Below are positions 1-64,000 of a stretch of DNA of 64,000 nucleotides, one piece after another. The stretch covers positions 1 through 64,000 of the forward strand of contig FWCC01000081.1 in assembly GCA_900169235.1 (NCBI GenBank), read 5' to 3'. Made by a program: the position numbers and the translations under genes. The notes below the pieces were generated by a model. It saw nothing but the letters and a program-made list of their open reading frames with translations. It was not told where the DNA came from and made no database searches. Numbering within the stretch: the stretch's first letter is position 1; every line of letters begins with the position of its first letter. This stretch comes from Zarea fungicola. Taxonomy: Eukaryota > Ascomycota > Sordariomycetes > Hypocreales > Cordycipitaceae.

Positions 1-635
1 TTTTGTCACCCCCTTGTCAAGACCCAGCGGGACCATCGGGATCCAATCTTGATCTTCTACAACAAAACGACACTGATTCTTTCTATGTGGATCCACGTTG
101 GACCATTTCTGGGAGCGGCGGCCCGCTTCCAGAATATGAACCTGCAGCTGCTGCAGATCTTACTGAACCTGCCGGACAGGACGAGGTGCTAGAGACAGAT
201 TTATGGCCCACGAATACAAACGAAAACAACCAGCGAGGTGACTCCCACACGACTACGCCAAGTCCATATCAATGCCCGCATTGCCAGAAAACTGTCAGCA
301 ATCAAAGGCATCTGACGTGGGTTTTTTTTATACGCTTTGTATTTGAATAGGCGCTGACGCATTTAAACAGTCAACACATCAGGCAGCACATCCGCCCTTT
401 CAAATGTCAGGCGGCAGATTGTAATAGGGCGTTTGCTCTAAACAGAGACCTCCAAGAGCATGTGAATGCCGTGCACACCTGTGCGCCGTATCAAAAGAGG
501 TGGTACTGTTTGCAACAGGGATGCAAGACAAAGCTGGCTGTGGAGGGCACCGCGCATGAGGACAGCAGGAACAGACATATGAAAACTAGGCATGGATGGA
601 CTAGCAGTGATCTTGCACGTATGCATAGCCGGTAG
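1..635 (+). CDS. C2H2 zinc-finger protein, 3' part only
   Basis: The gene enters from the left edge, so its start is missing. Exon A runs to 316, a 54-bp intron occupies 317-370 (GTGGGT...AACAG), and exon B runs 371-635 to a TAG. After splicing, two adjacent C2H2 fingers appear. The first is C-x2-C-x12-H-x3-H and is only completed across the splice. The second is C-x4-C-x12-H-x4-H and starts soon after an HIRPFKC linker. A further CxxxxxxC/H-rich stretch follows before the stop. The N-terminal visible part is acidic and Ser/Pro/Gln-rich, as in fungal transcription factors. C2H2 fingers of this kind normally bind DNA in the nucleus. Target and identity cannot be told from the fragment. Confidence 0.75.
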
Positions 636-2505
636 GATAACCAATTCACTCGTTATCGCTGACAACGCCGTAAATGACCAAGTTGTGCTCAAGAGGGTAT
701 ACGCTGGAAGTCCGAATTAGAGTGTGCTAATCCTAAGATGCTTTAAGAGAACACAGTGATTGTCTTTGTAGCCTGACATGAGACCAGTTCTTGGCCATTT
801 CGTTTTTTGGATGAAGTTTGTCTTTAATTTTCTATGTTTAATTTCTTGACGTCAGTATAGTTGACGAGTTCTTCCTGAAATATCATTAGAGCGATAAATA
901 CAGTATGAATGGGCAGCAGCGGCAGGTTTCTGTCCCCTTGAGTGCAGTCAGGGTAGTATAAATCCGCGCTTCCTTATGTGCAGAAAAGGAGTCGAATAGG
1001 AACGTGCTCTATGCATTATTATTTTCAAGACATTTAACATCCCTCAGTTAATTAAACTTCTGAACTAAAAATCTATTCTAAGAGCAGGAATTAATTAGAC
1101 ATCCATCACTGTAGCTTAAGTCCTATAAGTGTAGTTTATAAATATTTTACGCTTCTTAGTTTTAAGCTGGTGGGAATACCCTCCATCGACTCGCTGGCGG
1201 GTTGGCTGGCGGGCTGGCAGCTACCCAGGTATTTAATGAGGGCTCTTTCCAGCGCCTTGGAAGCTTTGTAAAGTCTTGTGCCTGAAATGAAGTATTTCTG
1301 GGTTTAGATGTGTTTTTTTATGAATGAGAGGGCTGTGCTGGGCGAGCCATGTGTCCGTATTACAAAACCCATTGCGTCTGTAATAAGTCCATAAATAATA
1401 CAAAGTATTGGAGTGAGGCTGGAGAGAAGTAGTTTAGATAACATCTTAAAATATATAAAAGGGATAAAATACTTTTTTTATATATCTTTACTTCTATTAT
1501 TCCTAGTATTATTTTGCTACACTCTTCTACTTTAAATATCCTGTTGTTTCTTTTTGGCCACCTACTAAGATGCAGAGTGCTTCTAATTTCTTAGCAGGAG
1601 TTGCTGGCCTTAAAACCCCCCCTCAAGGACGTAAAACCTTCCTTCACACTTATTAATAGCTCTAGCAACTATTACTCAGTAAATCAGCAAACATGGCGTC
1701 TTAGTGCCTAATGCGGAGTTGCGGACTGGAATCCGCAGACAGGAAAAAAAGCATAACTTGCATAAATTAACAAGGTCGACAACTAACCCGTAGCCCGTAC
1801 AATACCCCTGCAATAGAAGTACCAGACTAGCAAGGATCCTGGCTATAGTCTTGAGGTGATAAAATGGTTCTATAAAGTACTAAAAGAAGCCTATTTTTCT
1901 TCCAACTTGAAGCCCTTTCCATTCCCCGAAAAAGTTGCGCTCTAGAGTCTGTAGGCTGGCTTTTGGTTGATGCATGAAGGTTCTCCACGAGATGGTCCCC
2001 AGGATCTTTGTCCCTAGTTATCCAGTCTGCGTACCACAGTCTGCAACCCCGCATTAGGGCCTTAATAAATGTCGAAAACGCTGACGACGATGTGTGGGCT
2101 TTGTCCAGCTAGCTATCCACTGGGGCTTACCTCACTGCTGTACTCTATATAGAGCTATGGAAATAAGCGGCCAAGGGCTGACCGGCTAGCTGCCAGGCAC
2201 TTTCGTCGACCAACCAACAATCCGTAAGCCCAAATTAGTTACGAGGATGTGGGGTGGTTTGGGCGACGGATCAATGTCCGCCTGGGTTTCGGATAATTTG
2301 TAATTTGTTATTAATACGCTACCCTGCCCCGCCAGCAGATTGGGAAAGCATGGCGTTGATCAGATGAGGCGGTCGACGTAGCCGTTTGCAACCAGAGAGT
2401 TGACTAGATAAGCCGGTGTAGGGCCGCTCGCATCAACGCGACCGTCAATCCGGTATCAGATCCTACTTCTAACAAAGAGCTAGCTCCCCTTTTTTTGTGG
2501 CAAAA
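636..2505. other. AT-rich intergenic region, no convincing gene
   Basis: About 1.9 kb with only short reading frames. Contains AT-rich blocks (around 1380-1500), short GGCTGGCGGG-type repeats near 1190-1220, and no splice-consistent coding model. The last 100 bp form the 5' flank of the NmrA-like gene. Confidence 0.5.
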
Positions 2506-3467
2506 ATGCTTATTCTAATTGCTGGCATTACCGGGTTGACGGGCCTGCCGTGCGCCCGCGCCGCGCTCAAGGTAGGCCACCAGGTAAGAGGGCTAAGTCG
2601 AAACCCAGACAAGCTCCCCAAGGATGTATACGATCAACTAGAGGGGTTTGTGAAAATGGACAGCATATATGACATCCCGGCTCTGGATCGAGCCGTTAAA
2701 GGAGTCGATGCCATCATCTCGGGAATGAACTCTGCGCCCGAGTGCCTCGTCGAGGGCCAGCTCCTTCTTCTTCGCGCGGCAGAGCGTGCTGGCGTCAAGG
2801 TAGACTTTTATGATGATACCCACTAATTAAATTTAAAAATTCTAACTGTGTGTTATAGATTTTTCACGCATCAACGTGGAACTATGACTGGACCAGAACC
2901 AAGCTAGGCGAGCATGAGAATTACGACGCACTTTTGACATTCTGGAATCAAGCCCGCATCAGCTCGACGATCAAGCCTATCCACGCCTTCGTTGGCTGTA
3001 TTCCTGAATTCTTATTCAGAATTCCGCATAGCAACCCGCTTGATAAAGTGAACAAAACAATGTCTTATTTTGGTACTGGTGACGAGCTGTGGCGCGTGAC
3101 ATCGCTTGAGGATCTCGCTGCTTTTACGATTCAGTCCATCTCAGAACCAGATGCAGCCGAGGGCGGCTTCTACCGCGTCGAGAGCTTCCACTGCACAATT
3201 CGAGACATGGCACGCGTGTACGGGGAGGTTCATGGTGTTGAAATTCAGCCAAAGCGCCTCGGCGGTGTTGAAGACGTGGACACCATGCTCACAGGAGCCC
3301 GGGAGACAATTAAGCCAACAGATTGGATCAATTATATTGGTCTAGCGTACGCAGCACTTTGGCTCAGGGGCGTTTTTGATTATGAACCGACAGACAGCCA
3401 GGGGCGATGGGCGCACATCAAGCGGACTACCATTACAGAGTGGTTCGAGAAAAATCGGGATATTTAA
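2506..3467 (+). CDS. NmrA-like / isoflavone-reductase-like NAD(P)-binding protein
   Basis: Two exons: 2506-2799 and 2859-3467, with a 59-bp intron (GTAGAC...TTATAG), giving about 300 residues. The first in-frame ATG is at 2506. The N-terminus has beta strand LILIAG followed by GITGLTG (residues 7-13), the GxxGxxG nucleotide loop of atypical short-chain dehydrogenases. An FHASTWN segment just after the splice sits where this family has its FxxSxxG-type core motif. The C-terminal half includes a dimer/substrate region with ITEWFEK near the end. Members are NAD(P)H-dependent reductases or redox-sensing regulators such as NmrA. Which role applies here cannot be decided. A regulatory, non-catalytic function is possible. 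Confidence 0.8.
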
Positions 3468-4200
3468 CTGGCAACCATTGTAATTTTCTCCAGCGACGGA
3501 TGGTTGAGAAGATGCTTTACAGGCTGACTCGCATAAGCGGAAGTGCAATTCAATCACTACGTGGTTTCGGTAGCAGGCTACTTTGCCGGGCCGACGATTC
3601 AGTTTCTGATGGCTGAAACTCGTCTCGTGGAGGAGTGCTTTGAGGAGCGAAAAGGTACATGTCATAGCAGTGTCGTCAGATTATTTGGCAAAGTAGCTAC
3701 AAGTGATGAAAATTATCTAGGATATTTCAGCTACGCTGCCGAAGCCGTTTTTCTAGTAGCATGTGGATGTAGGGGCCACAGTCACAGACATCGGCGAATA
3801 TTATGTGACTGTTTTACTCACAAGTGGCAGTAGAACTCTTGGCACATTGGCCTTCCATCATGGGTCTAGCATCTCGCTCGCAAGCTTCTGTTGACTTGCA
3901 TGCCGGAAGCCCAGCACGGAAGGCCTCAGATACCCATAAAGTGGTTGTTCCCAAGATGATAGACTCAGTGGCGCAGAGGATGGCTTCTGCCAGGAGGTCC
4001 AAAACCAAGCAATCAACGGCCAGCCCCGGACCTCATGGATAGTTTTTCACTCTGCTACTCGAGGTACTCAAATGTCTTATTCAACTACAAGCCTAGGATA
4101 TTAAGCTAACAAAGGTATAAACAGCCGACGCACTATAACTGATTCGGCAAAAAGTGAAAACAAAAAAAGAGACACAACATTGAACAACGCAATCTGGTCG
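3468..4200. other. Intergenic region between convergent genes
   Basis: Holds the 3' flanks of the NmrA-like gene (plus) and the flavoprotein gene (minus). Short frames on both strands have no recognisable domain and no supporting splice structure. I see no gene here. Confidence 0.5.
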
Positions 4201-5391
4201 CTAGGGCATGGCGGGTACATCGATCTTGGTGTATGCGGCACCGGCGACGTTTCCAGGCACCTTGTCGAAGAAGAAGGTCTTGGACTTGGCAAATTTTACC
4301 ACGAAGCTGGGGAAAGACATGCCAAAGCCAGTGCCGACACCCCCACCAGGGCCGACGGGAACCAACTGGAAGTCACCTTGGTCCTGCTTGTACAGCTTCT
4401 TCTTAAGCGGCTGCGTAACTTTGGCCCCGGCCGTCAGATCCTCCCAGAGCGAGTACCCCAAGGGCGCGATGGCACGGTGAATATCCATAATGCTGCTCTG
4501 GGAGTAGGACGCCACATCGCCAATGGCATACACGTGCTGCGCGGCCGCAATTCTTAGCGTGGCGACATTCGTCTTGACTTTGCCCTGGGCATCGAGCCAA
4601 CCGCTGGGCAGGAAGCCCGAATTCGGCCTGCCGCCGGTAGCGTCAACGAAGACGTCCACTTCTCGGGTGGTGCCGTTGCTGAGAGTGAGCGTCGTTTTAC
4701 CGTTGGCCGTCTTTTCCGATGATACGACTCGGACGTTGTGCTTGGTGGCCACGTTGAGCTTGCGAAGCAGCGCCTCGGCCTTCTTGCCAATGGCGGCATC
4801 CTTGAGATGTGAAAGCAGACCCTTGCCGCCTGAGAGCAGGGTAACTTGCTTACCGGTCCAGTGACCAGCAATTTCGCCAGCGGTCTCGACACCCGTGGCA
4901 CCGCCACCGGCAACAACGATTGTCTTTGCCTTGCCAATGGCGAGGTTTGTATCGCGGAGGGTATCGGCCGATATCGTATGGGCGCCGTGCAGTGACCAAA
5001 GGGGGCTCGCTGATCGTTTACCCGTCGCAATGACTAGAGAGTCGTACCGAAGCTGGGTACTGCTACCGTCCTTGGCACTGCTTACAGTGATTAACTTGGA
5101 CAGAGGTTCGAGAGCTACTGCTTGACCCTGGACATGCTCAAATAAGCTGCCATATCCACTGAAGGCGTCGGCGAATGGCATAAATGCCTTGTCCACCAGT
5201 TCGCGCTGAGAGAGCGCCCGTGGAGCTCCGATCTTGTGCTGGTAGTGTGTGTTGGGAGACACGAGGACTAGCTTGTATCTTGTGCCTGTTGTCTTCTTTG
5301 AGGCAGGAATAATGTGCCGTAAGATGTAGTGGCTAACAGCCAGGCCGGAGATATTGCCGCCAAGGACGACAATTTGGTGAGTGGAGGACAT
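4201..5391 (-). CDS. AIF/FSP1-like FAD-dependent NAD(P)H oxidoreductase
   Basis: Single exon of 396 codons. The N-terminus carries the FAD dinucleotide fold (VVLGGNISGLAVS, about residues 8-20). A second Rossmann motif, VVAGGGATGVETAGEIAG, lies near residue 160 and binds NAD(P)H. The late FAD motif YAIGDVAS lies near residue 290. This order and length match the AMID/FSP1 branch of the apoptosis-inducing-factor family, which reduces quinones or other acceptors with NAD(P)H. No signal peptide or clear mitochondrial presequence is visible. The start ATG at 5391 is the first in frame and gives a family-typical N-terminus. It is convergent with the NmrA-like gene, so no operon-like link is implied. 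Confidence 0.85.
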   Translation of the reverse strand: MSSTHQIVVLGGNISGLAVSHYILRHIIPASKKTTGTRYKLVLVSPNTHYQHKIGAPRALSQRELVDKAFMPFADAFSGYGSLFEHVQGQAVALEPLSKLITVSSAKDGSSTQLRYDSLVIATGKRSASPLWSLHGAHTISADTLRDTNLAIGKAKTIVVAGGGATGVETAGEIAGHWTGKQVTLLSGGKGLLSHLKDAAIGKKAEALLRKLNVATKHNVRVVSSEKTANGKTTLTLSNGTTREVDVFVDATGGRPNSGFLPSGWLDAQGKVKTNVATLRIAAAQHVYAIGDVASYSQSSIMDIHRAIAPLGYSLWEDLTAGAKVTQPLKKKLYKQDQGDFQLVPVGPGGGVGTGFGMSFPSFVVKFAKSKTFFFDKVPGNVAGAAYTKIDVPAMP

Positions 5392-6943
5392 AGTAAACGG
5401 TTATGTCGACAATAGATTTTGATGAGGCCGATGGGAGATTGTAATGAATTTGTGGCGAGAAGTGTCTGAATTGATTGACTACTCAGTAGGTTGGCAAAGG
5501 GAACCATGATGGCTGCTACTCTTATATAGAATACTAAAGTGCAATTTCTAAAACGGCGGAACGATCAAGAATTAGATAGGTGGTGTCAGCAAATCAGGAA
5601 GTGGTGTATTTAGTTTAGTAATTGTTATGAACAACGCTTGATAACGAAATATTTGATTGTTGTAAACTATGCGGAGTTGCTAAACAGTTCTGTAACCATG
5701 CAGTTGGGAATCAATTATAATTTCTAAGCCGGTTTGTAAGGGTGGCTCGTGCTAATGAGACTGACCCACGATAACTAGTCGTGGCTTGGCTACCGCGCGG
5801 TTAGCACATCTATGCCGTTTTGGTAGTGGAGAGCATGATTTTAGTCACCTGCAGGTGCAGGGTTCTTACCCAATCCCAGCATCACGGAAACACCGGATCT
5901 GTAGCCGGGTAGCTGCGTTACGGACGAGGTACCAGACTGAGGGAAACTAAGGTGAGCTGATCGCTGAGTTGATTCCATGGTGAAGTTACCCTCCACTCCG
6001 CTGCCAAGGGACTTAGTTGTTTAAGTCCGATTTCTGCGTTGTGGCTTAAAGTTATTGATTGTTAAGCTGAGTTACGCCTTCCCGAGTAGCCTATCCCTTG
6101 GCTTCCCGACAAGCAGTTCTCGCGTCGTGCAACTGGTTTACCGAATGAAGATGGCATTTTTGTACGCTCTACCCAATCTTCATTGAAATAAGTAACGACA
6201 GATAATTGCTGCTCGACAGATCGCAGCTCCTCCCACCCGGATAAGACGCCCCTTATCGCTGTGCGTCGTGCTAACAAGAAGCGTCTACTATACTCCCAAC
6301 TGCTCTACTTTTTTTCATGAGGGAATAAACAAAGTAGCTGACTTAAGAAACATGCATGACTGGTTCAGCAACAACACCACAGAATAATAGTGCAGTGGCT
6401 GGCTGAATAGCATCCATCGCAACCTAAACATGAGCCCTGTCTATGACTGCTGGCTAGTCTGAAACGCCTTCTACAAGTCTTATTACTAATACGACCCTCT
6501 ATAGTCTTTGCCCAAAGCAGAGTCTAAGGTAGGCCCAAACTAAGTCAATTCGATCAACCAAATAGATGCTCCAGCATTTATTTGTCTAACCTGTCTAGAC
6601 TAGCTATGGACTTCCTTATTCTTATATACCTAGTTTACCTCCCTATTGTTCTAAGGAGCACTGGCTCGGCGTGCTCCTGTGCTCTTTTCGCGACTCACTG
6701 GATCACGGTGTACCGTAATACTCACATGGTAACGTGACTTCACTTCCTAATCGGGCGGTCCTGTAGGCGCCTTGGCTGGTCGCACGTTTAGGCCGCCTCA
6801 GCCTCCTCTTGTCGCATTCATTCGTAAAACAAGACTGGCTAGATGTGATCAGAAGCTGGTCCTGCCTTTCAAGCTGCCCAATTCGGCTTAATAACTCTAA
6901 CTAATGTAGCTATAAAAGAGTTACAAACAATTTGCGTATCTGC
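5392..6943. other. AT-rich intergenic region
   Basis: The 5' flank of the flavoprotein gene (minus) plus about 1.3 kb of sequence with no supported gene, RNA or repeat family. Start of the accessory stretch that carries the small secreted proteins. Confidence 0.45.
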
Positions 6944-7516
6944 TCATCTCGGCGGCCCGCAGAAGCCCTGATTGCTGTTGGTGTATCCCCAAGCCGTGTT
7001 GTAGTACGCACTCTTATACCACGCAGCGCTGGCCGTCTGGCCACAATAAGTAAACGCCTGCCCTAAATATCCGACCAGTTGTTCGGCCTTAAGTGTCCGG
7101 TCCTGACCACTGTAGTTACAGACATAGATGACATTGCTAGAGCGATAGCTGCTAATTGCAACATACTTGTAATTAGAGGTCGAAGATGTCACGACTGTAT
7201 AGCCACAGGCAATATAGTCCATCATCCGGACTAGGTTTGTGTGAAAATCCATAATGCGGAAAGTCTTCCAGTTCTCACAAGTAATTGAATCTCCCCTTGG
7301 CAGCCCTCTTCTCTTTAGTGATGAGACGTTATTAGTGGTAGTCTCATTAAGCGATAAATTTATGCCATATTCCTCAAATTGCGTCTCGTGAACATAGGTA
7401 ATGTTGCCAAATTCATCCTCAAAATGAATAGCTACACCTTCAGCGGCATCGCTAGGCAGAGTGAACTGAGCGGCAGCCAATAAAGGTAAAGAGAGTAAAA
7501 GGGGTAAGAAGTGCAT
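6944..7516 (-). CDS. Secreted protein with Kex2-type propeptide, unknown function
   Basis: Single exon, 190 residues. The N-terminus MHFLPLLLSLPLLAAAQ is a clear signal peptide. It is followed by an acidic, N-glycosylation-rich segment (NIT, NLS, NET, NVS sequons) and then a dibasic LKRR site near residue 70, as in Kex2-processed pre-pro-proteins. The mature part of about 120 residues is rich in Tyr, Ser and Asn and has five cysteines (TCEN, ACGY, VCNY, YCGQ, FCGP), an odd number. I recognise no family. By layout it could be a secreted effector or antimicrobial/killer-type protein, which is inference only. The stop lies next to a short AT-rich 3' flank. Confidence 0.7.
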   Translation of the reverse strand: MHFLPLLLSLPLLAAAQFTLPSDAAEGVAIHFEDEFGNITYVHETQFEEYGINLSLNETTTNNVSSLKRRGLPRGDSITCENWKTFRIMDFHTNLVRMMDYIACGYTVVTSSTSNYKYVAISSYRSSNVIYVCNYSGQDRTLKAEQLVGYLGQAFTYCGQTASAAWYKSAYYNTAWGYTNSNQGFCGPPR

Positions 7517-8832
7517 CTTTCTAAGCCGGCTAAAGATTTCGTATGTTGACTATATAGAGTGAGAAGGTAGGTCAGCTTAAAGATAAAGCCTTTCAGTTAG
7601 TGTGTCCTGTCTATATAGCAACTACTTACTGTCGCAAAGGAGTAAGAGCAGACGCCAATTCAGAGCACTAATATAATATAGCCTTCTTGGTGTATCGCTG
7701 GAGAGTCGTTCCCTAATATAAAGGTAGTCTTCATTATGTATCTATGTCAATCAAAACCAGGCTATAGCCCTTTTATAATCACCAAGGGTGGGGGCATTAA
7801 ATCATTGCAATAGTTTCGTTCCTCTGGTACATAAGCCAATAGACAAATTTTACCACCCTGCGTTTTCAGAATAAGTCTAAAATGTGAGGTAATAAATTTT
7901 ACATTTGAATGAATCGCGTAAACGCCGCCAGGTACCACTATTAAAAGCCCAAGTAGCCGGGCTATTTATTAATTTCATTTTTAAAGCTTATTCTCCTGGC
8001 AAACAGCCTTGCTAGCGGCTCTTTAGACTCCATCAAGATTGGTTTTCGGAAACTCGTGCTCTGGGACGTAAGCCGGGTGTTCCGCCCGGATTTCGGTCCG
8101 GAACAGATGTCCCCGCCTTGCCGAGGCCGGGTTGCTGGAAGGCTCAATACGGTCTCAGGTCTGGAGATAGTTTAGCCGCGGAGCAACCATTTTATTTTAC
8201 TATCACGTTCTTAATTCAAGTGTCAGCAGGGTTGCTAGGCATTGCCAGTCATTCAAGCTTCTGCCTGCCCTTTTACTGTTGCTCAGCTCTTAACTTGCTT
8301 GTTAGCTCACGAATAATGTACCCAATGCTGTGCTGGGGAGGGTGGGCGGTATTTACAAGATACAACATGACGGACGTTGGGCCGCCGTCACTGCTGATTA
8401 GTTACTCGCATGGCTAGATTTCTGGAGCTCGTGTGAAAGGTGGCAGAGAAATTATGGGGTAACAAGAGAGGCAACCCTATATTTTGAGATGATTATTCCA
8501 CTTATCAGCTATCTTTGAGCGAACTTTTTCAAGGCGTCCGGAATCTTACCCCAATTAAGCTCTTGGACCCATACGCTTACCCGTCTCACCGTTGCTGGCA
8601 GACAATAAGCTGCTTATAAAAGACAAAGAAAAAAAAGGACTGATGGCATGAATCATGAGCAGGAAACATCATACCAGGAATGGCAGTAAAAGTAAGAAAT
8701 TAGAAATATATTGATAGTTCAACTACTAGCTGGTGTAGGTCTAGAAATATATTACTCCGCTGTTCGCAGCAACTTGTCATGAGATACTCGCCCTTTTACT
8801 ATTCCTACTAAGATTTTTATAACTCTATAATT
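7517..8832. other. AT-rich intergenic region
   Basis: Contains the divergent 5' flanks of two secreted-protein genes. Reading frames around 7962-8417 lack recognisable domains or codon-level support. No repeat or RNA gene was identified. Confidence 0.45.
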
Positions 8833-9281
8833 ATGTACTCTCAGTTGCTGAATATTGTCTACTTGAGTATACTTTCTATTACTGCCGCCGCACGAGATGC
8901 ATCGTCACCTGAGTCAACCAACGGCATGACTAGGCGCAGTGCTGGAACCATTTTCGTATGCATCTGCCCCCTTCCGTCTCGCTCAGAACATAGCTCTAAC
9001 CTTTCAATTGACAGTTCGGAGGACTCCCTTCTCCAGTCGAGGTGGCGAGGAGCTGCTCGAACAGGCAACGGTTTCGCTATCGTCTAGAATGCAACCCCTT
9101 TTATGATCTAGGAGGCGATGTTACACAGTATACCTGTCAAGTATGTTGTCGCTGTAGCGCCTTTGGAGCACTTGATTGCGGTGGCAGAAACGTGCATAAT
9201 GATGTTTGTATGACGACATCGCTGAATAATCTAGAAGATTCTTGTGCAGCTAGAAATCACTGTCGTTGTGAGAGATCTTAG
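8833..9281 (+). CDS. Small secreted cysteine-rich protein (two exons)
   Basis: Two exons: 8833-8955 and 9015-9281. The 59-bp intron has donor GTATGC, a CTAAC branch site and acceptor GACAG, and joining restores one frame of 129 residues. Exon 1 encodes a signal peptide (MYSQLLNIVYLSILSITAAA) and a TRR dibasic site near residue 34. Exon 2 encodes a compact domain with about 11 cysteines, including CQVCCRC and a C-terminal CRC. Neither half looks like a gene alone: exon 1 lacks the cysteines and exon 2 lacks an ATG. The exact splice and the signal-plus-Cys architecture support a real gene. Family unknown; an effector or defensin-like role is possible. Confidence 0.6.
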
Positions 9282-10262
9282 TCCTAAGATGGCGTATCAA
9301 GAGTAAATTAAGGCAGAAGTTCTTTCTATACAAGTTGAAACTTAGATTAGGTGCTGTAGTAGATTTCGGTTTCTTTTTTCGATCAATGATTGACTCAGGC
9401 ACTTAGAGTTTGATAGGCCTCTGGATATTTACAGAGCCAAGTACAGTGCCGCTACCCTAAACCCAGTTTTAAGCTACTTTCTTCGTTCTTTCTTTAAGAG
9501 CGCTGTAGAGCTACGACTTAATTGGAGGAGTAAATTGATGCGACTCCGCGTGCCGACGGTGGACTTAGCGTGCTCTCGGCGGGTTCGTTGCGCCGTCGGT
9601 TAGAATTCTATCCCTCTCTCCATCAGCTGAGATTTCGTCGCGGCGCCTCTTGTTCTGTGAGGAATGTTGAGTCGTACGCTGCGCGGCTGCCGTCGTCGCG
9701 ACGGCTTTGCATCCATCCGCTTTGAGGTGACCAACTAATGACTGGCTGCTTCTTGAAGCTCGCTCAAATGGACTATACCAATTGCTGCGCTCAAGAGATT
9801 TTTGATTGCGTAAATATCAGTCTACTTCCACAATGCATCAGTTACAGTCTTTAGCGTACTCTTGATCTAGGTTCTTCGAGTGTAAAGCGATATATTTTAC
9901 ACCGTCGGAAATTACAGAGATAATCCATCATGAGCTGAAATCTCACTAGTCATAGTCTGTAGCATCAACTATAGATAAAATCACCAACCAGGCTTCCTTA
10001 GTCCGCCAATTCGTACCTGCTGAAGTCATGTTGAACTAACTGTTTTCTTTATATGGCGAGCCTTTACCTTTGGCTGATTCGATAGTGAGCGGGTCAAGGT
10101 ACTGACATTGTCTTCACTTTATTGAATATACTAAGAAGGGGAAAATCAAAGTTTTTAAACTACTAGCTCGTGTGTGCAAATTCTACTCTTGTACTGTATT
10201 CATCTACTATATAGATATAGCCCATCACTCTCAGTCGTTGATTTACCATCGAGAATCAGCCC
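9282..10262. other. Intergenic region between convergent secreted-protein genes
   Basis: No supported gene. A GC-richer patch at about 9540-9720 stands out from the AT-rich flanks, but I could not fold it into a tRNA or other known RNA by eye. Confidence 0.4.
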
Positions 10263-10658
10263 TTAAAACAGGCCGCCAGCGGAACATTCGTACGACCTGA
10301 ACCCCTTTCCATTATTGTGTGCACAATTCTTGCTGACTCCAAAGGGGATATGACCCGTTTTGTATTCCTTCAATGGGGCGGAACGGCATCTAGTGTCTGT
10401 ATAGAAGGTGCAAGAGCAACCTTTAGGATCATAGCAGTCGGCTATATTTGCAGTCCAGGTGTCCGAGATATACCACTGATGGCATGACGGGTCGCCTGGG
10501 TCATTGTAACCCAAAATCTTTTCTCCGGCATAGTCGGTGCAATCGCCGTCCTTGTAGTACTGGAGTTTCAAGGATAGGCCGTGTTCAGCAGAGACAGGCA
10601 AGGCGGCGAAGGGGAGAACGGTGACTAGCAGAGCTGGCTTTTGCGCAAATGGTTTCAT
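10263..10658 (-). CDS. Secreted eight-cysteine protein, unknown family
   Basis: Single exon, 131 residues. An N-terminal hydrophobic segment ending in LPVSA reads as a signal peptide (about 24 residues). The mature part of about 107 residues holds eight cysteines (GDC, PSC, ADC, GCSC, TRC, NC, EC), an even number that would allow four disulfides. It contains repeated aromatic-acidic stretches such as LQYYKDGDC and CTFYTDTRC. No dibasic processing site is obvious. The next gene upstream is the intron-split secreted protein on the opposite strand, and the two genes converge. I do not recognise a named family. Size and cysteine content match fungal effectors or antimicrobial proteins. Confidence 0.7.
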   Translation of the reverse strand: MKPFAQKPALLVTVLPFAALPVSAEHGLSLKLQYYKDGDCTDYAGEKILGYNDPGDPSCHQWYISDTWTANIADCYDPKGCSCTFYTDTRCRSAPLKEYKTGHIPFGVSKNCAHNNGKGFRSYECSAGGLF

Positions 10659-11621
10659 GATAACAAAAGGGATGTAGGTATGAATTCAGGAAGGGCAAGG
10701 GCTTCTTAATGTTGTAAAGCTCAATACATCCATCTACCTTGAATGGACTTTGCGTCCCTTTTATGCTCAGGCAATACATACTTTTCGAGCCAATTTGAGC
10801 TAGCGTCGCATATACGCGGCGACAAGGCTGGTTAAAGCGAGGCCAATTTCATGGCGACTTCCATTCTATTTTAGACCTAATACCCTGGTATTTTGTAAAG
10901 CAAGGCTAGGTAGCCTGCCACAAACTTAGACTGCCAGGCGGTTTGGTCACACTGGCGATTACGTACTTGAGTAACGAATCCCGACGCCTTTCTTTGTCAT
11001 TCATTCCGCAAGGCAAAGCACACTACTATATTTAGCAAACTTTACCTGAGTAATCTGATTTTTTATCGTATTTAATTAAGCTTATAATATTTAAACTCAT
11101 TCGACTTGTTCTCGCATTGAACGGTAACCGAGTTAATGACAAACAATGTAACTTCCACCATTGTCGTTCGCTAGCCCCAGAAATATGGCACAGAAGTTAG
11201 CACTTTAAACCAGCGGTTTAACGCTAGCTCTGAGTAGATCTTGAGTTAAGGGCAATGGACTTTTGTTTAAAGTAGAGTGTGGTTTCCATAAAGGCCGCCA
11301 CACCCAAGCCCTTATGTCTGGCAAGTATCTCTGAGCTGTTTATGACGGGACAGGCTGCATCCACTGCGCTTCCTTTACACCGATACGCTGCTGTTTGCAA
11401 ACCAGCTAAGAGAATGTGTATTATAAGCATATTCAGCCACTATAAATAGCAGACTTTGCTGGTAGGGAGGAGCCAGGGTCACCCTAAAAAGCTCGGAGAT
11501 CGAAACGCCGAAAAGCATGGTTCCCGACGCTGGCTATACTCAGACCACGGCGTCGCGGCTCTTTGACTTTAAATTAAAATAAAAAATCAACAAGAAACAA
11601 GAAACAAGAAAATATTTTTTG
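10659..11621. other. AT-rich intergenic region
   Basis: The 5' flank of the eight-cysteine protein gene and AT-rich DNA. No supported feature. Confidence 0.4.
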
Positions 11622-11888
11622 TTAGCTCATTTTGTAACCCTGCGTCGGTTTTCTATTTAGTATGTTTTTTTGAGGAGTGCATCTAATTTCTTTTGCTCTC
11701 ATTCTGCTGCCTTTTCCTTCACGCTCGAGTCGCTTCCGGGCCCTCGCCAGCTCCTGTTCCACTCTCGCAGCCGTCATCGTACGCGCATCTTGTATAGATA
11801 AAACTCCACCTGATGGAATATAGTAATTACGTCCTTTATTTTCTTGATATTGGCGCCAAGCGATGATTTTCATTATAATCCTTGTCAT
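11622..11888 (-). mobile_element. Possible relic of a DDE transposase C-terminus
   Basis: An 88-codon frame on the minus strand. It contains a GGVLSIQDARTM stretch followed by a basic, Arg/Lys/Glu-rich helix with ARVEQELARARKR. This arrangement resembles the C-terminal tails of fungal pogo/Tc1-type transposases. The flanking 12.0-12.3 kb, read on the same strand, gives broken frames with stops. No DDE residues or terminal inverted repeats are visible. This is a weak resemblance from memory of the family, and the stretch may be something else. Confidence 0.25.
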
Positions 11889-13532
11889 GTTCGTGTATTT
11901 ATAGTCAATTGCTGACCGTTCAAGTGACTCAAAACTGCTCCCAAAGTTTCTAGAACCTGAAGGTGTGCCTAATTTGAAGAGCTGAACTCGTTAGAAGGCA
12001 CTGCATCTCTAGAATCTGAAATGGTATTAATATCTTCCTTATTCGGCTCCGGCGTTGGCTCTGGATGTACTTTACACCAAAACGCATACGAATGGTCGCT
12101 TTGCACTGCCTTTAACTTCGGTTTCCAACCTGGTCTGTTGGACTAACCCTTTCCTCTTAAAAAATGAAATACTTCCTCTCTGAGAATAATATTCACAGCC
12201 GTTTCCCTTGTTAGAAACGCCACAAGCCGGAGTCTTCTTTGGAACGCCAAGAGTCCGCTTATTTATAAGTTAGAGACAAAAAAAGACACTGCCCCGCATT
12301 TTTCTATTTGGGGGGACCATGAGCGTTTTTATTGGTCTTCTGTGTGCGACTGCTACCGCTAATAAGAGCACCGTGGCGTAAGCCTGGTGAACCAGAGCGT
12401 ATTCGGACATTCCCACTGTTACTGATTACTTGCGAGCATTGTCACGCTATTTTTCTTGGGGTATGTGGTCCGCAAGCGTCAACACCGGGTCGGTCTTGGC
12501 AATCGCGTCCAGTGGTAATTCAGCACCTCGGCGTTGTCGTCCGTACCAGACGGCTCATTGAAATGGAAATTGCTGCTTACTCACCCTGTAGTTGGTATTG
12601 CTATGGAGATCTAAGAGATTATTACTTACTTTTGACAAGGAAACGCTATAGTGCCTTAAAAACAAACCAATACACATCGGGACCGTTCTGTGTTACTCCC
12701 CATACCCACGTCGTCCGGGCTCACAGCTACCCTGCTCAAGAACCACCCCCAAAACGAATCATAACAATGCACTGTGCATGTGACAAGAGCATAGTTTCTA
12801 ACCAGATACTGCCATTTCCCTCATGTTTTAAGGTTCTGGGTCTGCACTTTGATCCATGTTGTTACTGTTGACTTGACTGACGCAATGCATTTATAGAAGC
12901 CTGCTAGCGGCTGCTTTTTTTTTTTTTTTTCCTTAACGGCCATTAAAGAACAAAGTTTCACACATCTAAAGAGGAGATTCCCTTGGAACCAAGCCCTGAA
13001 CTTCGCCGCTCCTTGTAAGTCATTGCTGGAGGACCTGTGGCCCGTACACAGCTAGAGCTTGAGGAAATTCTAGACCCATCAAACGAGACTCTTGGCAAAG
13101 CTAGTCAAAGCCCAGTATCCAGCTAATCATCCGCCACTCGGGTGCAGCTAGTATGAGTGGCCTTTGCAGTCAAAATGTGTGGGGTTTCAATCCGATGGTT
13201 TGTGTGCTAGGCTGTTGGCTACCATGGAAGCATGGAAGCTTGGTCGCCCTACCTCGTTGCCCTGCGGAAACGGTACAGTTCCGCATCAGCGCTACAAGAG
13301 CCGATTCAGATTGACAGCAGCCGAGTCAGATCTACAAGGTTAAATAAGCCACTATCAGGAGCGGATCTGCTGCGTTGTCTGTGTCGACCAACAAAGTAGT
13401 TTCTAGAGGTGCCGAAATTCAGTCCCTTAACATGCAGTAGTCATCTCCTCATTGGATTGTGGGTTTTTCTTCAAATTCGTAATTTCATTCCAATCGTCAA
13501 CACTGTCATTTTTTCTTTTTACGCCGTCTAGC
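11889..13532. other. Eroded intergenic region
   Basis: Short, interrupted frames only. A 179-codon frame at 12332-12871 has no ATG-led domain and no recognisable motif. A poly-T tract lies at about 12916-12932. The right end is the 5' flank of the Old Yellow Enzyme pseudogene. Confidence 0.4.
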
Positions 13533-13993
13533 ATGGTGAAGTTGAGCATTGCAGAGCCAGTTACACTACCGTGCGGGCTGACTCTCCCTAACAGGCTGGC
13601 CAAGGCGGCCATGGCAGAAAACTGGGGTGATAAGAAGCAGCTCTCAGATAAGAGACTCATTGAGGCATATGGTGCCTGGGCCGACGGCGGCTGGGGGATG
13701 GGTTTGACTGGTAATGTACAAATTGATGTAGCTTTTCAAGGCTCAAAGAAGATAATGCGGTCAGTGAACTTTTACCATACGAGGAGCTTCTCGCAAGCTG
13801 GAAGCAGTGGGCTGCCGTAACCAATAGAAACAATACACCAACTATTGTACAGCTCCATCACCCTGGGCGCCAGTCACTTCCCGGCGCCGGCACGCATGGG
13901 TTTGGCAAGACAATAGCGCCGAGTGCCGTTACTGTCTAGCTTGGATAAAATATCATTGCGAGGATTTTTAGCGCTCTGGTGCTTGGCGTTCCT
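13533..13993 (+). pseudogene. Old Yellow Enzyme-like NADH:flavin oxidoreductase, truncated and mutated
   Basis: From ATG 13533 the frame encodes a typical OYE N-terminus, with LPNRLAKAAMAENW and GLTGNVQID. Near 13750 the homology shifts frame (a one-base change in an A/G-rich run) and continues with YEELLASWKQWAA, then TIVQLHHPGRQS and TIAPSAV. It then meets an in-frame TAG, a TAA and a TGA, and homology ends near 13993, before the catalytic core of the barrel. The family's usual PREM is read here as P-stop-E-I, that is CGA to TGA and ATG to ATA. The intact enzyme would be an FMN-dependent ene-reductase. It lies beside an FAD monooxygenase and an NRPS-like gene, so it may be a lost tailoring enzyme. 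Confidence 0.8.
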
Positions 13994-14095
13994 TGAGAAA
14001 TACCAGTACGCATATTTATTTCGAGTGTGCAGTGAGATGGGCTACTACTGATTCCTACTTTGCGGCGAGAGAGAGAAAATGACACATTGACGAAG

Positions 14096-14128
14096 TAAAA
14101 AATTAAAAAATTAAAAAATTAAAAAATT
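14096..14128. repeat. Short tandem repeat, unit TTAAAAAA
   Basis: Four to five near-perfect copies of an 8-base unit, just downstream of the OYE pseudogene. Confidence 0.85.
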
Positions 14129-14446
14129 GACAAATGAAAAAAAAATGAAGAAAGTGGCAAATAATAGAGGACAAGAAAGGAGGCCTGTTCTGCGCCGCTA
14201 ACTTGCAATTATTGGGCAAGAGGATACTAAGAGGACACTAAGAGGATAATGAAAAAGGAGTATACGCAAAAATGCCGATGAAATGAAGCCAACGTTGCAG
14301 CTCTCATCGCTGCAACGCACCGGCTGTTGGGCGGAATAGTATATTGCTATGGCCATGGCGTTGATCCTCGCCTTTGGACGTTGCTGATAGAATTTCCATG
14401 CTTCGAACAGGATAGTTATTGGATATATGTTGCTTTCTCTTAAATT

Positions 14447-15968
14447 TCACAAAAATGACTTGGGAGCAGCTTTCCGACCCTGTAGGTAGTTTGACAAAGG
14501 AATCTATCGGCGTACCATTGCGATCAGCAACAAGCATTAACAAGACTTTTTTTCGTCCACGTGAACTCACTTCATTAGTAATGTCATATCCAAAGAGCCA
14601 GCTGAAATCCTGCCCACTCGCAAACGAGTTTTCTATAAAATAGTTAGCAACCTTGTCCATTACCCTAAAAGACACAGAGCGGTAAGACAGGTACTTACCA
14701 GGGGCAGTCTTCCTTCTGTAAGATGCCGAGTTATTTCTGGCAATTCCCTGCACTTTCTCAACCCGAGACTTGCGAAAGTCCTGGTACTGCGCCGTCAATC
14801 GTGGAATGTCGGCTGTAGATTGCATCGATTTTACAAAGAGAGACAAGGAGAATGCTGACTCGAGGCACTGCGCGGCACCCTATGTATTTACGTTAGCAAT
14901 TCATACACGATCTCCATCCAGAGTCGGCAATACCTGTCCAGCGTCCGGAACCATGGCGTGCGCTGCATCTCCCAAAAGGACCGCTCTTCCGAACTTGCTG
15001 CGCCAGCCATCAAACGGACCAACGATCACGGTGGTCCACTGTGAAGCCGTCTTGCGAGTCTTTTCAGTGGCAATCGCGGCATTAATCAGGCGCGTTGGGC
15101 CATCCCCAAAGCTGCTGTACCTCTGTTTGACTCGTTGCAGGTCGCCGGGGACCACCCAAGGTGCATGCCATGGTATTTCTGGGCCATCGTCAAAGAATGC
15201 TACAGCGTGCATGTTCTTGCGCGGCATAGAAGCGGAGATGATGTAGCGTCCTTGACCCATCCATATTGAAGTTTCAGAATGATGGTAAATCTTGGCTAGG
15301 ACTGGGTCCTGGAGCATTAGTTCAGAAGACACCTCGCATGTTGTTATGCATGCGTCTGAGCTGGACGGCAGCTTGGCATTGGGTTGAATGTTGAGAATTG
15401 ATCTCAGAGAAGAGCGCACGCCTGCAAATGTCAGCGAAAACGGTGCGGTCGAGTCAGTGTTTCACCGTATCCTACCATCGGCGGCAATCAGTAAATCGGC
15501 CGAAAATACCGCTCCCTGCTCTGTCGCCAGTCGTATCCCGCCTGGCGTTTCATCAATCGTCGTGACCCGTTGCTGAAACTGCACAGTTCCGCCCCTTTCA
15601 CAAAAGTGATTATAGAGCCACGTGGTAAACTCCCCTCTCATTGCGATCAAGTATGGCGCTGGCCCTTGCGCATCATCGCGCCTAGTGTGGAAGACCTCGT
15701 CGCTTTCGCCGTGCTTCAGCAAATGCATCGACGCATCTTCTGCAATTGACTTGAACGATTCCAAGAGGCCCACACTGTTGATGATTCGGGTTGCGTTGGA
15801 CGGGGTGAGGATCACACCTCCTAGAAGGGACAAGCTGGAATACTGTTCTAGTATGGTCACTTTGGCGTCAGGGACTGCGCATTTGATAAAGAGTCCTGCC
15901 GAGAGGCCGGCTATTCCGGACCCAACAATCACGATTGAGGGAGTGGGTTCTCCATGCTTTTCTACCAT
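14447..15968 (-). CDS. FAD-dependent monooxygenase (salicylate-hydroxylase-like)
   Basis: Four exons on the minus strand: 15968-15476, 15421-14934, 14879-14571 and 14479-14447, with introns of 54, 54 and 91 bp, giving 440 residues. The last 11-codon exon, ending KSFL, is inferred from a good GTGAGT donor and a CCTACAG acceptor. Motifs in family order: GSGIAGLSAG FAD fold near residue 12, AADGVRS (the DG motif) at the first splice junction, and GDAAHAMVPDAGQG (the GD motif) at the second. The family hydroxylates aromatic or polyketide-type substrates with O2 and NAD(P)H. I chose ATG 15968 over an in-frame ATG at 16055, since it places the FAD motif at the usual distance. Neighbours suggest a tailoring role. 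Confidence 0.85.
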
Positions 15969-16629
15969 CTTGAGGGCGAAAGGGCGGTTGTATCGACTGA
16001 GTTTGTCAAAGGCGTGACACTGGAGATGCTCGGTAGTGAAAATGTAATCATACACTTGTTTATTGTCACGCAGAGCAGGAATTCCTCATAGATACGAATG
16101 TGTTGGTTTGTTGGAAAAAGGATACCACAGAAGGGGGCGGCGAGGATCCCCCTAATGTGGCGGCCCTGGGTATAGTGCTTAAATTATTATGTGGTTTACT
16201 AATCGAATATTAGAAGCTCAGCTATTTATTCTTGTCAAAACCTTTCCTGGAATCATGTTCAACCCCATATTAAATCTGACATGAGCTAGTACAGAAGCAA
16301 TCTGTAATCATGGCCCTGTGCCGCGCCTAAACTTCGGTGTCCTAATTCCTCATTGTAATCAAAAGTATATATTTAATGACAAGCTGCTATTCCGGCTGCC
16401 CTAATTGTTGATGAAAGTGAAAGTGCTTTCTCGCCAGTTCGAAGTCTGTGATCGTACCACATACCGAAAATGGCTCAGCGCGGCCGATCGCCTACGCACT
16501 AAAGCACGCTACCTAAATACTCGTCTACATCCATTTAAATAGCAAACAATTTGAAAGGGAAAACTTTGTATTAAAAATTCATGAAATGCTTTATTACACA
16601 AATCGCTAAACCTTCTACAGGCATCCCCT
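15969..16629. other. Intergenic region
   Basis: The 5' flank of the monooxygenase gene and 3' flank of the secreted-protein gene, both minus strand. An in-frame upstream ATG at 16055 could extend the monooxygenase by 29 residues. No other feature seen. Confidence 0.45.
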
Positions 16630-18047
16630 CTATGGGCAAGAAGGACACCCAAGAGGATCGGGCAAGTATTGATTGCATCCCTTGTTGTTAAGCTGAAGCT
16701 TGTCTGCCACACCCGCGGGTAAACCACCCGTCTTCCCGTCCCAATAGACTTGGCAGACGTTGGGAGATTTATATTCAAAGTAGGGCAGGTTGAAGAAGCA
16801 CTTGGGATAGGTCCCAGCGTAGTTGATATCATTCGAAGGCTTACCATTATTGCAGTCCCTAATGTTTTTATAAAACTCCACCACGTCGATACCATACTTT
16901 GTATCGAGGAGGATAATGTGGTTGGCGGGCATGATCTGCTGGTAGTCGCTTCCGAACGTGGTGGGGAAGACGCGGCTGTACACCATGAAGCACCCTCCGT
17001 CGATGACTCTGGAGCCAGTCCAGCCGCAGTGGCCGCCAGAAGTATCGACATAGACGTAGTAGTCCATGCTTGTAAGAATAGTGCTAATCAGCCCCTGTCG
17101 TACCTGATTCATTGCACCATCAAAGGCCGAGTCGAACTGGTCAATGGCGCTGGTACTGAGGAACCCACCACTAGAAAAAATCCTAGCGATGGGGTCCCAA
17201 TCGCTATGGCCGACGCTGATGCCAGGAAAGCTGCCAGTCTTATCCAGGAGGCCCTTCAAGTCAAAGTTTGAGTTGGGATCACCGAAGAGCTTCTTGCAGA
17301 GATCGGCGATTTGCTGCTGAGTCTTGTCAAAGAAGGTGGAGAGTTGATTGGTGATGGCCTGTTGGATGGCATCCATATTGATGGTATCTTGTGGGTCAGG
17401 TAGAGTTGAGGAAACAATATTCATGATGCCGCCAATCATGCCGACCATGTCCGCAACAGGACCCAATGCGCTCGCCCCCTTGATAATTTTGTCGGCAACT
17501 GAGGCAGCACCGCTGATGGTGCGCATCACACTGTCGTCCACAGGACTCTGTCCTGGTGGACTAAAGTCATTTATGATGTCTGGGATCTTCAAGAGGTCAC
17601 TGAGAGTCGCTGACGTGAGTTTGGCGCTGGCGCGAGTGAAAAACGAGTTTGCCTTGGAGGCGAGGACTCTGATATAGTACACCTGAGGGGGGGTAAAGTA
17701 CAGGCAATCGGTGGAGGGAGTTACACAACTAGTACTGTATAGATTCTGACAGTCTGGTTCCTGGGCTGTGTGACCTTTGGCGGTAGTCCGGCGATCGAGT
17801 TCCACGAGCCAATTTTCTAGATTGTGTTAGAAAGAGCATTGAAACAGTCTGGAATGAAAACCAGGCACTTACTCTCTCCATGGCTTTTCAGTTGCTGCTG
17901 CAGATAATCTGCTGCTCCTGATTTGCTCCAAGAAGCAGGATCATCCTTGTGCAATTGGCAAATGGCCTTGGTTTGGCTTGACACTGCGGCCGCAGAGCTA
18001 TATGCTGCTTGCGCAAGCAGTAAAACTGTCAAGGCCTTGGAATACAT
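16630..18047 (-). CDS. Large secreted protein with amphipathic/hydrophobic helical region, unknown function
   Basis: Two exons, 18047-17873 and 17816-16630, with a 56-bp intron (GTAAGT...AATCTAG), giving 453 residues. The N-terminus MYSKALTVLLLAQAAYSSAAA is a signal peptide. About residues 140-190 form a Gly/Ala/Ile/Met-rich helical stretch containing IIKGASALGPVADMVGMIGG. An acidic/Gln-rich helix follows (TINMDAIQQAITNQLSTFF). The C-terminal 170 residues are rich in Tyr, Gly and Cys (HCGW, GGCFM, RDCNN, KCFF, VCQV, GCPSC) and look like a disulfide-stabilised domain. I recognise no named family. A helical hairpin of this type in a secreted protein recalls pore-forming proteins, but that is speculation. 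Confidence 0.75.
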
Positions 18048-19983
18048 CTGGAAATGGAACACTCCGGTTGGAAGAGTTGAAGGAGAGTGAGACTTTGTGT
18101 GCGATGCTGAGATCTTAGGGTCTCGACTGGAGCTGCCATGACAAGCTATTATATATTCCCATCTTCCTCGACTACCCAGACTCTGAATTGACTGACAACA
18201 TGGTGTTGTGCTTTTGCGCGTGGATACTTCAAGTATTCTCTCCCCTTGTCGTGAAGCCGTCACGGGCCGCAAAGCCAACGAATCTAGCACGTTCTCTCAT
18301 CCAACCCCATACTGACGACATTCCTCACGACATGCAAAAGATTAATCAACAATAAAAGGCAAGCTTAATCTATTTAAATTCTAAATCTGCCGCGCTCTAA
18401 AGCCTATTGGACTCTGTCAATCTGCACGTGGTCGGTGATCAATCCACTTAGAGTCCACAGAGCGCTTACTTTGTTTTAGGAATACAACATCCTATTTATC
18501 CCATTTAGACTATGTATCCACATTAACTGTCAAAACTAGACAAATTAAGTAAAATTAAAATACATAATTTTCCTCATAGAGCCTCCTATTACATAGTTGT
18601 AACTTATGTATTATCATCCCATCTATATCTTTGTAAACTGTCTTTAGAAAAGTACATGAATTAGCTTAGAGAAAGGGTCTCACGACGAAAATTACAGCAC
18701 GTGTTGTTGGTTATTCTGCGGGGTTATCTCACACCCGTATTTTGATGCCGACTTTGTCTACCGAAGTCGAATTGGCCTGCCCTTGTACGATTTAGTGACA
18801 TGGCTGCTGATGTGTTGTGGATTTTCATTACTATGACACCAACGCACACGCCGTAAGCATAAATTAATAGCAGCCCCTTGCTCTTCACAAGGCTGAGAGA
18901 GAGGACGGCATATGCGAGCACCTAGTAAACTTGAACTGATGGAGGTCCAGCCAACCACTGTAAGTGGGACAATTTAAGCAAAGGCGGTGAGTTCTTTTGC
19001 ATATGCGCTGCATATGCGCTATAGGCGCTGAAGCCTTCTAATAGCAATTCACTTGGTACCAGCCAGCCAACAGCCAGCCAACAGCTATTCGCAGCGCCTA
19101 CCTACTAGCAGCCATCCAGCAGCCAGCTAGCTAATATGTAACTAGGTAGTAAAAGTAAAACCTTGAATCTGGCTAGTAGCTGCTGGCTGGCTGGCTGATT
19201 AGAATGTTTTTACATGCCGCGCATGCCCTGGTTTTTATTTTCTACCAAAAACTTGCTCCACCTACAGTAGTTGGCTGGACCTCCAACAGTCGAAGTGTAC
19301 CAGTACAGCGCCCTCGCTATAAGCCACAGCAAATGAAACAAACACTATTATTAGTAGGCTCCAGATATACTCCGTATAGGCCGAGCCAATAAAACGAGGG
19401 TCACATACCATCCGCCGTGTGTGTAATGCAGTCTCCAGGGGGTTTTGCCGTTGTTTCTGACTCGATACGCCTCCACAATGCAAACAACGAAAGTGGCTTA
19501 GACCCAAAAATCCGCTCTGGCCCGTCGTGTGTGGTATCACCGTATCACGCGTAGTTAGCTCTTGGTTGTCAAGAAACACCAGTAGCTGGCTACGTCGCAG
19601 CCGATAGAAAATGGCCGCCTCTGATTGCATCAATGGAACCCTTATTGCTTAGCGGTCTTTGGGTGCCGGAGGAACCGGTTCGGATTCTCTCTCGATTTAA
19701 GTACATTGTTGTGCCAACATTACGATGCACGAGTACCTGATGAATACGAACCTTCTCCGGATAACACCCACCATGCTGGTGGTGGATATTTCCAAGTTAG
19801 CGCAGATCAGCAGGCTAGTGCTTACTTTTTACCGACCCGGCCGTTGATAGTTGAGGGGAACAACGAGGTGGCAACGAAAAAAGATACCGGGCCTTCCACA
19901 ACAGACTTGAGTCCAGTTGTAAATCCTCTGCCATGGTGAATGAGTTTGCGTAGCCAATTTATAAACGATCGCAGAGATAAACC
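18048..19983. other. AT-rich intergenic region with an imperfect inverted repeat
   Basis: The divergent 5' flanks of the secreted protein and NRPS-like genes, about 1.9 kb apart. CAGCCAGCCAACAGCCAGCC at about 19061-19090 pairs imperfectly with GCTGCTGGCTGGCTGGCTG at about 19180-19198. Short frames here carry no recognisable domain. Confidence 0.5.
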
Positions 19984-22900
19984 ATGATGAAAGAACCTTT
20001 CTTAACGACCTTGATCGATGAGCGAGCCGCTTCTGGTCACTCCAGGCCATATGCATTGTTCCCTCGCTCACATAACATTGAAGAGGGGTTCCGCAGCGTC
20101 AGCTACACAGACATCGCAAATGCCATCAACCGAACATGCTGGTGGTTGGATTCTCACCTTCCTGTGCAAAATGGCGGAGAGAAGCAAAGGTCGTTTGCCT
20201 ATCTGGGGCAGAATGACCTAAGATACGTCATCTTTGTAGCGGCTGCGATGAAGACAGGCCACAGGGTAAGAATGGATGTGCAAGTCCCTTTTACGGATGC
20301 GTTTGGTCTGAGTGTTACCATTAGTTAATCTGACTAGCTCCATTTCTGTTAGATTGTCGTTCCGTCCCCAAGAAATACGACGGCGGCACAGGTTCAATTC
20401 CTCAAAGCTGCAGACTGTAACGTACTGGTAGTCTGTGCATCACTTAACCAGGTTCTGAAGCCACTTCTTGCGGCGGCAACGGATGCCCATATTCTACAGG
20501 CTCTTACACTTCAAGAAACTCTAGCAGAGGAGCAGGTGTCGCATTACAAATTTGACAACAAACATGAGCAAGATATTAGTCAGAAGCCAGTTGTTACGCT
20601 GCACACATCAGGATCTTCTGGAAACCCGAAGCCTGTTACGTGGGATAATTCTTGGCTGCTCGCGGCCGTGTCTGAGCATGAATTTCCACAGGATCAAGGT
20701 ACATATCTAACAGGGGCTCTTTTCCAGCAGCAGAATCTTCTTCTTCTGCTTCCTTGCTTTCATGTAATTTCATCTCCCAACAGCCCAATATAATTATGGG
20801 AGACTGTAAGCTAACCCAGGTTTATAGGCCGGTGGTTTAGCCATAAGTGGCCGTGCGCCCACTTTGGATATGACACTTGTACTGGGACATCCTGATATTC
20901 CCATGTCTGACGCCTACCTCTCTCAAATTCTTCAACAGGGTGTAGCGACAGCCATGTTGACACCGCCAACCTTTCTGGAAGCCTTGTCGCAGGATGCCGT
21001 CGGTCTCGATGGCCTGAAGAAGTTGAATCATATAGCATATGGAGGGGGTCCTCTTCGACCAGACATCATTGAGACTCTGACAGCAGCTGTGCCCCATTTA
21101 GCGAGCTTCATCGGGGCTACTGAGTATGGCTGGTTTCATTGCATCTCCGGCTCCAATGAAAACAGCGATGCGCTGAACTTCTACAGCGACATTGGGTATA
21201 AACTTGAAGAGATTGCCGACAAACAGTTTGAACTAGTAATTGTGAATGATGCAAAGACAAATCATTTCCACGGCATTTTCGACGTTTTTCCTCACCTGGC
21301 AGAATATAGGACTCGCGATGTCTTCACGGAGAAGGCTGATGCCAAAGGCTGGTGGAAGTACAAGGGTCGCATAGACGATCTGATTGTGCTTTCAAATGGC
21401 GAAAAGATCAATCCCATCGCCATGGAGAATATAGTTGCGTCGCATCCTGCTGTGAAGGCAGCACTGATGGTCGGCGAGTATAGGTTCAACGCATTGTTGC
21501 TAGTTGAACTCGAGAATGCGCAGGCTGCCGACACGGAAACATCACGGCTAGAAGTCCTGGACTCGATATGGCCAACAGTTCAAAAAGCAAATGAAATAGC
21601 GCCAGGGTTTGCCAAAATGTCAAAGTCTCTAATACTGTTCGCAAAACCTGATAAGCCATTTTTGAGAGCAGGAAAAGGAACGGTACAGCGTAATCTGACG
21701 ATTCAGTCGTACATGGAGGAATTGGATGCCCTTGCAACGTCCCAAGACCACGTACTTTTGTTGGAAGGTTTAGAAATTCGTCAGGTGGCATCAGTCACGG
21801 ATATCAAGCACCTGATAAGCCAGATCATCCATCAGACACTTGAAATGGATGCTTTGAGTGATTCAGATGATATCTTTCATTTTGGATTGGACTCATTGAA
21901 AGTCAACATGGTCAGTCGAAGATTGGGTGCTGCCCTCAAAGCCTGCGGTCGGTTGCATTTGTCGACACTTGTCAACAACAGGCTGGTGTATGCCTTCCCA
22001 TCCATCGAAAAGATGGCCAACCAGCTCGTCCTCCTCGAGAGCAGCGATGAAAAGGGTACAAGCGGAAGCGAGAAGTTGATTGAATCTCGGGCCCATGATC
22101 TTGAGTTGCTTCTGAACCGTTATGCCGAATATCAAATCCCGTCTACAGTCGCATCCACGGTACGAGGTGTTCAGGGAGAGAAGCCGTGGAAGATAATTCT
22201 GACTGGTTCAACTGGATCTCTGGGGAGTTACCTCTTGGCGGCTTTGCATGCTCTGCCCGAAAGCCAAGTCAGCAAGATATTCTGCCTTAACCGGTCCGTC
22301 GACGGCGGCGAGAGACAGATTAAAGTCAACACTTCCAGAGGCATCGAATCCAGCTGGGCTGGTGGAGAAAGAGTTCAGTTTTTTCACGCGGATTTCGCCC
22401 AAGAAAGGCTGGGCTTGAGTGAAGAGTCACTGCAAATGCTACTTGACGAGATAACAGTCATTATTCACGCCGCTTGGCCGGTCAACTTTAACCTTGGACT
22501 GTCCTCATTTGAACCACACGTAGCCGGCGTACGGAATCTTCTCGAATTCAGTGCAAAATCTAGGCACAAAGCGCCATTCATCTTCATCTCTAGCATCTCG
22601 ACCTCATTTTCATGGCAAGATCAACATCCGGATCAGAGAGTTCCCGAGGGCGTATTGGATGACTTTGATGCACCAGAGGCATCTGGATATGCCGAGAGCA
22701 AATTTGTCAGCGAATTGCTGATTGAGAAGATTGCAGCCAGTGCACAACTTACGACGTCGATATTAAGGGTTGGTCAGATCGCGGGTCCTGTTGAGGGCAC
22801 TGGGGGCTCGTGGAACAAGCAGGAGTGGTTTCCCAGCCTCATCGCAAGTTCGAAGCACCTTGGTGTTCTTCCCTCCACCATGGGGCCTATGGGAGATATC

Positions 22901-23338
22901 GATTGGATTCCAGTTGATATTCTCGCGCCTGTCATCATTGAACTCGTGGAAGGCATTCTTCACTCGGATGTAGCACGTCAGAATGGGCAGACGTCTGTGT
23001 ACAATTTGGTGAACCCAAAAATGGCTTCCTGGACGAGTCTTCTCCATGCAGTGCAACGTGCTACGGCAATTCAAAGGACCATTACACTGCCACAGTGGGT
23101 AGACGCCTTGGATAAAAGTAGTTTAGACAAGGGCGGTATAGTGTCGGCAGCAAACCCAGCGGTGAAGCTTCTCGACTTTTTCCGCAGACTGAGCAGTAGA
23201 GAATCCAATGCTGGAGGACAGAATATAACTGCACGGTACGACGTTTCTCTCTTGCTCGAAAATAGCGTTTCTGTTTCGAAGATGGCTGCAGTATCCGATG
23301 ACTGGATGGAACTATGGATAAAGCAATGGAACCTTTAG
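19984..23338 (+). CDS. NRPS-like enzyme, adenylation-thiolation-reductase
   Basis: Three exons (19984-20265, 20353-20763, 20828-23338) with introns of 87 and 64 bp, giving 1067 residues. Adenylation core: LHTSGSSGNPKP near residue 178, and YKGRIDDLIVLSNGEKINP near 405-425. Thiolation domain: FHFGLDSLK near residue 581, with the Ser that would carry phosphopantetheine. Reductase domain: ILTGSTGSLGSYL NAD(P)-binding motif near 687 and YAESKF catalytic Tyr/Lys near 851. There is no condensation domain. Enzymes of this A-T-R layout activate a carboxylic or amino acid and release it as an aldehyde or alcohol. The substrate cannot be read from the sequence. The FAD monooxygenase and the dead ene-reductase nearby could form a small biosynthetic locus with it. 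Confidence 0.9.
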
Positions 23339-25899
23339 GTTATTGGTGTTTTGGGTATATCACTTTACTGCCTCATGAGTTGAGACCTTCACACGACATA
23401 CTATTCATTCAATCCGCGGACTTTGCTCTGGGTAGTGCCTCACAACTGTTACCCAATAACGGTAAATCTAAGATAGAACCACAATCAGCTCGATTATAGC
23501 TACACGGATCGAGTCCCAATGTGTTTCTGTGTTGATAACATCTCTCACCGGCCCCACTCAGAAGCAGGGGACCGCTCGAACACGCGGCTTCATTGCCTCG
23601 GCCAAGCCCCCCTCTCTCTTATTACTGCGTCTTCAGTTTAATTAATGGCTAGTCCTAAAAAGACTGAGTAAATGGTTGCAAAGATCACAGGAAAACTGCT
23701 TTCTACCGCATCAGGCGGACGGAAGGTGCCAAAGGGCAGGGTCATGCCATATTCTATTATCAACCATTAAGAATTCGTAGCATACTGGTGACTGAGTGAA
23801 TAGAATTAGCACTAAAAAATTTCTTCTCGTTTGCTGTTCAGCTCTTGACGGTGACCACAATTCGGTACGACCCGTATTCAACCCGTGGACGTAGCCTGTC
23901 TGCATTGGCCCGAGCTAGGCTGCGCCATGCAGCGGCATAGGGTGTAATGACGGTGAAGATGGTCCGCCGCACACAATGCAATTCAACCATACAATTCCAT
24001 CTGTATTCACTGCTGGTAGTGAATTCTGTGGCGATACGGAACGAACATGGCCGAAGCGTGAAGAATCTTCACGGCCGTGTTTGCAGTCAGGTTGCACAGT
24101 ACGCGTTTCTCGCCTCGCCCTCGACGCCTCCAGAAAGCCGGCTGGCGGGTTATATAAACCTTTGTCAATTCCCAAGATTTGGACGCTCGAATTTCTTCTC
24201 CTTCATCTTCACCATTCACCTCTTTTTCATTCACTTCTTCATCATTCTTTCTGCATAATCTCTCCTCATTTCTTTTTGTCCAGATTTGAGTTGTGAACTA
24301 CATCAACGGAATATGCACACTCATTTGTATTGACAAACTACCGGGTGGCACACATAAAACTCCCTAGTATGATTATTGCACTCATAATCAGTTTGATGGA
24401 CTCGACGTAATGCTAACTTGGTCGGTAGCAGGGTTCCTGTTTTCTCATTTCCTGGCCTACGTCGTCGTTTCTTTCAATCTCCACAACACCCCTGTGCTGT
24501 AGGCCTTTACCAGAAGATGAGATTACGCCGCCAGCGACAATGCCACCAGATGCTGTGTCAGATCACCCGGATGGTACCACTGTGCTAACCCTTGAATCCA
24601 CAGGTCTGATTGATCGCCGACCTCTCGCTGTCTGTCATGGCAGTAGCTTGGCTAGCTTGATCTTAATTCTTATCTCATCGAGCGACTGTCTTTCAATCTG
24701 TTAGATCGCTGCTTGTGCTGTCTTTTTCTTCGCGTCATCCTCGTCACGCTTGCTCCGTACACCATATGGTAGCAATTGCTTCAGAGTTGAAAACATTTCT
24801 CTACACCGACCTGTTCCACGGTTTGAGCAGTGTTCCGTACCAACGAAGCCGAGACCTGAAATACCCTGATTAGACCCTAGTCAGCCGCAGCCGGTTGAGC
24901 TTGACACGGGGCCAGCCTGCATTGAGCCCTTGCTCCCAAAGACACGAAAATCTTTCTGGATTGAGCTGAATTTGTGAAATATACTTGAGATGGGAAAAGT
25001 TTGCTCAATTCGGCACCCATGGACACAGAACTGCAACTGAAACTGGTTCACTGAATATTACTCAGGATACTAAGACCTCATCGGTCGAAACTTCGCCATG
25101 AGCAGGTCGATGAACGGCTTAACTCAAGAGGGTACTGCAGGCGCAATTCCCAGGGGTAGAATCCATCGGCATGAGTCCTTCTCTTCGCGCACGGAAAGAT
25201 GCTTTCAAGTGGATTTCTATTTATATGGGTACAGCAACTAAATGAAGAAATTCGTTGGGGACTCACTTCTCCGCACAGAAATGCCATACTTTGATATTCC
25301 ACTACTACCCTATTTCATTCGCGAACAAAGCTACTTGCGAGTAGGTTGCCGACCTTTGCCACGGCTACCTTTGTTGGACGACCCGCAACAATGCTGTTTC
25401 TCCATAAACTTCCCGATATCTCGAGCCCCAGCTCTGTCACATTTCAATGAACGCGAGAGCAAAGACTTTCTGAGCCAGGGAGGGCAGGATCACAAACCCA
25501 GACAGTCCCATTAGAACTCTACAAATCCGTCATAGAAGAAAGCGACGCACATCTTTCATCCAGAATCTACACCGTAGGATGCAGCCGAACGCAAGAGCCG
25601 CCAAGATAATGAAGGAACCTGCTTCTATCCTGCGTTGGCACTGGTGTTCAGGACAAGCAATCGTCACGTCCGACAGCAATCATTTCCTCATTTTTCCCTG
25701 GCCGTACCTCCCCTCAGCGCAAAACGAGTTGCACGTCGAGCGTGGAACATGGTGTGTCTCAGCTTGCCAATGCACGATTAGTGGTCAAGATCGCTGCTCC
25801 TTGGACTCAAAGTATGGCAGGCACACCCACCAAAGGCCGACTCAGACTCTGGGGACCCCTCTCATCGCACTGCTGCTACTTGCACCCTGAATATTCTAC
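23339..25899. other. Gene-poor region
   Basis: No supported gene. A CT-rich tract lies at about 24180-24280, with short frames on both strands. A sequence near 23505-23515 resembles a tRNA B box, but no cloverleaf could be built around it. Confidence 0.45.
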
Positions 25900-26640
25900 T
25901 CTGGCAGCGGCGGCAGCAGCCGCCTGGCTCAGCCGATGACGATGAGTACCCCGCTACAGCAGTCCGGCTAAAGGGACAGGCACCAGTCCCCGATGATTAC
26001 GACGATCACGACCCAGATGATCAGGACAACCAAGGAGCTTTAGTAGAAGGCGCTGATTCTGCGATGCTTGAGTGTCTTCAGCGGACGGAGAAACCTTTAG
26101 CGTCCGCCGCCGCCAAAATGGTGATGTGGCCGTGGTTAATGACTATCTTACGAAAGAGCAGCTCTGTTTCGCTATTGAAGTGAAGATAGTCCACCTATGT
26201 GGCCTAAGGTGGCTGCACATGGGACTCAGATATTCGAGCAGCTTGAGGAAGATCCCGGGTATAGATTTTGACATCGTCGTCGAAGACTCAGAAGAACTCA
26301 TACGGTCGTCCAAACACGCACCGAAGGCAGTAGAAGGGCCGACTCCAAAGGCGAGTCGCTTCCCCATTGCCAGACGCGCAATGATACCAGCAGAGGCGCT
26401 GCAGGGAGAGTTGCACGTCAATGAGAAGAACAAGACGGTCCCAGCTAGTACAATGGGACCCGTTCTGGATGACAAGGAATAGAGTGCCAAACCAGAGTCA
26501 AGACTCAACAGGGCAACATACTTTTGCCACGACTCCCTTAAGGTTGCACACATTCTCCAAAAGGCACTAGAGATGCAAGCCAAAGGGGAGATTTTTCTCA
26601 TCTACGCCAAGGATCCCATTACAAGCGCATAAGTCTACTA
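25900..26640 (+). pseudogene. Possible degenerate coding relic, unknown family
   Basis: An acidic coding-like stretch (DDYDDHDPDDQDNQG) runs from about 25900 to 26140 in one frame. Another frame then carries LTKEQLCFAIEVK at about 26140 and continues to 26482. After an in-frame TAG it goes on with NRATYFCHDSLKVAHILQKA to a second stop near 26632. There is no start codon and at least one frameshift and one stop. This looks like the remains of a gene. A link to fungal-type (FunK1-like) kinases crossed my mind from the CFAIEVK string but is not supported by the rest. Confidence 0.3.
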
Positions 26641-27367
26641 CAGCTATCATGGCTGAGCTCCTTGAAATGGAACCACTTGCTCGATCGGAGATCAAGGCCA
26701 TTGGAATCCGAGTACAGTGGTTCATCGGCCATTGCGAAGTCAGTACAGCTTGCCGGCCGATGTAACGCCGAGTGATGACGACTTCCACGCTCCACGAGGG
26801 AGCCTCTGTAGAGAGATGAGCGCACCGGACCGGTTTGCTATCACACCCTCTCAGGCTGATTTGGCGCAGAATTCTCGCTCGTGCGGGAATGGGATCTACG
26901 TCCGCGAAGCCGAATGACCGCCCAAGTCGCGATTTCAGGCAACAATAACCGACCTTATCCCGGACAGAGTTTAACAGTGGTGTCGCAGTGACTGGCAGTA
27001 ATTACTTCAGCTTCATCTCAGCCACCATTCGGTGGGTGGTTGATGTTGTGTTTTCACTACATGGGCATTGCACCCATCGGGTTGCAATCCTCCCCCTACA
27101 CACACATCTTCCTCTTTTCTACTCCCCTACCCGTCCCCAGGTTGCCATTTTGTACCCTCTCTACAACGCATTTGCACGCTATTCAACGCCCCGTCCTAAC
27201 GCTTTCGTCGATCCTGGATGCAGGCAGTGTATGACTGCTGGTAAGTAATTTCCCATGTATGGTATATAGGAGCGCACTGTATATACTAATGTTGTAGCGA
27301 GTCGAAACCTTACTGGCTTTTTACCGACAGAAACCTCGCCATTGATAGCCGCACTGCCCTTTGTTGA

Positions 27368-27730
27368 AAATTTGTCTGTGCATCATGCCCCTGGTCATCA
27401 TGGTACAAGGCGACAAAGGAGACAGGCCAGCTTTTTCACATCGGCAACATTTACACAATTCAATGCGCATGCTCGGCTCCAGAGGACTATACTTGAGGCT
27501 CGCGGGATGCCTCGAGCCCGTACGACAGAGACGGCTGCATAGATGGACATGTCTACTATTACAGATGCAATTGCGCGCTGGAATGCAGCATGAGCTAATC
27601 GCCAATAATTTAGGTTGGCGAAGTCAATTGTCTAAAGTACATTGCTGGAAAATTAGATCCATGCAAGAAATTGTCCGCCGCTACACCGGACCTTCAAACG
27701 CTGGTGGTCCTGTGGTCCGTTGACATCGGC
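27368..27730 (+). pseudogene. Possible decayed cysteine-rich protein gene
   Basis: In the frame starting at 27368, cysteine pairs occur at regular spacing: CASC, CAC, DGC, CNC, LEC, VNC and DPC. The frame is interrupted by TGA near 27493 (ACT-TGA-GGC, as from CGA) and by stops near 27596. No intact start or signal peptide is visible. An overlapping open frame at 27361-27723 lacks an ATG and known motifs. The cysteine pattern suggests a lost secreted protein, with low certainty. Confidence 0.25.
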
Positions 27731-29024
27731 CTTTTTATGATGGCGCCCGGCGAATCTATTCACTACACCAGAGAAGGAGACTGAGAGTTGATCTCAGACA
27801 TTCATGATTTTGGAGCGGCAGACTTGGGACTTTGTGGGCAGGAAAGCTGCCGGCTACAAATACTGCCAGTGTAGTGTCTGGCTGCAAAGTAAGACTCTGA
27901 CAAGTGGATAACACCAATGGATCGCTGATGGAGAGAGTCTGAAGAAGATCTGATGGAACGGAGTGGCTCTTGAGTTGGTTACTGGAAGGCTGGCAGTTGA
28001 GTGAAGCGACAAGGACAGCGTTGAGTATGCGCATGACTTGGCTGTGACTTTTGCAGTAGCGATTTCAAGTGCCACTCTGTTTTATCGTGATTCTTGGAGT
28101 TTAGAACATGATGGAGTATGGGACATGGAGGACGCGGATAACGCAGTTGTTAAGCTATGTTTTATATAGAATTCGACAGTGCTGTGACAAAAGTGACACC
28201 ATTAATTTTCCGTCAGTAGCTACCCCGTCACTCGTGGCTGGCTATGACGAGCATGGTACTCGTACTGCAACTACAAGATTCAAAAGTAACTGTTCGCCGA
28301 ATCAACGCATGCTCTAAATCCTAATACCTCGTCTTTTGCTGGTTAGTGAAGCAGAACGGGGAATTGTTCTACAGTCCGCAATTTGCTAGCTGTAAGACAG
28401 CAAAAGAGATTTCTCAATGCCTCAAAAGTATTAATAAGATCAAATTCTTTCAACATGTAGAATTTCTTTCTTCAGCTGAGAAATATTGACTACAAGTCAA
28501 CGCCCACGAGATTCGGGAAATTGTTCGCTGAGAATCACCCATGTCAACCCAGTACTGTTGGGCCTCTTATCGGTAAAGTTGCTGCTATGGTCACATCATT
28601 AAACTACGATGCAAGCAGAGAGGTAAAATACTTATCAAATAGCTTTAAAAATCGATTCTAAGATGTGGGATGCTAAGTATGCTCCTCTATTTGTTTCATG
28701 GCCCCGACGCTCACATAACTCCTCATTCTCAGAAGTCCCCGCACTGCTGGTACTTGCAGAATTAGCCTCGTGCAATTTAAAACAGGGACGCGTGTGTGAG
28801 CGTCCAGGGCTCACGTCATTCGGTTGTAGAGGATGAGGCCGTAGGCAAAAACTGTGGGTATGCTCGTTTAAATTATTGCCGACACAAACATCACAAACAT
28901 TCACATTCCTCCATGCTGTGTGGGGTATGTCCCTTTTTTCCTCACTGCCTCCCACGCAATTCACAAGATACGTTGTCGTTGAAACTGGTCCTCATTTGAA
29001 ATTCACTCACTATCCTTTCGGAGG
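27731..29024. other. Intergenic region
   Basis: Contains short frames on the minus strand (27756-28075) with hydrophobic starts but no coherent product, AT-rich DNA, and the 5' flank of the M3 peptidase gene. No supported gene. Confidence 0.4.
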
Positions 29025-31255
29025 ATGCGTCAACCATGTATTGACTTTTCCGCGACAGCTGCCTCAATCGCAACCGATGCGGAGCGATTAGTCAGGGAAT
29101 CAAGGCAACAATGGGACGAGTTGGTTCAAAATGTCACTCCCGACAAGGCAACATTTACCAATGTGATTTTGTTTCTTGCACAAGTTCAGAATAAATTCAC
29201 TATTGAGGCTAATATTCTCTCCTTTTATCGACACGTTTCTACCGACGCCAATATCCGCGCCGCATCCGCAAAGGCACAGAACCTTTTTGACGACTTTCAT
29301 GCTGAATGCTGGCTGCGTGAGGATATTTTCCAACTTATTGATGCTGTATACCATGACGCTGGGGAAATCTCAGAAGAGTCGTCTTTATTTTTACAGACAA
29401 TTCATCATAAGTTTGCCCAGTCAGGCTTGGGAATACAGGATGTCGTCTCTGGAAATCGGCTCAAGGAAATCAAGAGTCGTCTCAGCAAGCTTCATACAGA
29501 GTACCACCAAAATCTTGGCTGCCAGACAGATGCTATATTTTTGGCCTTTTCCGAGCTAGAAGGCGTCCCAGAGTCCATCATCAAGCAACTTGAAAAGGAT
29601 TCTAGCAGCGACAAGGTTCGGGTCGATCTTTCCAATGCCACGCATAGGAACATTCTCACATCTTGTACAAATGAGGTTACGAGGAAAACACTATACCTTG
29701 CTATTGATAGCAGATGCAAGGAAAATGTGCCTCTTCTCCAAGAAGCTGTACAACTCCGCTATGAACAGGCAAAACTGCTAGGGTTTCCTAACTTTGCGGC
29801 TCTTCAAATGCAATCAAAAATGGCAAAGACTCCAGAACGTGCGCAAGAGTTTCTTTCCGATCTACGATCTAAGTTAACGCCCTATGGACTCGAATCGCTG
29901 CAGCAATTAAAGGTTCTCAAAAAAAGCGAGGCAGAGAGCAACAAGAGCAATGACGATTTCTTCCTTTGGGATTATGAATTTTATCATAATAAAATGCTAA
30001 AATCAGTATCCTCCGTTGACAGGACACGAATTAAGGAATACTTTCCTCTACAACCTACAACAACAGCCATCTTGAATCTTGTGGCCCAGCTGTTTGGAAT
30101 ATCCTTTGAAGAGATCAATGTCAAAAACAGTAGCGATATCTGGCACACAGATGTCCAGATGTTTGCCGTTCATGATAATGAAACTAATGGAGGAGGGTTT
30201 CTTGGTTACTTGTATCTTGACCTCTTTATCCGAGATGGCAAGTATTCAAACGCGTCTTGTTTTAGTCTACAGCCAGTGAGTGTCTTGACCTGCAAAGCGA
30301 ACGGCGACGTGCCAGACAGAGTATAGGGCAATATCTCACAACTTAATTCTATTAGGGATTTATCGGTGAGGATGGAACGCGAAATTACCCATCAACTGCC
30401 TTGCTTTGCACATTTACCAAACCGACGTCAACCGACCCATGCTTACTCACTCACTTTGAGGTAACAAATCTGCTACATGAGTTGGGGCATGCGATTCACG
30501 ACTTGGTTTCAAAGACTCAATACTCCTTATTCCACGGACCAGAAGGTGTGGCAGTTGATTTTGGCGAGCTGCCAAGCCAGATGCTCGAGTATTGGTGCTG
30601 GATACCGTCGCTACTAAAGTCATTCAGCCACCATTATTCACATCTTAGTCCAGAGATGCTCGCCATATGGCAGGAAAAGAATCAGGGCAGCAGTCAGCCT
30701 GACCTTGAAATCACGGATGAGCTGATTGAGGCACTGAAAATGGCTAGTCAAGCTATATTTGGACCTCTGTTTCACCTTGATCAAGCTCATCGTGCCAACT
30801 TTGATCTAGCCATCCATCAGGTTTCTAGCAGTGATGAGGCCAAAAATATTGATATTGTGGCTCTATGGAACAAATCACGCAAGGAAATCGGACTCATTGA
30901 TGGACAGGAGGTATTTGATGGTAGCTATACGCATGGCAATGGCTTCGCTACAACCACGCATCTAATGATGACGGACTATGCCTCTGGCTACTATGGTTAT
31001 CTTTAGTAAGTTGAGCACTACATTACTGGATCTTGAGGGATAAATGTCTAACAAATGACTGGTAGTTCTCATGTGTACTCCGCAGACATGTTTTACAGTC
31101 AATTCCAAGACGATCCGCTTGACAGTGAAAGGTTCCAGCGTTATCGCAAGTGTGTGCTTGAATGCGGTGGCAGTCAAGATGGTTTCCGGAATATAGTGAA
31201 ATTCCTAGGCCGCGAACCTTCTGTTGATGCATTTTACAATGATTTACTGCGCTAG
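29025..31255 (+). CDS. M3 family zinc oligopeptidase (thimet/saccharolysin type)
   Basis: Three exons: 29025-30275, 30356-31005 and 31066-31255, with introns of 80 and 60 bp, giving 696 residues, the usual length of the family. The zinc-binding HEXXH motif appears as HELGH near residue 458. The third ligand Glu lies in the FGELPSQMLEYW segment about 28 residues later. The C-terminal YSHVYSADMFYSQF matches the conserved end of M3A peptidases and is completed only across the second splice. No signal peptide is seen, so a cytosolic (or mitochondrial) enzyme trimming short peptides is expected. ATG 29025 is the first in frame. Codon use is AT-richer than the GC-rich hydrolase gene at 35 kb. Confidence 0.9.
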
Positions 31256-31939
31256 TATAGCATAGAAGTCATAGCAGTTAATACATATATTGCTGGCATT
31301 CCCTCACATTCAAATAAGGATTGTGAAATTTATTTCTGCCCAAAATAGGAGGAATAAGATAAAAGTTGATGCTCGATTTCAGCTGCTTAAAAGTCAATCA
31401 CATAAAGATGTCTTGAATACAATAAGATGCAGCGCTTGGCGGCCTCGTTCGCCGCAAATGAAGCATGCCATCCATTTCTCTTGCTACTTACTCCAGCACA
31501 AAAAAGTCATCAACCTTTATTTGCATATAATTGTAGCTATACTTGGTGTAATCAAGAGCGTGGCCCACCTGGGATTATGACATGTCTCCAAAATTAGCTC
31601 ACGGGAATAAATCATCCATGCAGAACGTAACCAAGGCAGAAGAAAGAAAATGTGGCGCGCTGTACAGGGAAGCTGCAGGCCGCCTCGCGTCATGCAGCCC
31701 GTCATGCAGCCCGTGAAAATTTGCTTGCTGTGGCGCGACGCGAGAGACTGCTGCAACGCGATGGCAGTTTGGCGGGTGCCACATTCGTTCCGCACGTCGA
31801 CTATAGCTAATGTTGAATCGGCAAAGCAGGCCTTCCTGGGACTGCAATCGCCCAAGCCAGCCAGAAAAGGCCAAAAAGCTCGCGCCACGTAGCAGCCTCC
31901 AGCGAACAGAAGGTCTCTCTACGCCGCCTCGACTGCGAC
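31256..31939. other. Intergenic region
   Basis: The 3' flank of the peptidase gene and 5' flank of a hypothetical gene. A short duplicated GTCATGCAGCCC motif occurs at about 31689-31712. No gene supported. Confidence 0.45.
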
Positions 31940-32752
31940 ATGGCAGAGGCAGGGGTGGGCATGCGCTCGCCACTTCACGGATACTTTATCGCGGGCTTGG
32001 TGGATGCGTGCATGAAAGAAAAGTCGACATGTGGAGATGAATACAAGAACATCATGCTGGTCCAATCTTCTTGTGTATTGCTGCGTGGGAAAATGACCAA
32101 CTGGCAGCCCGACCTGCAATTTCTACACACGGAGGGATGCGGTCCGCGAGTAGTCGTGGAAGTCGCCTTAGCCGAGAGCCATGGTAAGAGTGAGAGCCCT
32201 AGTCAGAGTCGGACAGAAAAGAATCTCGGGGCTCTTGCTACAATGTACATTGAAGAGAGCCATGGTGAGATTGGGAGGGTTTTCGGCATTCGTCTCGATC
32301 CGCTCGGATCGTCGACAGTATCCGAATGGTACGCTGTCCTCACCCCTTCCAATGACGCGAGATATGGGATGGATGTGCGCGTTGCGAAACGTCGATGCAG
32401 GGTAAGGGGGCCATGTTTTGGTTATCAAAATCACACAAAAAGCAAAAAGGGTTGACCTCGTGCGCAGCACTTTCGGGCAGCGAATGGTTCGGCGACGAAT
32501 GAGAACGACCGTCTGCGTATTCCGCTGGCCGACTTTGACAAGGGAGCCAGGGGGCAGAAACCCGACATTTCAATCTTGTTTTCCGAGATGAATGAGGCCT
32601 TGTCCAGAGCAGGCGCAATGCTAGCTCGACAGCAAAGCACTCTGGTCCGGATGAAAACGGCAAGCCGCAGTCAAGGTTTGAACATGGCACAGATTTTGAC
32701 AGCGAGGAATTTCCAAGTCAGTTCCGGGTTTATCAAACGGAATATTGGTTGA
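31940..32752 (+). CDS. Hypothetical protein, possibly restriction-endonuclease-like fold
   Basis: Two exons, 31940-32401 and 32468-32752, with a 66-bp intron (GTAAGG...GCGCAG), giving 248 residues. The middle contains WQPDLQFLHTEGCGPRVVVE followed directly by VALAESHGK, that is PD, a short spacer and E-x-A. A hydrophobic strand, IGRVFGIRLD, comes later. This PD...ExA arrangement with flanking strands resembles PD-(D/E)XK nuclease-like proteins, many of which occur as unannotated fungal families. That is inference. No signal peptide or membrane segment. The C-terminal exon is helical (SILFSEMNEALSRAGAMLAR). Two further uncharacterised reading frames follow on the same strand. Confidence 0.5.
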
Positions 32753-32938
32753 GAGACTATGTTAAGCTCATCGCTGCACAGGACGGGACAGCCTCCGAAC
32801 AACGACAACATCGACGACCGGGACCACGATCACGGCCACGACAGCAAGGAGAAAATCAGCTATAGGCACGGCCGGCCGCCCCTTTTTCTACCCACATCCA
32901 AACAAAAAGAAGAGGCTTTTTCGGTTTAGACCTCTGTA

Positions 32939-33445
32939 TTGAATCTCACGACATCTGGTGCGAAATCAGAGGTGCATTTCGTCGTTCAACTTGTCCGTAA
33001 TTGGAAAAAAGCCTCGCTGGCGACGAAGTCTGAATGGCATTTGTTAAAAGTCGTGATTCAGGCCGTGGCGCACATCATTGTAGTCAAGGATGCCACGAAT
33101 GCCAGAAAAAGAGAAGCCATCGATGACATGCTACGGCGTACCATTCACGAGAACAAAGCAACCCTGACCACGGTTCGGATATACAGGAAGATGGCTGCGG
33201 TTACTCTCGGAGCCTCATTGACCTGGGCCACCAGGGTCGGTGCCGTGGCGTTTGCCATGGTTTTACGCATAGGGTTATTTAGGTTTGACGAGCCGCGCCT
33301 TTACACTAATGCAATGCATAGACGCGGGTTTTTTACGATTGAGAACTTCCAAGATGTGGACGCGACTTTATTGACCCCATCATTTGCGGCCGAGTTTGGC
33401 GGCATCAATCCATTTCCTGTGCTGGTTTGGATTTTCCAACATTAA
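32939..33445 (+). other. Open reading frame without a clear start, hypothetical
   Basis: A 168-codon frame opens after a TAG at about 32930. It has no ATG until codon 63 and ends at a TAA at 33445. An AG acceptor (TTCGGTTTAG) lies just before it, so it could be an internal or terminal exon whose partner I could not find. The product would have a hydrophobic patch (GASLTWATRVGAVAFAMVL) and an N-terminal basic helical region. No family recognised. It may be noncoding. Confidence 0.25.
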
Positions 33446-33553
33446 CCTTGTATCAAGTATGTTATTTCTACGAGGACTGGGGCTGCCTGACTGACTCTGG
33501 GAAGGCGAAGAGATATTCACAACGGCCTTGGTCTGTCTCCGCCGCCGTTTTTA

Positions 33554-34109
33554 ATGGTGCGACTCTATACAGACTCGCAGGGGGAGATTGGCGAGCGACT
33601 TGAACAGCTCCAACGCGACGCTCGAGCGGAAATCCAGGCCCATGAGCAGAGAGGGGACGACGCCTTGGGGGAAAGTAACAGTCTTGCTGGGTCAAGACCA
33701 TTTCCAGCGTGCAATGTGCATTTGGCGAAAGTGAGGGATTTTCTGGTATACGACACCAACCAACATTGTGTGTGTGTGTCTGTCTGTCTGTCTGGTCGCG
33801 AGGGCTAACCAACGCACGTAGATATCCGAGTTTAGCAAAGATGATGGTGCCCATCATTTTACGGGTAGCGACTTGAAGAAATTTCAAGACAGGCCTGTCA
33901 TGATGCGGCTGGACAGGGACGATGGCCACCAGCCCATGGACAGCCATCAGCTGGGCCTACTTTTGCCGTACTTTGAGGGGAGTAGAAGGCTCAAGATGGG
34001 CGGTGCCGAGGTGGAATTGGCAGAGGACGCGGCTGTTGTATTTCGGGGCGCATTCTCGAATCCTGGTGAGCCAATGTTGCTCAACGTACAGTTTTTTGTA
34101 ACGAGTTGA
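33554..34109 (+). CDS. Hypothetical protein (two exons)
   Basis: Exons 33554-33745 and 33822-34109 are joined across a 76-bp intron that contains a (GT)n/(CTGT)n microsatellite, with a GTATAC donor and CACGTAG acceptor. The product is 159 residues, charged and soluble: an N-terminal helix (IGERLEQLQRDARAEIQAHE) and a C-terminal region with RLKMGGAEVELAEDAAVVF, which looks like beta strands. No signal peptide or membrane segment. I recognise no family. The clean frame continuity through the splice argues for a real gene. It lies downstream of the possible nuclease-like hypothetical gene on the same strand. Confidence 0.45.
33766..33793. repeat. Microsatellite (GT)n-(CTGT)n
   Basis: Simple repeat of TG and CTGT units lying inside the inferred intron of the hypothetical gene at 33554-34109. 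Confidence 0.85.
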
Positions 34110-35350
34110 TGGCCTGCATGTTTGGGACAGTTGTACGGAGTAGTGTTTTTGTTGTTGATGGACTTGCAAGCCTCGTGTCGCATTATTTGCTTTTTCTGAT
34201 ACCAGGGGGTTTCGCCAGCGTGACACGTCTGAGGCGAGAGGCGAAGAGCGAGTCAGATGTGAGCTAGTCCAAGCCATGCAAGCCGTGGCAAGTCGTTGGC
34301 GAGACTGGCTGGCCAAGCTGTAAGACAGTGTTCTGCAGCGGCACGGCAGAATGTCTGGTGTCGGGATCGGGATGATGGAAGGCCTGGATTGAAATAAAGC
34401 CAGGATCATGGTTATGGTTGCATGGGGTAATAATAAACATCTCGGGTTGCCAAGGACTCCATTTTAATCCCCATCCAGTGGCTTGGCCGACCCAGGAAAT
34501 TGGAGATTTAACCAACAGCGGCTAAACCAAACCGAACTAATTAATTAATTAATTACTGGAGAACTCATGGGCCGTACTCGGTATTGGCTGGCAAGGTGGC
34601 AAGTGGCTACTGGTAGTAAATTAATTTCAGGTTCAACTGACAGGGCTTGCAGCTAATTTCGGCGACGGTGGGTTTTAGGGGCCGCCAACCGCTGCGAGAA
34701 GAGCGAGGCGCTATAATTCGCGGCGGTTACCAGTACTAAGGTAGGCAGGCAAGGTAGACAACGGCCAACGCCGATGCGCTGCAATGCGCTGCAACGTCCC
34801 TGAAAATCGCCATAGCCCCCTGCAACTCTCTGCAGCTCCCTGTACTCCCTGAGCTTGTCTCCCTGTAGCTTGTCGCCTCGTCACAAGACACTCCACGTCC
34901 TCATCTTCCCCTTATTACCTGCTCGGCTTCAAACTCAACGCCACCCTCAACGCCCTCCTTGCTTGGCTTCACCATCGCCAATTATAGACAAGGGCCTCCT
35001 CTATAGTTCCCCGCCCTCCCGCATAACCAACGCATCAACACCATCAGCTGCACGTCCGAGCTCAGCTCATTCAGATTTGCCCACTCCGCACAGACTCGGC
35101 CCTGTCCTTGTCCTCTCTCTGCGCGACACTCGATCCTGCAAACAAACAAGCGCCAGCCTGCAGCCTGCTTGCTCCTCTTCCTGTGGACACACACTGTCTA
35201 GCATGAGCATCCACGCCGTCACTGTCTCTGGCGATTGCCAATTCACAAGCCTCCAATAGACGGCGCCTCCTTGCTTTGTGTGGCTACGACAGACCCTCCC
35301 CCTCCTGCACTGCTGCGGCGTCCCGAGTCAACCCGCCTCCTTGCATCACC
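34110..35350. other. Intergenic region and long pyrimidine-rich leader
   Basis: A TTAATTAATTAATTAA run lies at about 34541-34556. From about 34850 the plus strand becomes C/T-rich (CCTCATCTTCCCCTT and similar), as in 5' leaders of strongly expressed fungal genes, up to the hydrolase ATG at 35351. No separate gene is supported. Confidence 0.5.
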
Positions 35351-37988
35351 ATGGATCGCGACTCCTCTCAAGGGCCCCCTATTGCTGTGCCTTTGCGCTC
35401 TCATTCCTATCGACACCCACATCACCACGCCAGCACCTCCAGGTCGAGAAACGGCCTCAACACAAACGCCGCTACCAACCCCGAAATCATCTCCGACTTG
35501 ATATCTAGCCTCAGTGCCAGCCATTTCGACTCGCTACCCATTGCCACCCCAGCCAGTCCCCTTCGTACTGACAATCCATCCACGGCCTTTCCCTTTGATC
35601 GTCCTGACCCATTGGACAACGTCGCCACCTCGCCCGTCGTTCGAACCTCCAAGCATCCCAGCGGCTATACCACCACCAGCCTGCCCACCAGCCCTCGCGC
35701 ACCCTCCCACGACCGCGCCTCGGGCATCCGATCCTTTATTCGAACCAATAGCCTCTCCCGCCCTTCCTCTCGCGGTTCCGTCGCCTCCAGAAACGATGAC
35801 ACTACCAGCATCGGCAATCTCTCCATAGAACCCGGCCCCTTACCCGATCCCGAGCTGCGACCTCGCCGATCCTACGACAGCTGGGGCAAGAAGACGGGCC
35901 GCAGACAAAAAGACATGTTATACATGACCTCCAAGGAGCGTCTCCGCGAAAAGGATCAGGATCGCAAATGGGCCGGCCCTTCCTCTACTGTCCCGGCCAG
36001 CGCCACCAGCAGCGTCCATAGCGGAGGACGCGCCGACCCCTTTCTCGCCGAGACTACCATTGCCGAGGAGCCAGGCCTCGCCGCCAGCACAATTACAGAA
36101 ACAGCCACGACCAGTGCTGCCGCTACCACTGCCGCCAGGTTTTCCACCGATTCGTACAATGGCGCCCAGGCTGCCATTCCCAACCGCGACTCCAGTCTTC
36201 GAAAACCAGGCGCAAAGAAGCGGACAAGCGCCCGTCGCTCCAGACACAATAGCCAAGATATAACCATTCCAGAAATTGCCGAAAATGGTCGCACCAGCAT
36301 CTCATCCCGCACAAGCCACAAGCGCGTCGAGTCCGAGGCCGGACGCTCCTTTCTCTTTGATGTCGACGAATATGCCGCCGTCACCCAGGCCCTCGACGAC
36401 GAGCACGAGCGCGAAAACGGCCATTCAACCCCCAAAGTTGTCGACATTCACCACCGCTCCTTCATCGACGACATTGACCACGAGCCAGCCCCGTCTCCCG
36501 CCATTTCGAGCGGCCGCCGAGCCTACGAACGAGATCAAATGACCATTGGCCGACTGAGCCCCTATCCCTCTGGCGAGCTGAGCAACAAACGAAGCAATTC
36601 CCGTTTAAAGCGACTCTCTGGGAACCAGCCCGCCCCTGCCCGCACAAGCGAACAGTCGGATCGACCACCTCACCCCGTGGCCTACGAGCGACCAGCCTCG
36701 GCCGACTCCATTGACGATGCCGTCGAGTCCTATCTCTGCTCACCCCGACTCTCCCAAAAGATTAACCACCCCCAAACCGGCCGCATCATTTCCTTTTCCG
36801 AGGTTGGCGACCCAGAAGGCTCTGCCGTCTTTTGCTGTGTCGGCATGGGACTCACCCGCTACATTACCACTTTTTACGACGAGTTGGCACTCACCTTGAA
36901 ACTGCGACTCATCACCCCAGATCGTCCAGGTGTTGGTGACAGTGAGGCCTACACGGACGGGACGACGACGCCACTGAGTTGGCCTGGTGCGTACAACTTA
37001 CACATTCATATTCAACTTAACATTCATACTGATTCAGCCAACACCTCTAGATGATGTATATGCAATCTGCTCGGCACTCAAAATTACAAAATTTTCCATT
37101 CTCGCCCACTCGGCCGGCGCCATTTACGCCCTCGCAACAGCCCTCCGTATGCCGCAGCACATTCGAGGCAAGATTCACCTGCTCGCGCCCTGGATCCCTC
37201 CCTCCCAGATGAGCGTCTTTGGCGCTTCCTCCCAGGCACCGCCCACCCATGCCATCCCGACATCCCAGCGCATTCTCCGCGCCCTACCCACACCCTTTCT
37301 CAAAGCCGCCAACAGCAGCTTCATGAGCGCCACCAGCTCCTCCATCACCAGCTCCCTGCCCAAGACGCCCCGCCGGAGCAAGCGCAAGAGCAACGGCAGC
37401 GGCGGTGGAAGAGACAGCCGCAATGCCACGCCCTCGGAGCGCGACCTCGCCGAGCTCGCCAACATTCAAACCGACAATGCTGCCGACCGCATCGTTCCCA
37501 CGCCCGACGCCACCGAAAACATGGACAGAATGCACCCCCCACAGAACAGCATGTATGCCACTGGCGTCTCCGTGTCTGGCTTCACCGCCGCCGCCGACAA
37601 GGAGCGCCAAGTCATCTACGACACCCGCCTCACCCACGCCATTTGGGATCTCGCCACTACCGGCGCCAACCCCGCCGTCGATTTGCTCGTCTGTCTCGAG
37701 CGCCGACACACCATTGGCTTTCGCTACGTCGACATAACCCGGCCAGTCGTCATTCATCACGGAAGCAAGGATAACAGGGTGCCCGTTGACAACGTCAAGT
37801 GGCTCGGCAAGAGCATGAGGCGCTGCGAAGTGCGTATCCTCGAGGGTGAAGGGCATGGCCTCATGGCCAGCGCGACGGTCATGGGCTCCGTGCTCATGGA
37901 GATGAGTAAAGAGTGGGAGGACTGGATGAGGGTGACTGGTGATGATAGTCGACATCGAGAGCGGGGGAGGAGGGCGTCGCAGAGGTAG
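35351..37988 (+). CDS. Alpha/beta hydrolase with long disordered N-terminal region
   Basis: Two exons, 35351-36986 and 37051-37988, with a 64-bp intron (GTGCGT...CTCTAG), giving 857 residues. A nearer AG at 37037 would bring in a stop, so the TAG acceptor at 37050 is used. Residues 1-480 are Ser/Pro/Arg/Thr-rich, low-complexity and probably disordered, with many SP/TP and basophilic phosphorylation-like sites. The fold follows from about residue 490. The nucleophile elbow is AHSAGA (Ser about 566), the acid lies in GSKDNRVP (about 784) and the His in EGEGHGL (about 813). A Ser/Lys-rich insert splits the fold around 610-660. Substrate unknown. GC-rich coding sequence suggests a conserved core gene. 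ATG 35351 is the first usable start. Confidence 0.85.
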
Positions 37989-38182
37989 GAAAACTTGTTG
38001 AATTGGACACTTGGATTGGAATCTGCACGGACCGGAATTCTGCATGGATTGGAATTCTGCATGCATCTTGGAATGGAATGGACGGCCACACAATTACTTT
38101 TTATTTTTTTTTATTCTTATTTTTTATTACTATTCTTTTTTTCTTTCTTTTTTTCTTCTTCTTTCATAGCAGTTAATATTGG
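37989..38182. other. 3' flank of the hydrolase gene with short repeats
   Basis: Near-tandem GGAATTCTGCATGGATT units lie at about 38010-38065. A T-rich tract (38090-38165) then probably serves as the 3' end region of the hydrolase gene. Confidence 0.5.
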
Positions 38183-38275
38183 ATATCCCCACGAATAGCT
38201 GACAGCTACACGACTGTGTCTATTTATTTACTCTTTTATATTTAAAAAATAATGACTTGATTTTAGTTTACATTC
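38183..38275 (+). repeat. Direct repeat, copy A
   Basis: About 93 bp starting ATATCCCCACGAAT. It matches 39399-39492 in the same orientation at roughly 88 percent by eye, and most differences are C/T or G/A. The pair brackets the secreted-peptide gene remnant and the assembly gap. Neither copy is part of a coding frame I can support. Confidence 0.8.
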
Positions 38276-38856
38276 TTTGGCAGTAATGAGCAGTGTTTTC
38301 ATCTTCACTTTATTCTCTACTTATGAGTTTGCTGCTTGGAGTTTGCTGCTTGGACAACTTGGGACGACGCAATATGTTGCCGGTAAAGCCATGAGCCTAG
38401 CTTCAATTTTAGCTGAAAATGAAAGTCATGGTGCCCGTCTTGTTGGGTACCTTGACATGTATTTCATGCGCCCTACTCAACATATGGACCAGTTTGGTAG
38501 TTTCATATGAGACCTCTTATCGAGCTGATTTCAAGACACGGCAATTACTGGAACCAATCAACGGATTCATGGCAGGGCATGTGCCGCTATTCTTAAACCC
38601 TGTCTCGAGAAACAAAAAACAAGCAGCGAATATTATTTCCCCTAGCCGATCCGGATGATATCAGATGACAGAAACTACGCCGTGCTAGTTGAAATGATTC
38701 CGCGACAATGTTTGATCAATTCGAAACATGGAACCATTCTATAAAGTAAAGAGCAGACCCGTGAGTACTTGTACACCTTCCAACACTCTACATCCTACAT
38801 CTTACATCCAGTTCCACATATATCAACATTCCACGTCACAAAGTTTACCCATCGCC

Positions 38857-39114
38857 ATAATAAAGACCTCTATTATCCTTGTCGCTGGTTTCGCTGGTTT
38901 CGCTGGTTCCGCGCTAGGGCGACCTGTGAGCCCACTCGACACATCAACGCTACAGCCAAGGCAGGGTCTCCTTGATGTCGTCGCAAATGCCATTGCAATG
39001 GTAGGCCCCATTGGCGTACTTAGTAGCGGCGATGTATACAACTATCAGCCACTACACCATCCTGTTCAGGGCAAGACCATAGGCGCGCCAGCGGCACCGG
39101 CGGGAGGCGCATGA
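38857..39114 (+). pseudogene. Small secreted peptide gene that appears to lack its start codon
   Basis: The frame reads IIKTSIILVAGFAGFAGSA then LGRPVSPLDTS and ends TIGAPAAPAGGA, that is a textbook signal peptide plus a short Pro/Gly/Ala-rich mature peptide of about 65 residues. At the expected initiation site, after the CATCGCC context, the codons are ATA ATA instead of ATG. A TATA-like TCTATAAAG lies at about 38737 and the stretch between reads like a CA-rich leader. An in-frame ATG at 38728 lies upstream of that TATA-like element and would bury the signal peptide. A G-to-A loss of the start codon is the simplest reading. A non-AUG start is the alternative. Confidence 0.5.
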
Positions 39115-39307
39115 GGGAATATCTACGGAGTAATGGATGCGGGCTGGTCAGTCGTGACGCAGGACTGTCTTTCTGTATCAAGGCGTATGGCAAAAATTGC
39201 CGACCGACGTGGCCGAAATGCTTCATTGGAAGCTAGGGAAGCAGCGGAGGAAATAAGTAGTCACTCTTATGCGCATTGTTCAAAGAAAACTGTTGCGCGG
39301 GGTGTGA

Positions 39308-39369
39308 NNNNNNNNNNNNNNNNNNNNNNNNNNNNNNNNNNNNNNNNNNNNNNNNNNNNNNNNNNNNNN
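39308..39369. other. Assembly gap (62 N)
   Basis: Run of 62 undetermined bases. The real length may differ. It lies between the secreted-peptide remnant and the second copy of the direct repeat. Confidence 0.99.
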
Positions 39370-39398
39370 TTCCTGTTCTGCGTGACAAAAACATATAT

Positions 39399-39492
39399 AT
39401 ATCCCCACGAATGGCTGACAGCCACACGACTGTGTCCATTTCTTTACTCTGTTACGTTTAAAAATAATGACACTACTTTAGTTTATACATTC
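39399..39492 (+). repeat. Direct repeat, copy B
   Basis: Second copy of the 38183-38275 element, starting ATATCCCCACGAAT, in the same orientation and 30 bp right of the assembly gap. Confidence 0.8.
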
Positions 39493-41812
39493 GACAAGAA
39501 TGAGCTGGTGATTGTACTCAATTTGTCATTTTACGGCCATGGACAGTGACTGCGTTGGCCACCTAGACTTGTAATGGAGAAGAAGACGAGGGCCTGTCGA
39601 GCTACGACTGGGAACAAATGGGGGCAACATGAACAAGCTGGATTGAATAAATATGAGCTGCTGTAGATATCGTGACCTGTTCAAAATATTGAAAATAAAC
39701 CGCAATCGGTCCTCGAGGTCGCAGATGTAAAAGGCTGGAAAACTCTAGGGTAGTGGTATGGTCGTTTGATTACTCTAGACTTGATTGAATGCAGGTTTGG
39801 CTTTTTGATGTAACCCTGGCTTAGAATCGGATTGCAGGTTTTTGTGGTATCTTTACGTTATCTTTTATTGCAATCTATTTTTGAATTAGTTGATACATGA
39901 GTTTTACGGTTTGAGGATGGGTGAGAATTGTATCTAAGCCAACTAACTTTTCATTTTCTGTTATTCAGTTTACTTTCTCTCTGCATATAAAGACTAAATG
40001 AGCATAAGACTGGGTTCAGAATGACTGCATGCCCGATTGTTGTGACTGCTGAGTTTGTGACTGCTGAGTCAGGTCAAGCAGCTCTTCCTGAGAGGCCTGA
40101 CTCCTGCCGTCGACACGAGGTCATTACGGCAGCTGAGGAGGGAAGATGAATTGCCCTGTTTGTTGTCTGCTTTCCCCCTGCTTCCTAATTTGTGTATGTA
40201 GAAGAGCATTTCCCCCCCTAGCCGTAGCTAGATTTTGACCACAATTAAATTACACTAAGCATTTATACTGGGAGACACTCCTCTTAGTACCGTGCCTCGT
40301 AACTGCTTTTGCTCATACCAACACCGATACTCTCACATCGTCGTACAGGAATGTGCCGATTGAGTTTAGGCTACTAAACAACTTTATTACACTAGCCTCT
40401 GTGCAAAATTTAGAGCTTGCATTCAACAAGGTACTCTGTTGAAAATCTCAATGTTTTTCGTAGGCAGTGTACTGCCAGTAGCCCTAGGTGCAACCTCCAG
40501 CGAAAGCCGGCTTACTGCAGCTGACGAGCTGTTGGTTTGTCGAGACCCGGTACCATGCAAAGATAGTTGAAACTACATCTCTGGCCGACGCCTTCTACAT
40601 ATCCCCGCACTAGATTCTCGGCTCTGACTGGGTCATATCTGACCCAGTCGCTCTATGATAAGCTGCCGAACCAGCATATTTCGTAAGCAGCAAATTAACT
40701 GTTTTAACCAACTTGATAGTACCAAGCCATCATGAGTAACGCATTGGGATAATGGAACACCTAAATTAGTTAGCAGGCGGAGGTCGGTGGATCGTGTTGC
40801 CCGACCAAACGGCACATACGCCGCATGCCGAGACAAAAGTTGTCCGCCGCGGAGCCACCAAGATCCCAGTCAGTCTTACGCAGATGTAGCAACTGTGGAA
40901 ATGTGTTTCCCTCATCGCAGCCCTGCCGAGTACGGGCCATTATCCAAGCTACGGGTGAAACCTTGGCGAATGATCATTAGCGCCTTAACCTTAAAATGAT
41001 CTCCAGCTAGCGGAATTGAAGTGCCGCATTGCTTACTAGGATCAGTTAGCTTCAGCTGGCGGTGAATTGCTGACATTGCCAAGGGCATAGAAGTTACTCC
41101 GTGGAGCATGTAGTTTGTATGTAAAGACAGAGAGGCATGGTGGCCCCTCCACTTTGAAAAATGGAAACCAATTTTACCGGTGCTTGGCAAGCCGTTAGTC
41201 GCGAGGGGATTTGGGGCTGCCGATACGCGTGTTCAACTGTAGAGACCAACATATGTTTGAGATGATACTGTGTCCTCTATGCTCCGTGATTGGACAAATA
41301 ATATCTCGTAATCATCCATCTCAGAGAATATGGAGCATAATTGTCTACAATTGCAATCCTCTCGTAGACACCATTACGTGCCGCTGACATGAACTACCGA
41401 CAGCATCACTACTCAACGTTCCTAAACACGCCGTCAAGATTTCCCCATACTATCCATTTTCATGTGCCCCAGAACTACCTTGGCAGGGGTAACAGTGTAC
41501 GTCACTCATACTATCTGATTATGGATCGAAACACACGCCACAAACTATCCTGAAGGCGTTTAGAAACGTTCTAGATCCAGTGACTGTTACCGACATTTGA
41601 ATCCGACACCTTTAGAAAATCGCCGCCAAGTTAGATCATCAGACTGATGAAGGTTTCTGAACTGCTTATCATAATACTATAAATATATCGCATGCACCGC
41701 CTCAATCTGAGAGTCCCTTCAAAGTACACCAGCGCTCGCAATCACGGCTCGCAGGCACATTGCACTCATCTCACCTCTTACTCTTTACAACCACCGCTAC
41801 CTCTGCATCAGC
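39493..41812. other. AT-rich intergenic region with one perfect hairpin
   Basis: About 2.3 kb with no supported gene. A perfect 10-bp inverted repeat with a 4-base loop lies at 40626-40649 (GACTGGGTCA...TGACCCAGTC). The right end is the 5' flank of the two-module secreted protein. The short leader at about 41690-41812 looks like a typical promoter and 5'UTR. Confidence 0.5.
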
Positions 41813-42957
41813 ATGAGAATACTTTCGCTCGCCATAGTGCTACTCGCTAGGCTTGGACTCGCGGCCCCGGCAGCAAGTTCGAGCGAAGCATCAAGCATCC
41901 ATGTCCGCTTTGAGCTGCTCAATGAGCCCTCCGAGATGGCGCTGACCATTGTCGACGCAGCCAGCAATGAAGTGCTTGGCAGGGCTTGCTCCACCAAACT
42001 CGACAGCGGCAAGTTTACCAACTGGCCTGTTTCTATCGCTCTGGACACCAGTGGACGCGGCACAGGTAACATCACTCTGGGCACCACTACCCAGCCGATG
42101 GTGTACAACGCGGACCCAGCTGCCAGCCTATCCTGCGACAAAATCTTCAACGAAAAAGCAATCTTTATTTCCTGCAAAGCTGTTGTTCCGGCAGATATAG
42201 AGTTCGCTTCTACAGAGGACAGAAAGGCTGTTGAATGTATCTCAAACGCTGCTGCTTCTCTGGCCGCGGTGGCGGATGCCATGAACGAAGCAGGCAACGC
42301 CGACGGTCCCGCTCCTCATTCTTTCACTGATGAGCTCAACGGCGGTTCAAACTCTACCGAGATTGAAACTACCAATGGCAAGAGGCAGACTAACCCATGC
42401 TCGCAGTGGACGCCCGACACGCGCCGCGTTGGCGACGGTGACCCGTGGCGGCACAACCTTCACACCCAGATTAGTGTATGTCAAAACACAACGAAATTCA
42501 CCCCTCTTCACCCTTTATCCATACCGACTATTAGAGTTGAACTGATGAATGTACTGCCATGATCTAGCTGCCCGCCAACTGTGGTGGCGCCCAGAGCTGC
42601 TCAGCCAGCTACAACGAAAACAGAGGCTGGTCCTTTACCGCCAACCTCGGCGGCTCGTCGGGGTGGATCAGCGGCGGCTTCTCCGTGTCGTACACCCAGT
42701 CGTCAGGCAACTCGTACACGTGTGGCGGCGGCAGAGGGGAGACCGTTTGCGTGTGGTACAACCAGGCGTTTACCGAATACAACGTCGTATCCGGCTCGCG
42801 CAACGGGTGCGGCCAGTTCTCGCCCAGCAGGTATACCAAGATTTCGTCGCCGAATACGAATAACAGCGGAGGAAGCGTGTATTGTGTCTCTGGCGGTAAC
42901 TGCCGCAACAAGGGAGATAGATACTGGCAGCTCTACACCCATCATGGACCGCCTTAG
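41813..42957 (+). CDS. Two-module secreted pre-pro-protein with cysteine-rich C-terminal domain
   Basis: Two exons, 41813-42475 and 42568-42957, with a 92-bp intron (GTATGT...GATCTAG), giving 350 residues. A signal peptide (MRILSLAIVLLARLGLAAPA) is followed by a 170-residue beta-rich N-terminal module with four cysteines and an N-glycosylation site. A dibasic NGKR site near residue 195 then precedes a C-terminal domain of about 155 residues. That domain has eight cysteines and is very rich in Gly, Ser, Asn, Tyr and Trp (GWSFTANLGGSSGWISGGFS). The layout of signal, pro-module, KR and compact Cys-rich domain is that of Kex2-activated secreted proteins such as killer-type or antimicrobial proteins and effectors. 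I do not recognise the family. Function is inference. Confidence 0.8.
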
Positions 42958-43254
42958 ATTTTAGGCTCTTCATCGCGGAGTTCGGGTTGGTTTCTATTAG
43001 GTTCATAGCATTTACTCCCACTCTTGAGCTGTAAATTGCAAAAGAAATGAAGCCGAATTATCCCGTTTCGCTCGCTTTTAACCCTCAGCTGCCACTCTCA
43101 GCAGCATGACGAACTATTTCAGCTCTCACACAGTTACTGCCACGGTCTAATTCTGCATACAGAACTGGCCCCATCCGACACTTTTCAACATTGAATAATC
43201 CTAGTAGTGACGAATAGCTTGCTACCGTAGTCCCGCTCGACGATTACTAGCTGT
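42958..43254. other. Intergenic region between convergent genes
   Basis: The 3' flanks of the two-module secreted protein (plus) and the Zn2Cys6 regulator (minus). Nothing else seen. Confidence 0.5.
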
Positions 43255-45525
43255 TTAGCTTCCCGACCGCATGATGTCTACTGCCTGCAAGAAAAAGGAC
43301 TCGAGGCGCAGCGCCGCCGGTCTAAGAAATATATTTGCCTCTCGAGTTCCCGATGCTTTGAGTGCTTGCGCCGATTCCACAAACGATTCCAGAAGACGAT
43401 ATGCCTTTTCAACATCTTGTCGCTCAGATGCCATAAGGAATAGATATATGAGAAAGTTGGCGCACGTAATCAGCTGCGACCGAGCATCTATACGGCAACG
43501 TCAGCATTAGTTCTTTGCCCACGCTCGACAAGCGTTGGAAAAAGTACATACGGCGACCCCAGAAGCCATTCAAGTCATTTGTGGTAATCTGGGAGAGGAA
43601 GTTGGTAAACTCCGCGAAAGCTGCGAGTGCATCGGGGAGCCAAACACACAAATTCGAGTCAGGATCGCCTTTTGCTTCTTTTGTGGCGGGATGCATCAGA
43701 GCGCGGTACAGCAGGACCTTTGTGGTGTATGTGCTCAAATGTACCGGGCCTTGTGCAAGTCAGATTACATGGATTGGAGTGTCAATTCAGTCTCGCACAA
43801 TGCTCACAATTATAGGAGGACTTCCCTGCGTCTTGTCCGCGGCTGTGGAGAGAGAGGCATGAAGGGGCCAAGCTGGCCCAGTGTCTGAGTTCAGTCTTGA
43901 TCGAGATGAGCTTAGCCTCTGTGGCCGTTTTGTCGGGCAAATCGTCTCCTTTGGGATATGTTTGGCTAGAGTGTTCGGAAACCGTGATTAGCAATTTTCA
44001 TCTGTAGAGTGATCCCACAGGATCAGTCAGGGACAAACAAGGGCCGCGACGTACAAACCCAAATCTAGAATCATTCGGAGACTCCGTGCAAGTTTGACCA
44101 TTTGAAGAAAACGAGCCGCAACGGCCACATCAAACTCAGTACTAGTAGGATCCAACAGATGCTGCAAGTCGTCTGGTACAGTATCCCCGTCGTGCACATC
44201 CTCCATGTCCGGCTCCAGTGTATTAAACGAATGTTGCCCAATATGCGGCGGATGACCGTAGCAAACAGCCGACCAACACTCCGTTATGTACACCGCCCAC
44301 CAGAGCTTTCGCCGCGTCCTCTTTTCCTCGAGAGGTATACTCCAATCAGATGGATCCTGGTGCAGTCCGAGAACCTGTGCCGTCGCAGTCGCTTGTGCTG
44401 AGAGCGCCCAGGTACTCGGCTCCTCAATCGTATCGACAAACGGCGGTGTGGCGTGTATCAAAAGCAAACACGCCGTCAGCGAAAGTGTGTTTGGATTCTC
44501 AATCTCCCGTCGGAGGGCGGCATGTGCATGGTCCAAAACCTCGTCTTGCGCAAAGCGGCATGGTTCCTCAATTCCAGAGTCGGCACACTCCCAGAATACG
44601 GAGGCCAGCCCATAGACGGCACCTCGTAGACAGACTGGCAATTTATCTCTATCCGAGGCATACAACTGCAAGAATCGGCGCTTAGGAATTATCGGAAGTA
44701 CTGGGTGCACATGTCGAAAGTATAATCGTACCAAATGCTCGCCGTAGGGGTGCACCATGGCTTCGATGGCATCAGCCGCGGTCTGGATGGCCCGGTTCGC
44801 CGCCGCGGTGCGCTCGACCAGCAAAAACAAAAAGTTCACGGGCCGGTCATTAGCAGCTTGGGATCCGTGGTAGACTGGTACGACATTGGCATCGACACTC
44901 TGGTACTCGTCGAGAATATCGTAACGGAATTCACCAAGAAGCATGGAGTCTTGCTCCGCGGCTGGGCCGATGAAGTAGGTAGATCTTCCTTCATTTTCCT
45001 CGAGGCTGCGAATGGGTAACGGCAAAAGCGTCGGATTGAGGTGTATTCGTTCTGTGCTTGGTACACCGGTCGCTGCCGACCAAGTCAACGACTCGTTATC
45101 CCGAGTTGCGGATTGTGGTTGCGACGCCGTGCCAGCCAGGTCGCCATCCCGTGCTTGAGCCGCAGTTGCCGACCGGCACAATATGTTTCTACTCTGACAA
45201 AAATTGCCTAAACGCAGTGGCAGAGACGGTAAAATTGTCAGTCATGAAAGGATTATGCGAGGGTAGAGCTTGTTTGGAGCGTGTACAGTCGTCATCACTT
45301 ACATGGTGGCCTGGACGTGATGACGCAGGCCGTCTTTCGTCTCCTGCAGGCATCACACGGCCTACTCAATCGGCTTCCCCGCGCCCTCGGCGTTCCAAAG
45401 GTGCTGTGCACCACATAAGCCGGCTCGCGCGGCTTCAGCCCCTGGTGGCCAGATTCGCCGTTGTTCGCAGGCCGCCGTCGGCTGCCGCGCCGCCCTGCTG
45501 AAGATGCGGTGACTCGATTGCTCAT
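43255..45525 (-). CDS. Zn2Cys6 fungal transcription factor
   Basis: Five exons on the minus strand: 45525-45303, 45207-44055, 43965-43808, 43749-43552 and 43487-43255, with introns of 95, 89, 58 and 64 bp, giving 654 residues. The binuclear cluster is C57-x2-C60-x6-C67-x7-C75-x2-C78-x6-C85, with RRRK between the second and third Cys. It is split by intron 1 exactly at the fourth Cys. The middle-homology domain (fungal-specific trans domain) covers roughly residues 170-400 (LVRLYFRHVHPVLPIIPKRR, WWAVYITECW). The C-terminus has the family-typical HARSQLITCANFLIYLFLMA. It lies beside an NCS1 permease and a hydantoinase, and CGG-N8-CGG sits about 80 bp upstream of its ATG, so it is the likely local regulator. 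Confidence 0.9.
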
Positions 45526-45602
45526 GGCTGCTGGAACCGACTTCGGCTCTCTCTTACCTCTGCTGATTTACTTTTAACGAAAATGGAATGAGATAACGCT
45601 GT

Positions 45603-45616
45603 CGGCGTAGAATCGG
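45603..45616. promoter_or_regulatory. CGG-N8-CGG site in the regulator promoter
   Basis: CGG triplets at 45603-45605 and 45614-45616, 11 bp apart, followed by CGTACC. The site lies about 80 bp upstream of the Zn2Cys6 gene start. Spacing and flanking bases match the array at 48676-48711, so it is a candidate autoregulatory site. Zn2Cys6 proteins typically contact CGG triplets. Confidence 0.5.
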
Positions 45617-45845
45617 CGTACCTCCAGGTGAGACGGTGGGGACTGATGAATTTCCCCAGATTAAAGCCACCAGACTTGGAACTAGTCCAGACTGCTTACT
45701 GGAGGTTGAGTAACGCAAGTAAGCTAGTGGTGCTATCTAGTACGGTCTGGCATGGTGGCTATTCCTCTGGCTCAATAATATTTATGAGAATGACGATCGC
45801 TAGCAGTCTGTGGTTACTGTCTCGCTAGTCTGAAACAACGACACG

Positions 45846-48043
45846 TTACGCCTTGTGCACTGCAACCGATAAAGTCTCCTTCGAATGGACCCGACTTGCT
45901 CCTTCTCCGAGCAACACACTGTATCCCTCGTCTGAATCCAATTGCTCGTTGTAGTATTGTTGCAGCTGCTTGGCAGTCGTTGGTTCCCGAACAAAGGCAT
46001 CTAGACTCTGCACAGGGAACACCAAGTGCAGCACATAGTATATGACAACACTTGACAATACCCATACAAATAGTTCATGTAATATAGCTCAACAGCTCCA
46101 TCCGATACCTTCAGAGTGGTGTTGACTGCTGCAGCAAAGCCTGGGATGCAGGGAGCGCAACCAATTATCCACTGCCAAACGATTCGTATTAGCGTCAAGG
46201 TCGGCGGAGACGGCGGAGGCCAAAGCGGATACGCAAGACGAGAGATACAACATACCGTTACCGGGGCGCGCCAATTGATGCCACCATAGTACCAATAGAT
46301 GCTGGATTTGTCCCCTCGATACAAATCCTCAATTTTCATCTTGCTCTTGGTCACAAGGACATAGTGTGCTGTCATCATTCCTGTCATGGGCGCTAAAAAC
46401 ACGCCATAGCTGGACAAGACCGAGAGAAATATCGTGGCAGTGTTGACGAGCCTCCAAGGGTTCACAATCGGGCTCAAAATCGCGGTAATATAAGCACCGC
46501 GCCGGATGTTGACATACTTGGGGAAGACGGATGCCAGATCAATACCGCCTGCAATGGCATTGCCAGGTATACTGCTGCCCAGTTGAGAGATTACCAACGC
46601 TAAACCCGCAAAAAAGACGGAAGCTCTTGTACCTGCGCTTTCATCTCGCTCTAGAAGACGGACAAAGAGCGTTGGAGGATTCCACACGGCCTCGCCGCCA
46701 AGCCTCTGCTGCGTAGCCGCGACAACAAGGATACCTATCACAGAAGCAAATGTGCCGTAGACGGGATACGCAAAGGCTTGGCCTAGTATGGCATCGCTAG
46801 GCCGTCTTGCCAGGCGTGCAAAGTCATTTTGATTTAGAATTCCGGCAGCAATGGATCCAATTGTGCTCATGATGCCGTACACCATCAGCCAGGCTGCGCT
46901 TTGTGGGCCACCCGTGGAGGGCAGCGTCTCGCCGTTGCTGATCGTATCACCGAAGCCACTGGGTCCCATGGTCGCCAATGCCCAGATTAGCAAGACAGTA
47001 AAGAACACAATGGTGACGACGCTTGCAAAGGTGAAGAATGGCTGGAGTCGATGCGGCTTGATCCAGAGAAATGGGAGGCTTATGATACTAAAGATGACGT
47101 AGGACACAAACTGGGCAGTCGTCATGCCCGTATCAGCAGAAAATGTATTGGGAATGTGGTCACCGAAACGGGGATCCCATGATAGGAGAATCAGATACAC
47201 GCATTCACCACCGACCCATGACTGGAAGCCGTACCTGTAGTGATTTTTCAAGTAAGAATACGTCTTTGGCGGATGAGCTGTGAACACAATACTGCTTACC
47301 AAACTTGATTCAAACAAATCAGTAACTGAAAGGCTAACCCTCTTTTTAGGCTCAGACTCAGAGAAACTCACCTAATGAGAGGAAGATTCGATTCCAAATC
47401 GTAAACTGAGATCCCCAGATCCCCCATACCGCGCGGCTCACGACTGGAAACCCAACTGTACGGCACGCAACAACATTAGTGATGGACTTTTTAGGGTAAT
47501 GCGTGTTGAAAAACTAACTGTGATAATATGACCCAGCAAGGGAACTAAGTAGCAATGAACCAGTGGCGAGGAGGTTTCCGATGACAATGCCTGAGACAGT
47601 GGGTGTTAGAACATGCCACCACATCACATGGTACCGGCGCACAGTTTGGGCATGACTTACATATAATGGCCTGCCACCAGTTGAGACCAAGTGGAATGAG
47701 GGCGCTGCCTGTCAGAAAAGTGGCAATATTACAGTTAATCAGGAGCCCTGTGTGAGGTGTTAGCTAGCCCCTCAACTGCCCTGCCTGTCGGTTCTGGGCT
47801 GCAAATTTGGCCGAGAATGAATATGGTAAGAACGTACAAAAGTTGTGAAAAGTGCGAAATGTCCATGTACGTCTCCCAGTTTCAACTGGACGTACATCTT
47901 CGTTCTGTCGAATTGTTAGTCAGCTGAAGGGTTTAATGTTTGCTGTTTGCTTGTTGTTTGCTTGGCAGACAGGGCAGTTAACGTACGATCAAGATTGAGC
48001 CCTCCTCCAGCCGAAACTTGTGTAAAAACGAGAAGTCCAACAT
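45846..48043 (-). CDS. NCS1 family permease (purine/pyrimidine/hydantoin type), with one frameshift
   Basis: Minus strand exons: 48043-47987, 47904-47838, 47747-47661, 47590-47519, 47455-47372, a 4-nt microexon 47303-47300, 47234-46256, and 46171-45846. The N-terminal pieces read NEDVRPVETGRRTW, then LTGSALIPLGLNWWQAI, SLAGSYYH and IGFPVVSRAVWGIWGSQF, the signature order of Fur/allantoin-type NCS1 transporters. About 12 membrane segments are expected. The microexon supplies LVWYGFQSW across the join. In the last exon the frame breaks near 46062, where YMNYLYG must shift by one base to continue as SSVVIYYVLHLVFPVQSLD. That is either a sequencing error or a young inactivation. The length would be about 558 residues. 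It is divergent from the hydantoinase gene. Confidence 0.85.
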
Positions 48044-48316
48044 TGCTTCTCTGTATAGAGCGGATTTTGATTACAAGAGCAACTCTGAAATTGTTGGATG
48101 CTGTGCTTTGCCGGCACAGTCGTTTATATGGCCATATTCAGATTGCGGAGCCTGTTTGCCTCGGCCAGGGTCGAAGTGATAGTAGATTTCTCATGTCGCC
48201 CGGCGATGGAGATGTATTGGCTTGGTTGCTCAACATTTCAATGCCCAGGTTCCGGTGAAGGAGGCGTTCCCTATCAGCCCCAGCTGTTAACCCGGATGGG
48301 GCAACTCCACGACTAT

Positions 48317-48341
48317 CGGGCTTCCATCGGCCGTCCAACGG
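48317..48341. promoter_or_regulatory. Three CGG triplets at 11-bp spacing, permease promoter
   Basis: CGG at 48317, 48328 and 48339, separated by GCTTCCAT and CCGTCCAA. The array lies about 275 bp upstream of the permease ATG, in the divergent promoter. It has the same 11-bp period as the array at 48676 but a different spacer sequence, so spacing rather than copying explains the match. Confidence 0.5.
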
Positions 48342-48675
48342 CTGTCTTTTGGGCATCTTGAACGGTGTAAAGTAACCAACTGTGGCTGCTTGGCGCAGCG
48401 GGGCCAGAAAGCAAACATTACTCCTCCTGTCCAATAACACCCCATAGATTCCACAGTATCGTGTCTACTAAACCAACCCCGCGCAATAGCCTTCACGCTA
48501 GGGACTGAGCAATAGATGGAGGATCAGGCAGTCAACGTTGTGGTTGTGGTTACGTGACACCGCAGTTTGGTATCTTCAACATCATGTACCCAAATCCATG
48601 ACTATTCGAACCGTATACCGTTCATGCGTGCTATTTTCTTCGCATATCATCCTCATTTATCCGATGCAATAAAAT

Positions 48676-48711
48676 CGGCGTACCATCGGTGTACCATCGG
48701 TGTACCATCGG
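48676..48711. promoter_or_regulatory. Four CGG triplets at 11-bp spacing, divergent promoter
   Basis: CGG at 48676, 48687, 48698 and 48709. The spacers are CGTACCAT, TGTACCAT and TGTACCAT. The array sits about 350 bp upstream of the hydantoinase ATG and 630 bp upstream of the permease ATG. Direct CGG repeats one helical turn apart fit cooperative binding of a Zn2Cys6 factor. The neighbouring regulator is the obvious candidate. Confidence 0.6.
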
Positions 48712-49062
48712 CCAACTCATTTCCAGCTGCTCCACCGCAGTAGCAAGTGCTTGTAAGTCGACTCCTAGACTCGGACTTGTCTGACTCGGAACAGGTCCGC
48801 GCCGCGGTAACTCATTCCTGACCTATGTAGAGATGGCGTTGCTTAATTAGTACAATTGAGTGACACCGACCGTCGCAACAATCCGCAGGAGTGACATCTC
48901 CCTGCATGCCAGGATCACCGAACCACGGACAAACTGCAGAATGTCAAACTGCATATAATCCCCGCATTCTCTTTATCCTTGGCCAGTAAATCAACAACTT
49001 TTTTGCGGTTGTTTTCCCAAGCGAGTTGTGTCTTTCGGCCAAGACCCTCACTCACGCCAATC

Positions 49063-52000
49063 ATGTCGCTCTACCGCATCGGTGTTGACGTTGGAGGTAC
49101 CAACACAGACGCCGCAATCCTTGACATTCGCGCATTGGACTCTCCGGGCCGCGGTGTTCTCGCATCACACAAGGCTTCCACAACAAAAGACATCACCAGC
49201 GGCATCGAGGCTGCCATTCGTACAGTGCTTAAGGCGTCGTCGGTCGACCAACGACGCGTGCTCAGCGTCACCATCGGCACAACGCATTACATCAATGCCT
49301 TGATCGAGGCTGACGCTCGGCGCTTAGATCGGGTCGCCGTTGTGCGCCTGTGTGGTCCATTTACGAGGCAAATCCCACCCTTTTCTGGATTTCCCGTTGG
49401 TCTCTCTGGTATTCTGGACGGGGGCACCTACTACCTGGATGGTGGCCTCGAGGTTGATGGGCGACCCATTGCGCCACTCAATGAAGTCGAGGTCCGCCAG
49501 ACGGCCAAAAGCATCGCAGCATCTGGCGTCCGTGCCGTGGCCGTTGTTGGGGTGTTCTCTCCGCTGGATCATGATAGGATCTTTGAGGACCGGTGCAAAG
49601 CAATTTTGCAAGACCAAGAGCCGGGCTTGCGCATTGTCTGCTCCCAGGATATTGGCACTACCGGTCTTTTAGAGAGAGAGAATGCCACAATTTTAAATGC
49701 ATCCATCCTGAGGACCAGCCACAAGGTAAAGCGCGGGTTCAGACGTGCCATGCGCAATTTGAACCTCGCATGTCCGCTGTATCTCTCCCAGAATGATGGT
49801 ACATTGATCGAGGCCGACGCAGCTGCGGACTACCCAATCAAGACATTCGCCAGCGGTCCTACAAACAGCATGACGGGCGCGGCCTTTCTTGCTGGCTTTG
49901 ACTCAAATCGAGCCAACAAGCCTGTTCTGAATGGGGTCGAGTCGCGGCCAGACAGTCCGTCACTGACCAACGGCGACGGCCACGTGGAGCCTCAAATATT
50001 AGTCGTCGATATTGGAGGGACAACCACAGATGTCTGCGCTTTGATGCCCTCTGGCTTTCCGCGACAGGCACCTGGATTTGTCGAAATCGCCGGTGTACGC
50101 ACTGCCTTTACCATCCCAGAGGTAGTGTCAGTTGGCCTGGGAGGAGGCAGCAAAGTCTTCGCGCCGTCCGACTCGGCCGACTCCGTCACTGTAGGTCCAT
50201 CATCAGTGGGCTATAATATCCTCTCCGAGGCAAAAGTTTTTGGGGGTTCTACCATGACTGCTACAGATGTCATCGTCGCCCAAGGCAGAGCAGACTTGGG
50301 TAACGCGGATTTGGTAAAGGACTTGCCTCCTCATGTCATTGACGGCGCGCAAAATGCAATCACCAAGGCCTTGGCAAGTGTGATTGACAAGATGAAAGTC
50401 TCGACAGCCCCGGTACATGCCATTCTTGTCGGCGGTGGTGCGATCCTCGTGCCCGACCACATCCCAGGCGTTGACAAGTGCATCAAGCCCATCCACCAGG
50501 GTGCGGCCAATGCGATTGGTGCTGCGATTGGTAAGATCTCGGGTGAGATTGATGTGATTGAGATTCTCGAGGGAAAGAATGAGGCGGCAGTGATAGCAGC
50601 AGCTCAGCAGCGCGCAATCGACCTTGCGATTGCCAAGGGCGCCGACCCGCAGGACGTGAAAATCGTCGAGGTCAACAAGATGCCACTGCAATACATGTCC
50701 CGGGCGACAATTCGCCTTCAGGTGCGAGCAGTCGGACGGCTGGCGGTACCTAGCCATGCTGAACTTCCCACCTTCTCGCCATTGACAAATGGAGTGGCTG
50801 CTGTAACGGATGAGGGCGACGCAGAAGAAGGGGAGAAGATTAGCGTGCCCAATGCACTCAACACAACGACCAAGCCAGCCTTGAATGTAGATCTGTCGAC
50901 GTACCGTCCAGATGTTCGAGACGGATCTTGGTATCTCTCGGCGGTTGACCTGGATCTCATCGCAACTGGTTGTAGCATCCTTGGCACCGGTGGAGGTGGG
51001 CCAACATACTATGAGCTTCTCAAAAGTCTGCGGACCTTGGAAACTCATGGGAATGGGAAAATGAGAGTTGTCTCACCAAAGTCGCTACAAGACGATGCAG
51101 TAATTTGCTTAGGGTCCTGGTATGGCAGCCCAAGTGTCATCAACGAGCGGATCGGGTCCGGCACGGAAATCATCGACGCTATCAATGCTGTGAATAAGAT
51201 TAAAGGGATCCATTCTTTCGACGGTCTCTTGGCTGATGAAATGTATATTCTTCTACTATCTTCAATCTCTATTTATTTGACACTGTACTAATTTGGCGAT
51301 GCAGCGGTGGTGGAAATGGTATGGCCGCACTGCCTGTCGGCGCGCACTTTGACGTTCCCATTGTCGATGCTGATGGAATGGGCCGCGCCTATCCCACCAT
51401 GTACCACGGTTAGTCTTATATGTGAAAATAACTTACCGGGTTGCCTGCTTCTTTGGTTCCTTGCTAATAACGTACCATGAAGAGATCTTTAGTATTTACG
51501 GGCATGAAATGTGCCCCACGGTCATTACAGACGCGCGTGGAAATGCAGTCGTTGCCTTGGTACGTCATTCACCCTCACTCCTCATTCCCTCAGATGATCT
51601 AACCCCTCGGCCATTGTAGAACACAGATACACCGCAGCGACTCGAGGCTGTGTTCCGAACAGCCGCCATAGAGCTTGGTCTCACCTGCGCTGCCGGCACG
51701 AATCCTCTATCGGGAGCAATGGTCAAGAGAGCCACCATTCCTAACACCTTGTCCCAGAGCTGGTATCTCGGAAGGGCGGTCCATCAGGCCCGACGCGCGA
51801 AAACAAACCTCACTGAGGCGATTGTAAGAAAATAATCACACAAAATATACACAAATCCAGCTAACATGTGTAACAGTTTGAGGTTTGCGCTGGTAGGGTG
51901 TTGTTTGTAGGCAAGATTGTCGACGTTGAGCGCCATGTCAGCGGCGGCTACACCATGGGCGCAGTTATTCTCGCACCCTGTGACGACGATGACAAGAATG

Positions 52001-52377
52001 ATGCAGCCCCCATACCATCCAACGGCGATAATGGTTCGAATAATCAACACATGATCATTCCATTCCAGAATGAGTACTTGTATGCAGCAGTCTGTGACGC
52101 CACAGGATCCGAGGCATCCAGGGAGATAGTCTGCACCGTGCCCGACCTCATCTCCATCCTCGGCCAGGACGGTGAGGCCATTGGCTCCCAAGACCTGCGT
52201 TACGGCCTTCGAGTGAGTGTCATTGCACTACCTGCACACCCTTTGTGGAAAACGAAAAAGGCACTATCTATCGGCGGACCGGAGGGTTTTGGGTTAGGAA
52301 TGAAGCCAGTTTATGTTCAAGAGGCGTATGAGGAGCCTAGAAGTGTCATAGAGCAGTTTAATTTATCTAGTAAATAG
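49063..52377 (+). CDS. Hydantoinase/5-oxoprolinase-like protein fused to a DUF917-type domain
   Basis: Five exons (49063-51242, 51305-51408, 51483-51559, 51620-51823, 51877-52377), giving 1021 residues. Introns are 62, 74, 60 and 53 bp. The N-terminal hydantoinase A part carries GVDVGGTNTDAAILD near residue 6 and a second phosphate-loop motif, VVDIGGTTTDVCALMP, near 313, as in ATP-dependent ring openers. From about residue 620 a DUF917-like domain follows (GCSILGTGGGGPTYY; GGGNGMAALPVG across a splice). The family opens hydantoin or 5-oxoproline-type lactam rings, using ATP in characterised members. The substrate here is not known. ATG 49063 is chosen, with TATAAT at about 48954. It is divergent from an NCS1 permease, so uptake and hydrolysis of the same ring compound is likely. 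Confidence 0.9.
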
Positions 52378-52755
52378 TTGAAAAGTTTTTGGTACTTTTG
52401 AGCAGAGCTTTTCATAGAGTACCGTCTTCAGAGGTTACATGCCCTCTAAACTCTTTCGCAGCAAATGGTAGTTGCGCCGGACATTGGCAGTCACCCGCTG
52501 GGAATTGGATGAACTTGCTTCATATCTATATTAGTACCGAACGAAAGAACAATGAATTATATCATTAGCGACAATCCCCATGTATTATAATGTTGACTCG
52601 CTGAGATTGGTCATCGGCTATATGTCAATTACGCTGCCTAAGCCCAGCAACGCGGACGGTCCGCGAACTACGTCGGGTAGAGAAACCTGCGATGATGGCA
52701 GAAAGACTATTCAATTATAGATCAAACTAGACTAAAACTACCATCTAACCAGTAT
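52378..52755. other. Intergenic region between convergent genes
   Basis: 3' flanks of the hydantoinase and the secreted-protein gene. Nothing else recognised. Confidence 0.5.
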
Positions 52756-53296
52756 TTAATTTAGCAAGAAGAAAATAAGGCTATATACAGTAACACCGTT
52801 CCTGAGAAAGTCAATAACCCACTGCGTAGTGCCAATCAGACCAGTGTTATCATGCTCAGCTGCTTGAACAAGCCGATCCATCCCTAGGCTAACATCGTTG
52901 AACCCCTGGTTCATGTTTTGGTGGTCATCGGCAGAGGTTGACATTGAGACGTGATGTTGTCTATTGTTATGGTCTGAAAAGGTCCCCGTGGTGAAAATAT
53001 CAGGCCGCCGTTGTTGTCTTATAGCATCCTGCATTTGCCCCTCCACTGTTTCAAAAAGGTTCGCAAAGTCCTCAGTATTCCAGGAGTTGGTGAATTGCTC
53101 GTCAAGGGGACGTTGCAGATGCATCCGCGCGTTCAATCCATTGGCCAAGTGGGCGTTCAAGACTGTTTCCGGAGTTGAGATTCGCTTCTCCACCGTGGGC
53201 TGTATCACTTGTACATCGGACCGTTGGTGCTGCACTTCCCGTGATTGAAAACAACGCCACGGCACACGTAAGGGCCTTGGTGAACGTGAAGCTCAT
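52756..53296 (-). pseudogene. Secreted protein gene with an apparent frameshift after the signal peptide
   Basis: The only good ATG (53296) opens a frame with a clear signal peptide (MSFTFTKALTCAVALFSITG, then SAAP), but it stops after 64 codons. A long neighbouring frame, down to 52756, lacks an ATG. It carries VQVIQPTVEKR, a dibasic Kex2-like site, then STPETVLNAHLANGLNARMH, an acidic helical region and a hydrophobic C-terminus. Joining the signal to this frame needs a one-base shift at about 53215-53245. No intron of plausible length fits there (the GT...AG pair is about 22 bp). So the gene is either broken or carries a sequencing error. Family unknown. Confidence 0.5.
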
Positions 53297-56200
53297 TTCG
53301 ATGCTGAATACGTCGGATTGAAAAATGAGGATATAGATGAATACGGTTGGCCGGTGAAAATCAACGTCAAATGATGGAATTGTCAGAACGAATCTGTAAC
53401 CCTACAACGATGAGAAGATGAGAGAATTTTTGTGATTCTAATTGAAGAAGCGACAGCTAGATATATAGTTTTTCATCGCCAGAATTCAAAGCTATCAAGA
53501 CTCTGTTAAGTGACAACGCAGGTACGAGGTACCCTGCAGCTTTCGCGGCTCCTATGGCACGACTGCGGTACCGTCATTCGTCAGCCCTTAAGTCTCACAA
53601 CAGCTACAGGCCTAATGTTAACGGTCACTAGCTTCGGGAATGAAGCATCTTCAACTCCGCTAGCTCGGCATAAAATTCTTGTTTGGGTTTGGTCGTGCCC
53701 CATGACGTGTAGAGTTCCTATTTCATGCCACTTGGGAAGCTAAAATTCGTAGTTTGCATACGCTTTAAGCTCAGCAGTTGATCTAGGTACTGGGCCTCGA
53801 CTCATATTCACCTGAGCTAAGGAATAGTCTCAGCAAGGCCAAGCAACCATCCGTGATGATATTTTTGTTCCAGTTTACGAAGAAATAAATTACATTAAAT
53901 TAAATTAAATGATAGGGGTTCCAATTTGAGTTGATTCTTATGAATTTAATCTGAACTGATTTGGATCTCATCTGAATACTGAGAAATTAGCAACTTTCTG
54001 TCTTGAGGAAAGATACCATCAGGTCCTATAAAATCCGCTTTGAGCGTTCAGCATGTGTATTGTGAGACCAAACATCGTTCAGGCTCAAGCAACACAACTG
54101 GAATGGGAAAGATCGATCGCGATTCGCAAGAGGCGTCGCCACCGGCGCCCTCGGAGAAGTCAATACTGGATCGGGTCAGTCACCAATCACCAATCACTAC
54201 AAGCCGTTCTGCCACCTTCCCTCCTTCGTCTACATGCTTTCATTTTATCCTTAGTGTCCTATTTTTACGAGGAGATGCTTGGCTCAATTTCCCAATTCAG
54301 TTATCACCGCCTGCCGTTTACGTAACTGCATTCCTAGTATTAAACCAACGAAACCATAACACTAACAAAACAATAACTTTACGCGGCTAATTCTTTTTGT
54401 GTCCTAGAATCTACTACCGAACGGTACATAGGTCAATCATGTTCTTGGGTTAGCATTACACGTACCCTGTCATGAGACGTGTTGCCTGGTTCGTAACTCA
54501 AAATCCGGACCAGGCTTCTATTGTGCCGCCTTTTCGGCTACAATCCAGAAATTCATGTCTTGGCTTGGCTGATGATGAAATACGACTCAGCTGATTTCGA
54601 CTTTCGAAGGGGAAGCACCTATAGAGGCCAGAACAAAAACGTAAGCAAGGTGGAATAATAGCGTACTTTGATCTAATCAATAATAGAAAGTGCCGAAAGT
54701 GTCTCTTAAGCACTACCTTTGACTTTTTCCTTAAATTGACTTATTTTCTTATGGCATGTTAGTATTTAGACGCCAACCGTGATTGACGTTGTCAAGTAAC
54801 TTCTAGCACAATTGTCCAATACCCGGTCTGTCAACTGCCTACCTGAAATTTATTATAACCAATTCAAGTTAACTCACTAGTGTAATTACGTACCAATCCT
54901 TATTTTGAAACTGCTTTTTGGGACTTTATGTTATCGGAGGGGAGTGTCTTTTGCAGTAGCCCCGTTCGTCGTGTACGCTCGCGAAGTTTCGTCCATCCCC
55001 TGATGAGATGGTTTATCATCCGCATTGATCTTCTATCTATAGTACTTGAGGCATATACAACGATTTGGAACCTCTCATACAACTTCCAACTCATTCCATT
55101 GTGTTATGGTGCACCCTGATATCGGTTCGACTGAACTGTTGTATAGACACAAGAATGTTCGTGGCGATAGTCACGCTTGCACCTTCCAGTGGTGTACCCT
55201 TACAGGTGCACATTGGCATCTTGACCGCATTCAAAACCTAGCTAATGATTAGGGAGAGAATTTCGCTAGATACACATTGCGAGTCAACAAAGGGATGTAT
55301 TTACGGTAACCATCACGAGCGGACTTCTCGCATCCGTGGCCACCGTCAAACTTCCGTAGAAATGTTGCTTGATCAGTCAAGTCAACGGTCACAAGAGCAA
55401 CTGCGACGAGGGTAACGATAACCTCGCAAAGCTTTGCACTGACCAACCGCGGCCCCCTCTACGCCTTGGATAGGAGGTAGAATACCGATCACTGAGGCGG
55501 CGATACGTCTTCTGCAGAAGACAAGCCAGTAACTGTGTTGAGGCACAAAGGCCACCCCTGAGGCGTCAGAAATGACTTGAAGCTGTCAGCGTTGACCTCG
55601 ATTGATCATATAGAGTATGCCAGCTACAACATAGTCAATACGCCCGCAACTTCAAGATTCGAGAATTGAGGGAGAAGGCGCAACAACAGCGTCATCTCGT
55701 CCAGGATCGCACAATCAAATTTCTACTTCGCCAAGTACCTAAAATGATTCGGGACAACAGAAATAGCACGGTAAAGTATAATCATACCTAATCACACGAA
55801 AGTAGGCTGCTAGACTATTTATTCTCGGGCAATGGTTCCTGTGGTTCCTGTTACCCTGCATGGCGGTAGCGTGCTGGTCCGAAACAGTATCTCAGTCATT
55901 TCTAAACAGATTATTGAAATATAAGATTCGAGTGCTACTCGAGTCTTTTTTTCATGGAGTTTCACGCAATAGAATGCCTGTGGAAGAGTAGGCCCGCGAA
56001 GGACGCATCTCTGAATTGCGGTGGTTTTGCCGAGGGACAGCCCTGTGATATGAGCAAGGTCTATTTATTAATACATGTGTTCTGAGTCACTTCATTGTGT
56101 GCTAGCAACGCTCAGCATGTGCTGGTGAGTTTGACATCATGCACTTCTGAGCTCAAGCTTTTCACAAAGTCAAAGTCGGATTCGGGAGCAGCTCTTCTGA

Positions 56201-57272
56201 AACAAGCCTGATTCTTGCTGAAGTGATGGAGAAATTCGTTGGTTCGCAGAGCCGCTAGTGGCGACAAGCAGTCGGCGCAATGGAGTTGTGCTAACATTAA
56301 AAGGCGCTTCACTCTTTAATCTGCACTTTTTGGCATCTTTACTAGCAGAATAGCTTCGGTGGAAGAGGAAAGTCCAGTCGCTAGAGTGCGTGGGTTTTGC
56401 CCGAGGTTGAGAACAAGCTGACAAGAGGACTGTGTCATGTTATAGACTCTGCGGGAGCGTAATGATTACAATATCGGCAAAGATGGCTTTATTACCAACG
56501 TGGAGATGTTTTGCGGCAGCCAAAACAGCCTCCACATTGCCTGGCAGACTAGTCAAAATAGGCATTTGAACCGCTGATTCCGCTCTAGTAGACTAATTAG
56601 GTCGCATGGACAGAGTACTAGTCAGGTCACCGCACTGCGGTAGGCTGCCTGAGATGTGGTACTAACCTCAAGTAAAGCGCGGAGGCAAACCAACATCCAT
56701 TTTACTTCCTTGTAACATAGTGAAGCGATCGACATTTTGCGGACATTACAGGCACCGCATATACAGTAGGTCAGGAACTTTCAAACTGGAAACGGAAACA
56801 CGGCGCGCGCGCCCACGTCTGATTTGGGTTCATTAATCATTCTCCGTGGGTTCCGCAACTTCGTATCGCTTATCAGCCTCCCATGTACGAACTCCATGTA
56901 AGCACTAATAATCCGTCATTGAAGCCCTACTAAAGGGGACAGGTAAGTTTTACAACCCTGCAGTACCGGCCCATCATGGGAGTTGCGCCGCAAGAAAGGG
57001 CCATGAAGGAGAGTACCAGAAGTTTAATAGGAATTCAGCAACCTAAATAAAACTTTATAAATACGATAAAATGCAATAAAATGCAAATTAATTCTCACCA
57101 TGTTATATTTCCCCAACACTTTATTTTTTTAAAAAAAGAAATACTTTATTGTGCTCTATTATAGTTAAGTTCCTTTATTGCTTTCTTAGTAGTCACTTGG
57201 GTACTTTTGATCTCCTTATCTGGATTACTAGTGTCGAAAAGGAACCTGACAGGAGCGTAACCTCATACCAAA
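53297..57272. other. AT-rich, gene-poor region
   Basis: About 4 kb with only short frames. A TTAAA/ATTAA simple repeat lies at about 53889-53910. A possible orphan first exon (MGKIDRDSQEASPPAPSEKS then ILDR) lies at about 54100-54175, followed by a GTCAGT donor but with no downstream exon I can find. The rest shows no supported feature. Confidence 0.45.
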
Positions 57273-57280
57273 TATAAATA
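57273..57280 (+). promoter_or_regulatory. TATA box of the second FAD monooxygenase gene
   Basis: TATAAATA lies about 65 bp before the ATG at 57345. An out-of-frame upstream ATG at 57316 overlaps the coding start. Confidence 0.5.
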
Positions 57281-57344
57281 CTGGCATGCAAAGCCACCTA
57301 CCCCTTCGACTTAACATGCCTTTGTCCACTCAAGATAAACCAAG

Positions 57345-58894
57345 ATGTCGAATTTTACCGTTATTGTAGTCGGTGCTGGTGTCTCAGGACTGGCAACTGC
57401 AATTGCACTTAATAAAAAGGGCCACAAAGTCACAGTATTGGAGCAACACCCAGCATGCCAATCCCTTGGCGGGGCTGTCGGTCTTTCTGCATCTGCTACA
57501 AGAGTTTTAATCGACTACGGCATGCAAGACATTATGACAGAGAGATCCATGGCGGAATGGAGCGGAATGAACTTTCGTCGTTATGATACGGGTGATGTAC
57601 TCGCGAGCAGCCTTCGGTCGCAAACAGCTAAAGCATACGGCTACCCGTAAGTTGCGATCAGAAAATGTTACATTCAAAGCTCATACTGTTCATTACAGAA
57701 CTTGGCTCATGGCCCGTTTCCGCATCCAAGAAACTTTTGCAGAAGTTGCCGCTGAGCGGGGAGTAGAAATAGTATTCAACTCCAAGGTCACTTCGATTGA
57801 CAAGAGCAATTCTGCTGTCATTTTAAAAGATGGAACTAGAATGGAAGCTGATCTTATTGTCGGTGCCGACGGTAAGTACAGCTCCTTGAAGTCGTTCCAT
57901 AGCGGTGTATGCCATCAGAAATTAACCCTTGGAAATACGTAGGAATTGGGGCTATCACAAGAACTCATATACTTGGGAAGGCAACGGCCAATGTGACTCA
58001 GTTTACAGGCTACAATGTTGACATTCCAAGAAGTCTCCTCAAAGATGACGCCGACCTACAGGTGCTTCTGGACAGGGTGGATTGCTGGGTCGGCCCATTG
58101 CAGATTGCTTTCGCCACAAACATGCCCGACCATGGGGACAAGTACAATATATGTTTTGTGACAGAAGAAGAAGCCGGCAAACAGGGTGAATGGTATACTC
58201 TTGGGGATCTAGAAAAATTGAAGAAAACATTTGCAGCCTTTGAACCGAGAATTCAGAAGCTACTGAGCCTAGCAGATCCAAAAGACTGCTATATCTGGAG
58301 ACTATCTCAGGTTCCTCCCTTGCCTCAATGGCATTCCCCGGACGGGCGTGTGGTACTGGCTGGTGATTCTGCACATGCAATGCTGCCATATGTTGGAATG
58401 GTGAGTCTGAGAAAACATTGCAAATTGAAATTGTTCTCACAAAGAATAGGGGGCCTCGACTTGTATTGAAGATGCAGCTTGCTTGGCAGAGTGTCTCGAC
58501 CGGGCCAAATCCTCCGCTGACTTTCCGGCCATCTTGCGAGTGTACGAGCAAATTCGAAAACCACGCACGGAATGGCTCGTTAAGAGAGGCAGTCACATGG
58601 CAAGCCTCTGGCATTTACCAGATGGTGATCTTCAAGAAAAACGCGATAAACAATGGGGTAGCGCGCCACTGGCACTTCCCAATAGAAAGGTCTGGGACGG
58701 AAATCATATCGATGAACCACCAGTTGATGCCCAAGTGGCATTCGACCCGTTGATTGGTCCATATGTTACTGGTCATGATGTGATTGGCTACGTGAGTATC
58801 ATCAAACTTTCTCTCTTCGGCCTTTGATCTAATAAAAGTACAGACACAGCGGCAATTAAACGCCATTCTTGGTGATGTAGATATCGCTTGCTAA
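57345..58894 (+). CDS. FAD-dependent monooxygenase (salicylate-hydroxylase-like), second copy
   Basis: Five exons: 57345-57646, 57699-57871, 57943-58400, 58450-58791 and 58844-58894, with introns of 52, 71, 49 and 52 bp, giving 441 residues. Motifs: VVGAGVSGLATAIAL FAD fold near residue 8, GADG at the second splice junction, and GDSAHAMLPYVGMG (the GD motif) near residue 300, split by the third intron. The last exon encodes only 16 residues after a clean splice. This family hydroxylates or oxidatively rearranges aromatic and terpenoid-type substrates. It resembles the 14.4-kb monooxygenase in layout, but the two are divergent in sequence. A UbiA-family gene follows about 940 bp downstream on the same strand, suggesting a shared pathway. 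Confidence 0.88.
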
Positions 58895-59348
58895 CTGCCA
58901 TGTTCTGGAACAGAAATAGTTTTTTTTTTAAAAAAAAATAGCTCGTTAATCTACAATTTTGGGACATCTTTCATAAGCACGCCACTGTCTCATAGCTTCA
59001 TTTGACTTATGAGACAATCAGCACGCCTCTCAGGTCCGGTTTTAACATGATTAGCACTTTCATTTAAGACATGAGAACAAAATAGATTCCTTGGGCTTTA
59101 AATGATGCAGTTAGAATGTGCTGGTTAGGGAGGAACCTAGTTAACTAAATACAGCCAAGACACTTGTCAATGTGGTGCGCGAAGTTGACTATAACTAATA
59201 CCAAACCACTCCAGGCAAATCATACATCTGTTTAAACCTATACCGGCAGATAAACCCTGGCCGAGAATTGTCATGAAACCCAATGATCAATAATTTTATT
59301 GGCAATTGGACCACTATATATCTGTACTGCAAGTATTCCGTCTTTTTT
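58895..59348. other. Intergenic region
   Basis: Contains a T/A homopolymer palindrome at about 58919-58939 and AT-rich DNA. No gene supported. Confidence 0.5.
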
Positions 59349-59524
59349 AAACGCAGGGAGTGGTTGAAGCCACAATTTATTACAATTGTTTTGAAATATA
59401 TGAAACACTTAGGAAAATTGGCTAATGCGCCACTTTGTCAACGCAGGGAGTGGTAGAAGGCACAATTTATTACGACTTTTCTATATGAAACAATTAGGAA
59501 AATTTACTAATGCGTCACTTCGTT
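59349..59524 (+). repeat. Tandem duplication, about 90-bp unit
   Basis: Copy 1 (about 59350-59439) and copy 2 (about 59440-59524) both begin AACGCAGGGAGTGG. They share CACAATTTATTAC, ATATGAAACA and TTAGGAAAATT segments in the same order, with a few substitutions and a small deletion in copy 2. They lie 300-480 bp upstream of the UbiA-type gene. Confidence 0.8.
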
Positions 59525-59831
59525 GATAGTGTCATCTGGATCATGCCGATCGCCACGGCAGAGGGCAATCTGTTACCCCAAATGTTGTCACACTGCAAAT
59601 ACCATCCAGAAATGCCATCCAAGAATGCCATTTATGGAAAGATTGGGGAAAATCGGGGCGAAAACAGCTCAACATTGGAATCAAGTCGCTTATCATGGTC
59701 TCTCCTCTCACCAGTGCATAATTCGGTCACTTATGCTGTTCTTATGCTGTTTTACTTTCTTGTTCATAGAACTGAAATTTAGAATTCTCTTGTTTTGACA
59801 TCTCCCTTTGTACAGAACTCAGCTTACATAT

Positions 59832-60887
59832 ATGCCTTATGTCGTTGGCTCGATAGTTCCCTGGTATTCCTTGCAATGTCCGTCCATCAGATATGCAACA
59901 CTCTATTCGTCTTTCCCATCACCCGTTTTAACTATGATATCGACACTTTCGGCATTCCGTCTTCTGACTCAGACAAGCTCATGGGCATATATCTATCAAC
60001 TGGTCGGGCATGAGATGGATGTGACTGTCCGACTTCTATCGTCCAACGCGACGGGCTTCGGTTTCATCTTCCTGAGCGCACTGCTAGCTCGGCAGCTCAG
60101 AACACCTCTGTCCATAATCGATTTTTTGAACATGACAGCGAAAACTTTTGCTTTGGGAATCGCCAGCGCATACATCTTTGACATTGCCAATCAAGCATCG
60201 TCTCCGGAAGAGGACAGAATCAATAAGCCCCATCGGCCAATACCTGCGGGTATCATTAGTGTCCGCGAAGCAAAACTCCGTTGGGCGATTTCATGGTCTC
60301 TTGGATTGATATGCACATACATCGTGATGGACAAATGGGCCATGGTGCACATGTTGCATTGGCAAGCGCTCATTTTTTTCATGTATGCGTTTCCTGCGAG
60401 ACAGACATGGTACCTGCGCAGCTACTTTGCTGCTGCTGGCTACCTCATTCTCGTACGACTATTCAATTCAATGGTCATTGGAAGCAAGAAACGCTGGGAC
60501 GTTAGTCTGTCAACCGAAATGTGGATATTCGTCTGGTTCATGTCCACAGTACACATTCAAGAATTTCATGACACAGTGGGCGATTGGAGGGCAGGTCGCA
60601 AAACGCTACCTATACTGCTTTCATCGGGGCAGTTAAAGGTCCTGAGAGCCTTTACATCGTTTTTCTTCGTTGTCTTCGGCATTTTACTCTTAATTTCTGC
60701 AAATAAGCCCAGAAGTACATGTGTAGTGAACTACTTGCTAGTCATTCTGCAGCAGTCACTCTCCTGCGTCATGGCATATAGAGTTTATTATTCAAAATCG
60801 CCAAAGATGGATAAGACTACTTACCGCATTTACTATTACGCACTAGGTTTTTTTTATTCAACTGGTATTGGTCTAATCCAGGCATAA
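59832..60887 (+). CDS. UbiA-family membrane prenyltransferase or terpene cyclase
   Basis: Single exon, about 351 residues from ATG 59832. The frame is open further upstream without an ATG, so the true N-terminus is uncertain. Multiple hydrophobic segments are visible. First metal-binding region near residue 115: IFDIANQASSPEEDRINKPH, then RPIPAG, where classical UbiA enzymes have NDxxDxxxD. Second region near residue 243: EFHDTVGDWRAGRKTLP, a good DxxGDxxxGRxTLP. The family includes polyprenyl transferases and the membrane-bound UbiA-type sesquiterpene cyclase of fumagillin biosynthesis. The altered first motif fits a specialised fungal branch. With the FAD monooxygenase just upstream it suggests a terpenoid or meroterpenoid pathway. 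Confidence 0.82.
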   Translation: MPYVVGSIVPWYSLQCPSIRYATLYSSFPSPVLTMISTLSAFRLLTQTSSWAYIYQLVGHEMDVTVRLLSSNATGFGFIFLSALLARQLRTPLSIIDFLNMTAKTFALGIASAYIFDIANQASSPEEDRINKPHRPIPAGIISVREAKLRWAISWSLGLICTYIVMDKWAMVHMLHWQALIFFMYAFPARQTWYLRSYFAAAGYLILVRLFNSMVIGSKKRWDVSLSTEMWIFVWFMSTVHIQEFHDTVGDWRAGRKTLPILLSSGQLKVLRAFTSFFFVVFGILLLISANKPRSTCVVNYLLVILQQSLSCVMAYRVYYSKSPKMDKTTYRIYYYALGFFYSTGIGLIQA

Positions 60888-61643
60888 CTTCCTATTCGAA
60901 ACTAATTTTACGCTCAAGCACGAAAATCCGACAGACTTGAGTGCCTCGGTGGACAACCAAGTCCTTGGGTGGTCGACTTGATCTTGGAACGTCGAAAAAT
61001 GGACTGGCGCAGTAGCGCATTTCCGGCGGCACAGCAGGTGTATCCTGCAACATATCTCTGGCAATGTCAAGGCCTTGGTGACAGGGATTGACTCTTGCAC
61101 CTAGCTTTCAAAGTTTAAAGAAAATATTTTCAGATGTTTTCATGTCCGTGAAGTCGTCTTGTAGAGTAGCAAGAGAAACCGTGCTAGTCTGTCGATGCAG
61201 ATCACGCTCTGCACACTGACTGTAATGTTGCTAGCAAGAATCGCGAATTTTGAAGAGTCCCAATGATGCGCAGGGTTTCGTGAGGAATTGGGCTGATGCA
61301 ACCAGAGTATCAAACTCCTTTTCATGACTACCAGAGTAACGAATCTTAATTATCGGCCATCCGCGGCCGGGAAGACGGGAAATTATAGACAGCATCCACC
61401 TCATAGCCCACATCATACATTTTGGTAAGCCGCAAGGGAAAACCATTGCAATGTCAAAACTCACGACTACAGTCTCGACAACTGTCAGTATGGAGGGATC
61501 AAAGCTCGGATTTTGGAATGTTTATTCGCAAATATGTCAAATTGTGTAGCTCTTTCCATTCGTACTTGCTCTATACAGCATTGGCGTAACCCCAAACTCT
61601 TTGTTAAAAAGATTTCTCTATCCTACTAACGCCTCGTGTACCT
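60888..61643. other. Intergenic region with an unassigned minus-strand frame
   Basis: A 77-codon ATG frame on the minus strand (61231-61464) reads protein-like (IKIRYSGSHEKEFDTLV) but ends early and has no recognised partner exon. It may be a relic. Nothing else supported. Confidence 0.35.
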
Positions 61644-62033
61644 TTACTTCTTCTTGCTGGCATCGTTCTCCTTGGACGTCTCTGCTGTCTGGGGGGCATC
61701 ATCATCGTCGAAAGGAGGCACCGAAAAAAACGTCTTTGGATCAGTAATGTTTTTCAAGTTGTCAGCATCGGTGTAGCCTTGGTTTTCTGCCCAACCGATT
61801 TGCATTAGCCATGGAGGGAGGCATATTAGAAGAATAACTCGTGTTGGGGGAAAAAGGAGCTCACCCCACTTAGGAAACTTGGCCAGCTCGCTCCATTCTT
61901 CTTTCCTAGAGTGAGCAATTACTTTGTAGTAATCGCGGGCGGGTATGTAAATCTCCCATCGCTTGCCCTTGTCATCCGTGAACACCATCTTATTTGGGTG
62001 GTGAACCACCTCGCATTCCTGGGATGCATACAT
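61644..62033 (-). CDS. Small intracellular protein, unknown function
   Basis: Two exons, 62033-61865 and 61786-61644, with a 78-bp intron (GTGAGC...GGGCAG), giving 103 residues. Splicing removes a hydrophobic stretch that the unspliced frame would carry. The product is charged: an N-terminal strand-rich part (KMVFTDDKGKRWEIYIPARD), a helix with HSRKEEWSELAKFPKWG, then an acidic DDDD tract and a Lys-rich tail (ASKKK). No signal peptide or membrane segment after splicing. No family recognised. A frame extension upstream of ATG 62033 has no other ATG. Confidence 0.55.
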   Translation of the reverse strand: MYASQECEVVHHPNKMVFTDDKGKRWEIYIPARDYYKVIAHSRKEEWSELAKFPKWGELLFPPTRVILLICLPPWLMQIGWAENQGYTDADNLKNITDPKTFFSVPPFDDDDAPQTAETSKENDASKKK

Positions 62034-62652
62034 GCCAGATGAGCTGGTGCTTATATTCACAATATGTGCAGGTAACTCCTATGTAGCTGTTGGAATTATC
62101 GTTGGCTGCTCCCATCGAGGAGAAGCAGGCTCGGATCTATATACCCGGTCCTTCGTCACGTGCCTTCTACGTCAGGCTCCATTGATACCTTCATCGGTGC
62201 CCTTACATTGGCGCAGTGTTGGCGCGAAGATGTCACATGTGGTACATCAATGGTGAAGCTAACTTACGAGGGCCAATGTACAATGCAGCAGTCTCCTTGT
62301 TCTTCAGAGTCACACTGGATGTGCGGGAGACAGAGGTTGCAGGCCGTGCTGGCGATAGAGATGAGATGGTTTGCGGCAACGCAAGTAAATTGATTACAAG
62401 CGTTTGAATAGACTAAAATAGAGCTTATATTAAGAAATGTAGCTCTCTCACCCACGTACTGTGCTATAATTTAGGATAACACACCCTGATTGGCCTGAGA
62501 TTAAACTCTATTGGAGAACTCCTTGCACAACCAGGCTAGAATAAACGACATCATTTCCGCAAGTGAACGCTGTTGATCAAACTCAACCCCTTCCATCAAC
62601 ATCTTCCCGGTATGTCACAGATCTCTGCCGTATGCGTGTGTCATTGTCAATG
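62034..62652. other. Intergenic region
   Basis: 5' flank of the small intracellular protein gene and 3' flank of the secreted eight-cysteine gene, both minus strand. Nothing else recognised. Confidence 0.45.
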
Positions 62653-63075
62653 CTAACTTGCGTGACAGGTGGCGAATGGTGGAGTGTGCGACTCGGTAGC
62701 GAACCCTGGAGCACCTGATACGCACCAGTACTTCTGACCATTCTGTTCCTGTACAATGGTAACCCCATTGTCCATATACCAAACGCCGCCGTTCAAATAG
62801 CTGCAATCTGAACCATCATTGCTGAACCAAACAGGCCGATCGCGTCGGGCGTTTTGACAGTTACCCGCGAGTGGTCGGTTCACAGCAGAACCTCCGAAGC
62901 AATACGAGCCACTCTCATCTCGCTTGTGCCGCCAATAATGCTGGCCCTGGCCGCAGTTAGGTGTCGTCCCAACGCCACCACCGACGCTCTGGCAAACGTT
63001 CTGGCAACCAAACTGTGCACCGGCCAGCACTGCCTGAGCTGTAGCGACGATAGCGATCAAGGTATGTGCAAACAT
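62653..63075 (-). CDS. Secreted eight-cysteine protein, unknown family
   Basis: Single exon, 140 residues. A signal peptide (MFAHTLIAIVATAQAVLAGA) precedes a mature protein of about 120 residues with eight cysteines (FGC, NVC, PNC, SYC, GNC, SDC, YWC, TATC-type end). It is Gly/Asn/Tyr/Trp-rich, with motifs such as GQGQHYWRHKRDESGSYCFG and GGVWYMDNGV. The even cysteine count fits four disulfides. A KRD dibasic segment lies inside the domain, so it is probably not a processing site. I do not recognise the family. Composition is similar in style to the C-terminal domain of the two-module protein at 41.8 kb, but I see no clear alignment. Effector or antimicrobial role is inference. Confidence 0.75.
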   Translation of the reverse strand: MFAHTLIAIVATAQAVLAGAQFGCQNVCQSVGGGVGTTPNCGQGQHYWRHKRDESGSYCFGGSAVNRPLAGNCQNARRDRPVWFSNDGSDCSYLNGGVWYMDNGVTIVQEQNGQKYWCVSGAPGFATESHTPPFATCHAS

Positions 63076-64000
63076 TGTAGCCGCTTCAATGTTTCAAGGT
63101 CTGTCTGTAACAATAAAGAGTAGTATGTCAAAACATAAATAGTGTTAAGAAGCTGTAAATGTTGAAGAATGTAGACTAAAGGCTGTATATCTCTGTGGGA
63201 TATTGTCCCTTTTTATGTACAGGATGTTGAGATCTAGTGGGGATAATGAGAAACGAATTATGACTCAATATTGTTGTAATATTCCGATAACAGCCATTAT
63301 TAGCACGGTATTTCGCTCCGGGACGTGGTAAGTCTAGGAAATCTCTCACATGGCTAGAACCCCCGAACGGGCCGTTGCGGCCTTGGCATCCATGCGGGTA
63401 TTCTAATGCCGTACCCGTTTATTCATTGGTGTATTTCTAATACTATCTAGTCTTACAAAATCAGTAACATATCTAGTGCGTTGTCCGCTTGGTGTCTCAT
63501 GCTCTCTGTACGCCGTGCGAACCATAGTGTTACAAACGCTAGACTACAGCGACGACCAGTGTGGCTCAGGTGGAAGGCTGGGTGAGAATGGCCACAGTCT
63601 CTATTGATCAATCGAAGCAATAGTTTCTCTACTCTTAAAGATACTTTACAGTGTGCTGTTCGAAATAACCTTACTTTCTTCCGAGCATACCCGCAACTGT
63701 GACTTACCGCGATAAGCCATCATGACATATAGCTGCCCCTAAACCTTCAATTTCCCACAGACATCTCATAGGCTCAGGATTAGATGGAGAACTTGCTCAT
63801 ATGTTACATGCTAAAATCTAACACGACTAGCATGATTCTTATGCCAAGAGGATTGCGTCTTCTCTTCAAGTGCGACAACCAGTTACACCCCCGCGCCAGG
63901 TACGACTGCTGACCCTGTTAGATTCACAAAGCCTCACCGACTTTACAACCAGGGCTCCTCTTCAGACGCCAGGTATTCTTTCGGTAATTGATGTCTCTTA
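63076..64000. other. Intergenic region at right edge
   Basis: 5' flank of the secreted protein gene and AT-rich DNA. No supported feature up to the window end. Confidence 0.45.

Follow-up and report, generated by a model that had tools for sequence, protein, structure and literature searches.

Among fungal regulators the Zn2Cys6 proteins make up a very large class, most members of which have, to our knowledge, no known recognition site. Gal4-type members carry the pattern CX2CX6CX5-12CX2CX6-8C near the N terminus. Among the targets of the better described members, kojT is a transporter gene, and at the MAL loci of yeast MALx1 and MALx2 are divergent, with MALx3 adjoining. AmyR and InuR of Aspergillus recognise CGGN8CGG (PMC5468973, PMC4943734); according to the excerpted text of one AmyR study, AmyR also binds a single CGG weakly, prefers a T at spacer position 5, and has more than one copy of CGGN8CGG in most of the promoters that depend on it (PMC4943734). 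KojR of Aspergillus oryzae, a Zn2Cys6 factor encoded within a gene cluster, has four CGGN6CGG direct repeats crowded into the kojT promoter (excerpt of PMC10890517), while for Malx3 all three sites are described as required for full activation (excerpt of PMC4172970). Aspergillus nidulans TamA, a homologue of Dal81, is credited with both DNA-binding and co-activator roles (excerpt of PMC4246892), and Dal81 acts on allantoin genes with Dal82 (excerpt of PMC5853489).

The window analysed here is the 64-kb stretch C293:1-64000 of a 43.1-Mb assembly in 456 contigs, whose gene content is fungal. Within it, an NCS1-family transporter gene (45846..48043, minus strand; ATG 48043, stop 45846) and a hydantoinase/oxoprolinase-like enzyme gene (49063..52377, plus strand) share one divergent promoter region of 1,019 bp between their ATGs (48044..49062), which bears out the original prediction of a transporter/enzyme promoter. 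The transporter, whose exons 1-2 were placed by eye on splice signals, matches Transp_cyt_pur (PF02133, NCS1) at 2.7e-56. The enzyme, whose ATG at 49063 was also set by eye, carries Hydant_A_N, Hydantoinase_A and the S-Me-THD N and C domains. A regulator gene lies behind the transporter stop on the same strand as the transporter, and the enzyme gene reads rightward. GATA sites were considered as a sign of nitrogen control and dropped, since the 1,019 bp hold three HGATAR where the window averages 2.1 per kb.

A scan of the entire window recovered each of the CGG arrays first noticed by inspection, all on the plus strand and all in exact 11-bp steps. Four CGG triplets lie at 48676, 48687, 48698 and 48709 (48676..48711, in units of CGGYGTACCAT), the array ending 351 bp upstream of the hydantoinase ATG; three lie at 48317, 48328 and 48339 (48317..48341, both spacers N4-CCA-N), starting 273 bp upstream of the transporter ATG; and a pair at 45603 and 45614 (45603..45622) lies 77 bp upstream of the regulator ATG. 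All three arrays are thus placed in presumed promoters. There are 25 runs of two or more CGG or CCG at 11 bp in the window (13 CGG, 12 CCG), and the 48676 and 48317 arrays are the only runs of three or more. The CGTACC flank initially described holds for the 48676 array and for the second unit of the pair, at 45614, but not for its first unit at 45603, which reads CGTAGA; in the 48317 array the flanks are GCTTCC and CCGTCC. Eleven is also the commonest period among the short tandem repeats of the window (6 of 26 rows at a score of at least 40). A longer tandem repeat, of 85 bp in two copies with 83% matches, occupies 59350-59520, upstream of a UbiA-like prenyltransferase ORF at 59808.

By analogy with KojR, Malx3 and AmyR, the arrangement seen here is of a known kind: a transporter/enzyme pair, a Zn2Cys6 gene in the same cluster, and CGG direct repeats grouped together. 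The arrays share with AmyR/InuR operators the triplet, its direct orientation and the 8-base spacer, and the idea that the motif had not been described cannot be upheld, because CGGN8CGG is already known as the AmyR/InuR site. However, 0 of the 6 spacers have the T that AmyR prefers at position 5, the available accounts of AmyR describe its sites as pairs whereas an unbroken register of four steps is seen here, and amylolytic genes are replaced by a hydantoinase/NCS1 pair. As an AmyR site the present sequence is therefore putative, and appears to be of AmyR type in spacing only. The resemblance to KojR lies in the cluster-borne factor and the clustered direct repeats; KojR differs in its spacer of 6 and, in the excerpted text, in binding that was undetected at kojA (PMC10890517). 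Malx3 and Yfl052w offer a parallel in which transporter and enzyme genes are under Zn2Cys6 activators reading direct repeats, but with a spacer of 9, with CGC or CGG, and with sites that, in the text available, are apparently not fused into one register (PMC4172970). The putative likeness to TamA and Dal81 comes from the names of homologues. What is unusual about the present locus is its unbroken four-step register and a regulator family that is unstudied; no description of a tandem 11-bp CGG array was found in the open-licence literature, and wider print may differ.

The 5' part of the regulator gene spans 44066..45525 on the minus strand, with its ATG at 45525, exon 1 at 45525-45303, an intron at 45302-45208 and exon 2 running from 45207 to at least 44066. 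The predicted DNA-binding domain, at protein residues ~40-110, is encoded across both exons. The intron falls inside the Zn2Cys6 motif, and its removal leaves an intact CX2CX6CX7CX2CX6C pattern (CDACRRRKTACVITSRPPCNFCQSRNILC) that conforms to the Gal4-type pattern, confirming the adjoining Zn2Cys6 regulator that had been proposed. The Fungal_trans middle region (PF04082) is recognised at E 5.4e-21 and is the sole Pfam match at E 0.001, a threshold that Zn_clus (PF00172) does not reach. In addition, the Zn_clus label is attached to just one of 93 regulator homologues, many of which are fragments, and we count both observations against the reading, set out below, that this protein binds the arrays. 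The cysteine pattern is kept in most of 17 aligned homologues taken from the 93 (two look mis-modelled there), and the zinc-cluster block is well conserved across the alignment. Behind the block follows a variable linker in which a crude heptad count gave no convincing coiled coil. The nearest solved domains are the DNA-binding domains of LAC9, GAL4 and HAP1/CYP1, which match weakly (E 0.03 to 0.5). The three closest homologues (P0001-P0003) are 93%, 76% and 74% identical across roughly two thirds of the query length. The best named ones come from Ophiocordyceps, Hirsutella, Purpureocillium and Metarhizium, which makes a host among the Hypocreales probable, and at least five of the 93 bear the source names DAL81 or OTam. 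TamA is said, in the title of one paper, to work without its zinc cluster, which we likewise count against the local protein as reader of the arrays; TamA/Dal81 and the local family may be distinct branches. Within the same genome the regulator has two near paralogues (51% and 48%), both on contig C356, beyond which the longer matches are ~24-34% identical. Viral contigs scanned with the regulator alignment contained no relative. Two homologues, P0069 and P0087, are labelled by JGI as NCS1 family nucleobase:cation symporter-1, yet they match Fungal_trans; our guess is that these are merged models of two genes that are neighbours elsewhere, in which case the neighbourhood would extend more widely than the present genome.

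The arrays resemble one another in their spacers as well as in their triplets. Both spacers of the 48317 array have CCA in the same place as the 48676 array, and CGGN4CCANCGGN4CCANCGG has four exact matches in the genome, at 48317, 48676, 48687 and one position on C407. The 45603 pair agrees with the 48676 array consensus at 18 of 20 bases, an agreement that, at equal letter frequencies, has a chance of ~4e-6 over the 323 bp preceding the regulator and 7e-4 over the window. CGGYGTAN4CGGYGTA has five exact genome matches in three places: one in the regulator promoter, two in the 48676 array and two, which overlap, at C235:147650. The letters CCA and YGTA were picked after the arrays had been seen, and the kinship figures are therefore generous. 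Genome-wide over-representation of the kinship motifs was not found, and we count this against our main reading: with up to one mismatch the second motif has 25 matches versus 67 for the backward pattern and the first has 10 versus 7, while exact CGGN4CCATCGG occurs 56 times versus 77 backwards. The single unit ATCGGYGTACC is nothing special genome-wide (28 versus 34 backwards), with 5 of the 28 inside the window. As judged from these sequences, three kin sites across three promoters of one cluster would be hard to get by accident. The site on C235 (147650-147678), the sole other place in the genome with an exact CGGYGTAN4CGGYGTA, is a three-step array of CGGTGTARAGA at 11 bp; stop-free frames in the surrounding 6 kb reach 207 codons at most, and three ORFs tested there had no Pfam match.

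We lean, with limited confidence, towards the interpretation that the three arrays are one homotypic family of sites at which a Zn2Cys6 activator would bind, the adjacent regulator gene being the most likely to encode it. Taken overall, the arrays are a real homotypic cluster of sites and probably a functional one. One zinc-cluster domain would sit on each CGG, and the working unit would be a pair of triplets 11 bp apart, as for AmyR. The hydantoinase would be served by the four-step array, the transporter by the three-step array, and the regulator's own promoter by the pair. By analogy with AmyR, and if all steps were filled, the three promoters would have room for one, one-and-a-half and two dimers, or for two, three and four monomers, and by analogy with the Malx3 promoters the number of steps may set output. 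A pathway substrate would switch the whole cluster on together, with positive feedback on the regulator. The autoregulation originally suggested is compatible with the related pair before the regulator ATG, a putative site. Because 11 bp is slightly more than one helical turn, neighbouring bound molecules would sit on nearly the same face of the helix, where we infer that they might contact one another directly and bind cooperatively. A bolder version, in which a Dal81/TamA-like factor assembles in 11-bp steps as an open-ended row on one helix face, and the length of the array (two steps for the factor's own gene, three for the transporter, four for the enzyme) sets promoter strength or threshold, seems to us quite improbable. 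Were it true, the locus would hold the first defined direct-repeat operator for the Dal81/TamA-like family in the open-licence literature, and a natural ladder of site number inside one gene cluster.

Both NCS1 and hydantoinase genes have further copies in the genome. On C356, NCS1 pieces, a regulator and a hydantoinase gene lie together at ~42-50 kb, and a regulator and an NCS1 gene at ~226-231 kb, so that the regulator paralogues are found near NCS1/hydantoinase paralogues and the three kinds of gene tend to cluster. None of the regulator's 33 genome matches falls on C324, C30 or C352, which carry NCS1/hydantoinase pairs. We collected eight paralogue promoter regions totalling 8,373 bp (two for each C356 cluster, plus C324, C30, C352 and C387). 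An 11-bp array of at least three CGG was present in 0 of the 8, and CGGN8CGG pairs, at five in 8,373 bp, occur at about the window average of 28 in 64,000 bp. The enrichment upstream of NCS1/hydantoinase genes that the original prediction called for is thus absent from these same-genome regions, which speaks against a family-wide rule and slightly lowers our confidence in our main reading of the arrays. One site does recur: CGGN4CCATCGG is found at C356:44211, 139 bp upstream of the ATG of a paralogous regulator. Its expected number there is 0.0016 for the 1,364-bp divergent region and 0.014 for 12 kb; the counting followed after the site had been spotted by eye. A second CGGN8CGG pair lies in this 1,364-bp stretch. 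The C356:44211 site is the only sign of conservation obtained, and bears on the pair rather than on the array.

That the arrays are accidents of a CGG-rich region, with one spacing picked out by eye, is a very improbable explanation, even though its components are individually common. When the 1,019-bp intergenic region was dinucleotide-shuffled 20,000 times, at least three CGG in a run at any spacing from 4 to 25 arose in 11.1%; for CGGN8CGG anywhere in a 475-bp upstream region the figure is 9.7%. The 43.1-Mb genome contains 371 three-step 11-bp arrays (913 for the pattern read backwards), and a lone three-step promoter array therefore means little. More demanding configurations were rarer in the intergenic shuffles, with runs of at least four over the same range of spacings in 0.19%, runs of at least three at 11 bp in 0.48%, and a same-strand three-run at 11 bp in the rest of the intergenic region in 0.18%. 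Four-plus-three runs sharing one spacing were seen in 0 of 20,000, and it is this joint result, together with the kinship counts, that argues against chance. With its last G left free, the 35-base four-step pattern has 41 genome matches (109 backwards), and genome rates for a region of intergenic size are ~0.9% for three steps and ~0.1% for four. Single arrays are weaker against real DNA than against shuffles, and the stronger evidence comes from their kinship. The longest run noticed among the four-step matches listed, at C431:141651-141707, has at least five CGG at 11-bp steps with variable spacers, and a CG stands at the place of a sixth.

A somewhat unlikely alternative is that the four-step array is a short minisatellite produced by replication slippage, with the CGG spacing a by-product and perhaps no role. 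It would account for near-exact repetition of the whole 11-base unit rather than of CGG alone (3.5 copies with 96% matches in the tandem-repeat listing of the window), for the company of other period-11 rows, four of which score at least 69 when the 48676 array is included, and for near-exact 11-bp tandem repeats that fit the four-step pattern, with its last G left free, on C247, C260 and C369 among other contigs. The related three-step array on C235, in a stretch without recognised genes, points the same way. Slippage leaves unexplained why a degenerate three-step array has the same CCA, why a related pair lies in the regulator promoter, and why CGGN4CCATCGG stands at the paralogous regulator; moreover, a working site could have been expanded into the array by slippage, so that an origin by slippage may be compatible with function. 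The sites could also be real and read by another Zn2Cys6 factor, for instance of AmyR/InuR type, with the local protein co-activating in the manner of Dal81 or TamA. This we hold to be unlikely. Candidate readers are plentiful, since all 150 proteins scored, from 557 candidates, matched Zn_clus, and the identity of CGGN8CGG with the AmyR/InuR site, the DAL81 and OTam names among the homologues, the dual DNA-binding and co-activator roles of TamA and the partnership of Dal81 with Uga3 or Dal82, as excerpted, are all in keeping with it. Against it stand the missing AmyR-preferred T in every spacer of the three arrays and the recurrence of the site beside a paralogous regulator, which favours the local family.

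Should the arrays be sites for the local regulator, three linked promoters with two, three and four steps of a related site, beside its likely reader, would provide a ready test of site number versus output. The same cluster would be a test of what Dal81/TamA-like proteins recognise, and could help to assign function to fungal NCS1/hydantoinase clusters.

A half-site common to all the paralogue clusters was also sought and was not upheld. The best CGG+4 half-site for the C293 cluster is CGG-YRTA (7), reached by 2/1500 shuffles, and for the first C356 cluster (C356a) CGG-CRRA (10), reached by 0/1500. The second C356 cluster (C356b, 429/1500) and C324 (701/1500) gave no signal, and C30 stood at 30/1500. 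Against real DNA (560 overlapping genome chunks, of which 101 were non-coding-like), the C293 value was attained by 41/1500 samples of non-coding-like chunks and 80/1500 of all, and the C356a value by 10/1500 and 47/1500, respectively, so that half-site clustering is modest by this measure and lends weak support. Six CGGCRAA half-sites lie upstream of the closest hydantoinase paralogue, at C356:50361-50573; five share an orientation, and four of those five fall within 72 bp. Another two precede the neighbouring regulator, at C356:44087 and 44184. Elsewhere, CGGN4CCATCGG occurs at C450:54756-54769, upstream of a further NCS1 gene but at a distance of over 1 kb, and the divergent NCS1/hydantoinase promoter on C30 (L083, bases 698-728) contains three CGG at a spacing of 14 bp.
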